Assembly (NCBI RefSeq): GCF_003313335.1
Contig: NZ_QMHP01000007.1
Span: 62,001 to 126,000, forward strand
From: Pedobacter zeaxanthinifaciens
GTDB lineage: Bacteria > Bacteroidota > Bacteroidia > Sphingobacteriales > Sphingobacteriaceae
Direction of reading: 5' to 3'
DNA length: 64,000 nt
Position 1 is the first letter of the stretch; each line of letters starts with the position of its first letter. Shown here in pieces: positions 1-64,000 of the stretch. Both the position numbers and the translations under genes were made by a program. Under the pieces are notes generated by a model. It had not been told where the DNA came from. It saw nothing but the letters and a program-made list of their open reading frames with translations, and did no database searches.

Positions 1-234
1 TTAACGATACTGGTCGCTTTATAATCGGTTTTTTTGGGAAGTTTAGATGTAGCTTGTTGATCTAAATTTAAATAGGTTATTTAGTGGTGCCTGAAGTCCT
101 TTGTGCTTCTGCCACGCAAAAGGCTGGTGAGGAAGCTTGGTTGCCTGTCGGATTGGATTAGAGAAATGTAAGTGGTGGATAATGGGTGCGATTGGGATGG
201 AAAACAAAAACTATCAGCTGGAGTGGACAGTTTG
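1..234. other. Left edge, no gene recognised
   Basis: No open frame here looks like a real gene. All plus-strand frames are broken by stops within short distances. Frame 3 is open from the window edge only to about base 65, too short to call as the end of a gene. The stretch leads into a direct repeat and an attC-like site, so it may be debris from older cassettes or from a disrupted host gene. Confidence 0.4.
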
Positions 235-272
235 GGACAGAATGATTGGCTACTACTGCCAAAATCTACAGC
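235..272. repeat. Direct repeat copy 1 flanking cassettes
   Basis: This ~37 bp stretch recurs at 1701-1738 in the same orientation, with a few substitutions and a 1-base indel near the end. In one frame both copies read NDWLLLPKST, and two of the differences are synonymous, which suggests the repeat was once coding. The two copies bracket the two cassette-like genes. Confidence 0.7.
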
Positions 273-385
273 GCAGGCGGGGTTTTACTGCACTAAAACT
301 TATTAGGTGCACAAAGCTTGAATTTAGCACTTCACTGTCATAGAAGTACGAAACTACCGCTTTTGCAAAACGGCTGTTATAGGGC
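273..385 (-). repeat. attC-like recombination site (degenerate) after cassette 1
   Basis: Read on the minus strand, this follows the stop of the first small gene and begins GCCCTATAAC (376-385), the exact complement of the sequence that starts the same cassette (910-919). That is the rule for integron cassettes. Inside are GCCGTTTTGC near one end and AAAACCCCGCC near the other, a weak imperfect stem, plus short blocks (CTTTGTGC, TTCTAT, AGTGCT) shared with the better site at 910-1046. The distal end is poorly conserved. Confidence 0.5.
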
Positions 386-394
386 GTTTTATTT

Positions 395-895
395 CTATAT
401 GTCAAGAGCAAATCTAACATTTAGATTTTTCGTTAGGATTAATTTTTCAAGAATATCCTTTGATTTTTTAGTGTTTATAGCTACCAATGCATTTACACAT
501 TTCCTTAAAGTAGATTCGTTTTCATCGTCAAACTTTCGATAAATCTTGTCTTCCAATGCTATTTTTAAAAGTGCATCGCAATATCTTTCTTCTTTAAAGT
601 CGCAAACTATTTCAACAATGTCTTCATGTTCTTCGTGCCACGTTTCAAGAATGATTTTATAGAAAATGTCGGAATAGTCCTTGTCCAACACATCTCGAAA
701 TGCCATAGCAATAGAAAACTTTAATTTTTGGATATCCTTGTCGGCAACCGCAGATTCTAAAAATTGAAGATTTTCAGTCTTATAGGTTTTATTACTTGTC
801 CAGAATTTTGTTAACATATCTTGCCTTTCAAACGGATTTTCGTTTGTCTTCAGATATGCTGAATATATGTCTGTCAATTCTTTTCTCTTAAACAC
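395..895 (-). CDS. Cassette gene 1, helical-repeat-like small protein
   Basis: A ~166-residue protein of unknown function. The frame stays open up to a TTG at 1003, but that extension runs through the attC-like site, so I place the start at GTG 895, just inside the cassette (VFKRKELTDIY); an ATG further in is possible. The protein is rich in paired helices with Leu/Ile/Ala spacing and recurring acidic turns, as in HEAT/ARM-like repeats. No catalytic motif is visible. It is AT-rich compared with the element to its right. It shares orientation, cassette packaging and an alpha-helical repeat look with the next gene. The function cannot be inferred; cassette genes are often anti-phage or toxin-related, but nothing here shows that. 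Confidence 0.55.
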   Translation of the reverse strand: MFKRKELTDIYSAYLKTNENPFERQDMLTKFWTSNKTYKTENLQFLESAVADKDIQKLKFSIAMAFRDVLDKDYSDIFYKIILETWHEEHEDIVEIVCDFKEERYCDALLKIALEDKIYRKFDDENESTLRKCVNALVAINTKKSKDILEKLILTKNLNVRFALDI

Positions 896-909
896 GGTCT
901 TTCTTAAAT

Positions 910-1046
910 GCCCTATAACGGTTTCGGGCTTTGCGTTCGGGCGGGCTTCGGAGAACAAAACTGTCGGCCAGCACTGAACTTGAATAGAAGCACAAAGCTC
1001 CAAGTTTGCACGTCATCCCGCCTGACGCAAAACCCGTGTTAGCACC
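910..1046 (-). repeat. attC-like site between the two cassettes
   Basis: A 137 bp site with attC architecture. Its outer ends are GTTAGCACC (1038-1046) and GCCCTATAAC (910-919). The inner arms at 925-945 and 1017-1036 form a long imperfect stem (CGGGCTTTGCG / CGCAAAACCCG), with a central spacer containing CTTTGTGC and AGTGCTGG. It starts 3 bases after the stop of cassette gene 2 on the minus strand. The size is within the known attC range. No integrase gene is seen in the window. Confidence 0.7.
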
Positions 1047-1048
1047 AG

Positions 1049-1597
1049 TTATTTTCCCGTTAACCTGTTCCATATACTTTTTGGTTTAGTCTTGTCACGG
1101 AATTTTTCAACCACTTCGTCTGTCGGTAAGCCAAGATAACGTGTCGCATTATAAGCAACTAAATATTCTTTGTGATTTCTATAATCATTGTGCATTTCTG
1201 TAATTCGCTTATCCTTGAAGTCAGGCAAATAATATAAAACGTCAATGAGTTCATATTGGTTAGTTATTCTCGGCATTGTTTCAAGAACAATTTCAATCAT
1301 TTGTGTGTCTTGACATATTTGAAAAATTGAATGCGCAATAGTCACTTTCATTGAACCTTTGCTTTTGTCTAGCAAGTCATAAAGTTTCGGTAATGCGTCT
1401 TTTGATTTTATGTGTCCAAGTCCAACTATTGGCCAATTGTCTTTTAAGCTTGCTAATTTTATAAGTTCAACTTCTGCAATTTTAAGCTCCTCGTTAGTCA
1501 AGTTGTCAAGCAGGTCGAGAGGAACGCCGTCTTTTCTCTGTGCCCAAGAGTTAGCTTCCAAAAATTCTTTTCTAAATATGCCGAGATTATTTGTCAC
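1049..1597 (-). CDS. Cassette gene 2, HEAT-like small protein
   Basis: A 182-residue protein starting with GTG 1597, 19 bases inside the cassette start (GGTGCTAAC at 1616-1624 on the plus strand). It contains HEAT-like helical repeat units (VGLGHIKSKDALPKLYDLL; a second unit around residues 95-130) and no signal peptide or membrane segment. The cassette start GTTAGCACC is the complement of the GGTGCTAAC that opens its own attC-like site, which ties gene and site together. Such HEAT-like proteins of about 180 residues are common as orphan genes in Bacteroidota; the function is unknown. It may interact with proteins or nucleic acids through the repeat surface, but that is inference. Confidence 0.65.
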   Translation of the reverse strand: MTNNLGIFRKEFLEANSWAQRKDGVPLDLLDNLTNEELKIAEVELIKLASLKDNWPIVGLGHIKSKDALPKLYDLLDKSKGSMKVTIAHSIFQICQDTQMIEIVLETMPRITNQYELIDVLYYLPDFKDKRITEMHNDYRNHKEYLVAYNATRYLGLPTDEVVEKFRDKTKPKSIWNRLTGK

Positions 1598-1700
1598 TGT
1601 CGCCTTGCTATAATTGGTGCTAACTTATAAATTAAGTGTAATAAAACTACATAAAAGTACAAGAACTTGTTGGCTTTATTTAGTAATTATCTATACAATA

Positions 1701-1738
1701 GAACAGAATGATTGGCTACTATTACCGAAATCTACAAG
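1701..1738. repeat. Direct repeat copy 2 flanking cassettes
   Basis: Second copy of the repeat at 235-272, reading NDWLLLPKST in one frame. It lies about 80 bp outside the start of cassette gene 2. Confidence 0.7.
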
Positions 1739-1872
1739 CAATGCAAGTAGCATGATATATAGCCGTACTAGCCTTAGCCTAAACACACAATTATAAAGAA
1801 ATATAACATCTAGATACACCTTACAAGAACGCCTTAACAAATTAAAACTGGTTGCAATTTCGGCTAAAAAGC

Positions 1873-1907
1873 AAAAACCCACTCAGATGATCTCTAAGTG
1901 GGTTTTT
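1873..1907. terminator. Bidirectional terminator displaced from tRNA-Asp
   Basis: Stem AAAAACCCACT / AGTGGGTTTTT with a 13-base loop and T-run. It sits 1-2 bases outside the att duplicate (1909-1924). Before integration it would have followed the tRNA-Asp gene directly, so it is probably that gene's original terminator. Confidence 0.8.
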
Positions 1908-1908
1908 T

Positions 1909-1924
1909 GCGGTCCGGACGGGAC
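1909..1924. repeat. att direct repeat, distal copy
   Basis: Sixteen bases identical to the 3' end of the tRNA-Asp gene; the match stops at base 1925. It marks the junction between element and old chromosome. Confidence 0.92.
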
Positions 1925-1970
1925 ATTGAAAATACCCTTCAGACCTATTTAAACATCGTTTTTCTTGGAA

Positions 1971-1989
1971 TGCTCACCAGATGCTCACC
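1971..1989. promoter_or_regulatory. Integrase arm-type repeats, left end
   Basis: TGCTCACC occurs at 1971-1978 and again at 1982-1989, spaced 11 bp apart, about 50 bp inside the left att site. The same octamer occurs in a pair 12 bp apart inside the right end. Paired repeats near both ends are what arm-binding sites of a heterobivalent tyrosine integrase look like. Confidence 0.7.
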
Positions 1990-2395
1990 CAAAAGCCACA
2001 ACTAATTGACTGTCTATGAATTACATCAAATATACTAAAAAATGCCAAAAGTCAAGGAGAAATTGACATCTTGTATTTGTTCTGAGCAATAAATCAATAT
2101 ATAAATATTTCAGCAAATAAAAAAGAGCTTACACTTCTTGCTAGCCATATCTAGATTTAGAAGATTCTCCTCAAGCTGATCAGCTCTTGAATATTAAAAA
2201 AATATAAGTAACTTGTGATGAAGATTGAGCCTATTTTCTTTTTTTAATTAAGGCTATTAACAGATTAGATTTAACATTGTCGAATAATGTGCGTTCTCAA
2301 CCCTACACATTTCCTTCAGTTGAACCTTCATATTAATAGCATTGCATAAACTTGATGCAATAGTTTTGATCTTGACCAAATACAAAAAGGAATTA
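1990..2395. other. Non-coding left end of the element
   Basis: About 400 AT-rich bases between the arm repeats and the first cargo gene. I see no credible gene. A loose inverted repeat (AAGAGCT around 2131, AGCTCTT around 2184) is the only visible structure. The promoter for the 2396-5508 gene set should lie here, but no clear TAnnTTTG box can be assigned. Confidence 0.4.
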
Positions 2396-2641
2396 ATGAC
2401 AAGCACCAAGAACACCATTAAGCTGCATGAGGCAATCGCTATTATTCTTCTGAACCTCCCAGGAAGACGTGCCTCGTTTGACACGATAGCAACTGAGATC
2501 GAAAAGAGAAACCTTTTCCCCAACAGGGCTGGTAATATCCCGCTTGCCAAACAGATTAAGCTGCGTAGTGCAATCAAGTCGAGCAGATACCTAAACACCT
2601 GGTTTGAGATAGCCTCCAACACGGAAATAAGATTAATTTAA
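2396..2641 (+). CDS. HARE-HTH-like small DNA-binding protein
   Basis: An 81-residue protein. The frame is open from ATG 2342, but ATG 2396 is preferred because AAAAAGGA lies just upstream and the compact domain starts there. It reads as a winged-helix HARE-HTH-type domain: an opening helix (LHEAIAIILL), a Gly-Arg-Arg turn, an 'SFDTIATEIEKRNLF' recognition helix, then a basic segment and an aromatic wing (YLNTWFEI). HARE-HTH domains are known from restriction and chromatin proteins and are thought to sense modified or damaged DNA. It is 9 bp upstream of the next gene and probably co-transcribed with it and the large ATPase. It may be a regulator or a DNA-sensing subunit; that is inference. Confidence 0.6.
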   Translation: MTSTKNTIKLHEAIAIILLNLPGRRASFDTIATEIEKRNLFPNRAGNIPLAKQIKLRSAIKSSRYLNTWFEIASNTEIRLI

Positions 2642-2650
2642 GCACCATTT

Positions 2651-3061
2651 ATGAGTATACCTAAACATTTAAGCCATAAACCAATCATAGGCGTTGACAA
2701 TTACGACAAAATAGACAGCTTCTATGTCGGCAATACAGACGTTGAAGCACTTTCAATAGGCAATGCACAATATGACCATGATGAAATCTCTCTTAAAGTT
2801 TGGAGACGAGTTAGCAACAGGTGGAGCAGACAGAGCGAGGAGCTTCCTATCCATAGGAATCTAGATTTGAACATATTATTTCTTGCCGCACTACTTACTG
2901 ATGTCAAATCCAATTATCCAAAATCTAGCTTGAGAGAAGAAATTGTAAATGAACAAAGGGTAGAAGAAATTAGGGACTATTATGAGAAAAATGAAAATAA
3001 GCTGAGGCCAAGACTTTTGGAACTCAAGAAAATACTCGACCAATTTCTATCATTAACCTAA
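2651..3061 (+). CDS. Small protein of unknown function (DUF6530-like)
   Basis: A 136-residue soluble protein, with no signal peptide or membrane segment. Features include an N-terminal HKPIIGVDNYDK segment, an 'LSIGNAQYD' stretch, 'VWRRVSNRWSRQSEELPIHR', a hydrophobic helix around residues 73-85, and a charged helical C-terminus. The layout recalls a small family I associate with DUF6530, but I am not certain of that. It starts 9 bp after the HTH gene and ends 11 bp before the 811-aa ATPase, so the three genes form one plus-strand operon. Its constant position beside a GHKL ATPase would make it a cofactor or inhibitor candidate. No enzyme motif is visible. Confidence 0.6.
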   Translation: MSIPKHLSHKPIIGVDNYDKIDSFYVGNTDVEALSIGNAQYDHDEISLKVWRRVSNRWSRQSEELPIHRNLDLNILFLAALLTDVKSNYPKSSLREEIVNEQRVEEIRDYYEKNENKLRPRLLELKKILDQFLSLT

Positions 3062-3072
3062 TCTGCTCTAAC

Positions 3073-5508
3073 ATGACTTCTCAAGAACTTTTCTTTTTAT
3101 TATTCAATTGCCATACCGAAGATGAACTAGAAAAAGTCATAAGCTCGAACACAGACCTATTCCAATCTTCCAACTGGCATCCGCTTGGAGGCAATGAAAA
3201 CAACTATGGTGTCATAGAAAACCAGCAGGCTTCTCCCATTGCCGCCCTAATCGAGAAAATTACCAATTCGGTGGACGCCACTTTGATGAAGAAATGTTAT
3301 GAGGCCAGTATTGATCCAGTTTCTGAAGAGGCTCCTAAAACCATGGAACAGGCAAGAACGATATTTTTCCCCAAGTACAGGGATTGGGATTTGACAAGCC
3401 ATAGAAAAGCGCAGGCTAAGGAAATACAGATACTGGCAGATGGACCAAGGGGCAACACATCTCTTACCATCTATGATAATGGGGAAGGGCAGCATCCTGA
3501 AAATTTTGAAACCTCATTCCTATCCCTGCTTCGCGGCAACAAAAATGAAATCCAGTTCGTTCAGGGAAAATATAACATGGGCGGAAGCGGTGCGATTGTT
3601 TTCTGTGGAAAGAAAGGGTATCAACTGATTGCCTCACGAAGATTTGACAAAACCGGAGATTTTGGTTTCACGCTGACTAGACAACATCCACTAACAAAAG
3701 AAGAGCAGGGCAGAAAGAAAAACACTTGGTACGAATTTTTAAAGCTTGAAGGAAAAATCCCCTCTTTTGCCATAGATAAATTAAACCTTGGTCTCCATGA
3801 GACTTGGTTTGAAACGGGCAGTATACTCAAACTATATTCTTACGACCTTCCCTCCGGAAGCCGTTCGGTAATCTCCAGAGACCTCAATCAAAGTATCAAT
3901 GAGTACCTTTTTGAACCCGCACTACCAGTACTCACTGTTGACCGCTTGTATCGCTATCCCGATGACAGGAACTTGGAAAGAGATCTCTTCGGATTGAAGA
4001 GACGCCTCGAAGGTGACGACAACAAATATATCGAAGACTATTTTTCTGAAGATTATCACGAACAGGAGATTGGGAAATTCAAGGTCACCTGTTACGTATT
4101 CAATACCAAAATAGATGATAAAAATGTAAAAGAGACGAAGGAATCTATCCAAAGGGAATTCTTCAAAAACAATATGTCTGTCGTTTTCTCCATGAACGGG
4201 CAAGTACACGGTCATTTCACCTCCGAATTCATTTCAAGATCGTTGAAATTTACACTGTTGAGGCACCATCTTCTTATTCATGTAGACTGTACACACATGG
4301 AATATGATTTTAGAAAAGATCTCTTTATGGCTTCTAGGGATAGGCTGAAAGAAGGCGACCACACCACCAAGCTACGTAAATTCCTTACTTCAAAATTAGG
4401 CGGCACCAAAGGCAGGCTTGCCGAGATAGAAAAACGTAGACGAGATACCATATCCGTCGATTCCAAAAATACCCAGGAGATGCTGAAATCTTTCTCCAAG
4501 AATCTTCCAATGGATAGCAACCTGATGAAGCTGCTCAACCAAGCCTTTAAGCTAGACATCAAAGACGACAAGCCTAAAAAGAAGCCTGATGTACATAAAA
4601 CAAAGAAAATAGAGCAGGAGGCTTTCAGACCACAACGTTTCCCCTCTTTTCTCAAAGTGAAATCACCGTCGGACGGTGGTAGAAAGTGTATCAACCTACC
4701 AAGAGGGCAGGAAAAGACTATCCATTTCAAGACAGACGTAGAAAACCACTATTTTGATCGAGTAGAAGAGCCGGGAGAGTTCACCATTGGGCTGGTAAGT
4801 TATACTGCAAAAGAAAATCAAAATACCGGTGGGGATAAAGCTGGTGTAGAGGAACAGATAGAGGATGTATTTAACATCAATACCTCCAGTCCTCATGATG
4901 GTACCATCCGTCTAAACCTAACCACCAATAATGAAGTGAAGGTTGGTGACGAGATTGAACTGAAAGCCACACTGACTGGCCCTGGAGAAGATTTGGAGGA
5001 ACTATTCTGGGTAAAGATTGTAGACCCAGAAGCCAAGAAAGAGACCACCAAAAAAGAAGAAGAAGCAGAAGAAGACAACATCGGACTTCCCCCATTTGTA
5101 TTAGTTTACAAGGAAAAAAAGGATGATTACTCCACTTGGGATGAAGTAGAAGAAGGTCTGGATGACAAAGTCGACTACGACGTGGTCATGATTCCACAGG
5201 TGAGCGGAGATAATGTGGATAAAATAGTAATTAACATGGACAGCCATGTACTCAAAAACTTTAAATCCAACTGTAAAAGTCAGGATCAGCTGGAAATCGC
5301 AGACAAAAAATACATCTCCTCGGTATACTTCCACACCTTGTTCCTGTATACTATTACCAAGAACAGAAAATATACCATCTACCAGACAAAAGAACACGAA
5401 GAAGAAGTGGATTTGGGAATTTATCTGAAAGACCTATTTTCTAGTTTTTACTCAGAATTTATCCTCAACTTCGGAACTAACGATTTGTTACAAATGGTAG
5501 GTGAATGA
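3073..5508 (+). CDS. GHKL (Hsp90/MutL-type) ATPase, probable defence protein
   Basis: An 811-residue protein with a Bergerat-fold ATPase domain at about residues 40-230. The N box is EKITNSVDA (61-69, with N65 and D68), the G1 box is DNGEG (135-139), and the G2 glycine-rich lid is GKYNMGGSGA (165-174). No histidine-kinase dimerisation/phosphoacceptor helix or receiver domain is present, so it is not a sensor kinase. Residues 230-430 look like a transducer-type second domain. A Lys-rich linker (~510-530) leads to a C-terminal region of unknown fold with a Lys/Glu-rich patch near 655-675. GHKL ATPases of this kind without kinase parts occur in MORC/MutL-like proteins and several anti-phage systems. 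It is the last gene of a three-gene operon that converges on the Ssp-like operon at a shared terminator (5632-5669). Confidence 0.75.
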   Translation: MTSQELFFLLFNCHTEDELEKVISSNTDLFQSSNWHPLGGNENNYGVIENQQASPIAALIEKITNSVDATLMKKCYEASIDPVSEEAPKTMEQARTIFFPKYRDWDLTSHRKAQAKEIQILADGPRGNTSLTIYDNGEGQHPENFETSFLSLLRGNKNEIQFVQGKYNMGGSGAIVFCGKKGYQLIASRRFDKTGDFGFTLTRQHPLTKEEQGRKKNTWYEFLKLEGKIPSFAIDKLNLGLHETWFETGSILKLYSYDLPSGSRSVISRDLNQSINEYLFEPALPVLTVDRLYRYPDDRNLERDLFGLKRRLEGDDNKYIEDYFSEDYHEQEIGKFKVTCYVFNTKIDDKNVKETKESIQREFFKNNMSVVFSMNGQVHGHFTSEFISRSLKFTLLRHHLLIHVDCTHMEYDFRKDLFMASRDRLKEGDHTTKLRKFLTSKLGGTKGRLAEIEKRRRDTISVDSKNTQEMLKSFSKNLPMDSNLMKLLNQAFKLDIKDDKPKKKPDVHKTKKIEQEAFRPQRFPSFLKVKSPSDGGRKCINLPRGQEKTIHFKTDVENHYFDRVEEPGEFTIGLVSYTAKENQNTGGDKAGVEEQIEDVFNINTSSPHDGTIRLNLTTNNEVKVGDEIELKATLTGPGEDLEELFWVKIVDPEAKKETTKKEEEAEEDNIGLPPFVLVYKEKKDDYSTWDEVEEGLDDKVDYDVVMIPQVSGDNVDKIVINMDSHVLKNFKSNCKSQDQLEIADKKYISSVYFHTLFLYTITKNRKYTIYQTKEHEEEVDLGIYLKDLFSSFYSEFILNFGTNDLLQMVGE

Positions 5509-5631
5509 AGAATATGAATTCTACCGCACACATTTGACTAACTTTTAGAAAACAACAATAAAAATTGCTTTTCAGTTGAATTAAAAGCCAGATTTAAGAT
5601 ATAATAAATATTATGTAGGAATATAAGTTTC

Positions 5632-5669
5632 AAACGGCTAAGGTCTTAAAAAAACTCTAGCCGTTTTTT
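5632..5669. terminator. Bidirectional terminator between convergent defence operons
   Basis: Stem AAACGGCTA / TAGCCGTTT with a 17-base loop and a T-run on the plus strand (A-run on the other side). It sits between the stop of the GHKL gene and the stop of the DUF262 gene, so it can end both operons. Confidence 0.8.
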
Positions 5670-5676
5670 GAAATCG

Positions 5677-6699
5677 CTACAATAATAATTTTGCATCTAA
5701 AACTTGTAATCTCCTATCGATATTGGTCTTAATGGCCCCGTCTTTGTTAAAGGCATTTATATACTTATACAGTTCAGGATCAAAACTTCCACCATCTTTA
5801 TCTAATAAAATTTGAGGTTTACTTGTATGATTTTTACGGTCATCTTCAAATTTCTTAAAACTAGCTGAAAGATTTTTAACATTAATCTTCTCTCCCTTTT
5901 CTATTTTTTTAGAAATAAAATTCATTACATCAACAAATGCCCATTTATTCCTAAAGTAGCCAGGTATTTGAGCATTTACCTTGTTTAATATATCTAAGCT
6001 GGCTTTCAATTTAGCGACTAATTCTTTAACTTCATCAACAGCATCTTCCTCACTAAGTTGCACATATAATTCGCTCATAGCTTTTGCTTTCAAGTCCTTA
6101 TTGTTTTGGTAAAAAAATAAAGCAGCCGCGTGATCCAAGTATTCTTGATGCTTAAATCTTTTATCTACAATTTTTGAAGAAGCAAAAAATGGATTTGAAA
6201 GAAGTTTCTTTAATTCAGCACCTAAAATACTAGGGATGGCGTTCCTTAACTCAGCCGGATTTAATATTACACCTTGTTGCAGTCTTGCAAACAATTCATT
6301 TATTTCCGGCTCGGTTGCATCATAAATTTCGGAAAAGGAAAGCTCAAAATTTAAAATGATGTCACGAATTTCTTGTGATAATTCAGAAAATGTCAAACCA
6401 TTTAATTTAACATCACCAATTTTAGTCTCTCCTAGTTTATAAATATTATCGACAAAATCCCAAATAGCACGCATACGTTGCTGCCCATCAGTCACTTCAA
6501 AAATATAACCAGAAGGATGATCTTCAAATCTCCTTAAATAAAATTTAGGAAGATCAAAACCTTTAATAATAGAGTCAACTAGTTTTTGTTTTCTTGACAA
6601 AGTCCAAACTTCAGTCCGTTGGTACTGAGGCTTAGGATTTATTGATTTTCTTTCATCAACTAAATCTTGGATTCGCCAAGTTAAATTTTGTTTTTTCAT
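5677..6699 (-). CDS. DUF262-only protein, putative SspE-like sensor/effector
   Basis: A 340-residue protein with a ParB/sulfiredoxin-like DUF262 domain: 'YQRTEVWTLSRKQKLVDSII' near residues 26-45, the nucleotide-binding DGQQR motif near residue 72, and 'FARLQQGVILNPAELRNA' in the middle. SspE of Ssp systems and GmrSD enzymes pair DUF262 with a DUF1524 HNH nuclease; here the C-terminal ~160 residues show no His-Asn-His signature, so the nuclease half seems absent. DndB, the dnd regulator, carries a related DGQHR motif, so a regulatory role is an alternative. It begins 3 bp after the PAPS-reductase gene stop and is the last gene of that operon. It is clearly more AT-rich than the three genes before it, which suggests it was acquired separately or swapped in. 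Confidence 0.8.
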   Translation of the reverse strand: MKKQNLTWRIQDLVDERKSINPKPQYQRTEVWTLSRKQKLVDSIIKGFDLPKFYLRRFEDHPSGYIFEVTDGQQRMRAIWDFVDNIYKLGETKIGDVKLNGLTFSELSQEIRDIILNFELSFSEIYDATEPEINELFARLQQGVILNPAELRNAIPSILGAELKKLLSNPFFASSKIVDKRFKHQEYLDHAAALFFYQNNKDLKAKAMSELYVQLSEEDAVDEVKELVAKLKASLDILNKVNAQIPGYFRNKWAFVDVMNFISKKIEKGEKINVKNLSASFKKFEDDRKNHTSKPQILLDKDGGSFDPELYKYINAFNKDGAIKTNIDRRLQVLDAKLLL

Positions 6700-6702
6700 A
6701 TT

Positions 6703-7809
6703 CTATACAAAGCAAGCTAAACAACCGTCTTCCTCTGCGTCTAAAATATCAATCAATTTGTTAGAGCGATAGTTTCGAGCAGCGTTTTGTTGTTTGGTTA
6801 AAAATTCTTTTTTTATTTGTTTAATACGTTCTGGGTTAATCAATTCTTCCAATCGTTCATCCTGCATCCAAGTATAACCATCCTTTTCATATTCCATTGC
6901 CAAAAAGAACTTAGCGGGGTTCTGTTCATAGAGCCATACCCATTCAATTTTTCGTTGAAAAAAGCAGAAAAAGCATCCCGAGCGGCTACGGTTATATTTT
7001 CCCTGTTTGCCGTTGACCTCATAGGGAATTTCTTCGTAATAAGCAGGAACCCCAACTCCGCTTTCACGCAATATCCTAAAAATATCATCACGGACCAATA
7101 TAGACTCATTATCCAATAATGGAAAATTGTCCACCAAAGCAATAGGCAACTGACTATTCTTTAAACTTTGGAATGTAGCATGGTTAAATTCCTTGATGCC
7201 CAGCCCCAGTAGCGCTTTTAGCTTTTGATTCTGGGTATAGCCCATACGCAGAGGAGTTTTGATAATATCTACCGCTCTTTGGTAAAGGTTTTTGGTCAAA
7301 AGCCCCTTGTATAAATCCAATAGCTGTTTTTGGTTATCAGCAGCCAATACCTTACCTACGACCTCTTCGCTCCAAATATTTTCCCTGAAAGGGAAAATCG
7401 ATTGCACATGGGGCTTGGTAGAAATATAGCCTTCCCGATCCTCATCACCACGGATTCCGACATAGGAAATCACCGGGGTATCACCTATATAATTCTCGAA
7501 AGGTTCAATCTTAAGCTTTTGTGTACACCAGCGGGCATTGGACGAAGGCAGATAGCCGCCAAATAACTGATGATAAAAATCAAATGGGTTATCTTGGTCG
7601 GCCTTCTTAGCATCGAGCTTCTTGATAGTCACCCCAAGTTTTGACTCCAAATTATCGATCAATTGGTAGGTTTCATCCAATTCCTTGCCTGTATCGCACG
7701 TATAGAACTCTATATCCATTTGAGGATATAGCTCCTTCATGTAAATGGCCAGTGCAGCACTGTCCTTACCTCCAGAAATACCTAACACATGTCTGACACT
7801 ATTCTTCAT
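6703..7809 (-). CDS. sspD: PAPS-reductase/ATP-pyrophosphatase family, SspD/DndC-like
   Basis: A 368-residue member of the PAPS reductase family. The PP-loop SGGKDS is at residues 12-17. Cysteines at C38, C95 (RWCTQK), C279/C282 (SGCFFC) and C363/C366 (GCLAC, at the extreme C-terminus) could hold an iron-sulfur cluster, as in DndC. In Dnd and Ssp systems this enzyme activates the DNA backbone phosphate with ATP so that sulfur can be inserted, making phosphorothioate DNA. Its start overlaps the upstream ATPase gene by 11 bp and its stop is 3 bp before the DUF262 gene, so the operon is tightly coupled. A plain assimilatory sulfate reductase is unlikely: no sulfate-assimilation genes are nearby and the partners fit DNA modification. 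Confidence 0.85.
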   Translation of the reverse strand: MKNSVRHVLGISGGKDSAALAIYMKELYPQMDIEFYTCDTGKELDETYQLIDNLESKLGVTIKKLDAKKADQDNPFDFYHQLFGGYLPSSNARWCTQKLKIEPFENYIGDTPVISYVGIRGDEDREGYISTKPHVQSIFPFRENIWSEEVVGKVLAADNQKQLLDLYKGLLTKNLYQRAVDIIKTPLRMGYTQNQKLKALLGLGIKEFNHATFQSLKNSQLPIALVDNFPLLDNESILVRDDIFRILRESGVGVPAYYEEIPYEVNGKQGKYNRSRSGCFFCFFQRKIEWVWLYEQNPAKFFLAMEYEKDGYTWMQDERLEELINPERIKQIKKEFLTKQQNAARNYRSNKLIDILDAEEDGCLACFV

Positions 7810-10800
7810 TTTCCAATGTCTGCTTCAACAGTTTAGCTAATATAGCAATTTTTGTATTTCTATTCTCTGTTTCCATCATACCGGACAATCCGGCTTCCAA
7901 CTGTTGAAAGTTGGGGTCTGCATTTCTAGGCAAACGCACAATCCGCTGGTTCACGGTACTTCCTGGAGCAGTTAGTTCAAATTTGAACACTTCTTCCTGT
8001 TCCAGATTAATATTCTGCATGGCCATGTCATTCAAATTGTCAAGCTCATGTATCAGGTTCAAGAAACGCTCCTGTAACTGGTCGACCTCCTTATCCGTAA
8101 TCTGATCCAACGTCTTGCCCACGGTAGCCTGCGCTACGGAAGAAAGCCAAGCAGCCCTATCATCCAAGGGCGAGCATAGTCGATCATAAAAGGTTTTCTG
8201 ATAGGGCAGCAACAGGTATTGTTTCAAGGCACCTTGGTAACGTTGGCGCAATTGCGCCTTATAATCGGCAAAAGCGTTATTGTTATTCCATAAAGAATTG
8301 ATGATCCCCTCAAACCTGCTCAATAATTCTTCGTAAGCGTTTCGTAGCTCTCTGATAGCCTCCTGAAGATCTATACTGAATTGCTTCAATAATTCTGGAT
8401 TATTGCTGAGCTGTATCAAGTCATATCCCAAACCACTGGGCAAATCCTCAAAAAAAAGCTTCTCTGGTTCCGTTGCATCTGTCAAGGCCTTCCTCACCAA
8501 CTGTGCCTTTCTGCTTACATTCCTGGTCTGTTTAACATAGGGCTTTAAGTCCCTGTAAAACTTAAAGAACGGAATGATAGTTTTGATAAAGGTCTCATTG
8601 GAGGTTCTATTTGTTTCAGTAAGCGACAATAAGTCGCGATATTGATTGAACAGACGTACTTTGATCCCATCGGTATCGAATGCCTTGATACTGTACTGAT
8701 GCGGATTTTTGACCAACAGCTCCAACACCTCCGTATCGATTTCTGGAATAAAGCCATTTTGTCCATACAGCGCAAAACTATCTGTTTTCATCAAGAGATA
8801 GATGGGAATCCAGCAGTCCAAAAAGCCTTTTTTCAATTTAAATGGCGCCAGTTGAAGATGTTCATAAAACTCTGATACGGTACGCCTTGCACCCACGGTG
8901 GTTTCGATAAAAGCCTGACAAGCCACAAACAATGGCCTAAAGGCATACTCATCTTCCTCATCCTCGGCAATCTCCCTCAAGATCCATCCTTCCTCCGTCA
9001 GACGATGTATGCCCGTCTCCCTAAGTAAAGAAAGATAGATTGCCCTTTGCGGTGGAAAACCGGTAATACCAAGTCCCTCTTCATTTTCATGATTGATGAT
9101 CGCCTCCAACAATGCTTTACGGGCAGTTGAAATCGCAACAGAAAGCTTTGTACGGTTAGCCAACTCACTCTTGAATATCGGTGTTGACGGATAAACCTCG
9201 TCCACAATATTAGAAAGGAAAGAATTCAGTTCCCTACTATTTTCAAAAGTGATATTTCTTCCCGCGTAATACCAACGAACAGATTCCGGATCATAAAAGC
9301 CCTCATAAAGAAAATAATTGAGCAGACTTTTCTGGATGTCTATAATCGCGCCCAACTCTCTTTGGATAATCTTGTCCGAAGCGTATTTTGCCCTTGCGAT
9401 TTCCGCCTTCTCGATTTCTTCGATACAATGTCGTATATCATCAACCCTTAAGAAGTGGGCGTAGATTACCGCTTGGTTCTGTGATGCCGATTCCCTAAGG
9501 ATGCCAGCTGCCGTAACGTTAGGACTGAAGACTAGGTTAATATACCCATCTACCTGACCACTAGGTTGTGATGCTCTGTAAAGGTCATCCGTAATCTTAT
9601 ATTCAAATACTCTTGGTGTACCTCTTTCGTAATAGGCCCGTTTTGCCGAAACTGGAGCCAACGGTAAATAGCCATTTAGGAAACCCACAATATTGTTTGC
9701 CCTGCTAATTTCCTGACCAGCCTCGTTTATCGCATCCTCAATATTTACCAGGGTGGTTTCAGAGTAGAAAAAGCGGCGGGAATACCTATTATAACCCAAT
9801 AGGTTTCTTTTCTCCAAATTTTCGATGGCCTGACCTACGCCCCTAAGTTTTGAAGTAAGCTCAATATAGGCGACGATAAAGTCTTTATCCAACTTGGCGC
9901 CAGCATGACTGAAAATATTGAGCAGACCAATGGTCTTGATCAAGGTGCTGTAAAGCATATGCTCTTTATCCTCTACTTCACCTTCCACCCGCTCAAGGGC
10001 ATTCTTGATTTCCGCCCACTTGGTATGATGGATATTCGACTTAGAGCCTAGAAATGAATAGAGATTGTAGCTAAGGTAATCGTAGATATTAGCGACACCG
10101 TAGAAATTTTGACGTTCAGCATCAAATTCATCGAGGCCATAGAAACTATCCGTATTCAAAAAGGTAAAGAGCGAACGCTCATTTTGGCCATATTGTTGCA
10201 GTGCAAGTGCCAATACGCTTCCAGACAATAAGTCCAATGGCCAGATTTTCTTGGCCATTTCTTCCTCAAAGTAATCCCTTAGGGGAAAGGCATTGGACTT
10301 TCCGATGATGTCTATCAATTGCCTTATATGGCCGATATTCTCTTTTTGTGGCCTTCCCTCAACTACACGACTGGCCAAAAGCAAGAGCTGTTCCACAGGT
10401 TCATTAAAGGTAAGCTCTTTAAAACGTCCCTTAACTTTGGTCCACTCATTCCGTTGGGTGGCATTCAACGATATCGCATATGCGGAAAAATCCTGATGCA
10501 GCGTGGTAATAAACGCGACCTCATGACCAGCATTGTTGACCAATTCCGCTATCTGCTGCAAAAAGTAAAGTTCCTTTTCCGCGCTATGACGTGAAGCATA
10601 TTCTAGAAACTTCCCGAATTCGTCGATCAGGAAGATAAAGCCCCTTCCTTTGGCATTAGCTTCTACAATCCTAGTTTCCAGCGCCTGCACAATAATAGAG
10701 GGTTTCATCTTCGAAACACCTATAATTTCAGCGACGCTATCAATGACAGAATCATAGCTTCCGACCAATTTCAATATCTCAAAGCTTGAAAAGCGCATCC

Positions 10801-11032
10801 AGTCCTCACGTTCCACGAATACCTTTTCTTCGTTGACATGATAGGCCAGAGCATTAAGAAAAGTCGATTTACCAGTGCCATAGGCACCAATCAGATTGAA
10901 CGACCTTATACCTGCAACATAACTCCTGATGAGCGAATCAAATACCTCCTGTGCATTCGGGGTAACGATATAATCCGCTACCTCAAAGTTGTTCAGCAGT
11001 ATATTTTGGGATGGAGAAAAATGTTTAACCAT
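7799..11032 (-). CDS. sspC: Large P-loop ATPase, SspC-like
   Basis: A 1077-residue ATPase. Walker A GAYGTGKST is at residues 49-57 and Walker B IFLIDE at 133-138, followed by FGKFLEY and a sensor-like 'FITTLHQD'. The remaining ~850 residues are helical and contain few recognisable motifs. In Ssp systems SspC is the ATPase that works with SspB and SspD in single-strand phosphorothioation. It overlaps the DUF4007 gene by 8 bp and the PAPS-reductase gene by 11 bp, so the three are translationally coupled. BREX-type ATPases (BrxC/PglY) are also large, but the flanking DUF4007 and PAPS-reductase genes and the lack of PglZ or a methylase argue for Ssp. Confidence 0.8.
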   Translation of the reverse strand: MVKHFSPSQNILLNNFEVADYIVTPNAQEVFDSLIRSYVAGIRSFNLIGAYGTGKSTFLNALAYHVNEEKVFVEREDWMRFSSFEILKLVGSYDSVIDSVAEIIGVSKMKPSIIVQALETRIVEANAKGRGFIFLIDEFGKFLEYASRHSAEKELYFLQQIAELVNNAGHEVAFITTLHQDFSAYAISLNATQRNEWTKVKGRFKELTFNEPVEQLLLLASRVVEGRPQKENIGHIRQLIDIIGKSNAFPLRDYFEEEMAKKIWPLDLLSGSVLALALQQYGQNERSLFTFLNTDSFYGLDEFDAERQNFYGVANIYDYLSYNLYSFLGSKSNIHHTKWAEIKNALERVEGEVEDKEHMLYSTLIKTIGLLNIFSHAGAKLDKDFIVAYIELTSKLRGVGQAIENLEKRNLLGYNRYSRRFFYSETTLVNIEDAINEAGQEISRANNIVGFLNGYLPLAPVSAKRAYYERGTPRVFEYKITDDLYRASQPSGQVDGYINLVFSPNVTAAGILRESASQNQAVIYAHFLRVDDIRHCIEEIEKAEIARAKYASDKIIQRELGAIIDIQKSLLNYFLYEGFYDPESVRWYYAGRNITFENSRELNSFLSNIVDEVYPSTPIFKSELANRTKLSVAISTARKALLEAIINHENEEGLGITGFPPQRAIYLSLLRETGIHRLTEEGWILREIAEDEEDEYAFRPLFVACQAFIETTVGARRTVSEFYEHLQLAPFKLKKGFLDCWIPIYLLMKTDSFALYGQNGFIPEIDTEVLELLVKNPHQYSIKAFDTDGIKVRLFNQYRDLLSLTETNRTSNETFIKTIIPFFKFYRDLKPYVKQTRNVSRKAQLVRKALTDATEPEKLFFEDLPSGLGYDLIQLSNNPELLKQFSIDLQEAIRELRNAYEELLSRFEGIINSLWNNNNAFADYKAQLRQRYQGALKQYLLLPYQKTFYDRLCSPLDDRAAWLSSVAQATVGKTLDQITDKEVDQLQERFLNLIHELDNLNDMAMQNINLEQEEVFKFELTAPGSTVNQRIVRLPRNADPNFQQLEAGLSGMMETENRNTKIAILAKLLKQTLENEE

Positions 11033-11903
11033 TATAGTATCCTTCTAAAAATATGTCTTTTTCCAGTTCCTGCCGAATCTGTAGCACCCTATTCCCGGCA
11101 GTTTCATTATATACAAATTGCGTAGGAAACGCTTGGGCCAACTCGATCAGTTTGTCCTCCAGGCCCTTTTCGGTGATACAAAAAACATTCCCTGGGGAAT
11201 TTATACCTTCCAATAAGTCCTTGAATGCAATAGTACCTACCTGACCTCCATAAACATCTACAATCACATAGGCCAAAATGGCCAATGGAAGTTCTGTCCT
11301 GTTTCCCCTAACTACGCGAAACCATTGTACGATGTTCTTGCCTTCCGTATCCAGTTTACTGAACGGACGGACCAGGTTCAGTTCAATCAACAGATTAGCA
11401 GTCTCCTCTTCTACATCAGTCTTACCATCATCTGCACGATTATAAGTTCGCAGGAAAACATTCGCATCAGCATCATAGGTCTTATCACTAAAATGCTTTA
11501 GCCCTGCCTCTTCTGTCTTACGCTTCAGGAAAGCAATCAGTTGAGGTTTGGTAAACTCGTTCTTCTCTTTCAGAAACTGGTTAAAAAAACTATTGAAAAT
11601 AAAAACCCGCTGATTTTTGATGATCGAATAATGTAGTAACCAGAGGCTGGCCGTGTCTTCCAGATATGGATCGGCACCAGCCAATAGAAAGTGGCCAAAT
11701 TCTGTCAACTGGTCCGCTTCATCGATAATATTAAAGCCCCTTAACCAAAACTTGATCGAGGTGGTCATGTTCTTTCCAACCCCCAGATGTACAACGGCGT
11801 CTTCGTCGGAGAAGGAACGTTCAGCAATTAAATGCTCATATCCCTTCTTCAGCCAAAATTGCCTACAAACAAACGTCTCATGACCACTAAAACCTATTTT
11901 CAT
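11025..11903 (-). CDS. sspB: DUF4007 protein, SspB-like
   Basis: A 292-residue protein with the DUF4007 hallmark N-terminus 'FSGHETFVCRQFWLKKGYEH' (residues 4-23), followed by a mostly helical body. SspB, the DNA-nicking component of the SspABCD phosphorothioation system, belongs to this family. First gene of the operon, with an ATG start at 11903. No sspA (cysteine desulfurase, the sulfur donor enzyme) is present here or elsewhere in the window; a chromosomal IscS-type enzyme could serve. Two TATCCACATTT repeats lie just upstream (11911-11921 and 11956-11966). Confidence 0.8.
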   Translation of the reverse strand: MKIGFSGHETFVCRQFWLKKGYEHLIAERSFSDEDAVVHLGVGKNMTTSIKFWLRGFNIIDEADQLTEFGHFLLAGADPYLEDTASLWLLHYSIIKNQRVFIFNSFFNQFLKEKNEFTKPQLIAFLKRKTEEAGLKHFSDKTYDADANVFLRTYNRADDGKTDVEEETANLLIELNLVRPFSKLDTEGKNIVQWFRVVRGNRTELPLAILAYVIVDVYGGQVGTIAFKDLLEGINSPGNVFCITEKGLEDKLIELAQAFPTQFVYNETAGNRVLQIRQELEKDIFLEGYYNG

Positions 11904-11910
11904 ACTTAAA

Positions 11911-11966
11911 TATCCACATTTACCTACCTAAAAAAAAGCACCCGAAACCTAAAGTTATCCACATTT
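11911..11966. repeat. Direct repeats with DnaA-box core upstream of ssp operon
   Basis: TATCCACATTT occurs at 11911-11921 and 11956-11966, start-to-start spacing 45 bp. The second copy contains a perfect DnaA box TTATCCACA (11955-11963); the first differs by one base. They lie 8-63 bp upstream of the sspB-like start codon, so they may be operator or DnaA sites for that operon. Confidence 0.55.
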
Positions 11967-12079
11967 GCAAAAACCTGAATATCAATGTTTTAAAAACATA
12001 CCAGTTTCAAACTAAATTTAACCGTGTTAACAACTAAAAAGAGCCATTTTGAGAAGTCATTGGTATCTTTATCCTATAA

Positions 12080-12187
12080 ATAAGGGAGCGATTAACTCCC
12101 TTATCAGCTTAATAGAAAAAACAATATTCCCGCAGGGATATTGGTAATTCAAATTCCTCGGAAGATAGGTTTTCCGGGGAATTTTTG
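12080..12187. other. Three tandem hairpins in intergenic region
   Basis: Three separate stem-loops lie within about 110 bp. They are ATAAGGGAG/CTCCCTTAT (12080-12104), CAATATtCCC/GGGATATTG (12122-12143), and AATTCCTCGGAA/TTCCGGGGAATT (12152-12183, one G-T wobble, followed by a short T-run). The last could be a plus-strand terminator. The set lies in the 447 bp between the divergent defence operon and the mobilisation genes; apart from it and the DnaA-like repeats I see nothing else in that gap. Confidence 0.6.
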
Positions 12188-12350
12188 TTTAGGCAAAACT
12201 AAGCTAATTTTTATTCCCATTTTCAAGGATCGTGTAAAAGTTTCACATATTTCACAATCTGAAATTTAAAACTTCCAATTGGTCTAACCCTACGTACCTC
12301 ATTTGACCAAGACCACCCTGTGCACTTTTGAAAAACAAAAGCGTACAACC

Positions 12351-12500
12351 ATGACAAAGACCCAAAAAATACCCAGCTACGGTAAACCCCAACTCAAAAC
12401 CAAGCGCATCCGCATCAACCCCCGCTGTAAGATACGGAAACTGCTCCAATCATTTGCTCCGCCCCGGAGCACCAAAACGCTCAAAGAGCAACAGCGTTAA
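12351..12500 (+). CDS. Small basic protein upstream of mob genes
   Basis: A 49-residue, strongly basic peptide (MTKTQKIPSYGKPQLKTKR start; many Lys, Arg and Pro; no membrane segment). It lies between the hairpin cluster and the oriT-like region. Basic composition and position suggest a nucleic-acid binding or relaxosome accessory role, but no family is recognised and it could be spurious. Confidence 0.4.
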   Translation: MTKTQKIPSYGKPQLKTKRIRINPRCKIRKLLQSFAPPRSTKTLKEQQR

Positions 12501-12562
12501 AACCAACCTTCATTAACCACCAACCCACCGTTCTAAAACACCGACCAACAGGCCGCACCTTT

Positions 12563-12656
12563 AACACCCCAGTGTTTTGCAAGATGTATTTTCGCATGCG
12601 CGAAAAAAATCTTGCCGCCCTTGAGGTCGGGGGATTTGCTCGGAACTCGCAAATCC
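12563..12656. other. Candidate oriT region
   Basis: Three inverted repeats lie immediately upstream of mobA. The first is AACAC/GTGTT (12563-12576). The second is a long composite palindrome, GCAAGAT..TTTTCGC / GCGAAAA..ATCTTGC (12579-12615). The third is GGATTTGC/GCAAATCC (12632-12656, 9-base loop). Hairpins directly upstream of MobA/MobB relaxosome genes are the expected place and shape for an origin of transfer. No nic site can be named from the sequence alone. Confidence 0.6.
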
Positions 12657-12681
12657 TTGGAACACCCAAAAGTGACAGCCC

Positions 12682-13089
12682 ATGCCAAGAAAAAAGCAGG
12701 AAAACGAGGAAGAAATACTGAGCCGCAACCTCATCGTAAGGGTGAGCCAGCAGCAATTCAACAGACTTGAAAAACTACGCAGGGAATCGGGCCACCAGAC
12801 CATCGCCGAAATCGTGCGCAGGATACTCTCTGGAAAGAAGCTCCACCTGTTCTATACAGACACCACCATAAACGCACCGATGGAGGAACTCGCTGGTATA
12901 CGCAGGGAACTCAAGGCCATCGGCATCAACATCAACCAGATCACCCGAACCTTCAACACCGACAAGGAAGGCAGCCAGCGCCAGCAGTACATCCTACAAG
13001 TCGCCAGTCTCTATCAAAAAGTCGATACAAAAGTAGAAAGACTGCTAACGCTCATCACCAAACTCGCCGAAAAATGGTTACAAGGATAA
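12682..13089 (+). CDS. mobA: Relaxosome accessory protein MobA/MobC-like
   Basis: A 135-residue protein. The N-terminal half resembles a ribbon-helix-helix DNA-binding segment (LIVRVSQQQFNRLEKLRRE, residues 17-35), and the second half carries the MobC-family motif 'GININQITRTFN' (~residues 80-91). In Bacteroidota conjugative elements this protein binds oriT and helps the relaxase nick DNA. Its 3' end overlaps mobB by 16 bp, so the two are translationally coupled. Confidence 0.85.
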   Translation: MPRKKQENEEEILSRNLIVRVSQQQFNRLEKLRRESGHQTIAEIVRRILSGKKLHLFYTDTTINAPMEELAGIRRELKAIGININQITRTFNTDKEGSQRQQYILQVASLYQKVDTKVERLLTLITKLAEKWLQG

Positions 13090-14318
13090 TCAGCGGACAG
13101 AGCATCCGCGGACTGCTCATCTATAACGAGAACAAGGTGGCAGAGATGCAGGCCAGCCTGATCATGGCCAGCGGCTTTGCCATGGACATCGATGGGCTCG
13201 ACTTTAGGGGCAAGCTCAACCGCTTCGAACACCTCACCCAGTTAAACCAAAGGGTAAAGACCAATGCCCTGCACATCATGCTCAACTTTGACAGGAATGA
13301 CAAAGTGGACACCCAAAAGTTCCAACAAATCGCCCAGCGCTACATGGAGCGCATCGGTTTCGGCGAGCAGCCCTTTCTAGTCTACCACCACAAGGACGTC
13401 AGCCATCCGCATATCCATATCGTGACCACCAACATCCAGCCCAATGGCAAACGCATCGACATCCACGGCATTGGAAGGACGCTATCGGAAACAGCAAGAA
13501 AGGAACTGGAAACAGAATTTGGCCTCATCAAGGCAGAGGGCAGGAACAAGAGTGAGGTACTTGCGGTCAAGGCCATTGATATTGAAAAGGTCATCTATGG
13601 GAAGGTACCGACCAAACGGGCCATCTATAACGTGGTATCGGAAGTCATGCGCAGCTATAAGTTCACTTCCCTTGCCGAATATAACGCCATCTTAAAACAG
13701 TTCAACGTCACGGCCGACCGTGGGAAAGAGGACACGCTGATGTTCGAAAAACGGGGACTCATCTATTCGCTGACCGATAGCAAGGGCAACCGAGTGGGTA
13801 TTCCCTTTAAGGCGAGTGCATTGGCTACCAAGCCTACCTTAAAAGAAATAGAAAAGAAATTCGAGCGCAACAGGGAAAAGCGCAAGCCCTATAAAGAAAG
13901 CATTGCCCGGCGCATCGAATGGGTATTCGGTGGTTACGATAGCATTACGAAAAACACATTCATGGCAGAGCTACAGAAACAACATATCGGCGTGGTGTTT
14001 AGGCAGAACGAGCAGGGCTTTATCTATGGTGCCACTTTCATCGACCACCGTACCCGCTCGGTCTTTAACGGCAGTGATTTAGGCAAAAGCTACGGCGCAA
14101 AGGCATTGACCGAACGTTTTAGCAGTACTGACCACAAAAAGACCTATCTCAGACCGGTCAGACCACAAACCACCTACCTAAGCAACAACAAACCTACCCG
14201 TTATCTTGCCCCTATTGCTCCGAACAGGTATCTCAAAGAGATCATAGCACCTACATCGCCCAATGAACCGACCATGCCCCGCAGAAAGAAGAAAAGAAAA
14301 AAAGGACTACGCATTTAA
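13074..14318 (+). CDS. mobB: MobB-type relaxase (MobP/relaxase family)
   Basis: A 414-residue relaxase. The catalytic tyrosine is probably Y17 (LLIYNENK). Motif III, with the metal-binding histidines, is HHKDVSHPHIH at residues 105-115. It nicks oriT and stays bound to the transferred strand. The C-terminal tail is very basic (PRRKKKRKKG). The protein looks intact and full length for this family, so nicking may still work even though the secretion machinery downstream is broken. Confidence 0.9.
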   Translation: MVTRIISGQSIRGLLIYNENKVAEMQASLIMASGFAMDIDGLDFRGKLNRFEHLTQLNQRVKTNALHIMLNFDRNDKVDTQKFQQIAQRYMERIGFGEQPFLVYHHKDVSHPHIHIVTTNIQPNGKRIDIHGIGRTLSETARKELETEFGLIKAEGRNKSEVLAVKAIDIEKVIYGKVPTKRAIYNVVSEVMRSYKFTSLAEYNAILKQFNVTADRGKEDTLMFEKRGLIYSLTDSKGNRVGIPFKASALATKPTLKEIEKKFERNREKRKPYKESIARRIEWVFGGYDSITKNTFMAELQKQHIGVVFRQNEQGFIYGATFIDHRTRSVFNGSDLGKSYGAKALTERFSSTDHKKTYLRPVRPQTTYLSNNKPTRYLAPIAPNRYLKEIIAPTSPNEPTMPRRKKKRKKGLRI

Positions 14319-14328
14319 ACTAAAAATC

Positions 14329-15129
14329 ATGAATACCGGAGAAGATATACAGGCCCTGCGCAAGATTGCCGATTTCACCAGGCTCATCAGTGTGTTTATA
14401 CTGGCCATCCATTTTTACCTCTGCTGTTATCTGGCCTTCAAGCAATGGGGCTGGACCGCGGAAATTACCGACCGCATTATGGCAAATATTGCCAAGACTG
14501 GTTTGTTCAACAGTATCCTAAAACCTAAACTCGCCAGTCTGCTCTGCCTAGCGATTTCCCTAGTGGCCATTTCGGGCAGAAAGGACGAGAAGATACAGCT
14601 CAGGCCCATTATCGCCTACCTGCTGAGCGGACTGATACTCTATTTCATCAGCGTGCTCTGTTTCTATCTGAACGGCAGTCCGAGCATCATTGCCATAAGC
14701 TACATCACCCTCACCGCTACGGGCTACATGCTCATACTCACGGGCGGCGGCCTGCTGTCAAGGCTCATCAAGGAAAAACTAAAAAAGGACATCTTCAACA
14801 CTGACAACGAAACCTTTCCGCAGGAAGAGCGGCTACTGGAAAACGAATACTCGGTCAACCTGCCCACCAAATACCGCTTAAAAGACGAACAAAGGGACAG
14901 CTGGATCAACGTTATCAACCCCTTCCGTGGGATGCTCGTAGCGGGAACGCCCGGTGCGGGAAAGTCCTATTTCGTCATCCGCCACATCATCGACCAGCAC
15001 ATCCGCAAGGGCTTTTCGATGTTCCTCTATGATTTCAAGTACGACGACCTCTCCAGGATCGCCTACAACAAACTGTTGAAGTACAAAGATAACTACGAAA
15101 TAAAGCCCTCTTTTTACATCATCAACTTT
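14329..15129 (+). pseudogene. Type IV coupling protein (MobC/TraG-like), 3' half lost
   Basis: The frame starts at ATG 14329; upstream ATGs overlap mobB and are less likely. It has N-terminal membrane segments (about residues 17-37, 67-82 and 93-138), then Walker A GTPGAGKS at residues 206-213. The coding similarity ends at about residue 267 (..SFYIINF), where the sequence switches to a group II intron remnant; family members are normally more than twice this length. Walker B and the rest of the motor domain are lost, so the protein cannot couple the relaxosome to the transfer channel. Confidence 0.85.
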
Positions 15130-15541
15130 GTACAAAACCTATGCTATGAAATACCAAACCTCCATTTACAAAGAAAAGCGGAAGCACGATATCAATGGTG
15201 TGTTTACCATCCTCTACAAAGACAAAGATGGAAAACAACGCTATTGTCGATTTCACAACACTGGTTTCAAACGCCAAAAACTGGCACGTGGTGGATACGT
15301 GGACAACATTCCAAGGACTGTCACCAAAACAGGTGGTAGAAATAGCCTCATTACGAGGTTGCAGAACAAGGTTTGTGAACTATGTGGGGCTACCGAGAAT
15401 CTCGAAATGCACCACATACGCAAACTGAGCGACCTGAAAGGAAAACAGGATTGGGAGAAAAGAATGATTGCAAGAAAAAGAAAAACATTAGCAGTATGTT
15501 CAAAATGTCATTACAAAATACACGCAGGAAAGTTAGACTGA
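15130..15541 (+). pseudogene. Group II intron reverse transcriptase/maturase, C-terminal fragment with HNH
   Basis: About 136 residues remain. They comprise the maturase-type segment (YKTYAMKYQTSIYKEKRK) and the HNH endonuclease tail, with CELCG (C-x2-C), an 'EMHHIRKL' His pair and 'VCSKCHYKIHAGKLD' at the end. The whole RT palm/finger region is missing. The remaining frame could start at an ATG near 15128 but should not make a functional mobility enzyme. Confidence 0.88.
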
Positions 15542-15651
15542 ATAAATTGTTCGGAGAGCCGTATACCTGGAGACAGGTACGTGCGGTTCGGAGGAGAGGG
15601 CTTGGAAACCTACCACAGTTAATGTGGCAAGGCGCTGGGCTCTTATCCTAC
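15130..15651 (+). mobile_element. Group II intron remnant, 5'-truncated
   Basis: The 3' part of a bacterial group II intron. The coding part is the end of the maturase/HNH protein. It is followed by domain V at 15556-15589 (GAGCCGTA stem, GAGA tetraloop, CGTGCGGTTC) and domain VI, ending ATCCTAC at about 15651. The 5' end, domains I-IV and nearly all of the reverse transcriptase are missing. The left junction falls in TTTGTAC (~15126-15132) directly against coupling-protein sequence, and the right junction is against traJ sequence. It cannot splice or move by itself. Confidence 0.9.
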
Positions 15652-16395
15652 CGCTACACGCATCCCAAGGACCCCGAGCGCAGCGATGAAGGCTTTTTTG
15701 AGGGCATCGGCAACGACATCAAGTTCTGGATGGACAAGCAGTCCTACAATTTCCGCAACAGCATCAAGGAATGGATGAGCCAGGTATTGCAGGTCATCTT
15801 TGCAGCTGCTTCTTTGTGCATAAATACCATCCGAACCTTTTACCTCATCATCTTGGCAATCCTCGGCCCGCTGGTCTTCGGCTTTGCGGTCTTCGACGGG
15901 TTCGGACAGACCCTGACCCAATGGATGGCACGCTATGTCAATGTCTTTTTGTGGCTGCCCGTGGCCAATATCTTCGGCAGCATCATCGGAAAGATACAGG
16001 AGAACATGCTCAGGATCGATATCGGACAGATTGGTGCCCAGGGCGATACCTTCTTCAGCGACACCGATATGGGATACCTTATTTTCCTCATCATTGGTAT
16101 CGTGGGCTACTGCTCGGTACCGAACGTGGCGGGCTATATCGTCCATGCGGGCGGTGCCAATACGCTCCTGCAGAAAGTGACCAGTATGGTCTCCTCCGGT
16201 GCGGGAGCAGGCGGAGCAGTAGCAGCGGCTGGTGGAGGCAGGATGGCGCAGGGTGCTGGAAATATCTTGAGTGCGGGCAAACATATCGGCGAGGGCTATT
16301 CGGGCAAGGCCGAGGGTACGGGAACGCATGGTGCCGTAGGTCGGGCCCTGGGAAAAGCGGGCGGCTATATGCACGATAAACTGTCCGGGAATTAA
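15652..16395 (+). pseudogene. traJ: traJ, 5' half lost
   Basis: About 247 residues matching the C-terminal part of the TraJ-type inner-membrane protein of Bacteroidota conjugative transposons. They start RYTHPKDPERSDEG right after the intron end. They include two strong membrane helices around 'IRTFYLIILAILGPLVFGFA' and 'YLIFLIIGIVGYCSV', and a Gly/Ala-rich tail. The frame continues upstream into the intron, but no normal start codon context remains. TraJ is a polytopic VirB6-like channel component; without its N-terminal half it is unlikely to work. Confidence 0.82.
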
Positions 16396-16413
16396 CCTTT
16401 AAATCTTTTAATC

Positions 16414-17031
16414 ATGTTTACACAGTTCAGGAACATCGACACCGCCTTTAGGCACATCAGGACTTTCAGCATCTTTCTGATCCTGGCCAATGTAGCTAGC
16501 ATGTGCTTCTGTATCTACAAGAGCTATGACATCGTGGACCGGGCACAGAATAGGATACATATCTTATATAACGGCAAGGTGCTGGAAGCGGTCGCATCGG
16601 ACAAAAAGAGCAATCTGGAAGTGGAGCTCCGCGACCATATCAAGACCTTCCACCAGTATTTCTTTACGCTGAGTCCCGATGACAAGGCGATACAGGCCAC
16701 CATGTCAAGGGCGCTCTATCTGGCCGATGAATCGGGCAAGAAACAATATGACAACCTTCGCGAATCTGGCTATTACAACAACCTCATTTCTGCCAATATT
16801 TCCCAGGAGATTAGTGTAGATAGCACCAGATTGGATATTGACCAGTACCCCTATGCCTTTACCTGCTACGCTACCCAAAGGCTGGTTCGCTCCAGCAGTA
16901 CCCTCGTGCGCAGGCTGGTCACCCAGGGCAGGGTGCGCGACATCAAGAGCCAAACGGACAACAATCCGCACGGTTTTCTGGTGCAGAACTGGGAGATACT
17001 CGTCAACCAGGATGAACCTTTAAAGCCTTGA
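16414..17031 (+). CDS. traK: Conjugal transfer protein TraK
   Basis: A 205-residue protein with one N-terminal membrane helix (FLILANVASMCFCIY, residues ~21-35) and a periplasmic-type domain, like the VirB8-like TraK of CTnDOT-type elements. It starts 18 bp after traJ and is followed 4 bp later by a TraL-like gene. It appears complete. Confidence 0.85.
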   Translation: MFTQFRNIDTAFRHIRTFSIFLILANVASMCFCIYKSYDIVDRAQNRIHILYNGKVLEAVASDKKSNLEVELRDHIKTFHQYFFTLSPDDKAIQATMSRALYLADESGKKQYDNLRESGYYNNLISANISQEISVDSTRLDIDQYPYAFTCYATQRLVRSSSTLVRRLVTQGRVRDIKSQTDNNPHGFLVQNWEILVNQDEPLKP

Positions 17032-17035
17032 CAAG

Positions 17036-17251
17036 ATGAAGCTATTTAAAAAGAAAAGGGAAGCGCTGTCCAGTGATGAGCTTGCCGGAAAGATTGCGGG
17101 AAAGATCATTTCGGTGCAGCAGCGTGTGGCCAGCTATCTCAACAGCAAGGCAGGACGGCTTTCGGGCAGGAAACTGCTTTATGGGCTGATGGCGTTTTGC
17201 CTGATATTCGGAGGTTACCTCTTGTACCTGCTCTATAGCGCCATCAGTTAA
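17036..17251 (+). CDS. traL: Small TraL-like membrane protein
   Basis: A 71-residue protein with a basic N-terminus and a single C-terminal membrane helix (LLYGLMAFCLIFGGYLLYLL, residues ~47-66). It occupies the traL position between traK and traM in Bacteroidota transfer operons. Naming rests mainly on position. Confidence 0.65.
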   Translation: MKLFKKKREALSSDELAGKIAGKIISVQQRVASYLNSKAGRLSGRKLLYGLMAFCLIFGGYLLYLLYSAIS

Positions 17252-17281
17252 CAGATTATTCACCATTTAATATTATATCGT

Positions 17282-18343
17282 ATGGAAAAAAAGAAAAGGG
17301 ACAAGCGGAAGCTACTTTTGGTACTGCCGCTACTTGTCATCCCCTTCCTTGCACTGGGCTTCTATGCCCTTGGCGGTGGAGGCGGAAATGCAGCTGCCAA
17401 CTCTGAAGGTTTAGGGGCTGGTATCAACACCTCTCTGCCCGATGCCAGCTTCAAGGGAAAAGAGGAGCCCAAGGATAAGATGGGCTTTTACAGGCAGGCC
17501 GAACGTGATAGTTCGGGCAATAAGGACGATAACGGCATCAAGGCCGTGGCCGACCGATTGGGCTTTGCAGGGCAGGAAGAAGACCCGCAGACCAGGGCCA
17601 TCAACGAAAAGCTGAAGGCGCTGAATGTGGAAATGACCAGGCCTGCACCGGTTGCGGGGTATGCGGGTGCCGCTAACGGCACAAGGCCACAGCCAGCATC
17701 CATGAAGGGCGATGTGGACAGGTTAGAGGCACTGATGAAGACCATGCAATCTGGCGGCAAGGGCGACGACCCCGAAATGGCCCAGCTCGCTTCGATGATG
17801 GACAAGATTATTGCCATACAGAACCCTAATCTGGTCCAGGAGCAGCTGAAACAGTTGCCCGTTGTGCCAGATAGTGCCTTTAGGGCCATACCAGCGGTCA
17901 TCGAGGGCAACCAGAAAGTGGCTCAGGGAGCGGTGGTCAAGCTGCGCTTAACGGATACCCTACGCATCAAGAATATATTGGTACCGAAAAACCAATTGCT
18001 GTTCGGTGCCTGTAACATCACCAACCAAAGGCTATTGCTCAATATCAGGCATATCCGATTGGGCAGCTCCATCATTCCCGTAGACCTATCGGTGTTCTCG
18101 CTGGATGGCCTGATTGGTATCGATGCGCCAGAGGCCGAGTTGGGCGAGGCTGCCGGAAACGGTGCTTCATCGGCATTACAGGGGATGCAGCTATTGACGA
18201 TGGAGCAGTCCCTAGGTGTACAGGCCGCAGGCGCGGGGATAGATGCGGCAAAGAACCTTTTGAGCAGAAAGGTCAAGCGCATCAGGGTCAAGTTGAAGGG
18301 CGGCCAGCAGGTACTGCTGCGCAATAACGAGCACAGGCCATGA
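17282..18343 (+). CDS. traM: Conjugal transfer protein TraM (VirB10-like)
   Basis: A 353-residue protein. It has a short basic N-terminus, a membrane helix (LLLVLPLLVIPFLALGFYAL, residues ~11-30), a low-complexity Gly/Pro/Lys linker, and a conserved C-terminal domain with 'ALNVEMTRP' and the 'VKLRLTDTLRI..' beta region. TraM proteins of conjugative transposons span the periplasm like VirB10. The stop overlaps the next ATG by 4 bp. The usual partner traN does not follow. Confidence 0.85.
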   Translation: MEKKKRDKRKLLLVLPLLVIPFLALGFYALGGGGGNAAANSEGLGAGINTSLPDASFKGKEEPKDKMGFYRQAERDSSGNKDDNGIKAVADRLGFAGQEEDPQTRAINEKLKALNVEMTRPAPVAGYAGAANGTRPQPASMKGDVDRLEALMKTMQSGGKGDDPEMAQLASMMDKIIAIQNPNLVQEQLKQLPVVPDSAFRAIPAVIEGNQKVAQGAVVKLRLTDTLRIKNILVPKNQLLFGACNITNQRLLLNIRHIRLGSSIIPVDLSVFSLDGLIGIDAPEAELGEAAGNGASSALQGMQLLTMEQSLGVQAAGAGIDAAKNLLSRKVKRIRVKLKGGQQVLLRNNEHRP

Positions 18344-20007
18344 CACCGATGATGGAAATGAGGCAGAACATTGCCCAACTGCTGGACGACCTTAGGGCGA
18401 TAGGACTGTACAGCGAGGAACTGGAAAAACGGATAGAAGATTTCTACGACGACCCGACGAGCTTTGACCAAGTGTCGGCTTCGAGGTACTTCGGTAGCGA
18501 AAAGGCCAACTTTGAGCTCTATCTGGGCTTTGAGCCCGATGGCCGCCTTTCATTGGACGGCTATGCCCTGCTGCTACCCGCACAGCATCCACTTCCCATT
18601 CACTTTGTGTACAACGGTGTCGACAGCAAGCTTTTGGAAGATGAGATAAGTATCATAGATTGGAGCAAGCATCCCGGGGGAAGGCTACGGAGCGATTACC
18701 AAATGTCCGATGAACTGACTGCAAGAATGGATTTGGTATTCAAGGACATCTACCGTTTTTCGGTACCGGACCCCAAAAGGCCCAACGAGGACCACCATCG
18801 GGCACAGGACATCACGGACTACCTAATGTACACCTACTTTAGGGATACCCCTTTGCAGGCCGCCATCATCGAGGGCAACCCCACTCGCATGGAACTGTTC
18901 TACAGGCAGGTGCCCTTTCCACCTTCGGTGCGAACGGGCGTGGTGGGTAAAGTGATGGGCAATATGTCCGAACTGGAGAAATTAAGCGCCTTGGCGCATT
19001 CCGATAACATTAAAGATAAACAGACCATGAATTTGAACAACCGAGACGATCTCAGAGATGAGATGAGAATGTTGGGCTTCAGCGAAAAGCTGATAGCCCA
19101 GATGGAAGAAAACATGAAAAAGGACGTGCCACTCTTCAAACTGCACGAGACCATTAACGGCACCAGGGGACGTGTTGACCTGAGCCTGGAGTTCAAGCAG
19201 TCGGGACAGTCCGACTTCTATTATTTCAACCGCTACGAGGCTACCCTGAACAAGGGCAAGGCACTGGAAGAGGGACAGCAGTACTTTGTCATTACCCCGC
19301 CAAGGGACGGCAAGCCACAGTTCAAACCTGTTGGCAACGTGGTCGAGGCCATCGAACTGTTCAAGGCGCAGAAGGGCGACAGTGCCCTGTCCGTTGGCAA
19401 AAAGTTCGAAGACAGCCAGCAGCTGGCACTGATGGAGGGCGGCAAGGTCAACTATGTGGCCAAGGATTTCCAGTCGACCTACTATTCGCAGAACCTGCCA
19501 CAGACTTTTTGGGTCGACCACGGCAAGGGCTTTACCGCCGAACAGGCCGCAAACCTGGTGCAGGGCCGTACCGTCTACCGTGACGACCTGTTGAGCAGGG
19601 ACGGCGTACCCTATAAGGCATGGATGCAGCTCGATACCGACAAGGCGAGGGACAAACACAACAACCTTGGCTTCAAACAGTTCAACGACCCGTCCTATGG
19701 CTTCGACCTTTCCAAGGTGTTGGACAGTTTCAAGATCAAGGACATCGAAGACCCTGCCAAGCGCGAAAAACTGGAAACCTCATTGCGCAACGGCAACCGC
19801 CCGATGGTCACTGCCGTTAAGGACGGAAAGGAAATCAAACTCTTTGTGGAAGCGGCGGTACGCTATGGCAAGCTGAACTTTTATGATCTGGACGGCAAGC
19901 CCGAAAAGAGGGAGGCACTGATGAAGGAGACCGCCCTTTCGCAGAGTATGTCGCAAAGCAGGTCTAACGAGCAAAGGCAACAACAGAGCCAGGGGATGCG
20001 AATCTAG
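18340..20007 (+). CDS. DUF3945-type conjugative-element protein
   Basis: A 555-residue soluble protein of a type common in Bacteroidota conjugative elements. The N-terminal ~190 residues are acidic with many aromatics. The middle (~residues 225-360) includes 'LHETINGTRGRVDLSLEF' and an 'RYEATL' core like the DUF3945/DUF4099 family. A Gln/Ser-rich tail follows. Exact role unknown; these proteins are conserved in the elements and may be DNA- or replication-associated. It overlaps traM by 4 bp, an unusual junction because traN-traO normally come next; traN, traO and later genes are absent. Confidence 0.65.
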   Translation: MTPMMEMRQNIAQLLDDLRAIGLYSEELEKRIEDFYDDPTSFDQVSASRYFGSEKANFELYLGFEPDGRLSLDGYALLLPAQHPLPIHFVYNGVDSKLLEDEISIIDWSKHPGGRLRSDYQMSDELTARMDLVFKDIYRFSVPDPKRPNEDHHRAQDITDYLMYTYFRDTPLQAAIIEGNPTRMELFYRQVPFPPSVRTGVVGKVMGNMSELEKLSALAHSDNIKDKQTMNLNNRDDLRDEMRMLGFSEKLIAQMEENMKKDVPLFKLHETINGTRGRVDLSLEFKQSGQSDFYYFNRYEATLNKGKALEEGQQYFVITPPRDGKPQFKPVGNVVEAIELFKAQKGDSALSVGKKFEDSQQLALMEGGKVNYVAKDFQSTYYSQNLPQTFWVDHGKGFTAEQAANLVQGRTVYRDDLLSRDGVPYKAWMQLDTDKARDKHNNLGFKQFNDPSYGFDLSKVLDSFKIKDIEDPAKREKLETSLRNGNRPMVTAVKDGKEIKLFVEAAVRYGKLNFYDLDGKPEKREALMKETALSQSMSQSRSNEQRQQQSQGMRI

Positions 20008-20125
20008 TGGTAATCGCCATTTATTTCACAAACAGAACTAATTCTATAAATAAACTATAATTTAGCTATATCGGAAAACTGTCTAATGGCAGTTTCCATA
20101 ACATTAAAACTAATTTTAAATCAAT

Positions 20126-20302
20126 ATGGAAAAATTCGCAAAGGTAAAGGAACTGGTGGCCTCGATCGAAGAGGACGTAACCAAGTTCTACGAAAGGCAC
20201 AACAGTGCTGCTGGTACGAGAGTAAGAAACAGTATGCAGCAATTGAAAGTGCTTGCTACGGACATACGCAAGGAAATCACCGAGCGCAAGAATGCAAAAT
20301 AA
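20126..20302 (+). CDS. Histone H1-like DNA-binding protein
   Basis: A 58-residue Lys/Arg-rich protein of the Bacteroidota histone-H1-like family: 'MEKFAKVKELV' opening, 'NSAAGTRVRNSMQQLK' core and a basic C-terminus. Such proteins coat DNA and act as nucleoid-associated proteins. ATG 20126; a strong terminator follows at 20319-20361. Carriage on a mobile element suggests a stealth or xenogeneic-silencing role, which is inference. Confidence 0.85.
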   Translation: MEKFAKVKELVASIEEDVTKFYERHNSAAGTRVRNSMQQLKVLATDIRKEITERKNAK

Positions 20303-20318
20303 CAGCACATACTGTTTT

Positions 20319-20361
20319 GGGAGAAAGGCCGTGCCAATTTTGGTACGGCCTTTCCGTTTTT
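20319..20361 (+). terminator. Terminator after histone H1-like gene
   Basis: Stem GGAGAAAGGCCGTGCC / GGTACGGCCTTTCC (mismatches only in the middle) with AATTTT loop and trailing T-run. Confidence 0.88.
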
Positions 20362-20447
20362 ATTAGGATTAACCTTAATTTTACGACCTTGTAAGCCTCT
20401 TCCATTATCCATGACATTTTTTTTATGTTAATATTTGAGGCCATTTT

Positions 20448-21623
20448 TTAAAGGTACGGATGGACAGTATGAATTTCAAAACAATCCTCTGAAATAGTCA
20501 ACGCAATATTTTTAAACCATTTCGAAGAAGGAAATGTCCTGACCTGCCTGCATTCGAAATTGCTAATCTGTTCTATGACCCCATATCTAATAAGGAAGAC
20601 TTTATCAAAGAACTCAACAACCGTCCCCATTTGGACTACGTGGCCAGATAATGGAAAACCCAGGTCATCTAAGTCAAATGAAATGCCTCTGAAAGGTTTG
20701 AATTCACTTAACGTTTCCCTGTCACTTAAGTCATCCTTAAAGCGACTAAATAATACATTGCCCTTTCGTGTAATCGCAAATGAGTTGCCGAGCGAGTTAA
20801 ATGTATAAATCACATCATCTTTTGGCGCGGCATGTTCAATGGTTTTCGTAAGAGAACGCTTTTCTGAACCGATCTCTGTAATTTTCATATTTCTATTACT
20901 GCCATCATCCACTGAAAAATTAATCCCTATGGTTTCCTTTTGTTCCTCGACCTTGTTAACAAAAAAACTGGCATCGGTCGAAGACTTGTAGTTCACAAAA
21001 TTATATTGTGCCCAACCAGTACGCAGAGATGATTCATCAATCGGATCCTTATTAACGTTAGTACGATCCTCCCTAGAAACTATTGCTCCCAAAAAAAGTC
21101 CATCTCTGGCACTTACCAAGATGTTGCCAATACGTGGGTTTAAACCAATGGTTTTACTATCAAAGACTCTATTGAAGCCTTTTGAAGCAAGTGAAACACG
21201 ATCGTCATTAAAGCCTAGCTGACATTCGAACAGACCATCACGATTTCCTAAGTATGCCCTTTCACCATATAGAACGAAATCCAGTGCCCCTTTTTCAGGC
21301 AATTCGCAGATTACTTTAAAGTCTTCAACATCAAGTTGAATTTCGCAAACCTTGTTAGACATACGATGCCAAAAGTTATCAAAAAATGTACGATAAGACT
21401 CGTCGTAATCAAATGTGCTTTTATTATGTAGGCTGTCGTTTTTAAACAGCAACTTTATCAATAATTCGTTTTCAGCAAGGGTATTGGTATAAAGGTACTT
21501 GTCAAAGAGTTTTTGATGGGAAATTGCTCGAAGTGTGTTATCCTTATTAAGAATAAAAAGTTGTCCCATGTAAAAGAAAGCATCTGTTACGGAACTGGCT
21601 AATCTGATAGTTATAGGTCTCAA
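20448..21623 (-). CDS. Unknown 391-aa protein, beta-propeller-like
   Basis: A 391-residue soluble protein of unknown function. It is rich in beta-strand-like repeats of hydrophobic and Gly/Asp turns (for example 'VLYGERAYLGNRDGLFEC', 'LVSARDGLFLGAI', 'FAITRKGNVLFS'), resembling a propeller fold that reads out values or ligands. No catalytic motif, signal peptide or membrane segment is seen. Translation would start at TTG 21623, which overlaps the upstream gene's stop by 4 bp (TTGA), so it is coupled to it; an internal ATG is possible. The pair lies reversed between the tra remnants and the accessory genes, a typical cargo position. Confidence 0.6.
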   Translation of the reverse strand: MRPITIRLASSVTDAFFYMGQLFILNKDNTLRAISHQKLFDKYLYTNTLAENELLIKLLFKNDSLHNKSTFDYDESYRTFFDNFWHRMSNKVCEIQLDVEDFKVICELPEKGALDFVLYGERAYLGNRDGLFECQLGFNDDRVSLASKGFNRVFDSKTIGLNPRIGNILVSARDGLFLGAIVSREDRTNVNKDPIDESSLRTGWAQYNFVNYKSSTDASFFVNKVEEQKETIGINFSVDDGSNRNMKITEIGSEKRSLTKTIEHAAPKDDVIYTFNSLGNSFAITRKGNVLFSRFKDDLSDRETLSEFKPFRGISFDLDDLGFPLSGHVVQMGTVVEFFDKVFLIRYGVIEQISNFECRQVRTFPSSKWFKNIALTISEDCFEIHTVHPYL

Positions 21624-22048
21624 TATTTCCCCCTTTCTATTCTACTCCTTGTAAGGTCGGTTATATACTCCGCCTTAACCATTAAGTCCAAAAGTTCCTC
21701 ACTTGGCGTATCATGTTTGGTAATACACCTTACTGGGTATCCATGCCAAGCGTCGCTACAATTTGAAGTTACAGGGAATTTAGCAACTTTTTGGCCATCC
21801 TGTCCCAGCATGACTTTGCCGTTGTCTATAATTGAGAAATAGCAATTGTTCTCATTACAGTACAGATGTTCTTCATGTGATTCTGCGTGAATAAATACCG
21901 AAAATTCTGCGTTCTCCTTAATGCACCAATTTGTACCCTCCGAATTTCGAGAGTTTACACCATGTTTTGGATTAGGCTTGTAGTAATAACTGTTTTTTGG
22001 GGAGGGCCCATATCTGCCGTCAGAATGTCTAATATTGGCTTGTATCAT
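21620..22048 (-). CDS. Unknown 142-aa protein, first gene of a two-gene cassette
   Basis: A 142-residue cytosolic protein rich in Cys/His (C42, C64, C69 in 'YCNENNCYF', C96 and C108 flanking 'SDAWHGYPV'). Its C-terminal helix is 'LDLMVKAEYITDLTRSRI'. It matches no family I can name. The conserved-looking Trp-His-Gly-Tyr-Pro segment suggests a real folded domain. It overlaps its partner by 4 bp. The pair is isolated on both sides by non-coding DNA and opposite to the surrounding element genes, so it is probably a self-contained cargo module (defence, toxin-antitoxin or regulator). Function unknown. Confidence 0.6.
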   Translation of the reverse strand: MIQANIRHSDGRYGPSPKNSYYYKPNPKHGVNSRNSEGTNWCIKENAEFSVFIHAESHEEHLYCNENNCYFSIIDNGKVMLGQDGQKVAKFPVTSNCSDAWHGYPVRCITKHDTPSEELLDLMVKAEYITDLTRSRIERGKY

Positions 22049-22596
22049 TGGTTAAGAGTCATTTAATTATTGAAGATATCTGTTTTTTCCGAAAGAACAA
22101 ATAGGCTTTCCTAATCATATCGACTTGTTGCTATGTTTTAACCAAAGTTCCAAGCGAAAAGACATCTGCAAACGAACCTAAATAATACATCTACAGCTAG
22201 TTTTTGGCAAAACTTCTACTACCTCTGTTAGAAATACCCTCGGTCTTTTTGGTAGCAAATTTCTCAACAATCCACGATACCTAGTCAAGGCCAAGCCCCA
22301 AGGGGTTTGCTGAAAAAAAAATCTTCCCTGCTCGCTGCGCTCCCGAGGTATTTTTTTTCGCAAAGCCTTGCCTGTATCGTGGATTGGTTTAGGTGCGGTT
22401 GCCTATCAAAAAGACAGGAGGCTCCTGCCGACTGCCTTTATACTTAAAAGCGATAGCAGGATGAAAACGAGAAACGGCAGAAGCCCACCCACAGCACCCA
22501 CCGCCCGAGCGGTCAGACCGCAGGGCATAGCGAGAACCGCCCTATTTGGGCAGATAGTGGAAATATTTATTGAACATAAACTAAAAATTAGACATC
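22049..22596. other. Non-coding region with long inverted repeat
   Basis: A gap of about 550 bp with no credible gene. It contains a long inverted repeat: CAATCCACGATAC (22268-22280) plus CAAGGC (22286-22291) pair with GCCTTG plus GTATCGTGGATTG (22365-22386). The loop of ~75 bases has its own palindrome CCCCAAGGGG and long A/T runs. The adjoining GC-rich stretch after 22386 leads to the start of the 22597 gene. It may be a promoter, a plasmid-like origin or a transcript end. Confidence 0.55.
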
Positions 22597-23166
22597 ATGA
22601 AAACAATCGTAATCGGAAGCAAAGGAGTAGAAAACGCTACAGCACAGCACAAGGCAACAGATAAAAAGGCAATCCGTCCGGCAGTACCGGCAAGGGACAG
22701 CATTACGGGGCAGGTTATCGAAGAGCCGAAAGCCGAAGCCCCAAAACCGCAGGCGGAGAAGACCGAGCAGCCAAGGGAAACTGCAAAGCAGAACGCAGCG
22801 GCCCAAGCCCCAAAGGTAGAGCCGACCAAGACAGAGATTAAGGCACAGTTGAAAGAGGAAAAAGCACCGCTCAACCTTGACAGCACGATTAAATTAATCG
22901 AGACCCTACATCGCCGCAAAATCCAAAGGGATAAGCTATTGGATACCATCGGCACGTTGGAAGCCTTCGAGGTGGCACAGTTGGACGATGCCGAGGAGAC
23001 CGACAGCAACCACTTTCAAGGTTGCATACTGACCATTGAGGACGACAAGGGCAAGGAGTTCAGCACCAAGAACCCTTTTATCATCAATGCCGTTGCCAAA
23101 TACGTGAACACGCTCTGCGTGGACAAATTGGCTGAAATCGAGGGCGAAATCATTATCCCCAACTAA
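22597..23166 (+). CDS. Conserved conjugative-element protein, Ala/Pro/Lys-rich
   Basis: A 189-residue protein. Residues ~15-95 are a disordered Pro/Ala/Lys/Glu segment (PKAEAPKPQAEKTEQPRE). The C-terminal ~95 residues are folded: a helical 'LDSTIKLIETLHRRKIQRDKLLD' stretch, then an acidic segment. It heads the accessory cluster 22597-25339, which is common in Bacteroidota elements. Function unknown. Confidence 0.6.
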   Translation: MKTIVIGSKGVENATAQHKATDKKAIRPAVPARDSITGQVIEEPKAEAPKPQAEKTEQPRETAKQNAAAQAPKVEPTKTEIKAQLKEEKAPLNLDSTIKLIETLHRRKIQRDKLLDTIGTLEAFEVAQLDDAEETDSNHFQGCILTIEDDKGKEFSTKNPFIINAVAKYVNTLCVDKLAEIEGEIIIPN

Positions 23167-23225
23167 AACACAATGCCCCTGTGCCCGAGCACGGGGGCGT
23201 TCTTTGTTCCACTAATCCTAATATC

Positions 23226-23360
23226 ATGGAAGAAGCATTTATCGAACACCTTGACCAGCTCTATTGGCAGGGCTACGGGGAAACGCTCAAAGAGGGCGAC
23301 CAGCAAACCTATTATACACAGTTCATCGAATTTTCAACTAACCATGAATTACCCATATGA
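23226..23360 (+). CDS. Small acidic element protein
   Basis: 44 residues starting MEEAFIEHLDQLYWQGYGE, helical and acidic. It lies in the accessory cluster between the 22597 gene and the 23404 gene. ATG 23226, TGA 23358-23360. No family recognised; kept because start, stop and spacing fit the cluster. Confidence 0.5.
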   Translation: MEEAFIEHLDQLYWQGYGETLKEGDQQTYYTQFIEFSTNHELPI

Positions 23361-23403
23361 ACCGTCAGCTCCATCTGACAATTAAAAACAAGATGATAAA
23401 CAG

Positions 23404-23613
23404 ATGAAATATGAAACCGTTTTTATCATGGTACGTGTGGCAGTCCACGCAGACCATAGCCAGTTATCGGACATCGTTAACGAGCTGGAAACGCAGTCTA
23501 AATTGACCCTAACCGATACGGCAAACATCAACGTGCTTGAAACCGAGATTTTGCTCTCTAGGGTTCGCAACGTGAAGAACATCCACCACACCCCAAAGCA
23601 CGAACCCTTATGA
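23404..23613 (+). CDS. Small conserved element protein
   Basis: 69 residues (MKYETVFIMVRVAVHAD start) with a ferredoxin-like beta-alpha-beta look. Its TGA overlaps the ATG of the following J-domain gene. Function unknown. Confidence 0.6.
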   Translation: MKYETVFIMVRVAVHADHSQLSDIVNELETQSKLTLTDTANINVLETEILLSRVRNVKNIHHTPKHEPL

Positions 23614-24089
23614 AGTGGTTCGGGGAGTGCGCCACACTTGACCAGGTCAAGACACTATATAAACAGCTGGCAAAGCAGTACCACCCCGATGTTGGTGGAG
23701 ATACCGCCACCATGCAGGAGGTGAACAGGGAATTCGCCTATATCAGCGCCCATTTTATCAAGGGGGCAAACCTATCGGAAGAGGAAACGGAGAAAGAAAT
23801 CCTTTCTTCGGAAGCCTACCGTAAAGCGATTGGAGCCATTGCCCACCTTGGGGGCATCACCATCGAGCTTGTAGGCTGGTGGATTTGGGTAACGGGCGAT
23901 ACCTATGCCCACAGAAAGGCACTAAGGGAAGCGGGCTTGATGTTCGCCCCGAAAAAACTCGCTTGGTATTTCCGTACAGCGGAATACAAGGTCTCAAAGG
24001 GCGGTAAAAAATCATTGGACGAGATACGTGCGAAATATGGTAGCGAGGTGCTGCATGGCTCGAAGCCAAAAAACAGTTATATCCATTGA
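23610..24089 (+). CDS. J-domain (DnaJ-like) protein
   Basis: 159 residues. The N-terminal J-domain core reads 'LYKQLAKQYHPDVGGDTATMQEVNREF', with the HPD motif at residues 25-27. The remainder is a non-DnaJ helical segment with a hydrophobic stretch (ELVGWWIWV, residues ~87-95). J-domains stimulate DnaK-type chaperones. It overlaps the preceding gene's stop. The role in the element is unknown. Confidence 0.75.
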   Translation: MKWFGECATLDQVKTLYKQLAKQYHPDVGGDTATMQEVNREFAYISAHFIKGANLSEEETEKEILSSEAYRKAIGAIAHLGGITIELVGWWIWVTGDTYAHRKALREAGLMFAPKKLAWYFRTAEYKVSKGGKKSLDEIRAKYGSEVLHGSKPKNSYIH

Positions 24090-24129
24090 CCTAAAGCGGA
24101 GGCGCAACCGTCCAAAGGGCGCATCTTTT

Positions 24130-24915
24130 ATGAAACACGATTTTCAGCAGCGCAGGGAAAGGCGTATAGCCAACGCCAAAAGGTTGGCTAAAAAAAACGA
24201 AAGTGAGGCGGAAACGCTCTATAACTCCGCAAGGGAAATGGCAAGCTTTATACCGATGGGGCAGCCCATTCTGGTCGGACACCACTCCGAGAAAGCCGAC
24301 CGCAGGTACAGGGATAAGATACACAACAAATTCGGCAAGTCCTTTGAAAAGATGGACAGGGCGGCATACTATGAAAGCAAGGCAGAAAGCATAGCCAACA
24401 ACGATGCCATATCCTCTGACGACCCGAATGCCCTAGAAAAATTGGAGGAAAAACTAAAGTCGCTACAGGATGAACAGGAGTTCATGAAATCCGCTAACAG
24501 ATACATCAAGAAAAAGGATAAAGATGGTTTCCTAAAGATTGCGAACGCAACGGAAAAACTATGGGAGGAACTGACCACCCCCAACGTGATGGGCTATATC
24601 GGCTTTGCATCCTACAGCCTTAGCAACAATAATGCAAACATCAGACAGGTGCAGAACCGTATCGCACAATTGAAAAACCATGCGGAAAGACAACAGATTG
24701 ATAAGACCATTAACGGCATTAGCATTTTGGAGAACACGGAGGCCAACCGTTTGCAAATCATCTTTGAGGGCAAGCCATCGGAAGAAACAAGGAAACGGCT
24801 AAAAGCCCGAGGCTTCAGATGGTCGCCATCAGAGGGCGCATGGCAGCGGCACATCAGCAATGATGCCTATCATAGTGCCATGGCAATCGCTGAAAGTACC
24901 GACAATGAAAATTAA
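24130..24915 (+). CDS. DUF3560-type protein
   Basis: A 261-residue protein. The frame is open from 24028, but ATG 24130 is chosen because the upstream part overlaps the J-domain gene and has no known content. It contains 'GQPILVGHHSEKADRRYRDK' (~residues 40-59), characteristic of DUF3560 proteins on plasmids and conjugative elements, and a C-terminal basic segment 'LKARGFRWSPSEGAWQR'. Function unknown. It overlaps the next gene by 11 bp. Confidence 0.75.
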   Translation: MKHDFQQRRERRIANAKRLAKKNESEAETLYNSAREMASFIPMGQPILVGHHSEKADRRYRDKIHNKFGKSFEKMDRAAYYESKAESIANNDAISSDDPNALEKLEEKLKSLQDEQEFMKSANRYIKKKDKDGFLKIANATEKLWEELTTPNVMGYIGFASYSLSNNNANIRQVQNRIAQLKNHAERQQIDKTINGISILENTEANRLQIIFEGKPSEETRKRLKARGFRWSPSEGAWQRHISNDAYHSAMAIAESTDNEN

Positions 24916-25339
24916 ACCGATTATTAAACCAAAGGCGGGCTTCACAGCCCGCCCAAAACCTAAAGATATGAAAGCATTAGCGCAATTTGACAACAGGGAC
25001 AAGCTAAGGTTGTTGCACGACCTTTTTCCCGAGGAAATAACGGCACTGCTCGACCACCTTTTGGCAGTCTGTTCGGATTTCAAGGAGAACAGGGAAGTTT
25101 ATGCCAAGGAGTGGAACAACGACTTTATGCCCTTTGATTATTGGATGAACCTTTCCGAGGAGGCAGAGGCAATACTCAAGAAATACAGGACGGATATGGT
25201 AAGGAGCAGTCGGGTATTTTCCGACCAGTTAAGTTTTACCTATGCGGTGATATTCGTAAATGACCGCATCGTAAAGTATGCCGAAAGCCATAGTGATAAT
25301 GAAAAATTCACACAGGCAGTAGCACTACTGTTCGAATAA
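24905..25339 (+). CDS. Conserved element protein, helical
   Basis: A 144-residue protein beginning MKIKPIIKPKAG (ATG 24905; longer starts overlap the DUF3560 gene). It is mostly helical, with 'LFPEEITALLDHLLAVCSDF' in the centre. It ends before a strong terminator at 25360-25404, so it closes the accessory operon. Function unknown. Confidence 0.6.
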   Translation: MKIKPIIKPKAGFTARPKPKDMKALAQFDNRDKLRLLHDLFPEEITALLDHLLAVCSDFKENREVYAKEWNNDFMPFDYWMNLSEEAEAILKKYRTDMVRSSRVFSDQLSFTYAVIFVNDRIVKYAESHSDNEKFTQAVALLFE

Positions 25340-25359
25340 AGTAAAACGGACATCTTTAA

Positions 25360-25404
25360 GACCTCATTTTCCCGCTTTGGTGGTGAAAATGAGGTCATTT
25401 TTTG
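25360..25404 (+). terminator. Terminator closing accessory operon
   Basis: Stem GACCTCATTTTC / GAAAATGAGGTC with a 12-base loop and T-run. Confidence 0.85.
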
Positions 25405-25493
25405 CACGCGCTAAGTGCCTGAAATGTTCTTTCAAGAGAAGTAAAGGTATCCATATTGTTATAAATGGTCTTAACATACCTACTATCGAAATA

Positions 25494-25784
25494 TCAAGCC
25501 CTTAGCAAATTGCCAAAGGCAACACGGCTGCCCTCGGTAGGGTGATAGGAGGGGAAGTATTGGATGTAACCATAGGCTACCAGTTCCTTGATGCACTTGT
25601 GGTAGGTGGCAATCGACCTGATCCTGGAAAGCGACATCAGTTCCCTTCTGCTCACCTTGATAGGCCGCAAGGTTTGCTCGGGTACCAATGAATAGACGGC
25701 AGCAATCAGCGACAAATGGCTGTTGTACAATCGCTCATCCTTTCCCAAGCGTTGTAGCACATCGGCAAATGCTACCTTTCCCAT
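25494..25784 (-). CDS. Winged-helix-like small protein
   Basis: 96 residues; 'VSRRELMSLSRIRSIATYHKCIKELVAYGYI' (~residues 44-74) looks like a winged-helix DNA-binding unit. Its start overlaps the HTH gene's 3' end by 13 bp, so both are in one minus-strand operon. Such two-gene HTH/wHTH pairs next to the integrase are typical of Bacteroidota element control regions. Role probably regulation or replication start. Confidence 0.6.
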   Translation of the reverse strand: MGKVAFADVLQRLGKDERLYNSHLSLIAAVYSLVPEQTLRPIKVSRRELMSLSRIRSIATYHKCIKELVAYGYIQYFPSYHPTEGSRVAFGNLLRA

Positions 25785-26059
25785 CTTTCCCTTCCCGTCT
25801 TGTTCTTTTCAAGTATGGCTAAGATATCCTCTCTTTTGTAAAAGTATATTTTGCCTACCCTGCTCGGCTGTAGTACACCATCAACCCGCAGGTTCTGGAG
25901 CGTTCCGGGAGATATATTGAGCATCTGCCTTACCTCTGCACTTCGTAGCCACTGACCTTTTTCGGTGGTGCCACCAATCTTTAGTTCTTCGAGCTTGTCA
26001 AAAAGCTCCCGCTTGAATAGCTCCAGGTCGCTTTTGGTAATTAAGTCTATCGCTGTCAT
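25772..26059 (-). CDS. MerR/excisionase-type HTH protein
   Basis: 95 residues. The HTH 'WLRSAEVRQMLNISPGTLQ' sits at residues ~42-60, followed by the wing 'RVGKIYFYKREDILAIL'. This layout is typical of excisionase (Xis)/Rox-type proteins beside Bacteroidota integrases, used to bend DNA and steer excision. No catalytic residues, as expected. Confidence 0.75.
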   Translation of the reverse strand: MTAIDLITKSDLELFKRELFDKLEELKIGGTTEKGQWLRSAEVRQMLNISPGTLQNLRVDGVLQPSRVGKIYFYKREDILAILEKNKTGRERWER

Positions 26060-26132
26060 AACATTTCTTTTCCGCTAAGATCAGAAGATGTAATACGGCA
26101 AATGAGGCACGCTGGTCTAGACCAATTAGATT

Positions 26133-26618
26133 TTAATCTGCTTCCCGTTTTGTGTCTACAAACATCCCATTATCCCTGTGGCAACTTTCATTAAAATAAT
26201 ATTCGTCTTTAGAGGCATCATAAATTACCCTGCCCTGCAAGCGAAGTTTACGATAAACCCGTTCCATTTCATCAGTACGGCCTTCATTAGGATATACTTT
26301 TACACGATTTGAACTGGAAACGATTCTCTTTCCACCATATTCCTCAAAGAGCACCGAAAGCATTGCTCCAGATATTCCTTTTCGGCTAACGGCCGAATTG
26401 TCAGGCCTTGATTGGTTTATAATCTTCACCTGGAACTCATTTTCAAAAACCTGTATCACAAATTCACCACCTTTTGGTTTATCACAGGACCTAACTACAA
26501 ATTCCTCGACCTCACCATCGATTTCATTCTGGATGGTACTTTCGCCCTTTCTTCTTTCCCACGTAAAATACTCTTCTTCTTCTACGATAGGGTTTATGAT
26601 TTTTATCTTCATATCCAT
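26133..26618 (-). CDS. Unknown cargo protein near integrase
   Basis: 161 residues, cytosolic, with many charged residues; 'VVRSCDKPKGGEFVIQVFENEF' and 'MLSVLFEEYGGKR' may form a mixed alpha/beta fold. ATG 26618 (or ATG 26612). It lies between the excisionase-like gene and the integrase. No family recognised. Confidence 0.5.
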   Translation of the reverse strand: MDMKIKIINPIVEEEEYFTWERRKGESTIQNEIDGEVEEFVVRSCDKPKGGEFVIQVFENEFQVKIINQSRPDNSAVSRKGISGAMLSVLFEEYGGKRIVSSSNRVKVYPNEGRTDEMERVYRKLRLQGRVIYDASKDEYYFNESCHRDNGMFVDTKREAD

Positions 26619-26660
26619 ACAATATCCTGTCGAGCTTTACTTTTAAATACTATAAATATT

Positions 26661-26693
26661 TTTTAAAAAAAATGTGCGGAACCTGCCGCACAT
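26661..26693 (-). terminator. Terminator after integrase
   Basis: Read on the minus strand: stem ATGTGCGG / CCGCACAT followed by a run of T. It lies 11-43 bp after the integrase stop. Confidence 0.8.
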
Positions 26694-26703
26694 TTAAAGA
26701 TCA

Positions 26704-27915
26704 TTAGGCCAGTTTCATCTTCAGCCTTTCCATGTCCGCACCTATTTTCTGGTCCATTACCTTGGCATAGATCTGTGTCGTCTTTATGCTGGTATGACCC
26801 AACATCTTCGACACGCTCTCTATGGGCACACCATTGTTAAGGGTGACGGTAGTGGCAAAGGTATGGCGTGCAATATGAAAGGTCAACGGCTTTTCAATTT
26901 GGCACAATATTGCAATCTCCTTGAGATAGGCATTCATCTTCTGGTTGCTCATTACAGGCAGAAGCGAATTTGCGACTTGGCACCTGACATCATCATGGTA
27001 TTTTTCGATGATTTCCATAGCTGCGGGAAGCACCGGAATACGGGACAGCGTGTCCGTCTTTTTACGGTGCGTAAAAATCCATCGGTTGCCGTCTGCGCCC
27101 TCTACCAGTTCCTCCCTTTTGAGCTTGAATACGTCAGCATACGCAAGTCCAGTATAGCAACAGAAAACAAACACATCCCTTACCACGGCCAGGCGTTCGA
27201 TTGTAAATTCCTTTGCCTTCAGCCGATCGAGCTCTTCCAGATTGACCACCTGCCTATCGACCTGCTTGGCCTTTGGCTTGTAATTGATATAAGGGTCTAC
27301 CGTAAGCCAGCCATTGCCCAGACAGATACGGATAACCTTGCCCAAGTTCTTCAGGTATTTGATGGTACAGTTGTTCCCGTTTTTTCTGACGCTCCTTAGG
27401 TAGTAGTCAAAATCCTCCAAAAAAGTATAGCTGATCTTAGAAACAGGAATGTCGGAAATACCATATCTGGACTTCATAAAATCTTTGACGTGGCTAAGGC
27501 ATGTTTCATACCTGCCCAGCGTACTCTTTTCGTACTCCTGTCCCAACAATGACCTCATCTTATCGTTATGGTCCGTGAAAACAGCGATCAATGTACGTGC
27601 TTTTTCCACCTTGCCCAGGAAACGGTTCTTTAGTGTTTCGGCGGTGAGCAGCTCTTCATTCAGCGCCATCAGCCTATAGAGTTCCTCTGCCTTGGTCTGC
27701 ATCCTGTCCAGTTGTGAATTGATGGTACGGGCCTCTTCACGGCTACCGAGCATACGCCCCTCTTTGGTATCCCATTTCTCTGCCGTACAGCTTTTATTGG
27801 TGGAAATTTCTGCCCTCTGGCCCTCTACGGTAAAGCGCAGGTAGATTTTGATGGGCCCCTTGGTTTTCGCATTTCGCTTTTTTAGGTAAAAAAGCAGGTT
27901 GACATTTGTAATCAT
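26704..27915 (-). CDS. int: Tyrosine integrase of the element
   Basis: A 403-residue tyrosine recombinase. It has an arm-binding N-terminus (residues ~1-100), a SAM-like core-binding domain (~105-205) and a catalytic domain. Catalytic residues: H347-x-x-R350, H374 (MLGHTS) and the nucleophile Y383 (TQIYAKV). The usual first catalytic arginine in the 'TGL-R' motif is replaced by Ala258 (YTGLAYAD), a substitution at this position also known for IntDOT-type enzymes. It lies 247 bp from the tRNA-Asp 3' end, so it is the enzyme that used this att site. Its start at ATG 27915 is preceded by the right-end TGCTCACC repeats. Confidence 0.95.
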   Translation of the reverse strand: MITNVNLLFYLKKRNAKTKGPIKIYLRFTVEGQRAEISTNKSCTAEKWDTKEGRMLGSREEARTINSQLDRMQTKAEELYRLMALNEELLTAETLKNRFLGKVEKARTLIAVFTDHNDKMRSLLGQEYEKSTLGRYETCLSHVKDFMKSRYGISDIPVSKISYTFLEDFDYYLRSVRKNGNNCTIKYLKNLGKVIRICLGNGWLTVDPYINYKPKAKQVDRQVVNLEELDRLKAKEFTIERLAVVRDVFVFCCYTGLAYADVFKLKREELVEGADGNRWIFTHRKKTDTLSRIPVLPAAMEIIEKYHDDVRCQVANSLLPVMSNQKMNAYLKEIAILCQIEKPLTFHIARHTFATTVTLNNGVPIESVSKMLGHTSIKTTQIYAKVMDQKIGADMERLKMKLA

Positions 27916-28015
27916 CTCAAATGAAATTAGGTGAACAAAATTGTTAATTTATCCACTGGCAGTCAAGATGTTTAGCTGTTGAACAAGCTGTACAACAATG
28001 CGTTAAGGTGTTTCT

Positions 28016-28060
28016 GGTGAGCGTTTTATAATTTTTCGGATGCTCACCGAAATGCTCACC
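28016..28060. promoter_or_regulatory. Integrase arm-type repeats, right end
   Basis: TGCTCACC at 28041-28048 and 28053-28060 (12 bp spacing), plus an inverted copy GGTGAGC at 28016-28022. The same octamer is paired at the left end. Confidence 0.7.
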
Positions 28061-28106
28061 AGAAGCATGTGTTTTTATGTATATTTTGGTGATATCCTAG
28101 AAACAA

Positions 28107-28139
28107 AAAAGCCCTTAAACATGACATTTAAGGGCTTTT
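28107..28139. terminator. Bidirectional terminator between integrase end and tRNA-Asp
   Basis: Stem AAAAGCCCTTAAA / TTTAAGGGCTTTT. It lies inside the element and gives the tRNA-Asp a new terminator to replace the one moved to 1873-1907. Confidence 0.85.
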
Positions 28140-28161
28140 AGTGCTTTTTGATACTTTAAAA

Positions 28162-28177
28162 GCGGTCCGGACGGGAC
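28162..28177. repeat. att direct repeat, tRNA copy
   Basis: GCGGTCCGGACGGGAC, the last bases of the tRNA-Asp gene, repeated exactly at 1909-1924. Confidence 0.95.
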
Positions 28178-28236
28178 TCGAACCCGCGACCTCCGCCGTG
28201 ACAGGGCGGCATTCTAACCAGCTGAACTACCGAACC
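28163..28236 (-). tRNA. tRNA-Asp (GTC)
   Basis: A 74-nt tRNA on the minus strand. The acceptor arm GGTTCGG pairs with CCGGACC (one G-U), anticodon GTC is in CTGTCAC, and the T-arm is GGGTTCGAGTCCC. CCA is not encoded. The integrated element rebuilds its 3' end. Confidence 0.97.
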
Positions 28237-28410
28237 GTTTTCCTTACTTTCAGACGTCCGTCTTTCCGTTTGGGTTTGCAAATATAGCTTGATTTATTTG
28301 TTTTGCAATAAAAATTTTAAATTATTTATAACAAGCTGTCTTTCAGTGATAAAATTTTAAATCCATAAAATTAAATCTTCCCTACTCCCTACGTTTTTAA
28401 CGAAAGCGGC

Positions 28411-29484
28411 CTAATTAACTGCTCCCTCTTTCATTTTTTCTGCATTTTCAGCAAACTGCAGCTTATCAATCAGCTCTTGGATTTCACCATCCATAATAGC
28501 TGGCAAGTTATAAAGCGTTAAGCCAATACGGTGATCGGTAACACGTCCTTGAGGGTAATTGTAGGTTCTGATCTTTGCCGATCTATCTCCCGTTGAAACC
28601 ATCGTTTTACGTTTAGCCGCAATATCACCATGTTTTTTCTGTACTTCTAAATCATACAACTTGGAGCGCAACATTTCCATGGCCAGCTCACGATTGGCCA
28701 ACTGCGAACGTTCCACCTGACAAACTACCACAATACCCGATGGCCTGTGCGTTAATTGCACCTTCGTTTCTACCTTATTTACGTTCTGTCCACCAGCACC
28801 GCCCGATCGAGAGGTTTGCAAATCCACATCAGCTGGGTTAATGTATACATCCACCTCCTCAGCCTCTGGCAACACCGCTACCGAAGCCGCCGAAGTATGC
28901 ACACGTCCCTGCGTTTCTGTATCAGGCACACGCTGCACACGGTGTACACCACTTTCATACTTCAAGGTACCGTACACATCATCTCCGCTCACCTTCAACA
29001 CCACCTCTTTGTAACCTCCGGCAGTACCTTCAGTTACATCCATTACCTCCACTTTCCAGCCTCTTGTATCAAAATAGCGAGTATACATCCGGTACAAATC
29101 GCCCGCAAAAAGCGCAGCCTCATCACCGCCGGTACCACCTCTAATCTCAAACACCGCGTTTTTAGCATCTTCTGGGTCTTTCGGAATCAACATCAATCTA
29201 ATGCGCTCCTCCATTTCCTCCTGCTGCACCAACAAAATATCCTGCTCCTCCTTCGCCATTTCACGCATCTCAGGATCTTTCTCGTTGCTTAAAATATCTT
29301 TATTGGCCTCAATGTTGCTCATTACGTTTTTGTACACCTTGTACTCCTCTACAATCTTCGTAAGGTCCTTATACTCCTTGTTAAGGGCAGCAAAACGCTT
29401 CATGTCCTGTATCACATCAGGATTACTCAATTGCTCTTCTACATCTTCCCAGCGCAACTTAATGGCTTCTAATTTATCTAACAT
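28411..29484 (-). CDS. prfA: Peptide chain release factor 1
   Basis: 357 residues, full length. The catalytic GGQ is at 231-233 ([14 protein letters not shown]); the stop-codon recognition tripeptide region is P-x-T at 187-189 (RVPDTET). It releases finished proteins at UAA/UAG. A weak inverted repeat (CCCGAT/ATCGGGG near 29545-29565) lies upstream. Confidence 0.97.
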
Positions 29485-29612
29485 ATTTTTATAAGAAAAT
29501 CACTTTCAATATTCCAATTAAAGCAAGCCCCGCTTTCCGCTACTCCCGATAAAATCGGGGATTCGCTTCAATCGGGTTTATTACACTAAAAACAGTGCAA
29601 AAATGACACGCT

Positions 29613-30419
29613 TTAATTATCGGACAGCAAAAATACGGCTTTTTCGCTTAACACCGCAATTAATTTATTGCCCACCGCAACCTGCTTAATTGGCAATGTT
29701 ATAGGCATCTTTTGCTTGCTACTCTCCAAACTACCAGGCTGATATTTGAACAGTTCAGCACCCTTAAAGTAAACAATGGTATTGCTGGTAATGTTGAAAT
29801 CGGAGAGACTATCAATTGGCAAATCCTTAACGAAAGCACCAAACCTGTCAAATTGCAGTATACCTCCACTTTTGCGCTGCAAAAATACGTATTGGTCAGA
29901 TGCTACAATCTTCCTTGCATCCACCACTTCATCAAACAGCTGAAACAAACTTGCCGACCTAATATCTTCTGTAAAATTACTACTAAGTTTGATCAGCACA
30001 TTGGCGGTTCTATCGAAAATCCAAAGACTGTTATTATTTCCCGATGCCACTGCTGACACCAATAAGTTGCCATTTTTGGCGAAGGAGTAATTGGCAATTT
30101 CGTTCAAATTATTATTTAAAACCATCACCTGCTGAAAATCGGCATAAAACAAAACGATGCGCAAAGGATCCGAGACATCAACACTTTGCAGTCTACCAAA
30201 CCTATTGTTGCTATAGCGCCATTTTAGCTTGCCAGTCCTATCGTATTTCAACAACTCGTCCCTTTCTGATAAGAGATAAATATTATCCAAGTTATCAACA
30301 TAAACCGACTTGGCAACCGTATCAATTTGGGCTACTTGTTTCAATTGCGCATTGGCTGTGCTATTTTGCAACAGCACCACAATTAAACAATTACACAACA
30401 GAACAATTAACCTTCTCAT
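29613..30419 (-). CDS. Secreted beta-propeller-like protein
   Basis: 268 residues with a signal peptide (LIVLLCNCLIVVLL..ANAQ, ~25 residues). The body consists of repeated beta units such as 'NIYLLSERDELLKYDR' and 'SVDVSDPLRIVLFYADFQQV', resembling a six-bladed propeller. It overlaps lpxH by 4 bp and is expressed with it. Function unknown; it may be periplasmic or outer-membrane-associated. Confidence 0.7.
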   Translation of the reverse strand: MRRLIVLLCNCLIVVLLQNSTANAQLKQVAQIDTVAKSVYVDNLDNIYLLSERDELLKYDRTGKLKWRYSNNRFGRLQSVDVSDPLRIVLFYADFQQVMVLNNNLNEIANYSFAKNGNLLVSAVASGNNNSLWIFDRTANVLIKLSSNFTEDIRSASLFQLFDEVVDARKIVASDQYVFLQRKSGGILQFDRFGAFVKDLPIDSLSDFNITSNTIVYFKGAELFKYQPGSLESSKQKMPITLPIKQVAVGNKLIAVLSEKAVFLLSDN

Positions 30420-31159
30420 TTTTCGAAATACGCTAGCTTCAATGTTTCGCCATCAAACACACCGTACGAATTATAGTTTAACCACTCGCCAATGTTAATA
30501 TACGTGCTGCTTTCGCTTAGTTTAATGGTTAAGGGTAAATGCCGATGTCCAAACACAAAATAATCAAAATGCTGCTTGCTCAATTGCTCTTTTGCATAAA
30601 CTGCCAGCCATTCCTTATCCTCTCCTACAAACACCTCTTCGGTTTTGCTGGCCGCCCTGCTATGCGCCGACCAACCATTGGCAATGCCCATACCAATACG
30701 AGGAGGAACCATTCCAAACAACCATTGGCATATTGGGTTTCTGAAAATCTTCCTTAAAAATTTATATTTTCTATCTCCGGGACCTAAACCATCACCATGG
30801 TGCAAAAAAAACTTCTTACCATTTCGCTCAATCAGCAATTCATCGCTAATTATCTCCATCCCTATTTCCTGAGTAAAATAATCTTTCACCCACATATCAT
30901 GATTGCCCTTGAAGAAATAGATTTTTATGCCGCTATCCGCCATTTCGGCCAGCTTACCCTGCAACCGAACAAAACCCTTAGGCACAACATATTTGTATTC
31001 AAACCAAAAATCAAACACATCGCCCATTAAAAATAATTCGCCACAGGTAGGCTGTATAAAGTTCAACCACCTTACAATACGGTCTTCACGCCTTCTGCTC
31101 TCTGCATGGTTTGGAGAACCCAAGTGAAAATCCGATGCGAAATATATGTTCTTAGTCAT
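30416..31159 (-). CDS. lpxH: UDP-2,3-diacylglucosamine diphosphatase
   Basis: 247 residues. Calcineurin-type metallophosphatase with D10-x-H12, GD47, GNHD (85-88), HHGD (120-123) and GHRH (204-207). It makes lipid X in lipid A synthesis. The start is ATG 31159. Confidence 0.9.
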   Translation of the reverse strand: MTKNIYFASDFHLGSPNHAESRRREDRIVRWLNFIQPTCGELFLMGDVFDFWFEYKYVVPKGFVRLQGKLAEMADSGIKIYFFKGNHDMWVKDYFTQEIGMEIISDELLIERNGKKFFLHHGDGLGPGDRKYKFLRKIFRNPICQWLFGMVPPRIGMGIANGWSAHSRAASKTEEVFVGEDKEWLAVYAKEQLSKQHFDYFVFGHRHLPLTIKLSESSTYINIGEWLNYNSYGVFDGETLKLAYFEK

Positions 31160-31420
31160 GTAGGTTTCAAATTTACAATTTTAGATTTTAGATTATGGCA
31201 TGTAATGAATTTGTAGGCTTGCATAAAAGTCGATTTAGATTTTTGCAGCTTTAAATTAAAGTCAGCAAACCAGCTCAAAACCAATAGATTTCAGTTTATT
31301 TTAAGCGCAGGCATTAAACATTAGCGGATGAAAAATGCTAAATCTATAGGATTTGTAGAAATTATTGCATTCTATCTAGAATTCATCTAAATAGCTGCAT
31401 GTTTTTATAACTTAATTTTG

Positions 31421-31428
31421 TACTTTTG
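31421..31428 (+). promoter_or_regulatory. -7 promoter box for ferredoxin reductase
   Basis: TACTTTTG fits the Bacteroidota -7 box TAnnTTTG. It would start transcription near 31435, which rules out the earlier ATG at 31418 and fixes the start at 31445. Confidence 0.6.
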
Positions 31429-31444
31429 CACAAAATTTTTAAAT

Positions 31445-32455
31445 ATGATCTCTACTGATATAGCTATTATTGGCGCCGGACCGGTTGGTTTATTTGCAAT
31501 TTTTGAAGCGGGTTTGTTAAAGATGCGTTGTCATTTAATTGATTATTTACCACAGGTGGGCGGTCAGCTATCAGAAATATATCCTAAAAAACCTATTTAC
31601 GATATCCCTGGATTTCCTTCGGTTTTAGCGCAAGAGCTTATTGATAACTTAATGGAGCAGGCAAAACCTTTTCACCCAGGTTTTACTTTGGGCGAAAGAA
31701 TTGAAGGTTTGGAAAAAAGAGGTGAAGCCGATTTTGTACTAACCACCAACATGGGAACCGTAATTGAGGCTAAGGTAGTAGTAATTGCTGGCGGATTAGG
31801 TTGTTTTGAACCTCGTAAACCTGCAGTTGCCGGATTGGAGAAATTTGAAAATGGCCGCGGTGTAAATTACATGATCTTGGATCCGGAGAAATACCGTGGT
31901 CAAAAAATGGTAATTGCTGGTGGCGGCGACTCGGCCTTGGACTGGACTATTTTCCTTGCAGAAGTATGTAGCGAATTAACCTTGGTACACCGTAGCGAAA
32001 GCTTTAGAGGCGCTCCAGACTCGGTAGCCAAAGTAATGGAACTAGCCGAAAAAGGCAAAATCAATTTGGTTTTAAACAGTAACCTTAACGCAGTACATGG
32101 CGAGGGTAAATTGGAAAGCGTTGAAATTATCCATAACAAAACGATGGAAACGATGAGCGTTGAAGCTGATCACTTGATTCCTTTATTTGGCTTGAGCCCT
32201 AAATTGGGACCAATTGAGCAATGGGGCTTAAACATCAGTAAAAGTGCCATCGAAGTAAATGTTGACGACTACTCGACCAATGTACCGGGAGTTTATGCCA
32301 TTGGCGATATCAATACTTACACCAATAAATTGAAATTGATTTTATGTGGCTTCCACGAAGCTGCTTTAATGAGCCACAGCGCTTATCAGTACATGAACCC
32401 TGGTGTAAAATATACCATGAAATACACCACTGTTAACGGCGTAAGTGAATTTTAA
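31445..32455 (+). CDS. Thioredoxin-reductase-type ferredoxin-NADP reductase
   Basis: 336 residues. FAD-binding GAGPVG is at 10-15 and the NADP-binding GGGDSALDW at 159-167. The CxxC pair of true thioredoxin reductases is absent, the sign of the FNR subgroup. Only 22 bp before the ferredoxin gene, so the two form a redox pair. ATG 31445 is chosen because the upstream candidate lies before the promoter. Confidence 0.88.
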   Translation: MISTDIAIIGAGPVGLFAIFEAGLLKMRCHLIDYLPQVGGQLSEIYPKKPIYDIPGFPSVLAQELIDNLMEQAKPFHPGFTLGERIEGLEKRGEADFVLTTNMGTVIEAKVVVIAGGLGCFEPRKPAVAGLEKFENGRGVNYMILDPEKYRGQKMVIAGGGDSALDWTIFLAEVCSELTLVHRSESFRGAPDSVAKVMELAEKGKINLVLNSNLNAVHGEGKLESVEIIHNKTMETMSVEADHLIPLFGLSPKLGPIEQWGLNISKSAIEVNVDDYSTNVPGVYAIGDINTYTNKLKLILCGFHEAALMSHSAYQYMNPGVKYTMKYTTVNGVSEF

Positions 32456-32477
32456 GCATTAAAAACAGCAATCGAAA

Positions 32478-32804
32478 ATGAGCGATATCAATATTACCGT
32501 AGAAGATAGAGAAGGCAATGTAGCTGAGCTGGTTGCCCCAACAGACATGGGCCTTAGCTTAATGGAATTTCTTAAAGCTAGCGAGTACGATGTTTTAGCA
32601 ACCTGCGGCGGCATGGCTTTATGCGCTACCTGCTGTGTGGATGTACTTGAAGGTGAGGATAAGCTGAACGAAATGAGTGATGATGAGTACGCTATGCTTG
32701 ATACACTTCCTGATTTATTACCAAACTCCAGATTAGCATGCCAACTACAGTTAAGCCCTGCAATGGAAGGCTTAAAGGTGAGGTTACATGCTATGGATTA
32801 TTAG
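32478..32804 (+). CDS. 2Fe-2S ferredoxin
   Basis: 108 residues, adrenodoxin-like. Cluster cysteines are C43, C49, C52 (CGGMALCATC) and C88. Follows the reductase gene by 22 bp and most likely exchanges electrons with it. Confidence 0.9.
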   Translation: MSDINITVEDREGNVAELVAPTDMGLSLMEFLKASEYDVLATCGGMALCATCCVDVLEGEDKLNEMSDDEYAMLDTLPDLLPNSRLACQLQLSPAMEGLKVRLHAMDY

Positions 32805-33210
32805 CCCCTCTCTGCCTTCGGCATCACTTTACTAAACAGCTAGTTAATGTGAGTACTGCTCTCACCCAGCTCAACTGACCCCGAAATGAATTCAGCGTGA
32901 CGGGTTTATGAGTGTATTGCTCTGACCACATCATACCTGCAAAGAAAAATTTATGCAGTATTTAATCAACTTTTTAATAGAAGAAATGATTAAGATATTG
33001 GCAGACAACATTACATACGCTAATTAAGAAGCAAATAACCCACTTTACGCTGAAAAATTAACGTATAGATAGTTCCTTTAAAACATTTTCATTAACACAT
33101 TAATCATCGCTCCTCTCTCCCTTTGAGGGAGAGATGTCCTTAGGACAGAGAGGGTACTTCGCAAACATTTAAAATCTACGAGGCCATATTTAAAAAAAAT
33201 ATGATTGAAT
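32805..33210. other. Gene-free spacer with REP-like palindromes
   Basis: About 400 bp with no gene. It contains an imperfect palindromic element at 32862-32904 (CACCC..TGAATTCAGCGTGAC type) and a second repeat-like stretch at about 33108-33150 (TCTCTCCCTTTGAGGGAGAGA palindrome). Confidence 0.6.
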
Positions 33211-34902
33211 CTAATTTGACGATTCGTTTGCCTTTAATGTTGGGCTGCCAATGGTTTTGTAATTGCCATCGCCTTTTAAAATAGCCAGCATTTGATTTTG
33301 GTTATGGAATAAAGACTTCGCTTTAGCAATTTCCTTATCGTACTGAAAAGCCTGCTCTATCCGCCCTTTTTCTTGATAATAACGACTGATGATCTGGGTT
33401 TCCAATGCCCTTTTAATCTCTAGCTTATGAGCAGCTAAATCGTTCTTCTTGGCATTCGCTATTTTTGCTTTCAAAGCTTCTAAATCAGCCTTAACTGGCG
33501 ATTTTTCATCTCTATCCACTTCTTTTTTCAATTCGTTAATCAGGCGTTCGCTTTTGGAAACATAGCTATAATCTTTATTACCTAAAGAAGCAATGAACTG
33601 ACCATATTGTGTATCTGAAATTTGAAAATCTTTAGCGGAGGCTACAGTTTGGTTGTTCTTTTTAAAAGCATTGGCATAATCAAAAAATAGGTTTTTGTTC
33701 AATAATGATATAGTTACAGGACTATACTTATCAGCTTCAATAAATACATCCGGATAAATTCCAGCACCATCGTAAACGGTACGACCCGCTTTGGTGCCAA
33801 AAGCTTTCAAGGTACTATCTGCAAATTTCTGCACTGAACCGTCCTGTTTACGGTGTGCATAGTCCAATGCTTGGATACATCGCCCAGATGGCGTATAATA
33901 TTTAGCCACAGTAACCTTTACCAAGCTGTTATAAGGCAAATTAAAGGTTTGCTGCACCAACCCCTTGCCGTAACTGCGTTGGCCCACTACAATGCCCCTA
34001 TCAAGGTCTTGGAAAGCGCCTGCCACAATTTCTGAAGCTGAAGCTGATGAACCGTTAATTAAAACCACAACGGGTAACGTTGGTGCAATAGCATTGGCCA
34101 TCGTTCTGTAGCTGATACTTTTTTCGGGGTTGCGGCCTTTTTGGGTAACCACCAATACGTTTTTATCTACAAATAAATTGATGATTTTTACTGCTTCCTG
34201 CAAAATACCACCGCCGTTGTTTCTCAAATCCAAAATCAATCCCCTTGGTTTTTGCTTATTGATGCTTTCCAGTGCCTCTTTAACTTCTTGACCCGAATTT
34301 TCTAAAAATTTATCTAAGCGGATATAGCCTATCTGCTCATCAAGCATGCCGTAATATGGCACATTTTTCTGCTTAATTTCTTCCCTTATCAACGATTTTT
34401 CGAGGGTTTTACCATCTCGCAACAAGGTTAGGCTAACCGGCGTACCCTTTGGTCCTCGCAGTAACTGGCTAATTTGGCTCCTATCTTTTCCAGTTGTTTC
34501 AACGCCGTTAATCTTCAAAATCTGATCTCCAGGCTGTACATCGGCTTTGTAGGACGGATACCCTTCGCTTACCTCGTTAACAAACAACTTACCATCAATA
34601 GTGAGGGTGCCAGCGCCTATGCCACCATATTGGGTACTCACATATTTCAGTTTGTAATCTTCAATTTCCGATTCAGGGACATATTCTGTATAAGGATCCA
34701 AGCTACTCAACATGGCATCAATCCCATTTCGCATCAACTCTGATGGATTAGTTTCATCTACGTAATTGATATTGATTTCCTTGTACAAAGAGGCAAATAC
34801 ATCCAAGTTTTTTGAAACCTGAAAAAGATCTTCTTTAAAAGCTAAGGTAAATGTGGTAATTACTAAGATGGCACCCAGCAGCGCTATTTTTACTCTCTTC
34901 AT
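33211..34902 (-). CDS. S41-family C-terminal processing protease
   Basis: 563 residues. N-terminal membrane anchor or signal (ALLGAILVITTFTLAF, residues 7-22), PDZ domain (~90-180, GIGAGTL), then the S41 core. Catalytic Ser288 (SSASASEIVAG) and Lys313 (YGKG). It cleaves C-termini of envelope proteins in the periplasm. C-terminal ~180 residues are coiled/helical with unknown role. Confidence 0.92.
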   Translation of the reverse strand: MKRVKIALLGAILVITTFTLAFKEDLFQVSKNLDVFASLYKEININYVDETNPSELMRNGIDAMLSSLDPYTEYVPESEIEDYKLKYVSTQYGGIGAGTLTIDGKLFVNEVSEGYPSYKADVQPGDQILKINGVETTGKDRSQISQLLRGPKGTPVSLTLLRDGKTLEKSLIREEIKQKNVPYYGMLDEQIGYIRLDKFLENSGQEVKEALESINKQKPRGLILDLRNNGGGILQEAVKIINLFVDKNVLVVTQKGRNPEKSISYRTMANAIAPTLPVVVLINGSSASASEIVAGAFQDLDRGIVVGQRSYGKGLVQQTFNLPYNSLVKVTVAKYYTPSGRCIQALDYAHRKQDGSVQKFADSTLKAFGTKAGRTVYDGAGIYPDVFIEADKYSPVTISLLNKNLFFDYANAFKKNNQTVASAKDFQISDTQYGQFIASLGNKDYSYVSKSERLINELKKEVDRDEKSPVKADLEALKAKIANAKKNDLAAHKLEIKRALETQIISRYYQEKGRIEQAFQYDKEIAKAKSLFHNQNQMLAILKGDGNYKTIGSPTLKANESSN

Positions 34903-35075
34903 GAAATCAGGTTTAAGTGAAATTCAATGAAAACCAAGTTGCCATTGAACCGCATCAGCTATGTACAACAACGCATTGTCGCACAAATTGAGAAGTAAAT
35001 TTAATAAACCCTTGCGATTTTTCAAACCAAAGGGCTATGGTATTGGAAAAGGTAATGTAAAGATTTGGAGATAGG

Positions 35076-35291
35076 CTATAACCTATTCCCGTCAGGATCC
35101 GCCAGCGCCTTACGAATTGTAAATTCGATATAAGCAGCATCACGGTTTACCAACTTAGCCAAAGTATGCACCAATTGGTCTTCTTGCCCTGGAGTAAAAG
35201 CAATTTCTACTGCAGCTAATTCGCGGTATTTCCTTAAAAACTTTGTTTTTACTTTTTGCCAAGTTTCCGTTGTAAGAGTAAAATTTGCCAT
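35076..35291 (-). CDS. CsbD-like small protein
   Basis: 71 residues with the CsbD-like pattern 'W-x-KVKTKFLRKYREL' and a repeated hydrophobic/charged helix. Members are associated with general stress but their action is unknown. Single gene between the S41 protease and the beta-helix gene. Confidence 0.6.
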   Translation of the reverse strand: MANFTLTTETWQKVKTKFLRKYRELAAVEIAFTPGQEDQLVHTLAKLVNRDAAYIEFTIRKALADPDGNRL

Positions 35292-35334
35292 TGGTGAAAA
35301 GATTATGCTTGCAAAAATAGCATTTTTTGAACTT

Positions 35335-37971
35335 TTATCTAATTATTGTTAAACTACCTGTTAATGGATCGCAATTGGCGCTCAAAATGATCTTATAAAA
35401 GTAAACGCCAACGGGCAGATTGTTTCCAGCTTGGGTGCCATCAAATGGTTTATTGTAGCCCTTGCTGGTAAAAACTTTATTGCCCGTTCTATCAAAAACG
35501 TTAAAAGTTGCATCAGGATAATTATCAACCCCTTCTATTTTCCATACATCATTGATGGCATCGCCGTTGGGCGTAAACGCATTAGGCACTTTTATAGGTG
35601 TAATTTTCAGCGTACCGAAATCAGCCACATCACTTAATACTTCACAGCCAAACCTATCGGTCACGCTCAAATAGTATTTATCCAAAGGAACATTATTTAG
35701 CTCAATACCGCTTGCCACCTCATCACCATTAGCATTAAACCAAGTGTAGGTGTAGGGAGCTGTTTGTCCATTTACGGAAATTCCTTTTATGCTTCCTTTT
35801 GTGCCATCGCAATTTACATAAAGCTTTTGAGCCGCTTGGTTAATTACGGGCAACGGAATTCTGGTAATGCTATAACTTTTAATGGTGTAGCTGCAGCCAA
35901 AGTTGCTGTAGCCTTTCAGTGTATATGTACCCGGCGATAAATTACTGATACTGGGCCCTCTACCAATTTCACTACCGCTGGCGTTAAACCACCTCAATTC
36001 ATCCGGCTGCACGGTTTGAAACCCCATCACCTGGATGCTCCCATTTGATGAACTGCAGCTGGCATCATTCACCTGCTCCCGCGAAACTTTATAATCAAAC
36101 TCCACATTGTTAACCGTGTAATTTGGCGAAATGATATTACAGGTTCCCAACTGAGTGGTGAAATAGTATATCCCGCTAGGCACGTTGAGCAAATCTGCCG
36201 CCCGACTTACTTCGGTACCGGCGGAGTTGTACCAAATTTTAGAGGAGCCATTTAATGTGGTTATACCTTTAATTGATCCGTTTGATTGACCACAGTAAGC
36301 TGCAGTAATCACTTTATTTGCCTCGGATATTCCTGTTGAATTAGAACTTATGGTGTACGACTGCGAAATTACCGAACAGGAATTATTTTGCCTTGCCGTT
36401 AATTTGTAAGTGCCGGGACCTACATTCTCCAAATCTTTTGCGTTACCTACAATGGCACCGCTGGCATTGCGCCATTCGAATATGGAGGCATCATAAGTCA
36501 CAATGCCCTTAATGCTCCCCGTTGGTTGATTACAAATTACATTGGTGATAGTTACCCTGGTTTCATCAATTAATGGCTTGGAAAACGTTGCAGTGGCGCC
36601 ATCTGGATTAGTTCCCATACTAGTTACAGACCTGGATAAATCAATTGCTCCATTGTAGCTCCAGTTGCCTGTACTATTTGTGGCAATGGTGGCAATCCAA
36701 TCTTTCCCCTGACAATCAGAACAGGCATCGGTATAAAATAGTTCAATTTTCGAATTTGGCAGATAAACACCGTTTACATTAGTAGCAGTAATATTTGAAA
36801 TTTTAGAAGTGGTAACGGTTTTGTTGTTGGGCAAATTTACAAAGTCGATGGCTTTAATATTGCAATTGAAACTGTTGCGCAGGATGGAAACTGGATAAGT
36901 GAGCTCAAGGGTTACCGCTAGCTTGTTATAGGCTATTTCGTTACCTGTATTTGCCACACTACCTCCAATAACGCCACCAGCACTAAACTTGATGTAAATG
37001 CCCACATCATTACCAAAAGTACTCGTTCCCAAGCCGTTGGTGCCAATCTTATTGTTTTCTATATTGTAGCCACCATTTACATAATCTAAGTAAATACCCC
37101 TAGCTTGGCCGCAAATATAATTACCCACAATTTTTGGCCTACTTGCATCGCCGTTAATGTAAATTCCATTGGCATTAGCCGCCCTATATTGCGTATTTTT
37201 GTTAACTGATAAACCTATGGTATTGTTAATGATGCTAATCTGTTGATCGGCCCCGCCTAATGCTATACCATTTCTGGTATGTGCGGCGATGATATTTCCT
37301 TCTGCAAGCAAATTGCCGCCTACTAAGCCATCTTTAAGAAAACTCACATCAATTGCCGACTCATTAGGTAAAACTGCCTGACCGTTTGGGGAAAGCCCAA
37401 ATATGTTTGCACTTATTTTTAGATTAACCACATCCTGCCTAGGAATAATAAAAGGCGAAAGAATACCGGCATAACTCCCATTGAAACAATTAGGCTTATT
37501 TACGGCTCCTATAATGATATTGGTTGAATTGCGAAGGTAAATCCCCGATTTTTTCTCTTCAATTGGGCCTAAAGGATCAGATTGAAAGCTGGAAAATTCA
37601 ATACCGTAAATCTCTACATCTTTTGCATTATCCAAACGCAAGCCACTAAAGTAAATGGATGATATTTTGGTTAGCGACACCTTAATGTTTGGATTACCTA
37701 AAAAGCTTGTTGGCTGGCTAGTGCCGTCGATAACAATGTTAGAGCTTAAGATAGGAAGCTCGGAACTTAACTGAATAGTTACTCCTGCAGCGTTTGTTGA
37801 AATTAAGTTGAAATAGATAAAATCTCGGTCGACAATTCCATTGGCATTGGCAGTTTGAATAGCATCTCTAAGCGTCCCAGGGCCCGAATCAGCGTTGCTT
37901 GTAACCACAATTACAGCGCCTTGTGTAACCCGCCAAACAACCAATAATAAAAGCGTTAACCAAAACCTCAT
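35335..37971 (-). CDS. Secreted beta-helix protein with CHU_C/T9SS sorting domain
   Basis: 878 residues. The start is ATG 37971, not 38022, because a terminator (37985-38015) lies between the two. Signal peptide (LLLLVVWRVTQG..), right-handed beta-helix repeats (~25-420) with 'GNII', 'NNTIG', 'NKIG' rungs, then several Ig/SprB-like repeats. The C-terminal gliding-motility-type domain (PNAFTPNGDAINDVW..) marks it for the type IX secretion system. Likely a cell-surface or extracellular adhesin. Confidence 0.85.
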   Translation of the reverse strand: MRFWLTLLLLVVWRVTQGAVIVVTSNADSGPGTLRDAIQTANANGIVDRDFIYFNLISTNAAGVTIQLSSELPILSSNIVIDGTSQPTSFLGNPNIKVSLTKISSIYFSGLRLDNAKDVEIYGIEFSSFQSDPLGPIEEKKSGIYLRNSTNIIIGAVNKPNCFNGSYAGILSPFIIPRQDVVNLKISANIFGLSPNGQAVLPNESAIDVSFLKDGLVGGNLLAEGNIIAAHTRNGIALGGADQQISIINNTIGLSVNKNTQYRAANANGIYINGDASRPKIVGNYICGQARGIYLDYVNGGYNIENNKIGTNGLGTSTFGNDVGIYIKFSAGGVIGGSVANTGNEIAYNKLAVTLELTYPVSILRNSFNCNIKAIDFVNLPNNKTVTTSKISNITATNVNGVYLPNSKIELFYTDACSDCQGKDWIATIATNSTGNWSYNGAIDLSRSVTSMGTNPDGATATFSKPLIDETRVTITNVICNQPTGSIKGIVTYDASIFEWRNASGAIVGNAKDLENVGPGTYKLTARQNNSCSVISQSYTISSNSTGISEANKVITAAYCGQSNGSIKGITTLNGSSKIWYNSAGTEVSRAADLLNVPSGIYYFTTQLGTCNIISPNYTVNNVEFDYKVSREQVNDASCSSSNGSIQVMGFQTVQPDELRWFNASGSEIGRGPSISNLSPGTYTLKGYSNFGCSYTIKSYSITRIPLPVINQAAQKLYVNCDGTKGSIKGISVNGQTAPYTYTWFNANGDEVASGIELNNVPLDKYYLSVTDRFGCEVLSDVADFGTLKITPIKVPNAFTPNGDAINDVWKIEGVDNYPDATFNVFDRTGNKVFTSKGYNKPFDGTQAGNNLPVGVYFYKIILSANCDPLTGSLTIIR

Positions 37972-37984
37972 GTTGTAAAAATAA

Positions 37985-38015
37985 AAAAACCAAGCCGAAA
38001 AGTGGCTTGGTTTTT
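37985..38015. terminator. Terminator before the beta-helix gene
   Basis: Stem AAAAACCAAGCC / GGCTTGGTTTTT, loop GAAAAGT. It ends the SusC-SusD-lipoprotein operon (stop at 38034). Confidence 0.88.
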
Positions 38016-38033
38016 TATGCATTATCTATACAC

Positions 38034-38831
38034 CTAGTAAAATGTTGTGTAAAAGCTAAGTGTTGGTGGGAAAGTAACGTTGTTAATGATACCTCTAACA
38101 TACAACGTATAAGCTCTTCCTTTTGTAAATGTACTTGTAAAAGTAGTTGTTACCGCGGTGTTAGTTTGAGGGTTAACAAGTAAAAAGTTCAATGATGTAG
38201 TTGGACCTCCGCCCGGACTAGAAATTTCCGCCCAATCTGAAGCAGCACCTACCGCTATATTACTTAATATCTTTGGATCAGCAACGGTTGTTCCTCTCAC
38301 CAAATCCAAGCTGGTACCGCCACTTAAAACATTAACTAATTTAAAGAAAACTTTTGTACTGTCTAATGCTGGCCTAACATCCTCTATAACTAAATTAGCA
38401 GGGATTTTTTTGTTCACTGCATCATAAGTTCCGTTAGGAATTATTGTATAGTACTTTCCTGGTGCCGGATTAATTGTAGCACTGAATACCTCCAAACTTG
38501 GATCAGCAGTAGCAGCAGGAATTATTTTCCCTGTTAAAGTTTGGCTTCCAGGTGTAGCAACCGCATATCCAAAGTCAGGAAACACTTGATTATAGATATA
38601 ACCCGTATTTTCAATTCCAGTGGTAGATTGTTTAGTAGAAAACTTAGCTCCATTTAAGTAGAAGTTAACCACAGGACTATTTGGACTCAAATTTAAAATT
38701 TTCAAATAAGAATACTTCGGATCACCTACGGCAATTTTTTCATACTTGGTGTTCTCAACCAAGCCCTTATCTGGTTTACAAGATGCAAAGAATACAATGC
38801 AACCTGCCATAAAATATAATATCTTTTTCAT
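38034..38831 (-). CDS. DUF4397-type lipoprotein
   Basis: 265 residues. Lipobox 'FFASCKPD' puts the lipidated Cys at ~residue 18. Beta-sandwich DUF4397 content follows ('YLKILNLSPNSPVVNFYLNG', 'VRGTT'). Last gene of the SusC-SusD operon (11 bp after SusD), so probably a surface accessory of that uptake system. Confidence 0.75.
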   Translation of the reverse strand: MKKILYFMAGCIVFFASCKPDKGLVENTKYEKIAVGDPKYSYLKILNLSPNSPVVNFYLNGAKFSTKQSTTGIENTGYIYNQVFPDFGYAVATPGSQTLTGKIIPAATADPSLEVFSATINPAPGKYYTIIPNGTYDAVNKKIPANLVIEDVRPALDSTKVFFKLVNVLSGGTSLDLVRGTTVADPKILSNIAVGAASDWAEISSPGGGPTTSLNFLLVNPQTNTAVTTTFTSTFTKGRAYTLYVRGIINNVTFPPTLSFYTTFY

Positions 38832-38842
38832 TGTCGTATTTA

Positions 38843-40384
38843 TTAAGGTTCAGAAAACCACATTTTAACTGTATGATAATCAACTTTATCGGCTCCAATT
38901 TTTCTCAACGCTTCAATATTCCAGATATATTCTGAGTTATATCTAGGGCGATATCTCTGCGCTGGTTTTCCTCCGTTATCAGCAAAGAAAGAAGATGGGA
39001 ATACATACACTTGATCGTAAGGTTTATTGCCTTGAGCATCACCTACCATGTAGTTGTATTTACGTAAATCCGACCACGTTTCAACAAAACCGTAAGCATA
39101 TAATGCTAGGTATTTTTGTAACATGATATCCTTAAGTGTTAAAGTTGCTTCCGTTTGCTTTACAGAGGCGCTAGTCATGTAAGCTGTTTTTTGTGCAGTA
39201 GTAATCGCTGTACCTAATGCACTCACAAAGTCGATACTAGATGAAATACCATTTTGGTAAGCAATTAAAGCTGTTGTTTTATCACCTTTTCTGAATGCAG
39301 CTTCAGCTTTGATAAATTGCATTTCCGAATAAGTCATGATTGGGAAGCCAGCATTGTCTTTGAACAAATATCTACCAGTTCCAGCTCCTGGGTTAACAGT
39401 TCCAAATGAACCCCAAAGGTTTGGAATTTGCGCTGGAGCAGTTCCAGCAGCAGAACTGCCAGGTGTAGTTCCTCTATACACACCGTCCTGACTAGGGGCA
39501 ATCATAGTGGCTCTTCTTGGATCAATTACTGAACCTGCAGTACCTGTAAAATAAGTTCCATCTAACAAACCAACAATAATCCTAGTCTGTCTGTAAGATG
39601 CTAAGTTAGCTCTAACCGGACCGTAGAAGTTAGCATCTGTACTATTAGCGCCATTGTTAGGAACAATGAAGTTATCGCCATTGTTAGCTAATGATTTATC
39701 TACATACTCGATTACTTTGTTTGGATCATAGCTTGCTTTGTTGATCAAATTGCTAGCATTTCTAGCTAAAATACCGTAACAAAACTTAATCCATTTGCTA
39801 GCATCACCTTTATAAACCAAATCACCAACAGCTAATTTAGCAACAGTACCAGTACCGTCAGTTCTTGAAAATGCAGCAATTGCTTCAGTAGCTTCTTTAA
39901 CCGCTTCTGCGTAAGCTACTTGTTGAGAATCGTAATCAAATTTATAGCGGTTAGGCTCATAAGCTTGCTTCACGATGATATCACCATGGTAATCAGTAGT
40001 GATTTGCCATCCCCAAGCTTTCAAAGCTTTAGCCAAACCAACATAATTCCACTCTTGTTTAGTTGAACTATCTTCAATGATAAGATTTAAGTTAGCTCCT
40101 AAACCATAGTAGTTTGTACGCCAGATTTCTCCCATGGCATCACTTGCTGCTAACCATCCGTGTGTTTCACCTACGTTAACAGCACCTCCAAAGTATTGGA
40201 TTAAGCCGCCCAAGTAACGTGAATCAAACTGTACACCACGCTCCATTTGAGCAAAAAGTGGTGGAGTAAGCGTTTTACTATCTGGAATTTGTGGCGTGGC
40301 TGGATCCGTGTTGATATCAAACCACTTTTTACATCCAGAGGAAGTAACCGCTAATGCAATTAATAATATATATATCTTTTTCAT
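38843..40384 (-). CDS. SusD/RagB-family nutrient-binding lipoprotein
   Basis: 513 residues. Signal/lipobox (LLIALAVTSSGCKKW) at the N-terminus, TPR-like helical SusD fold, C-terminal 'QRYRPRYNSEYIWN' type end. It captures substrate on the cell surface and passes it to the SusC porin. Starts 11 bp after the SusC gene. Confidence 0.9.
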   Translation of the reverse strand: MKKIYILLIALAVTSSGCKKWFDINTDPATPQIPDSKTLTPPLFAQMERGVQFDSRYLGGLIQYFGGAVNVGETHGWLAASDAMGEIWRTNYYGLGANLNLIIEDSSTKQEWNYVGLAKALKAWGWQITTDYHGDIIVKQAYEPNRYKFDYDSQQVAYAEAVKEATEAIAAFSRTDGTGTVAKLAVGDLVYKGDASKWIKFCYGILARNASNLINKASYDPNKVIEYVDKSLANNGDNFIVPNNGANSTDANFYGPVRANLASYRQTRIIVGLLDGTYFTGTAGSVIDPRRATMIAPSQDGVYRGTTPGSSAAGTAPAQIPNLWGSFGTVNPGAGTGRYLFKDNAGFPIMTYSEMQFIKAEAAFRKGDKTTALIAYQNGISSSIDFVSALGTAITTAQKTAYMTSASVKQTEATLTLKDIMLQKYLALYAYGFVETWSDLRKYNYMVGDAQGNKPYDQVYVFPSSFFADNGGKPAQRYRPRYNSEYIWNIEALRKIGADKVDYHTVKMWFSEP

Positions 40385-40395
40385 TTCTGTAATGA

Positions 40396-43300
40396 TTAAA
40401 ATCCTACCCTTAAACCAAAATTGTAACCCCTAGGTAATCCAGAAGAACCGAAATCAATACCTGTACCACCTGTACCGCCAGAAGCTGCACTTAAGCCGTT
40501 AACAGATGGATCTACACCTTTATAGTTGGTTAACAACCATAAATCAGTTCCAGTAAAGAAAACACTTGCGCTGCTTAACACCTTAGTTTTAGCTAAGAAT
40601 GATTTAGGTAAGCTGTAGCTCAAAGTAATATCTTTCAAACGTAACCAGTTGATATCTTTCTCGATAAAATCTCTCGTGTTATAGTTTGTAGAATAGTACG
40701 AAGTACTTCTAGAAGGGATTACGATAATATTATTTTTCGTAGGAGTTGCCGTATTTTCCAAACCGTCACGTAAAACACCTTCGATGATTCTAGGCTCTTC
40801 ACGATCTAATGTTCTTGTTGACATACCTCTTGCGTATAAATAAAGCTCGGTAGCATTGTAAATATCTCCACCTTTTCTGATATCAAATAAGAATGATAAT
40901 TGGAAATTTTTATAAGTGAAGGTATTGTTTAAACCGATACCAAAATCAGGAGCCGTATCACCAATTTGAGTCCAATCAGCACTTACATAAGGCATACCAT
41001 TGGTTGGGTTGATTAAGATATCACCGTTGTTGTTTCTCATGTACTCACGACTTGCCAATGCTGATACCGAAGAACCTTTCACATATTGTCTTCTCACGTT
41101 ATCAAACAACCAAGTATCAGAAACGTAGAAGGTATCTTGCTCACCTGGTAAAGCTTTAATTTCGCCTCTAACTCTGGTTACGTTAGCTCTAATATTCCAT
41201 GAGAAGTTTTCTTTTTTGATAGGTGTACCGCTCAATGAAAGCTCAAAACCGTTATTTACAACCACACCACTGTTGATGTACATTAATATACCTCCAGTAG
41301 CATAACTTAAACGAGGAGCGGTAATCTGGCCATCACTATTAACGTGATAGTAAGAGAAGTTGGCAGTTAACCTATCTTTGAAGAAACCTAAATCAATACC
41401 AGCCTCAGTTGAGGTGGTAAACTCAGCTCTCAAATCAGAGTTACCTAAAGTTACATCAGTTGCAAATCCGCCACCTGTAGTACCTTGAGCAATTAGCTTA
41501 GTTCTAGTGATGTAAGCATAACGTGGATCTTTACCTGACTGACCCCAAGATCCTCTTAATTTACCTGTTGATAACCAACCAAGTTTTTTAAACGGTGCTA
41601 GATCAGAGAATACGAAACTTAATGAGGTAGCTGGATAGAAGAAAGAAATTCCTTTATCGTAAGGCAAGGTCGATGAAAAATCCATACGGCCTGTAAAAGT
41701 TAAGTACAGAATATCATCGTATCCCAACTCAGCTTGCCCAAAAGCACCCATCTTTCTCTTATTTACATCCGTATACTGTACACGTTGCGTGGTTGGGTCA
41801 GTATTGTTCATACTGTAAAAATTCGACTGATAGAATTTTGTACCTTTTTGTGCGGTCACTTCATCGCTAAAATCCAGAAGGTCGTAACCTACCCTTAATA
41901 CTGGAGAAAATTTACCAAATTTCTTCTTAGCAGTTGCTACAAAAGCTGCATTGTACTGCACTTGATTCTCAGCAAAGGTGTTAATACCACCACCTACGTT
42001 AGAACTTCCCGAAGCAGTTGAGAAATAAGACTCCGGATGGAAAGCGCTTAAACCTTGCATGGTATAAACGTCCATACCCACATTTCCTTGGAAACTTAAC
42101 CAGTTAGTTGGTTTATAAGTAAGGCCTATATTACTAAGTATGCGGTTTAATTTATCATAGTTTGGATTGTTTTCCATTGCCCAAATAGGGTTATCAATTT
42201 CTGCTGAATTTACACCAGTAATTGTTCTTCTACCTCCTGTAGCAGTATACCTATTTGTAATATCGTCTACTAAAGGCCAAGTTAAAACACTTAACATTGG
42301 ACTTGATGCACCTTTATAAGTTTTATCTGTTTTGTTAGAGATAAAGTTCAAAGAAGCATTTGTACTAATTTTATCGCTTACTTTTGCTGTACCAGTTAAC
42401 CTTAAGTTCAAACTTTTATAATTTGTACCTGGAATAACACCACCTTGATCTGTATAGCTTAAAGAAGTTCTTACACTCAAGGCATCAGTACCGCCCTCAA
42501 CAGCTGCATTATGTCGTTGTGTGAAACCAGTTTGATAAAAAGCACCTAAATTGTCGTATTTTTTAAAACGCTCAGGGTATCTAGCACCGAAGAAAGTTCT
42601 AGTACGAACCTCTTCATCAAAAATACCACCGTCACCACCGCCAAACTCATCTTGTACATCAGGGAAACGATAAGCAGTTTCCATTCTGAAAGAGTTATTG
42701 TAACTTACTTTAGCTTTACCAGCTTTTGCTCTTTTGGTTGTAATTACCACAGCACCAGAAGCACCTTGAGTACCATATAATGCAGAAGCCTCAGGACCTT
42801 TCAAAATAGTAACCGATTCGATTTCCTCTGGGTTGATATCCATCCCCCTGTTACCATAATCATTACCTCTGTTAAAAGTTCCTTGTCCTACCAAGTTGTA
42901 CTCGCTAAAAGTATTGTTAGAGATAGGCAAACCATCTACCACAAAAAGCGGCTGGTTGTCGCCATCTAAAGAAACCGCTCCACGGATAATAATTTGTGAA
43001 GAAGCTCCCGGAACACCTTGAGTTGGCGTAACAGTTACACCTGCTACCCTACCTTGAAGTGCATTAATAAAGTTGTCACGCTGGGTTTGCGCTATTTCAG
43101 GGCCACCCACCGACTGTGCATCGTAACCTAAAGATCTTTTAGACCTTTCGATACCGAAAGCAGTTACCACAACCTCGTTAAGGGCTTTGGTATCGGCACT
43201 AAGAGCAACGTTAATTGTTGTAGAAGCTCCAACGGTTTGTTCTTTAGTTGTCATACCTAAGTAGATAAACTGAAGCACATCTCCTTTGTTAGCTTTGATG

Positions 43301-43485
43301 GTGTAAATACCGCTAGTGTTGGCTTGAGCCGCAACAGAGCTTCCCTTAACCTTAACAGTGGCGCCCGGTATTGGCATGCCATCTGCCTCAGAAGTTACCT
43401 TTCCTGTGATAGTAACCTGCTGCGCCATTACCTGCAATGCCAAGAGAAAGGATCCCAAGAACAGCATGAGTAATTTTTTTTTCAT
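40396..43485 (-). CDS. SusC/RagA TonB-dependent outer-membrane transporter
   Basis: 1029 residues. Signal peptide (1-21), CarboxypepD-like regulatory domain (~22-105), TonB plug (~115-230, with 'VTILKGPEASALYGTQGASG'), then a beta-barrel ending in aromatic 'LRVGF'. It imports large nutrients across the outer membrane. Likely promoter in the 261 bp gap before DeoR. Confidence 0.92.
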   Translation of the reverse strand: MKKKLLMLFLGSFLLALQVMAQQVTITGKVTSEADGMPIPGATVKVKGSSVAAQANTSGIYTIKANKGDVLQFIYLGMTTKEQTVGASTTINVALSADTKALNEVVVTAFGIERSKRSLGYDAQSVGGPEIAQTQRDNFINALQGRVAGVTVTPTQGVPGASSQIIIRGAVSLDGDNQPLFVVDGLPISNNTFSEYNLVGQGTFNRGNDYGNRGMDINPEEIESVTILKGPEASALYGTQGASGAVVITTKRAKAGKAKVSYNNSFRMETAYRFPDVQDEFGGGDGGIFDEEVRTRTFFGARYPERFKKYDNLGAFYQTGFTQRHNAAVEGGTDALSVRTSLSYTDQGGVIPGTNYKSLNLRLTGTAKVSDKISTNASLNFISNKTDKTYKGASSPMLSVLTWPLVDDITNRYTATGGRRTITGVNSAEIDNPIWAMENNPNYDKLNRILSNIGLTYKPTNWLSFQGNVGMDVYTMQGLSAFHPESYFSTASGSSNVGGGINTFAENQVQYNAAFVATAKKKFGKFSPVLRVGYDLLDFSDEVTAQKGTKFYQSNFYSMNNTDPTTQRVQYTDVNKRKMGAFGQAELGYDDILYLTFTGRMDFSSTLPYDKGISFFYPATSLSFVFSDLAPFKKLGWLSTGKLRGSWGQSGKDPRYAYITRTKLIAQGTTGGGFATDVTLGNSDLRAEFTTSTEAGIDLGFFKDRLTANFSYYHVNSDGQITAPRLSYATGGILMYINSGVVVNNGFELSLSGTPIKKENFSWNIRANVTRVRGEIKALPGEQDTFYVSDTWLFDNVRRQYVKGSSVSALASREYMRNNNGDILINPTNGMPYVSADWTQIGDTAPDFGIGLNNTFTYKNFQLSFLFDIRKGGDIYNATELYLYARGMSTRTLDREEPRIIEGVLRDGLENTATPTKNNIIVIPSRSTSYYSTNYNTRDFIEKDINWLRLKDITLSYSLPKSFLAKTKVLSSASVFFTGTDLWLLTNYKGVDPSVNGLSAASGGTGGTGIDFGSSGLPRGYNFGLRVGF

Positions 43486-43746
43486 AAACTCTCGTTTGGT
43501 TAATTAGTAATTAAATCGTTTAGTTGTGATATTCGTTGTAGGAGAAAAACGCATATTAACGCAATTACCCTATTTCTTAAGTAAATATCACAACTTTTTT
43601 GATTAAAAAAAGAATTTTTCTGAAAAAAATATAAATTACCGTTAGAACCCCGCAGAAATCCGCATTAAAATTTCACGCCTTTTAAGAATTGATTACGAAT
43701 TAATTATTTTTTGCTACCTTAAACCCTTGTTAAATACCACTAAAAA

Positions 43747-44493
43747 ATGTTAAAAAAAGAACGCCACAACATTATCATGCGTCAAATTAATCTCCATAAT
43801 CGGGTGTTAAGCTCGGATTTAGTGGAGTTACTAAATGTATCTGAGGATACAATAAGAAGAGATTTACAAGAGCTAGCCGACGAAAATCTTCTGAATAAGG
43901 TACATGGCGGCGCTCTCTCAAAATCTTACCAATCATCTTTTGATGACAGCAAGGTATATGCTAAAGATGCAAAAATCACCATTGCTAAAAAGACAGCCTC
44001 TTTAATTAAGGACGGCATGGTTGTGCTTACTGGAGGAGGGACAACTGTAATTGAGTTAGCAAAGCAACTGCCGCAGCATTTGCATGCCACATTTATCACC
44101 ATTAGTCCTTTAGTGGCAGTTGAATTGGCTAAATACGAAAAAATTGAGGTAATTTTAATTGGCGGCCTGTTTGCAAAAAACTCGCAAATTAGCTACGGCG
44201 GCCATGTAATTAGCCAACTGGCTGATATTAGGGCAGATTTGTGTTTAATGGGAACTAGTGCACTAGACCCTGTTGACGGCGTTACTGATACCGACTGGGA
44301 AATTAACCAGTTGAAAAAAGCGATGATTGCCTCGTCGAAAAAAACAGCCGTGTTATGTATCTCTGAGAAATTGGGGATTACACTGAGGTTAAAAGTTGCA
44401 GGGCTAGAGACTATTAGCTATTTAATTACAGAATTAGATCCAAGCAGCGAAACATTGGCTTCCTATCAAACTAAGGGATTGCAAATCATTTAA
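43747..44493 (+). CDS. DeoR-family transcriptional regulator
   Basis: 248 residues. N-terminal winged HTH 'LNVSEDTIRRDLQELADENL' (~residues 28-47) and a DeoR-type sugar-phosphate sensor C-terminal domain (SLIKDGMVVLTGGGTT). Divergent from the first SusC operon and convergent with the second. DeoR regulators of the AgaR type often sense phosphorylated amino sugars, which would fit the nag genes nearby. Target sites not identified. Confidence 0.9.
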   Translation: MLKKERHNIIMRQINLHNRVLSSDLVELLNVSEDTIRRDLQELADENLLNKVHGGALSKSYQSSFDDSKVYAKDAKITIAKKTASLIKDGMVVLTGGGTTVIELAKQLPQHLHATFITISPLVAVELAKYEKIEVILIGGLFAKNSQISYGGHVISQLADIRADLCLMGTSALDPVDGVTDTDWEINQLKKAMIASSKKTAVLCISEKLGITLRLKVAGLETISYLITELDPSSETLASYQTKGLQII

Positions 44494-44510
44494 CCGATAT
44501 TCTTAATAAA

Positions 44511-44545
44511 CAACAAAGGCCAGAATTTCTTCTGGCCTTCGTTGT
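44511..44545. terminator. Bidirectional terminator DeoR/SusD
   Basis: Stem CAAC-AAAGGCCAGAA / TTCTGGCCTT-GTTG with a short loop, between two convergent genes. Confidence 0.85.
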
Positions 44546-44560
44546 TTAGAAACGGCTTTA

Positions 44561-45862
44561 TTAAAAAGCGGGATCTGCTGGAGTGTTGGTATTATTATCC
44601 CTCTCGGTAAATGGATAAGGGAAGAAATTCCTCTTTCTCTCAGAAGTAGGTCTGTTGAACCTACGCATATCTTCTATCTTCAAACCCGACATGTACAATT
44701 CAACACAACGTTGCTTGTAAACTTCGTCTAACAACTGTGCTTGAGTTAACGGCCCAGCTATAGCAGTTAGACCTGCGCCCACTCCAAAAGGATCAGCAGA
44801 AGGTGCTTTAGTTATCACTTTGTTCAACTCAACTAGCGCATTGGTCAAATCTGGTGTAGCTTGTCTAGCTAAAGCCTCGGCTTTAATCAAAGTAATTTCG
44901 CCCGGCAAATAAATAGGATACGAAGTTGTGCTTGTCAACCCAAAACCTCCAATTCTCACTGCAGGTGCGGATGATGATGTTGCTGTATAAAAAGTTAACC
45001 TTTTATCTGCAGCATTCGGGACATTCGTTCCAGTTAAACCTAAGTTGGCATCAGTCGGCTGGAAAACATTATTGCTCGAGGTGGCAATTTCAAAAATTGG
45101 ATTAAGCGTAAGCACATCAAAGTTAAACGTCGACTTCTTCGTTAAATCAACTAGATTAGCTGCGCTTAAAGCCAGCGTATAATTTCCAGCAAACAATGCA
45201 TAACGAGCTTTTAACGCATAAATCGTATTGGCAATATCAATTCCAGCTGGAATATTACTAGCAAAAGAAGTGCTGATTGGATTTGCTTGTATAGTAGACA
45301 ACGCATTGTCTAAAACAGCGATCGCCTTTACAAACCCTTCATTTCGAGTGATAAAAGTAACATTTTTACCTGTACCCGAAGGGATTTTTTCCCAGTATTG
45401 CGACATGTTTCCTAAAGCCAAAGCTTTAAAAATACTGGCATAGGCAATCAAACCAGATGCATAATTTTTATCTCCAAGCTGCGCTGCATTAACTATTACG
45501 TTATCAGCATCATAAATAATCTTACTTGCATTAGTCCACATATTTGCTAAAATGGTGTTCGTACCATCAACTGCAATACCACCTGTGAACAACTGTAACT
45601 CAGGAACATTACCTTGGTTCATCAGTAGCACTTCGTTGGTAACGAAGCCATTCGCAGTAATTGAATTGTATAACAATCCTGGTCTGCTTGAAGTGTATAA
45701 CTTGTGTAAGCCAACCGCAACACCTGTCAATCCTTTTGATGAGCTCAATACGTCGTTAGCATTGGCTCCTCCCGCATTTTTGTAATCCTTTTTACAAGCG
45801 GCAGTACCCAAAAGTAAAAAAGCCATAAAAATCGCAGGAATTTTGTTTATATATCTTTTCAT
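44561..45862 (-). CDS. SusD/RagB-family lipoprotein, second locus
   Basis: 433 residues, shorter than the first SusD. Signal/lipobox 'FLLLGTAACKK', SusD-like helical repeats. It follows the second SusC by 16 bp. The C-terminus is 'DNNTNTPADPAF', typical for the family's end. Confidence 0.88.
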   Translation of the reverse strand: MKRYINKIPAIFMAFLLLGTAACKKDYKNAGGANANDVLSSSKGLTGVAVGLHKLYTSSRPGLLYNSITANGFVTNEVLLMNQGNVPELQLFTGGIAVDGTNTILANMWTNASKIIYDADNVIVNAAQLGDKNYASGLIAYASIFKALALGNMSQYWEKIPSGTGKNVTFITRNEGFVKAIAVLDNALSTIQANPISTSFASNIPAGIDIANTIYALKARYALFAGNYTLALSAANLVDLTKKSTFNFDVLTLNPIFEIATSSNNVFQPTDANLGLTGTNVPNAADKRLTFYTATSSSAPAVRIGGFGLTSTTSYPIYLPGEITLIKAEALARQATPDLTNALVELNKVITKAPSADPFGVGAGLTAIAGPLTQAQLLDEVYKQRCVELYMSGLKIEDMRRFNRPTSERKRNFFPYPFTERDNNTNTPADPAF

Positions 45863-45878
45863 ATCTGAATTCTTATGA

Positions 45879-48800
45879 TTAAAATTTAACCTGTAAACCT
45901 AATGTGAATGTGCGTGGAATTGGAACAGAGCCGAAATCAATATTACGTAAAATAGTTGACTGACCTCCAGAGTTCAACTCTGGGTCGAATCCTTTATAAT
46001 TATCCCATGATACCAGATTCCTACCGCTTAAATTAACTGTCAAATCTCTCAAGAAAGAAACTTTTCCTACATTGTAGCTTAAAGAGATCTCTCTTAATTT
46101 AACAAAAGAGCCATCATCAACACGCCATTCTTCGATAGCATATACGCCAGCAATGTAACCACGAGGATAAATTCCCAAATGCTCTTTCTCAGCTTCTTTT
46201 CCATTACCAACTCCTTGTCTTGTACGCCAGTCAGCATTCCATACTTCACCGCCTTGCACGGCATCTAACTGAATGCGTAAATTAAATTTCTTATAAGAAA
46301 AATCATTCACGATGGACATCGTATAATCAGGATTTGGATCGCCCACCACTTTACGCAATGGAGTTCCCGTTGGCAAACCATTGGCATCTCTTTGAACTGT
46401 GTAGGTAGTAGCTGATGTTTGAATGCCCCTTTCAGTTAACGGTATACCTGCTGCGTTTTTTAATAAGCTTCCATCTGCATTACGTGCAAAGAAAGTACCA
46501 TAAAACACACCCACAGGCTGGCCATCAATGATAGCAATAGGCGCTCCAGCATTTGTACTCAACAACCTTAAGCCCCCAGTTCCAACAGCTGTATTTCTGT
46601 TTCTATTATAAATGATGCTGGCATTCCATTTAAAATCTTCAGTTTTTAATGGCATACCTGTTAACATCAGCTCAACACCTTTGTTTTTTAAGCCTCCAAA
46701 GTTGTCTAGCAAGCTCGAGAAACCATTAGTAGGTGCAATAACCACTGGCAGTAGTAGTTGATTTACCTTTTTATTGTACCAGTTAAAGGTAAGTCCTAAT
46801 CTATTTTTAAAGAAAGACATATCAGTACCAATTTCCAACTCTTTTTGAACCTCCGGCACAACAGAAGTATTAGCCAAAGTCGAGCTAGAATTTAATGCTG
46901 TTTTGCCTAGGAACGAAGAAGAAGTATATTCGTTGAATCGAGCGTAAGGACCAATACCAGTAAGGTTACCTGATTCGCCATAAGCTGCTCTCACCTTAAA
47001 TGAGTCCCACCAAGAGGAAACGCCTAAATCTTTCCAATAAGCAGCTGAAGACGGCACATAGCTCATATTTGCTTTTAAGTAAGTTTGCGTTCTTTGATCT
47101 TCACCAAATACGGTAGATTGATCTACACGGATGGCGGCAGTCACAAACCAGTGGTCCTTATACTTGAAATTTTGCTGTAAATAAGCTCCGCTAATGGCAA
47201 ATTCAGATCTTGAATCACTATTAGGTAGCATTGTGCTAGCACCATTTACCGTTTGTACAAATGGCGCCAGACCTCTACCATTTAACAGAGAATATAAATC
47301 TTTTTGATACTGAAAAGAGCCTCCAAGTTGTGTCGTTGACAACAAATTTTCAACCACTTTAGCATTATAAGTCAAGTTCAGCTCATTATTAAACAATGTA
47401 GTGGTGGCATTTGCAGCACTAGCGTAACCGTTTAATGTTGGGTCTATCGCTCCGGTTGTTCCACCGCCGTAATATGCGGGTTGTGCATTGTATGCAAATG
47501 GGGGAATGAATGTTGTTCCATTTTGGATCGAATTATCCACACCCATTGTATAGTCGATAGACAGGTTTTTTACTGGATTTAATTTTAAACCTGCGTTTGC
47601 AATAATGCGATTTGTAAATTGCCTTTGTTTGATATCCTCTATTATGGAAACAGGATTTACTCGTCCATTAATATTCACTGCTTTCAGATTGCCCAAAGCA
47701 TCTCTCGCCCAAATGTCATAGTAATTTCCAATTATATTAATAGAGTTTAACGGGGAAAAGAAAGAATTGCCATCAGGTTTTTCATTCGCATTGCTATGAA
47801 CATAATTAAAACCTGCTGTCAACTTAGCCCAACTATTTAATTTCTGATCTACATTTGCCCTAAAATTATATCTAGTAAAATCAGTGTTTTTAACAATCCC
47901 TTGATTTTTAAAATAACCTGCTGATGTGTAGAATTTGGTGTCATCATTTCCGCCAGATACTGAAACGGTGTTATCCGTACCCATCGCAGTTCGGAAAATA
48001 TAATCCTGATAATTGTAACGTGTTACGGCAACGGTATTATTTACGGCCGGACTTATGACATCTAATGGCACGTCAAATGCAGACCCAAACTTTGTTGGCG
48101 CCTGGTTAACTTCAACCTTTTTACGGAGTTCAGACATAATCATGCTGGTTGAAAAACTCACTTGTGGTTTACCGGAAGATCCTCTTTTGGTGAAGATTTG
48201 AATAACACCTGCATTAGCTCTAGAACCGTAGATAGCCGCAGCTGCAGCACCATTTAGCACCTCAATGCGTTCAATATCGTTCGGATTGATATCTACCATC
48301 CTATTCTGCCCAATACTTCCAATGAAATTCGCTCCGTCATAATTTTGAGAAGTGTTCGTAACTCTTGTTGTTGAATTATTTACGACAACACCATCGATGA
48401 TATATAATGGATCCGACGAAGAGTTAATGGAACTTACGCCCCTCAACCTTACACTCATTCCACCTGCTGGATCACCGCTATTTTGGCTAATCTGAGCGCC
48501 GGGAGTTTTTCCTTGTAAACCCGAAAGTACATTTCCACTAGGTGATTTCAATAAGTCATCGCCTTTAACTGTACTAACGTAACTACCTAATTGTTTTCTT
48601 GTGGTACCTTGCGAAGTACCTGTTACAATCACTTCATCCAATCCCATCGCATCTTGCCCTAGGGCAAAATCAGCATTGACATTAGTATTGCTTCCGAGCG
48701 TGATTTGTTTTGTTGAGGTTTTGTAACCGATGAACGTTACTGAAAGTTGATAGTTGCCTGGGTTAAGTTTGGCACTAAGAGAATAAGTTCCATCGCTGTT

Positions 48801-48998
48801 TGCGGCTACGGCGAAATTAGTACCTTGCACCTTCACTCCTGCACCGGGAATTGGGGCTTTACTACCTTCTTCAGTAACCTTTCCAGTAATTACGTAACGT
48901 TTACTTTGCGCATTTGCTGTAACGAAAAACAGCAAAAAGATTGGCACTAAAAAAAGTACCCTCAAATGGACTTGCCATGAAGTTTTGAGTTTTTTCAT
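45879..48998 (-). CDS. SusC/RagA TonB-dependent transporter, second locus
   Basis: 1039 residues. Signal/membrane start (LFLVPIFLLFFVTANAQ), CarboxypepD-like domain, plug with 'SGLQGKTPGAQISQNSGDPAG', barrel ending 'LGLQVKF'. It forms an uptake pair with the SusD at 44561-45862. Probably imports an amino-sugar or glycan substrate given the neighbours; substrate not determined. Confidence 0.9.
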   Translation of the reverse strand: MKKLKTSWQVHLRVLFLVPIFLLFFVTANAQSKRYVITGKVTEEGSKAPIPGAGVKVQGTNFAVAANSDGTYSLSAKLNPGNYQLSVTFIGYKTSTKQITLGSNTNVNADFALGQDAMGLDEVIVTGTSQGTTRKQLGSYVSTVKGDDLLKSPSGNVLSGLQGKTPGAQISQNSGDPAGGMSVRLRGVSSINSSSDPLYIIDGVVVNNSTTRVTNTSQNYDGANFIGSIGQNRMVDINPNDIERIEVLNGAAAAAIYGSRANAGVIQIFTKRGSSGKPQVSFSTSMIMSELRKKVEVNQAPTKFGSAFDVPLDVISPAVNNTVAVTRYNYQDYIFRTAMGTDNTVSVSGGNDDTKFYTSAGYFKNQGIVKNTDFTRYNFRANVDQKLNSWAKLTAGFNYVHSNANEKPDGNSFFSPLNSINIIGNYYDIWARDALGNLKAVNINGRVNPVSIIEDIKQRQFTNRIIANAGLKLNPVKNLSIDYTMGVDNSIQNGTTFIPPFAYNAQPAYYGGGTTGAIDPTLNGYASAANATTTLFNNELNLTYNAKVVENLLSTTQLGGSFQYQKDLYSLLNGRGLAPFVQTVNGASTMLPNSDSRSEFAISGAYLQQNFKYKDHWFVTAAIRVDQSTVFGEDQRTQTYLKANMSYVPSSAAYWKDLGVSSWWDSFKVRAAYGESGNLTGIGPYARFNEYTSSSFLGKTALNSSSTLANTSVVPEVQKELEIGTDMSFFKNRLGLTFNWYNKKVNQLLLPVVIAPTNGFSSLLDNFGGLKNKGVELMLTGMPLKTEDFKWNASIIYNRNRNTAVGTGGLRLLSTNAGAPIAIIDGQPVGVFYGTFFARNADGSLLKNAAGIPLTERGIQTSATTYTVQRDANGLPTGTPLRKVVGDPNPDYTMSIVNDFSYKKFNLRIQLDAVQGGEVWNADWRTRQGVGNGKEAEKEHLGIYPRGYIAGVYAIEEWRVDDGSFVKLREISLSYNVGKVSFLRDLTVNLSGRNLVSWDNYKGFDPELNSGGQSTILRNIDFGSVPIPRTFTLGLQVKF

Positions 48999-49122
48999 AC
49001 CTGATGTGAATATAAATGGTTAGTTTGTTGGCAAAATTGCCCGATATAGTATTAACTAAATCCCGATAAATATCAAGATTTTATTTTTACAATACCGCAA
49101 AAAAACGCAAATATCTTACAAC

Positions 49123-50319
49123 TTATTTGGGCAAACTCAATTTTCCCATGCAAATAGATGGCACATTAACCCTTTCACCAAAATAAATTTGCCCACCGCA
49201 AAGGGTTTCATTAGCTAATAATGCAAACAATACCGCCTCTTTGGCATCTGGGTGAATTTCTAATGCTGAGGTGGTTTTGAAGGTGATTTGGGGCAATGCT
49301 TCCTTCAAAAAATCCAATAACAAAGGGTTGTGCATCCCACCACCGCTTAGATACAGCACAGGGTTATGCATATCGCTAAGCACCCTTTGAATCGAGTCAA
49401 TAATACCTTGCGCAGAAAAACGGCAAAGTGTCGCCATTACATCTTCTTTGGCAATAGATGCTGTATCGCTTGCCTTTTGCGCATGCTCCAGGTAACTTAA
49501 ACTGAACAGCTCAGGACCCGTAGTTTTTGGAAAAGCCGCTCCGAAAAAACTATCGTTCAGCAATTCCTTCAACAGTGCTTCGTTTACTTTACCTTTTCTT
49601 GCAATAGCAGCATCTTTATCATAATACAAGCCTGCAAAATGCTGCTGCACATATTGATCCATCAACGTATTGCCAGGACCTACATCTGTTGAAAACACCT
49701 TAGCAGCATCTAAACTGCCGGGCAAGTAAGTATAATTGGCAATTCCTCCGATATTAAGCATGATCCGATCTTCATTTTCTTTAGAAAAAATCAAATAATC
49801 ACCATAAACGGCCAAAGGCGCTCCCTCTCCGCCTCCAGCGATATGTTTTTGCCTAAAATCACTCAAGGTAATGATGCCCGTATGCACTGCAATATGATCA
49901 CCATCTCCTATTTGCAATGTTGCATTGGGCAGCCCTTCCCTTTTATGTAATGATTTGGGCGCATGGTAAATTGTTTGCCCATGGCTCGCAATGAAATCAA
50001 TTTGATCGTTTCGGTAACCCCACTCTGCAATGGCAGCATTAATGAGTTGTGCATGAGTAATGGCCACCTGTTCATTCATCAAACAAACCATCTCCAAGTC
50101 AACTTCCCGTTTCGAAAAAATTGACTTCACCTGTTTTCTAAATACATCAGTATAATCAGCTGTTTTAAAATGAAGCAGTTTAATTTCGGTATTAGTGCCG
50201 TTACCTTTAAAAGCGCACAAGGCAATATCTAAACCATCCATAGAGGTTCCCGACATTAGGCCTATGATTAGTTTTTCTTCTTTATTTGATTTTTGGTAAA
50301 GGTTGGCGATTTGGTTCAT
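49123..50319 (-). CDS. anmK: Anhydro-N-acetylmuramic acid kinase
   Basis: 398 residues. ATP-binding GLMSGTSMDG is at 20-29 and a DVGPGNTLMD motif in the middle; FGGY/ASKHA-like fold. It phosphorylates anhydroMurNAc from recycled cell wall to MurNAc-6-P, feeding amino-sugar metabolism. Divergent from nagB across a 257 bp gap with a LacI-type operator candidate. Confidence 0.93.
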   Translation of the reverse strand: MNQIANLYQKSNKEEKLIIGLMSGTSMDGLDIALCAFKGNGTNTEIKLLHFKTADYTDVFRKQVKSIFSKREVDLEMVCLMNEQVAITHAQLINAAIAEWGYRNDQIDFIASHGQTIYHAPKSLHKREGLPNATLQIGDGDHIAVHTGIITLSDFRQKHIAGGGEGAPLAVYGDYLIFSKENEDRIMLNIGGIANYTYLPGSLDAAKVFSTDVGPGNTLMDQYVQQHFAGLYYDKDAAIARKGKVNEALLKELLNDSFFGAAFPKTTGPELFSLSYLEHAQKASDTASIAKEDVMATLCRFSAQGIIDSIQRVLSDMHNPVLYLSGGGMHNPLLLDFLKEALPQITFKTTSALEIHPDAKEAVLFALLANETLCGGQIYFGERVNVPSICMGKLSLPK

Positions 50320-50446
50320 CTTCTTGAAAAATAAGTAACCAAATAAACAAAAATTATATCCAAGTTGGCAAGCAGTAGCATGATTTATAGCTTTTAGCTC
50401 TTTTTGACAAAGCCGCTAAAAAAAGTTTTTTAATTTTTTTAAAAAG

Positions 50447-50460
50447 TGCAAACGCTTGCA
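50447..50460. promoter_or_regulatory. LacI-type operator candidate between anmK and nagB
   Basis: TGCAAACGCTTGCA: a near-perfect palindrome (two central-region mismatches) matching the typical LacI-family operator TGCAAACGTTTGCA. It lies between the divergent genes, so could control either or both. No LacI gene is in the window. Confidence 0.5.
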
Positions 50461-50539
50461 TTGGTACTTAAAGGCACTTTTTACGCAATGCTAAAGCATT
50501 CGGGTAGTTACCGCTATTTTTTTTTATAGTTAACTGTTC

Positions 50540-50547
50540 TATATTTA
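50540..50547 (+). promoter_or_regulatory. -7 promoter box for nagB
   Basis: TATATTTA, one base off the TAnnTTTG box, 30 bp before the nagB start codon. Confidence 0.4.
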
Positions 50548-50576
50548 CTGCTCCGTTCAATAAAAAACCAAGATTA

Positions 50577-52496
50577 ATGGCAAGATTAAATCTCTTAGAA
50601 GAAACGAGGTTCGAAAAGCTTCCAGTAAGTATTTTTAAAAATCCGAAAGAAGCTTCTTTAAGTGTTGCAAATCGTATTGCATCACTGATTAAAGACAAAC
50701 AACAAAAAGGCGAAAATGCAGTACTAGGCTTAGCTACAGGTGCTACTCCGGTAGCAGTTTATGCAGAATTGGTGAGGCTACACAAAGAGGAAGGCTTAAG
50801 TTTTAAAAACGTAATTACTTTCAATTTGGATGAGTATTTTCCAATGCAACCTAACTCTGTACAAAGTTACGTAACCTTTATGAATGAAAATCTTTTCAAT
50901 CATATTGACATCGACCGAAACAATGTACACATTCCCGATGGCACTTTAAAACTTGAAGAAATTCCAGCTTTCTGTTTAGAATATGAAAAGAAAATAGAAA
51001 GACTTGGCGGACTGGATATTCAGATTTTAGGTATTGGTCGTACAGGCCACATTGGTTTTAACGAGCCGGGATCCGCACCAAACTCAGGCACCAGATTGGT
51101 GACTTTAGATGATTTGACACGTAGAGATGCTGCCCGCGATTTCGGTGGTAAATCTAACGTGCCAACCAAAGCTATAACCATGGGTATTGGTACTATTTTC
51201 AAAGCTAAGGAAATTATTTTAATGGCTTGGAATAGAAAAAAGGCTTCCATTATCAAAAAAGCCGTTGAAGGTGAAATTTCAAGTGAAGTACCAGCAACCT
51301 ATTTACAACTTTCCGATAATGTTGAGTTTATTTTAGATCAAGATGCAGCTTCTGACCTTACTAGGTTTAACACTCCTTGGTTGGCAAGAGATTGCGATTG
51401 GACTCCTGAACTTACCCGTAAAGCGGTAATTTGGTTGGCAAGGCATTTGAAAAAACCTATCCTAAAGTTAACGGAAGATGACTATAACAACCATGGTATG
51501 GCGCAGTTAGCTACCGAACATGGCCCTGTTTACGACATTAACATTGATATCTTCAATAAATTACAGCATACTATTACTGGCTGGCCAGGTGGTAAACCTA
51601 ATGCCGATGACAGTCAGCGTCCAGAAAGGGCAAATCCTGCCAAGAAAAGAGCAATTGTATTTTCTCCCCATCCTGATGATGATGTAATTTCTATGGGTGG
51701 AACTTTTATCAGATTGGCCGACCAGGGTCACGAAGTACATGTGGCATACCAAACTTCGGGTAATACTGCGGTTTGGGATGATGATGTGTTACGTTTCGTT
51801 GAATTCAACATCGATTTCTCTGAAAAAATGGGCATTGACCAAACACAAATGAGAAAAACTTACGAAGATATGCGTGAGTTTATGTCCAATAAACTTCCTA
51901 ATCAGGTAGATACCGAAGAAATCAAATTGGTAAAAGGTTTAATTAGAAAAGGTGAAGCCATTGCAGGAGCTCGTTTTTCAGGACTTCCTGATGAAAACAT
52001 CCATTTTATGGCCCTACCTTTTTATGAAACCGGCAAAGTGAAGAAGAATCCAGTTTCTGATGTAGATGTAGAAATGACCATGGAATTGCTTCAAAAAGTA
52101 AAGCCACAACAGGTATTTGCTGCTGGCGATTTTGAAGATCCGCATGGCACGCACATTGTTTGTTTTAATATCATTGTAGAAGCATTACGCCGTTTAAGAG
52201 CTACCGAAGACTGGGTAAACGACTGCTGGCTATGGATGTACCGAGGTGCTTGGCATGAATTTGAACCGCATGAAATTGAAATGGCAGTTCCATTGAGCCC
52301 TAACGAAGTGGAACGCAAGAAATTGGCTATTTTCAAACACCAATCTCAAAAGGATATTCCAGTTTTCCCTGGTGATGACCCTCGTGAGTTTTGGCAAAGG
52401 GCGGAAGACAGGAACCGAGAAACGGCAAAAATTTATGATGATTTAGGTTTAGCCGATTACGAGGCGATGGAAGCTTTCGTAAGATACCACTATTAG
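50577..52496 (+). CDS. nagB: Glucosamine-6-phosphate deaminase fused to PIG-L deacetylase
   Basis: 639 residues. The N-terminal NagB domain (1-265) has 'LDEYFPM' (84-90) and 'GHIGFNEPG' (157-165). Linker, then a C-terminal PIG-L/LmbE metal-dependent deacetylase domain with HPDDD (365-369). The fused form is common in Bacteroidota. The deaminase turns GlcN-6-P into fructose-6-P and ammonia; the PIG-L half may deacetylate a GlcNAc compound, so one polypeptide could do both steps. Confidence 0.95.
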   Translation: MARLNLLEETRFEKLPVSIFKNPKEASLSVANRIASLIKDKQQKGENAVLGLATGATPVAVYAELVRLHKEEGLSFKNVITFNLDEYFPMQPNSVQSYVTFMNENLFNHIDIDRNNVHIPDGTLKLEEIPAFCLEYEKKIERLGGLDIQILGIGRTGHIGFNEPGSAPNSGTRLVTLDDLTRRDAARDFGGKSNVPTKAITMGIGTIFKAKEIILMAWNRKKASIIKKAVEGEISSEVPATYLQLSDNVEFILDQDAASDLTRFNTPWLARDCDWTPELTRKAVIWLARHLKKPILKLTEDDYNNHGMAQLATEHGPVYDINIDIFNKLQHTITGWPGGKPNADDSQRPERANPAKKRAIVFSPHPDDDVISMGGTFIRLADQGHEVHVAYQTSGNTAVWDDDVLRFVEFNIDFSEKMGIDQTQMRKTYEDMREFMSNKLPNQVDTEEIKLVKGLIRKGEAIAGARFSGLPDENIHFMALPFYETGKVKKNPVSDVDVEMTMELLQKVKPQQVFAAGDFEDPHGTHIVCFNIIVEALRRLRATEDWVNDCWLWMYRGAWHEFEPHEIEMAVPLSPNEVERKKLAIFKHQSQKDIPVFPGDDPREFWQRAEDRNRETAKIYDDLGLADYEAMEAFVRYHY

Positions 52497-52580
52497 TCTC
52501 CCTTAGCTGATCCTGAAGAAGGAGAATGCGAACTTATTTTCCCTCGCTTTGGGAAAGATGTTAGAAGGGCAGAGGGGTTT

Positions 52581-52633
52581 AAAAAATATCTTCTATCTTT
52601 AGCGTAACAAACTAAATGATAGAAGATATTTTT
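52581..52633. promoter_or_regulatory. Long perfect inverted repeat before nagX-like gene
   Basis: AAAAATATCTTCTATC pairs with GATAGAAGATATTTTT around a 20-base loop, 12 bp upstream of the start codon. Could be an operator, terminator or leader hairpin. Read from the left, the stem is followed by a short T-run, as for a terminator. Confidence 0.6.
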
Positions 52634-52644
52634 ATTTAAACAGT

Positions 52645-53793
52645 ATGGAAAATAAACCACAGCGTCTCTTATCGCTCGATTTTTTCAGAGGACTAACGGT
52701 TGCTGCCATGATTTTGGTAAATAACCCTGGCAGTTGGGCACACATTTACCCTCCGTTGGAACATGCAGAATGGCATGGCTGTACACCTACCGATTTAGTA
52801 TTTCCATTTTTTCTTTTCATAGTTGGCGTTTCTATCGCATATGCCATGGGCAGCAAAAGAGAAGACAGCACTACTCACTCGAAAACCATTTTCAAAGCAC
52901 TAAAACGTTCTATCACCTTATTTTTACTAGGTTTTATCTTAGCATTCTTCCCGCGTAATTTTAGCGATTTCAATTTTTTTGAAGCGTTAAGTACGGTGCG
53001 TATCCCTGGAGTTTTACAACGTATTGCGGTAGTGTTCCTTATTTCATCTATCGTATTTTTAAAGCTAAGCGATAAACGGATTTTCCAAACCATGGTGGTG
53101 CTACTTTTTGGCTATTGGGCGTTAATGAATTTTGTTCCAGTACCTGATTTTGGGCCCGCAAACTTGGAAAAAGAAACCAACTTGGGCGCTTGGCTTGACC
53201 GTACCATTTTAACAGAAGCACATTTGTGGAAATCTGCCAAAACTTGGGATCCCGAAGGCATTTTGAGCACTATACCAGCCATCTGTACCTGTTTATTTGG
53301 CGTGTTGGTTGGCGTTTACTTGAAAAAGAAAAACGTTGAACCAGCTACCAAAATTGCCTGGTTGTTTTCGGTAGGCACTTTAACCGTAATTGGCGGCTTG
53401 CTGTGGGGTTTGCAGTTTCCAATTAACAAGGCATTATGGACCAGCTCCTATGTGCTTTACACTGGGGGTTTAGCCACCATTATTTTATCGCTTAGTTATT
53501 GGCTAATTGATGTAAATCAGTACAATCGCTTTACAAAACCCTTTGTGGTTTATGGTGTAAATGCCATTACCGTATTTTTTTTATCAGGCTTAATGCCAAG
53601 GTTGCTTAACATGATAAAAATTGATTTTGAAGGAGAAAAAGTTGGCGCATTAAGCTACACGTACAAGGCTTGGTTTGCTCCTGCTTTCGCCAATCCTTTA
53701 AATAGCTCATTAGCCTACGCCGTTGCGTTTGTAATGTGTTGGTATGTGATATTATGGGCCATGTATAAGAAAAACATCATCATCAAGGTTTAA
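52645..53793 (+). CDS. nagX: NagX-like membrane acetyltransferase/transporter (DUF5009)
   Basis: 382 residues with ~10 membrane helices. N-terminal 'LDFFRGLTVAAMILVNNPG' and 'HGCTPTDLVFPFFLFIVGVS' are hallmarks of the HGSNAT/DUF5009 family. Related proteins in Bacteroidota lie in amino-sugar loci (nagX). Exact activity (acetylation or transport of amino sugar) not proven. Confidence 0.85.
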   Translation: MENKPQRLLSLDFFRGLTVAAMILVNNPGSWAHIYPPLEHAEWHGCTPTDLVFPFFLFIVGVSIAYAMGSKREDSTTHSKTIFKALKRSITLFLLGFILAFFPRNFSDFNFFEALSTVRIPGVLQRIAVVFLISSIVFLKLSDKRIFQTMVVLLFGYWALMNFVPVPDFGPANLEKETNLGAWLDRTILTEAHLWKSAKTWDPEGILSTIPAICTCLFGVLVGVYLKKKNVEPATKIAWLFSVGTLTVIGGLLWGLQFPINKALWTSSYVLYTGGLATIILSLSYWLIDVNQYNRFTKPFVVYGVNAITVFFLSGLMPRLLNMIKIDFEGEKVGALSYTYKAWFAPAFANPLNSSLAYAVAFVMCWYVILWAMYKKNIIIKV

Positions 53794-53900
53794 AACAACA
53801 AGAAATGTTACAGCGCTAAATGAACCATTAACCTGTAACTTCTAATGATATTTTCCATCTAAACAATAATTAACATTTACCTCTTAACTAATTTTATAAA

Positions 53901-56762
53901 ATGAAAAAAAATCTGCATTTAGTTGCCCTTGGTGTACTTTCTTTGGCATTAGTACACCCAGCGATTGCCCAAAAAAAACCAGCGACGAAAGCGCCTGCTG
54001 TAAAAGCTGCCACCAAACCAGTTGCCAATGGGGTTTTACCGGTAGATCCTAACGTAAAAATTGGTAAACTTCCTAATGGTTTAGTGTATTACATCCGCAA
54101 AAATGCTGAACCAAAAAACAGAGCCGAGTTGTACCTAGGTAACAAAATTGGTTCGTTAATGGAAAACGAAGACCAGTTAGGCTTGGCTCACTTCACTGAG
54201 CACATGGCTTTCAACGGTACTACCGATTTCCCTAAAAACGAAATCATCAATTACCTGCAAAAGGCGGGTGTACGTTTTGGCGCCGATTTAAATGCCTATA
54301 CTGGCTTTAACCAAACTGTTTATCAATTACCAATTCCAACTGATAGTGCCGCCGTTTTTAAAACTGGCTTTAAAATTTTAGCTAACTGGGCCGGAAAGGT
54401 GAGCATGGATGGAAAAGAAATTGACAATGAACGCGGTGTAATTATTGAAGAAGATAGACAACGTGGCAAAAATGCTCAGCAAAGAATGAGCAAACAGTTG
54501 CTACCGTTTTTATTAGGCGATTCAAGATATGCTAAGCGCATTCCAATTGGAGATGTAGATTTGTTAAAGAGCTTCACACATGATAAAATCCGCAATTTTT
54601 ATAAAGATTGGTACCGCCCTAATTTACAAACTGTAATTGCAGTAGGTGATTTCGACGTAAATGAAGTGGAAAAGCTGATCATTGAGAATTTCTCTAGCTT
54701 AAAAAACCCAGCTAACGAAAAGCCTAGAACTTATTACAGCATTCCAGATAATGCACAGCCTTTAGTTAAAATTGCTACCGATGCTGAGCAGCCTTACAAT
54801 GTAGCTCAGGTAATTTATAAACAAAAGCAGGGACCTTTAAAAACTGAAGCTGATTATAAATTGCAGATGATGCAGAACATGATCAATAGCATGTTGGGTT
54901 CGCGTATTGCTGAAATTATGCAGAAGGGAAATGCACCTTTCTTGTTTGCGCAAAGTGCTTACGGCCCTTACCAAGGCGGCATGATTTGGGATTTAAACGC
55001 CCTACAAACTGTTGCTGTAGCTAAAACAGGCGCTGAACTTGAAAAAGCCTTAGTTGCTGCACTTGCAGAAAACGAGCGTATGGCAAAATTTGGTTTTACA
55101 ACAGGTGAGCTTGAAACCGTGAAGAAAAAATTGGAAGCTAGCAATGAAAAGCAGTTTAAGGAAAAAGATAAAACCAAATCAAGTGCTTTTGTACAACAAT
55201 ATTTGAACAACTTCTTAATTGGTTCTGCAATCCCATCTGAGGAGTTTACCTATGAGCTTACCAAAAAGCTACTTAACAATATTACCTTGGCAGAGATAAA
55301 TGCTACAGCAAAAGCAATGGTTACGAAAAATAACCAAATTATAGTGGTGCAAGCACCTGAAAAGGAAAAAGCGAACTTACCTAGTGAAGCTGCTTTGATT
55401 GCTGCTTTAAAAAATGCTGGAAATGGTGTTACGCCTTACGTAGATAATGCGGTAAATAAACCACTTATTGCGCAAATGCCAAAAGCTGGAACTATCGTAA
55501 ATCAAACTAAAAATGAAAAAGTGGGCGTAACTATGCTAACCCTAAGCAATGGTGTTAAAGTAGTTTTAAAACCTACCGATTTCAAAAATGACCAGGTTAT
55601 TTTTACCTCGTTTGCTAAAGGTGGAGCATCGTTAGCTAGCAATGATGATTTTATCTCGGCTGAAAATGCCAACTTAATTGCACAAAGTGGCGTGGGCGAT
55701 TTTAACCCTACGCAACTGAGCAAATACTTAGCTGGGAAATCAGTAGGTGCTGGGGCTTACATTGGTGATTTATACCAAGGTTTCTCTGGTTCTTCATCTC
55801 CTAAAGATTTAGAAACTGCTTTCCAGTTAATTTACGCTTATGCCACCAACCCTCGTAAGGATGCAGATATCTTTAACAAAAACGTAAGCGATATGAAGGT
55901 AATCACCGCTAACAAAAGCAGTAATCCTAGCAGTGTTTATGCAGATACCGTACAAGCAGTGATGGCAAATTACAACAAACGTGGCATGCCTAATACCGTG
56001 GCCGACTTAGATAAAATCAATTTAGACAAGGCTTTTGCATTTTATAAAGATCGTTTTGCAGATAATAGCGGGCAAACTTTTGTTTTCGTTGGAAATTTTG
56101 ACGTAGAGAAAATTAAGCCTTTAATTACTACTTATTTGGCAAGCTTACCAGCGTTAAATAAGAACGAAAACTTTGTAGATAACGGCATAAATCCTCCGAA
56201 AGGAAAGGTGAGCAGAACCGTTAAAAAAGGATTGGAAGATAAAGCAACAGTTCAGTTAATTTTCCATGATGATTACACTTTTAATGCAGAAAACAATGTA
56301 ATGCTTGATGCGTTGAAAGCCTCATTGGATATTAAAATTACTGAACGCCTACGCGAAAAAGAAAGCGGCGTTTATAGCCCTGGTGTTTCTTTAAGCTTAG
56401 AGAAATATCCAACCGCTCATTACTATTTCACTATTTCTTTCAATTGCGCTAAAGCTAACGTAGAAAAACTAATCAACGCCGCTTTGGAGGAAGTGAATGC
56501 TTTCAGACAAAATGGAGTGACTGCGGAAGACTTACAGAAATTTAAATCGGAGGAGTTGAGACAAGAAGAGTTAAGCCTGCGTGATAATGGCTATTGGTTA
56601 AACTATTTGTCAAATCGCTTAAAATATGGCGATAACATTGAGCAGGTGCTAGACAATAGCAAGCGCATCAATGGCGTAACTATTGAAGCAACCAAAGCTG
56701 CCGCTGAGAAATACCTCAATGGAAATAACTATATCCGTTTGGTGCTAGAGCCTGAGAAATAA
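53901..56762 (+). CDS. M16-family (insulinase-like) zinc peptidase
   Basis: 953 residues with signal peptide. Zinc-binding HxxEH is H97-F-T-E-H101; distal Glu near 'ERGVIIEED'. Two tandem M16 units, the second inactive, is the normal arrangement for full-length members. Periplasmic or secreted. A terminator follows at 56789-56815. Confidence 0.92.
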   Translation: MKKNLHLVALGVLSLALVHPAIAQKKPATKAPAVKAATKPVANGVLPVDPNVKIGKLPNGLVYYIRKNAEPKNRAELYLGNKIGSLMENEDQLGLAHFTEHMAFNGTTDFPKNEIINYLQKAGVRFGADLNAYTGFNQTVYQLPIPTDSAAVFKTGFKILANWAGKVSMDGKEIDNERGVIIEEDRQRGKNAQQRMSKQLLPFLLGDSRYAKRIPIGDVDLLKSFTHDKIRNFYKDWYRPNLQTVIAVGDFDVNEVEKLIIENFSSLKNPANEKPRTYYSIPDNAQPLVKIATDAEQPYNVAQVIYKQKQGPLKTEADYKLQMMQNMINSMLGSRIAEIMQKGNAPFLFAQSAYGPYQGGMIWDLNALQTVAVAKTGAELEKALVAALAENERMAKFGFTTGELETVKKKLEASNEKQFKEKDKTKSSAFVQQYLNNFLIGSAIPSEEFTYELTKKLLNNITLAEINATAKAMVTKNNQIIVVQAPEKEKANLPSEAALIAALKNAGNGVTPYVDNAVNKPLIAQMPKAGTIVNQTKNEKVGVTMLTLSNGVKVVLKPTDFKNDQVIFTSFAKGGASLASNDDFISAENANLIAQSGVGDFNPTQLSKYLAGKSVGAGAYIGDLYQGFSGSSSPKDLETAFQLIYAYATNPRKDADIFNKNVSDMKVITANKSSNPSSVYADTVQAVMANYNKRGMPNTVADLDKINLDKAFAFYKDRFADNSGQTFVFVGNFDVEKIKPLITTYLASLPALNKNENFVDNGINPPKGKVSRTVKKGLEDKATVQLIFHDDYTFNAENNVMLDALKASLDIKITERLREKESGVYSPGVSLSLEKYPTAHYYFTISFNCAKANVEKLINAALEEVNAFRQNGVTAEDLQKFKSEELRQEELSLRDNGYWLNYLSNRLKYGDNIEQVLDNSKRINGVTIEATKAAAEKYLNGNNYIRLVLEPEK

Positions 56763-56788
56763 TTTTAAAGCTTTAAGTTAATAGAAAG

Positions 56789-56815
56789 AGGCTATCCATT
56801 CGGGTAGCCTTTTTT
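56789..56815 (+). terminator. Terminator after M16 peptidase
   Basis: Stem AGGCTATCC / GGGTAGCCT with ATTC loop and T-run. Confidence 0.8.
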
Positions 56816-57216
56816 ATGTGATGCTAGCGATAGCGTCTCAAATCTCCATCCCACTAATTTTCTGTCTCTTATTTTTAACAAGTTTCGTTTGTTTTTAATG
56901 GTGTAAAGAGCGCTTTGCAATATTTGGGCTGCACTAATAATCTGAGTTCGACTATTCTTTATCTGATTTACAATACTCTCTAGCTAACTCACCCTCAGCT
57001 AAATTCAGGATGACGGTAAATTGCGTTTCGTCATACTGTCCAAAATGTTCGAGATCATTATCGGTTTTGGAAGCCAATTATCAATGAGTTAATAATCGAA
57101 CTTGGGTTTGAATACCAAAAGGATGAAAAAAGTAGTTGCTCTGCGGTGGCGAGCTAAGAAAACAAATTAAATCAGTTATCGAGTATGATTCGAAGAAGCT
57201 GACGGAAAATTGTAAT
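56816..57216. other. Gene-free spacer with a REP-like repeat
   Basis: About 400 bp without a gene. 56982-57016 (CTAACTCACCCTCAGCTAAA.. TTCAGGATGACGG) resembles the element at 32862-32904. Confidence 0.5.
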
Positions 57217-58773
57217 TTACCTTGCTTCTACGCCAACAGGACCACTAGGTTCGCTCTCATTTTTGATTCGATCCAAAGCAGTTACCAAATAACTATACCT
57301 TTTGCCTTTTTCCACAGTAGTATCCAAAAAGAATGTATAGTCTTCAAAGCTAATTTTGACGATATTCTTTGCATCCAAGTTATTTATTTTCTCACCTTCA
57401 TTAAATCGGTATACCACATAACCAGATGCCGTTTCCCCGTCTTTAGCTCTTAGTGGTTTTGCCCATTTCAACTGTACCCCATCAGCGGTAGCGTCAGCGG
57501 TTAAATGTTGGGGCTCATTAGGCGCTATATCATCAATCCAAGGCATTTGTGGCGGCAAGGCCGGATATTTATAAAAATCATTCCTTAAGGAATCTGCTAA
57601 ACCTCTCGCTACAGTCGATAAGGATTTAGAGCTAAAATAAACACTGCCCTGTACACGGTTATTTGCCCTTATGGCCCTAATTTGATTAGGAATTTCATTA
57701 GGCTTACCCCAAGCAGCTTCTCTCTTGGTAGTTCCATTATGAATCAAATAGGCGGCCTGCCCAATGTACAAATGCCTGCCAAAAGTATTGTTGCCCCACC
57801 AGTCGAGCAAAACCTTAAATGGCGCCGCCGCTCTTGAAAACGAAAAATAAATCTGGGGGTTAATATAATCTACCCACCCTTCTTTCACCCATTTCCTCGA
57901 ATCAGCGTATAACTCACCATAATTGGACAATCCGTTAGTTTTAGAGCCCAATGTATCTTCCCTAAAATTACGCCAAATAGCAAAGGGACTTACCCCAAAC
58001 TTTACATATTTTTTATAGTGATGCACGCTGTCGTTTACCATTTTAACCAGCATATCCACGTTGTTCCTCCGCCAGTCGTCTATTTTGGTAAACCCATTGG
58101 GATATTTTGCAAAGGTTGCACTATCGTTGATTACTTGCCCAGCTATACGATACGGATAGAAATAATCATCGAAATGAACGCCATCAATATCATAGCCTTT
58201 CACTACATCTAATATCACTTGGGTAATATATTCTCTATTTTCTGGCAGTCCCGGATCAAAAAGCTTCTGCCCTCCATAGGTGTAAAAAAGCTCGGGTTTT
58301 TTATTGGTAATGTGATCAGGACTTGTTACCGACCGAGCCGACATAGTGGCACGATAAGGGTTAAACCAAGCATGAAGCTCCATGCCTCTGCTATGCGCTT
58401 CCTTAATAGCAAAAGCCAAGGGATCGTAACCTTCGGCAGGGGCTAAACCTTGTTTGCCCATTAGCCAGTGGCTCCATAACTCTCTCGATTTAGCATAAAC
58501 CGCATCTGCAGTAGGCCTTATTTGCAGTAAAATAGCATTTAAACCTTGTTTTTTATGCTGCTCCAAAACAGCGATAAGCTCTTGTTTTTGCTGGTCGACA
58601 GTTAAACCTGGCCTTGATGGCCAATCAATATTGGTAACAGTTGCCACCCACACGCCACGAAACTCTCTTTTAGGCGCAATTTTTATATCGCTTTGAGCGT
58701 TAACTGTTGATATTACAACTGATATTAGTAAAAGAGCTAGTTTAAAAGGTCGCTTAAGAAGGGCTATGAGCAT
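57217..58773 (-). CDS. GHL10/DUF187-type glycoside hydrolase-like protein
   Basis: 518 residues from ATG 58773 (a TTG at 58779 is possible). Signal peptide, then the DUF187/GHL10 catalytic-barrel segment ('FRGVWVATVTNIDWPSRPG', 'LLQIRPTADAVY', 'HAWFNPYRAT', 'DGVHFDDYFYPY'). C-terminal Fn3-like segment ~410-515. Family members cleave glycans in the envelope or extracellularly; substrate unknown. Confidence 0.87.
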   Translation of the reverse strand: MLIALLKRPFKLALLLISVVISTVNAQSDIKIAPKREFRGVWVATVTNIDWPSRPGLTVDQQKQELIAVLEQHKKQGLNAILLQIRPTADAVYAKSRELWSHWLMGKQGLAPAEGYDPLAFAIKEAHSRGMELHAWFNPYRATMSARSVTSPDHITNKKPELFYTYGGQKLFDPGLPENREYITQVILDVVKGYDIDGVHFDDYFYPYRIAGQVINDSATFAKYPNGFTKIDDWRRNNVDMLVKMVNDSVHHYKKYVKFGVSPFAIWRNFREDTLGSKTNGLSNYGELYADSRKWVKEGWVDYINPQIYFSFSRAAAPFKVLLDWWGNNTFGRHLYIGQAAYLIHNGTTKREAAWGKPNEIPNQIRAIRANNRVQGSVYFSSKSLSTVARGLADSLRNDFYKYPALPPQMPWIDDIAPNEPQHLTADATADGVQLKWAKPLRAKDGETASGYVVYRFNEGEKINNLDAKNIVKISFEDYTFFLDTTVEKGKRYSYLVTALDRIKNESEPSGPVGVEAR

Positions 58774-58926
58774 GTACAAACAATTTGGTGGTGAGCTATA
58801 AAGGTTAACGTACGTTTTCGGTTTTACTTACAAAAGTGACATTATTTTTATACATTTTTAGATTTTTTGCTAAGTTAGCATTTACATTAACGCTGCTACA
58901 TCACTTTTTGAAGATTAAAACACAAG

Positions 58927-59838
58927 ATGCAGACACAAGAAAACGCCGTGGATAACAAGGTAGATCGGAATAAAGTTTACTTCTTAATCATTGTTATTGC
59001 AGCATTGCTAGGCATAAATGGATATTTATATTTTAAAGATCAACAACAAAGTAACAGGTTTGTAACCATTAGTACGGAGAAAGACCGACTAAAATTGGAG
59101 GTTGAAAAAATTGAAGTGGAGCTAGACAGGGTTAACATGTTGAATGTAACCTTGAACGATCGCTTAATTGAGGAACAAAAACTAGCAAGAAATAAAATTG
59201 CGGAACTTAAACTTGCTTTAAAAAAGGGGGAGCTTACGCAGAAAGAGCTTGATGAAGCACATAAACAAATTAACACCCTGCGTGATTTTGTTAAAAGCTA
59301 CAACAACCAAATTGCTATACTAGAACAAGAAAACTCCTATTTAAAAACGGAACGCGACAGCTTAAAATCTAGCTTGAGCAACTATAACGAACAGGCCGAA
59401 AATCTTCGCAAAGAGAACCGAAATCTAAACAAAAAAATTAAAGCAGGATCTTCTTTAAAGGCAGCAAACATTAGCATCTCTGCTTTCAAGGTAAAGGATA
59501 ATGGTAAAATATCAGCGGTAACCAAGGCAAGTGCCACTAACAAATTAACTATTGATTTCGCGATAGCGCCCAACGAACTTGCCGAAAAAACCTACCATAA
59601 GATTTTTTTGAGGGTAATTGATCCCGCCGGTAATTTAATTGCCAACGAAAACAACATGTTCGAGGCCGATGGGCAGCAAATGCAATACAGCGATGCTATT
59701 GAGATTTCATATAACAACGATGAAACCAGATATAAAATCGACTGGATTAACCCTAAGGCCTTTATCAAAGGTGTTTACGCTATCTTTTTATATGCAGATG
59801 GCTTTCAAATGGGCAGGGCCGAAATCGAACTAAAGTAA
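58927..59838 (+). CDS. Membrane-anchored coiled-coil protein
   Basis: 303 residues. One membrane helix near 17-36 (VYFLIIVIAALLGINGYLYF), then a long coiled coil (~50-170) and a beta-rich C-terminal domain (~180-303). No known family. Its stop overlaps the 3' end of the convergent GT87-like gene by 9 bp. Confidence 0.75.
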   Translation: MQTQENAVDNKVDRNKVYFLIIVIAALLGINGYLYFKDQQQSNRFVTISTEKDRLKLEVEKIEVELDRVNMLNVTLNDRLIEEQKLARNKIAELKLALKKGELTQKELDEAHKQINTLRDFVKSYNNQIAILEQENSYLKTERDSLKSSLSNYNEQAENLRKENRNLNKKIKAGSSLKAANISISAFKVKDNGKISAVTKASATNKLTIDFAIAPNELAEKTYHKIFLRVIDPAGNLIANENNMFEADGQQMQYSDAIEISYNNDETRYKIDWINPKAFIKGVYAIFLYADGFQMGRAEIELK

Positions 59839-61014
59839 AACGGTTTTTTGCTGATCAGCTGCCAACTGTACTTCTGGAGCGCTGCGTAATTTGAACGTGG
59901 CAGCTAATATCTTTAACCACACCAAGAAATAGGGTAAACTAATCATCTTGATGGCAAAAGGATGCTGTGTAGTATAATCCGGAAATACCATTAATGGAAA
60001 ATCAAAGGATACCAATATCACTGCCGCCAATAAAATTGTCCGCCAAACACCTTTATCGCTCAGTAAATACCAAATGCCAACACCTGCAATGGCTACAATG
60101 TAGGTGCAATCTTCTGAACCTGAGCTAAACAGCACGGGAAAAATTAGCACAGAAGCCAAAATCAGCAATTGAAACCGATCATCTTTATACTTAGAGAAAT
60201 TGAGGTAGCTCAATGCAAACATCAAACAGCCTACAATTAAAAATGGCGTATTAGAAATTGGTCTAGCTACGAGATTCCTCACGAAGCCCATTATAGAAAT
60301 ATCATTAGTTAATGAGCCGATATTGGTTGCATTTTTAATCGCTAAAGACATTGACCACTCTTTATATGATTGTACAATATAAGTAGGCGAGGAAACTAGC
60401 ATTGGTAAAAAGAACAAAATCAAAAACCACATGATTAGATAGGTGATGAATGATTTTTTATCCTTGATGAAGAAGAAAAAAGCTAAACCCACAATACCGT
60501 ATAGCTTAATCATGGTGCCCAATGCAATTAAAAAAGCCGACCAAAAGCCATTGTGTTTGTCCCTTAACGTATAAGTAAAAATGATGAATGCTGCCGTAGC
60601 TGGATTAAACTGCTGGCTTAACATAGAAGATGCCAGGCATGGCAGTGCAATAAAATAAACAAGGTTTTTGTTAGGCAGTTTAATTGACTTTATAGACCAA
60701 AATAGCAACACACAATTGAAAATATTCCATAACATGAACCCTAACCACCTAGGTAACATGGCAACTGGGGCAATAAACAATCCAAATATTGGCCCATAAT
60801 GGTTGGCATCATCATGGATGGTTGGATAGGCATTATACAATGACTTCTCTCCAATTAAATTGAAAAAAGTATTCTCAAAAATTAGGTAGTTGTTAAGCCT
60901 GTGCCTTAATATAGATTGGATAAAGCAATAAATGGAAATAGAAAGCCATAAGCTCAATGCCCATTGAGCATACTTCTTACTTCCCGTTTTTACAACAGTT
61001 TGGTTAGCTAGCAT
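59830..61014 (-). CDS. GT87-like polytopic membrane protein
   Basis: 394 residues, ~10 membrane helices (first at ~19-33). The N-terminal loop 'DDANHYGPIFGLFIAPVAML' resembles the DUF2029/GT87 mannosyltransferase family. Probably transfers a sugar from a lipid carrier; substrate unknown. Confidence 0.75.
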   Translation of the reverse strand: MLANQTVVKTGSKKYAQWALSLWLSISIYCFIQSILRHRLNNYLIFENTFFNLIGEKSLYNAYPTIHDDANHYGPIFGLFIAPVAMLPRWLGFMLWNIFNCVLLFWSIKSIKLPNKNLVYFIALPCLASSMLSQQFNPATAAFIIFTYTLRDKHNGFWSAFLIALGTMIKLYGIVGLAFFFFIKDKKSFITYLIMWFLILFFLPMLVSSPTYIVQSYKEWSMSLAIKNATNIGSLTNDISIMGFVRNLVARPISNTPFLIVGCLMFALSYLNFSKYKDDRFQLLILASVLIFPVLFSSGSEDCTYIVAIAGVGIWYLLSDKGVWRTILLAAVILVSFDFPLMVFPDYTTQHPFAIKMISLPYFLVWLKILAATFKLRSAPEVQLAADQQKTVLL

Positions 61015-61249
61015 TTGTGTGTTAAAATTAGCAGCACAAAACTATAACATTCCTGTTACATTACAAGTAATTTGTGTTATTAATTAGATATAAGGGTTCA
61101 AAAATCAGTAGTAAAGATGATGAGCTAGGTATGAGCGATAAGCAAAGTCATGGAATAAGAAAGCCAGAGGTTGTTGATCAATTAACCTGATCACTGACAA
61201 ACAATAATTTTATCCAATTCAGAAAATCTAATAATTTAACTCCTAGCTA

Positions 61250-62581
61250 TCACTGTAATAGATTTTGAATAGCTTGGTTAACTTTTTCAAAACCAAACTG
61301 ACTTAAGGTCTGTTCCATTCCCGCAGCTATTTCATCATTCATTAAGTTGCCTATGCTGCCCTCATGAGTATGTTTTACTTCGTACATTGGTTTAAAAGTA
61401 CCCGTTTCAATTTGCTCTCCAACTAATTTATACGCATCTCTGAAAGGCATGCCATTTAAAGCAAGTTCATTAACCACCTCCACACTAAATAGATAATCGT
61501 ACTTTTTATCTTTCAAAATATCATCTTTAATGCTGATGTGCTGCAACATGAACGTAGCGATTTCCAAACATTCATTTAACGAAGTGAATGCAGGGAACAA
61601 ATTCTCTTTCAGCAATTGCAAATCGCGGTGATATCCAGAAGGCAAATTGGTAGTCATCATAGCAATTTCGTTAGGCAATGCTTGAATTCTATTGCAACGA
61701 GAACGGATCAGCTCAAAAACATCTGGATTTTTCTTGTGAGGCATGATACTGCTACCCGTGGTAAGCTCAGAAGGAAAACTGATAAATCCGAAATTTTGGT
61801 TAATGAACAAACAAACATCCATTGCCATTTTAGCCAAAGTTGCCGCAATAGAAGACATTGCTTGTGCCAAAATGCGTTCTGTTTTGCCACGCCCCATTTG
61901 GGCATAAACCACATTATGGTTTAAACGCTCAAAACCTAAAAGCTGAGTAGTTAAAGTCCTGTTCAACGGAAATGAAGAACCATAACCTGCGGCAGAACCT
62001 AGTGGGTTTTTATTGGTGATTTTCCAAGCAGCAAGCATTAACTCCATATCGTCGGCAAGGCTTTCGGCGTAAGCACCAAACCATAAGCCAAAAGATGATG
62101 GCATGGCAATCTGTAAGTGTGTATACCCAGGCAACAACTTATCCTTGTGCGTTTCGCTCAGGGTAATCAGCTGGTTAAATAAGGCCTCGGTGTTACCCAC
62201 CATCTCTTCAATGCAACTGCGAAAATAGAGCTTCAAATCAACCAAAACCTGATCATTGCGAGAACGACCACTGTGTATTTTCTTCCCGGCCTCACCAACG
62301 CGTTGGGTTAACAACCACTCCACTTGCGAATGCACATCTTCCACAGTATCTTCAATCACAAAACTACCTGCCTCTATCTCTTTATAAATTTCTTTTAAAG
62401 CAGCTTGTACTTCAGCAAGCTCATCAGCGGTAAGCAAATTGATGGTTTGCAGCATTTGCGTGTGCGCTAAAGAGCCTAAAACGTCAAACCTCGCCATTTG
62501 TAAATCTAATTCCCTGTCTTTACCTACAGTGAAATTTTCTACAAACTGGTTTACATCAATATTCTTTTGCCAAATTTTCAT
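61250..62581 (-). CDS. argH: Argininosuccinate lyase
   Basis: 443 residues. HSGRSRNDQ (103-111), T154-H155 and the fumarase-superfamily signature GSSIMPHKKNP (276-286) with catalytic Ser. Last step of arginine synthesis: argininosuccinate to arginine plus fumarate. Alone in the window; other arg genes must be elsewhere. Confidence 0.96.
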   Translation of the reverse strand: MKIWQKNIDVNQFVENFTVGKDRELDLQMARFDVLGSLAHTQMLQTINLLTADELAEVQAALKEIYKEIEAGSFVIEDTVEDVHSQVEWLLTQRVGEAGKKIHSGRSRNDQVLVDLKLYFRSCIEEMVGNTEALFNQLITLSETHKDKLLPGYTHLQIAMPSSFGLWFGAYAESLADDMELMLAAWKITNKNPLGSAAGYGSSFPLNRTLTTQLLGFERLNHNVVYAQMGRGKTERILAQAMSSIAATLAKMAMDVCLFINQNFGFISFPSELTTGSSIMPHKKNPDVFELIRSRCNRIQALPNEIAMMTTNLPSGYHRDLQLLKENLFPAFTSLNECLEIATFMLQHISIKDDILKDKKYDYLFSVEVVNELALNGMPFRDAYKLVGEQIETGTFKPMYEVKHTHEGSIGNLMNDEIAAGMEQTLSQFGFEKVNQAIQNLLQ

Positions 62582-62784
62582 TGCTTACGTTCTGTTTTTG
62601 TACTCAATTTCATTCCAATTTCAGATGGATCTATTTATTAGATGTTTCGTTATGCCTGGAATGAATAAGCCGCTGTTTAAATTCCTGCAAAAATACAATA
62701 TTTCGCTAAAGAATAGGCTCTTAAAATTTTATTAAAACCGAAACTTTGTTGCATTTAAAACTAGCGAATTCTCATTTATTACTC

Positions 62785-62792
62785 TACATTTG
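62785..62792 (+). promoter_or_regulatory. -7 promoter box for S9 peptidase
   Basis: TACATTTG is a perfect TAnnTTTG match 22 bp before the start codon. Confidence 0.5.
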
Positions 62793-62813
62793 TGTAACCA
62801 CTAATTACAAATT

Positions 62814-64000
62814 ATGAAGAAAATAACTTTAGCGCTATTCTTACTTGGTGGATTAGCTACGCAAGCAATCGCACAAGTAAAGCCTGCCTTAACGTGGAAA
62901 GATGTTTCGAAATGGAACTATAACCGAGGCAGCGCACTTTCTGCTGATGGCCAATGGACCGCTTGGGCTACCGGACCAACAGAGGGAGATTTGAAACTGA
63001 TCATCAAAAAAACTTTTGACACTTTAAGCAGAAGCTATCCTATTGGTGCTACTCCAGCCATGGCTACCTTCTCCAAAAACTCAAAATATGCTGCTTTTAA
63101 GGTATCCGCTAAAGATGCCGAAGTAAAAGCTGCAAAAAAAACGATGAAGCCACTTTACGATAAACTAACCATTGTGAACTTGGCTGATCATAAGCAAACA
63201 ACTTTTGAAAGAGTAAGATCTTTTGCATTTGCAGGGGAAGCTTCGGACTGGATTGCTATTCAATTTGCAGCTTTGGAAAGCGCACCAAAAGATAAAGACG
63301 CAGCGAAGGGAACAGATGTTTTGTTGTATCATTTGGCTAGTAAAAAGAGTTTTAACTTAGGCAATGTAAGCGAATATGCATTTAACAAAGCGGGTGATAA
63401 ACTGGCTTACACTGTAGATGCGAACGGCCAAAATGGTAACGGTGTTTTTTTGAGAGACATGAAAACCGGAACTACTACGGCATTGGATAACGACAAAGCA
63501 ACTTACAAAAGCATCAACTGGAATGACGAGGGAACTGCTTTTGCTTTATTGAAAGCTAACAAAAATGAGAAATATAAGGATGATGTTTGGAGCATTATCG
63601 GTATCAATAAAATTAATGGCGACTTAACCTCAAAAGTGATTTATAATGGTATAGAGGATAGCAATTTTCCTAAGGGGATGGGCATTAATACCAATGCAAC
63701 GCCTTATTGGTCGGATGATCAAAGCACATTATTTTTCGGGATCAATACTTTGCTTGCCAAGGAAGATAAAAAAGCTGATACCGCCGGCAAAGCGAAACCT
63801 GATGTGAAGTTGGATAGCGCTGCTAAAGCGAAAGCAAAACCTACAATACCAGCAATTGAAGCCAAAAAAGACGATATCGAAAAACCAGATATGATTATTT
63901 GGAACTGGCAAGATAGGCGCTTACAATCTGCCCAACAAACTCAAGAAATGAGAGATAAAAACTTTAGTTATGTAAGTTCTTATCGCGTTGCGGACAAAAA
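62814..64000 (+). CDS. S9-family peptidase (prolyl oligopeptidase-like), 5' part
   Basis: The first 395 residues; runs off the window edge. Signal peptide (KKITLALFLLGGLATQAIAQ) and propeller-like repeats ('GDKLAYTVDANGQ', 'WSDDQSTLFFGIN'). The catalytic hydrolase domain would follow beyond base 64000, so activity is not visible here. Confidence 0.8.
   Translation, partial: MKKITLALFLLGGLATQAIAQVKPALTWKDVSKWNYNRGSALSADGQWTAWATGPTEGDLKLIIKKTFDTLSRSYPIGATPAMATFSKNSKYAAFKVSAKDAEVKAAKKTMKPLYDKLTIVNLADHKQTTFERVRSFAFAGEASDWIAIQFAALESAPKDKDAAKGTDVLLYHLASKKSFNLGNVSEYAFNKAGDKLAYTVDANGQNGNGVFLRDMKTGTTTALDNDKATYKSINWNDEGTAFALLKANKNEKYKDDVWSIIGINKINGDLTSKVIYNGIEDSNFPKGMGINTNATPYWSDDQSTLFFGINTLLAKEDKKADTAGKAKPDVKLDSAAKAKAKPTIPAIEAKKDDIEKPDMIIWNWQDRRLQSAQQTQEMRDKNFSYVSSYRVADK

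Follow-up and report, generated by a model that had tools for sequence, protein, structure and literature searches.

A GHKL ATPase linked to SspBCD as a candidate restriction core of phosphorothioate defence systems

The window considered here, a stretch of 64,000 nucleotides from Pedobacter zeaxanthinifaciens, contains near its beginning a compact run of three genes on the forward strand, which raises the question what a large GHKL ATPase and two small companions are doing together. The first-pass annotation had read them as a unit in which the ATPase, a HARE-HTH-like protein and a small protein could detect phosphorothioate (PT) or phage DNA and trigger an ATP-driven response. The three reading frames were recovered as proposed (2396–2641, 2651–3061, and 3073–5508) and are separated by gaps of 9 and 11 bases. 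The reading favoured here, with a probability of roughly 0.6, is that the GHKL protein serves Ssp PT defence systems as a novel restriction core, which has an Hsp90/MORC-like fold and would act on unmarked DNA by ATP-driven closure.

The ATPase and its predicted fold

The proposed restriction core (811 amino acids, positions 3073–5508, forward strand) matched the Pfam family HATPase_c_3 with an E value of 4.6e-6, which bears out its assignment as a GHKL (Hsp90/MORC-like) ATPase. No kinase or phosphoacceptor family of Pfam was matched, including the DHp/HisKA domain of histidine kinases, in agreement with the earlier statement that kinase parts are lacking. An alignment of homologues located three intact ATP-binding boxes on the forward strand, with exactly the residues named before: the N box at residues 61–69 (3253–3279; E61-x3-N65-x2-D68), the G1 box at residues 135–139 (3475–3489; D135-x-G-x-G139, the DxGxG motif), and the G2 box or ATP lid at residues 164–173 (3562–3591; Q164-G-K-Y-N-M-G-G-x-G173). 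The named residues of all three boxes are invariant in 61 of 61 aligned homologues, and position 172 is identical in 52 of them. Glutamate 61 is presumably the general base, as in other GHKL ATPases. Altogether 237 relatives were found, and since the best 80, which were fetched, are all at least 51% identical over the best segment, the observation is not due to chance. No PADLOC model matched the protein at E up to 1, and no relatives were detected in phage records at E up to 1e-5; two GHKL loci (L146 and L147) were found on viral contigs.

In the predicted structure (pLDDT 77.9, pTM 0.75) a Bergerat fold precedes an S5-like domain. Its best structural matches were the N-terminal and middle domains of Hsp90 in ATP-bound forms (VIA-align 2). 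For residues 40–458, Hsp90 (6xlg) aligned over 298 residues with a Z of 15.9 and an rmsd of 4.4, and MORC3 (5ix2) over 300 residues with a Z of 13.4 and an rmsd of 4.0. In contrast to Hsp90, the protein ends (residues 515–811, positions 4615–5505, forward strand) in an Ig-like beta sandwich and an alpha/beta part to which no fold was assigned, and no chain of the PDB was matched by its sequence or its profile (E up to 1). When folded separately, this C-terminal part reached a pTM of 0.45 and matched known structures weakly, in the Ig-like region alone (best Z 8.9, rmsd 2.6, 97 residues). A nuclease domain was recognised neither by Pfam nor by structure comparison, and none occurred among the 50 structural matches listed for residues 515–811, which may nevertheless hold one.

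The GHKL-S5 ATPases of the MORC and paraMORC type (Iyer 2008; PMC2292703) have the GHKL and S5-like domains and the DNA modification neighbourhoods in common with the window protein; PT systems go unmentioned in sections 4 and 5 of that paper, and the MORC motif GhXhhpXXRhl of the S5 domain, as defined there, was found in none of the 61 homologues. Unlike paraMORC3 and the Shedu type with a GHKL domain, the window protein has no C-terminal DUF4263 nuclease (Pfam, E up to 1). VcSduA, a Shedu protein with a GHKL domain, is an example of a GHKL ATPase serving phage defence, as proposed here for the window, but it has a PD-(D/E)xK nuclease of its own, and the passages considered mention no PT writer (PMC12137116).

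Linkage to the phosphorothioate writer genes

The GHKL gene is convergent with four adjoining genes, all on the reverse strand. These encode a stand-alone DUF262 (GmrSD_N) protein (5677–6699), the PAPS-reductase-like sulfur transferase SspD (6703–7809; PDLC02782, E 2.5e-88 in two stretches), the AAA+ ATPase SspC (7799–11032; PDLC02776, 1155 bits), and the DUF4007 DNA-binding protein SspB (11025–11903; PF13182, E 1.1e-70; PDLC02760, E 6.2e-88). The window therefore holds SspB, SspC, and SspD together, as expected of an Ssp writer. A gene for an IscS-like cysteine desulfurase is present in 25 of 84 GHKL loci, and none was found in the first 20 kb of the window. As type 4 BREX systems use homologues of the same proteins (BrxC, PAPS reductase, and DUF4007; PMC12839542), such a system was considered and rejected as having a negligible probability: the Ssp models far outscore the BrxC and BrxP models on the window proteins (best BrxC model on SspC: 230 bits), and in five genomes with the GHKL gene the sole PglZ match lay on another contig (G000, G385) or at least about 130 kb away.

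The physical link between the GHKL family and SspBCD is near-invariant. SspC and SspD are present in 78 of the 84 GHKL loci, and the remaining six reach a contig end 0–2 kb from the GHKL gene. This count rests on the best 80 of the 237 relatives, eight of which (L050–L057) are closely related; five of eight plasmid matches (H4–H8), the two viral loci, and the survey loci L120–L144 had been set apart beforehand. Two genome surveys placed each of the 16 intact and evaluable GHKL genes at most 3.1 kb from SspD. Among 395 Bacteroidota genomes SspD (E below 1e-40) occurred in 21, and all five intact GHKL genes of the core family were within 3 kb of it (Fisher p 2.6e-7, or 5.1e-6 when the broken gene of G267 and a 712-bit relative in G103 are taken as misses). 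In a second group of 84 genomes SspD was found no farther than 3.1 kb from 11 of 14 GHKL places; the remaining three start at positions 18–184 of their own contigs. Ten of the 11 GHKL genomes of this group also contain SspD, but as SspD is so common there (51 of 84 genomes) this co-occurrence says little and the evidence lies in the short distance. More distant relatives are found apart from SspBCD: none was detected in the flanks of the five plasmid homologues (at most 31% identity), L141 adjoins methylase- and restriction-like genes, and in L142 and L143 neither SspBCD nor such genes were noticed.

The suggested connection to PT DNA and defence thus finds support in a reason that the first-pass annotation had not used, namely that SspB, SspC, and SspD adjoin this gene and nearly every homologue examined. 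The self-contained sensor trio did not hold up. The tight co-directional spacing of the three genes, which speaks for a unit independent of the adjoining genes, recurs in one locus of Pedobacter frigiditerrae (L041), but the two small genes occur in only these two of the 84 loci, compared with 78 for SspC and SspD, and the trio as a unit was rejected on this account and has to be regarded as very improbable. The 81-amino-acid protein (2396–2641, forward strand) looks like a helix-turn-helix protein by eye; the label HARE-HTH was not borne out, as this protein and its single relative in L041 matched no Pfam family at E up to 10, in a search where HMMER filters can drop weak matches, and it matched nothing in plasmid records. 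The 136-amino-acid protein (2651–3061, forward strand) belongs to DUF6530 (PF20140, E 1.2e-31) and may act as an effector or a regulator in this version of the locus, both small proteins being accessory. DUF6530 was found in one of 296 Bacteroidota genomes, that of the window itself, and in 109 plasmid records; in three plasmid regions picked among the matches listed, no constant partner and no annotated GHKL neighbour was seen beside it.

A likelier PT reader than this trio is, as we infer, the DUF262 protein. It has 340 amino acids, and its N-terminal DUF262 domain resembles that of SspE in carrying the motifs PxYQ and DGQQR; among the 28 DUF262 proteins from GHKL loci DG[QR]QR is present in all and PxYQ in 26. 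PxYQ is perhaps a common feature of all DUF262 proteins and hence not diagnostic of SspE. In SspE and DndI, PxYQ and DGQQR-type motifs have been tied to NTPase activity and PT sensing (PMC13251355, PMC11662687), and the window protein is likely to be a PT reader and NTPase. The locus shares the writer genes and this domain with SspABCD-SspE. It differs in the additional GHKL ATPase and in the DUF262 protein, where no C-terminal HNH/DUF1524 nuclease was found, GmrSD_N being the sole Pfam family passing the cut-off; its best PADLOC model was NsnA rather than SspE, and no PDB sequence matched at the cut-off used. None of nine window proteins scanned with PADLOC was assigned as SspE, SspF, SspG, or SspH, and the SspE model PDLC02786 found no match in the window's own genome.

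Large cores and exchangeable modules at SspD sites

In SspABCD-SspFGH, with Walker A and FtsK-like proteins (PMC8092258), and in PbeABCD, with a helicase/HKD protein and an ABC ATPase (PMC10853773), large restriction cores are paired with a PT writer, and similar genes occupy SspD sites which lack the GHKL gene. The GHKL protein differs from these as a Bergerat-fold ATPase with no recognised nuclease. The 21 Bacteroidota SspD sites comprised five with GHKL, six with PbeA and an AAA ATPase, six with a helicase, HATPase and PLD-like set, one with an SspG/DndH-like protein, one where the core was not assigned, and two with none; two large cores were never found at one site. This exclusion is not absolute, as the 84 GHKL loci include three with an SspE homologue, one with a PbeA-profile match, and one with a helicase-profile match.

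Distances within the GHKL family track those of SspC (rho 0.64), SspB (0.55), and SspD (0.45), each exceeding all of 999 permutations. Among the 42 loci whose SspD is of the long type the correlations are lower (0.44, 0.39, and 0.25, respectively; rho values without permutations). Accessory modules are not tracked (DndB, rho -0.09 in 25 loci; DUF262, rho 0.09 in 28 loci). The covariation with SspC, together with the Hsp90-like N-terminal and middle domains of the model and the absence of a recognised nuclease, would also suit an assembly factor or regulator of SspBCD which sets the amount of PT and has no part in restriction. This is unlikely, as most genomes with SspD do without the GHKL gene (16 of the 21 Bacteroidota and 41 of the 51 genomes of the second group), the gene takes the place of other large cores, and IscS-SspBCD from Vibrio yielded PT in Escherichia coli with no such gene mentioned (PMC8092258, section 6).

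At the GHKL loci the accessory module is freely exchanged: DUF262 with SIR2, a kinase, HEPN or DUF6530, DndB-like with GIY-YIG proteins, SspE, and others occur as third module, with at least 26 changes on the GHKL tree. Other GHKL-type proteins (HEF_HK-like and HATPase) are themselves accessory modules in these islands, which, along with the lack of a recognised nuclease, could mean that the GHKL ATPase is just one more accessory layer and the true core an unseen gene. We consider this quite improbable. Apart from SspBCD the largest recurring gene cluster is present in 28 loci, less than half of the 84; in three loci (L046, L077, and L088) the GHKL gene and SspBCD are present but no module was recognised; HEF_HK-like and DndB-like modules occur also with the PbeA core; and none of the 21 sites showed the GHKL ATPase alongside a second core. 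The islands follow a plug-in logic, with writer and core constant and reader and effector modules exchanged.

A possible mechanism and its meaning

If restriction is the task of the GHKL protein, the host DNA would receive its sulfur marks from SspBCD, aided by a cysteine desulfurase in the role of SspA, and the ATPase would engage DNA as an ATP-driven homodimer clamp built like MORC and the N-terminal and middle domains of Hsp90. Self and non-self may be told apart by an accessory DGQxR protein reading the PT mark, in the window the DUF262 protein. Closure of the clamp on unmarked DNA could then block the invader directly or switch on an exchangeable effector, which elsewhere may be SIR2, a kinase, HEPN, GIY-YIG, Mrr or a Septu-like protein, and in the window perhaps DUF6530 with the small helix-turn-helix protein. 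A more speculative version, put forward tentatively, is restriction without a cutter: the clamp itself would sense missing sulfur marks and entrap or condense incoming DNA, so that replication or transcription halts with the DNA uncleaved, while SIR2, kinase, HEPN, GIY-YIG or DUF6530 proteins would be back-up effectors reading the state of the clamp. If true, prokaryotes would have their own version of MORC silencing, directed by a DNA mark.

In the open-access literature, judged from titles and the opening lines of abstracts, with most subscription papers and bioRxiv preprints outside the scope, no GHKL ATPase linked to SspBCD was found among the matches listed. The VcSduA paper alone combined GHKL, phosphorothioat and defense, no paper joining phosphorothioat, SspBCD and SIR2 or naming DUF6530 was found there, and the terms GHKL, MORC and Hsp90 are absent from the main text of two comparative papers (PMC10853773, PMC12839542).

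Wang and co-workers counted 2,678 sspBCD loci, 2,211 of which lack SspE or SspFGH, and asked about further restriction partners (PMC8092258). The GHKL family is a concrete candidate for the missing partner at 5 of 21 (Bacteroidota) and 11 of 55 (second group) SspD sites surveyed. If this is true, some systems called orphan PT modification would become testable defences, and GHKL clamps would gain a role in bacteria that is guided by a DNA mark. The GHKL ATPase looks like a hitherto unrecognised way for PT-marking bacteria to turn the sulfur mark into defence against phages.

The GHKL ATPase and its neighbours

The three reading frames claimed by the first-pass annotation are present on the forward strand and code for an 81-amino acid HTH-like protein (2396-2641), a 136-amino acid protein (2651-3061), and the 811-amino acid GHKL ATPase (3073-5508). 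The ATP-binding boxes ascribed to the ATPase were borne out by a match to HATPase_c_3 and by catalytic residues that are unchanged in all 61 aligned homologues, as was the proposed lack of a kinase part by the absence of a kinase phosphoacceptor match. At E values up to 1 the protein matched no PADLOC or NCBIfam family and, by sequence, no PDB entry, and no cutting activity was recognised in it. The 136-amino acid protein is DUF6530, and the 81-amino acid protein yielded no Pfam match at E up to 10; among 84 compared loci only the window and L041 carry this pair of genes. DUF6530 is also present on many small enterobacterial plasmids (L148:6001-6405, L149, L150), and in Moraxella a viperin gene lies nearby. 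Two adjoining reading frames at 395-1597 on the reverse strand, which lie in different frames and weakly match HEAT and DUF4888, are possibly one broken gene.

On the strand opposite to the GHKL gene follow, in this order, a 340-amino acid DUF262 protein, SspD, SspC, and SspB, the last three being the DNA phosphorothioate writers of Ssp systems, with 168 bases separating the ends of the GHKL and DUF262 stop codons. From about 12.7 kb of the window onward, genes judged by eye as mobilisation-like are found. The SspE model PDLC02786 had no match in the whole genome of this organism.

An AlphaFold2 model of the GHKL protein (61 rows) reached a pLDDT of 77.9 and a pTM of 0.75. Its residues 40-458 resemble ATP-bound Hsp90 over the N and middle domains (Z 15.9) as well as MORC3 (Z 13.4), and SMCHD1 was the top-ranked Foldseek match; the MORC motif is absent from the protein. 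The C-terminal part of the model has an Ig-like sandwich as well as an alpha/beta end for which structure searches gave no explanation.

Linkage of GHKL and SspBCD

From 237 GHKL relatives detected across bacterial and archaeal genomes the best 80 (51-84% identity) were kept; by record title these best 80 belong to Bacteroidota, Poribacteria, Alpha- and Gammaproteobacteria, Campylobacterales, Acidobacteria, Gemmatimonadota, Anaerolineae, Aminicenantes, Calditrichaeota, Ignavibacteria, and further groups. Together with three plasmid homologues (45-60% identity) and the window they form the 84 loci, of which 78 have SspC and SspD and 72 have SspB. In all six loci without SspC and SspD (L016, L033, L034, L039, L047, L085) a contig end lies at a distance of 0 to 2 kb on one or both sides of the GHKL gene. 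Five more plasmid homologues, of at most 31% identity and left out of the 84 loci, have SspBCD in none of their flanks. Sixty-seven plasmid records gave an SspC-like match, three of them being the records with the close GHKL homologues.

Two further surveys used genomes chosen without regard to GHKL similarity. Among 395 Bacteroidota genomes SspD was found in 21 at E below 1e-40 (85 at the looser 1e-3) and an intact GHKL gene of the core family (over 1200 bits) in five, all five with SspD within 3 kb on the same contig (p 2.6e-7). Four weaker or broken GHKL matches were left out of the five: genome G267 (locus L140), where the gene has five in-frame stops and lies less than 1 kb from a contig end; G103 (712 bits) and G171 (about 360 bits), whose SspD matches are all at E 4e-4 or worse; and G255 (about 350 bits), with no SspD match. 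If G267 and G103 are scored as misses, p rises to 5.1e-6. The L140 region also has SspB and a shortened SspC and is probably a decaying copy of the Ssp-GHKL system. In the group of locus L028, titled Poribacteria, 51 of 84 genomes have SspD (55 places) and 11 have GHKL (14 places). Eleven of these 14 places lie within 3.1 kb of SspD, and the other three, one of them incomplete, start at contig positions 18-184; two genomes each have two linked pairs. With SspD in 51 of 84 genomes, this group seems to be unusually rich in phosphorothioate writing.

Some copies lie in other surroundings. One 50-kb viral contig has SspBCD at one end and DndB-like and GHKL genes at the other, on the same strand (L146:8382-12433 and L152:635-5841), with phage-like genes (by eye) in the middle; it has the appearance of an Ssp-GHKL island interrupted by a prophage. 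A relative of 36% identity (L147:10001-12421), possibly a huge-phage copy, comes from a viral contig of 597 kb that gave no DUF4007 match. Distant relatives stand beside cytosine methylases in a haloarchaeal set that also has helicase and PLD proteins and is DISARM-like according to its annotation (L008:9131-25407), and beside genes that appear by eye methylase-like and restriction-like (L141:8832-15104).

Alternative cores and exchangeable modules

Among the 21 Bacteroidota SspD sites, five hold GHKL, six hold PbeA and an AAA ATPase, and six a PLD-like protein together with a helicase and an HATPase of another kind; one has an SspG/DndH-like set, one a set of no assigned type, and two no core. 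At the score cut used no site has two cores. The types were named by scanning one example of each with PADLOC. PbeA is clear (1111 bits) and its AAA partner fits LmuB (2e-19) better than PbeC (2e-15); in the helicase type the helicase weakly matches PbeA (1e-22), the HATPase MzaB (6e-16), and the PLD-like protein ZacB (3e-10); L125 proteins match SspG (8e-22) and DndH/SspH (2e-30, 3e-17). The counting profiles drew on up to four of the loci counted, whose own matches are therefore by construction. Across the 84 GHKL loci the PbeA profile gave one match, the helicase profile one, and SspE three, and the PbeC, PLD, SspF, SspG, and SspH profiles none. The helicase, HATPase, and PLD-like set, seen at SspBCD sites L120, L122, L129, L137, L138, and L139, is a further candidate for a restriction core in Ssp systems. 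PbeA and the AAA ATPase (LmuB or PbeC in PADLOC) share 15-20-kb regions with SspBCD (L127, L128, L131, L132, L134, L135), at L127, L128, L134, and L135 with HEF_HK-like and DndB-like modules; PbeABCD was described with Dnd genes.

Between or beside GHKL and SspBCD lies a third module. In the 84 loci this is DUF262 with a protein kinase (12), SIR2 (9), HEPN (2), or DUF6530 (2); DndB-like (25, most with GIY-YIG-like genes too); HEF_HK-like (12); a second HATPase (11); SspE (3); Mrr-like (3); or a Septu-like pair (2), some loci having two modules and further types existing beyond those counted. The names of the c7 GIY-YIG-like, Response_reg_2-like, and HEF_HK-like proteins were given partly by eye and position, since Pfam matched neither of the first two kinds and HEF_HK fell slightly below its cut-off. 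When each locus was given one module class by a fixed preference order and the classes were placed on a tree of 82 GHKL proteins, the class changed at least 26 times among 72 classed rows; effectors next to DUF262 switched at least 10 times (26 rows). L079 and L081 carry different modules with almost identical GHKL proteins. In 63 loci, after removal of incomplete and up to seven near-identical ones, GHKL distances track those of SspB, SspC, and SspD but not of DndB or DUF262. Within the long-SspD type (n=42) the GHKL-SspBCD correlations drop to 0.25-0.44, so a deep split explains part of the covariation; among DUF262 loci (n=28) GHKL still tracks SspC (0.47). GHKL and SspBCD seem to be inherited as one core with the module exchanged.

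A possible mechanism and the standing of the family

The DUF262 domain of SspE and DndI senses phosphorothioate via a pocket with the PxYQ tyrosine and hydrolyses NTP via DGQQR (PMC13251355, PMC11662687). Each motif is present in 26 of 28 DUF262 proteins at GHKL loci, and both are in the window's DUF262 protein, which gave no nuclease domain match. Writer, reader, ATP-driven clamp, and effector would then be separate chains. MORC2 is described as a DNA clamp with ATP-driven DNA compaction (PMC12216690), which by analogy makes clamping of DNA a plausible act for the GHKL core. In the window DUF6530 and the HTH protein might together serve as effector, or the clamp might act by itself.

Published partners of the writers include SspE, SspFGH, and PbeABCD, and in a 2021 count most sspBCD loci had no assigned partner (PMC8092258). 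ParaMORC ATPases (PMC2292703) and HEF_HK/Response_reg_2 pairs (PMC8011034) have been linked to restriction-modification, with phosphorothioate systems not mentioned in the available sections of either. No paper tying a GHKL ATPase to SspBCD was found in the open-access literature searched. The GHKL family is real and conserved, and its protein is probably an unrecognised restriction core of Ssp phosphorothioate systems; the wider family may be of service to other DNA marks.
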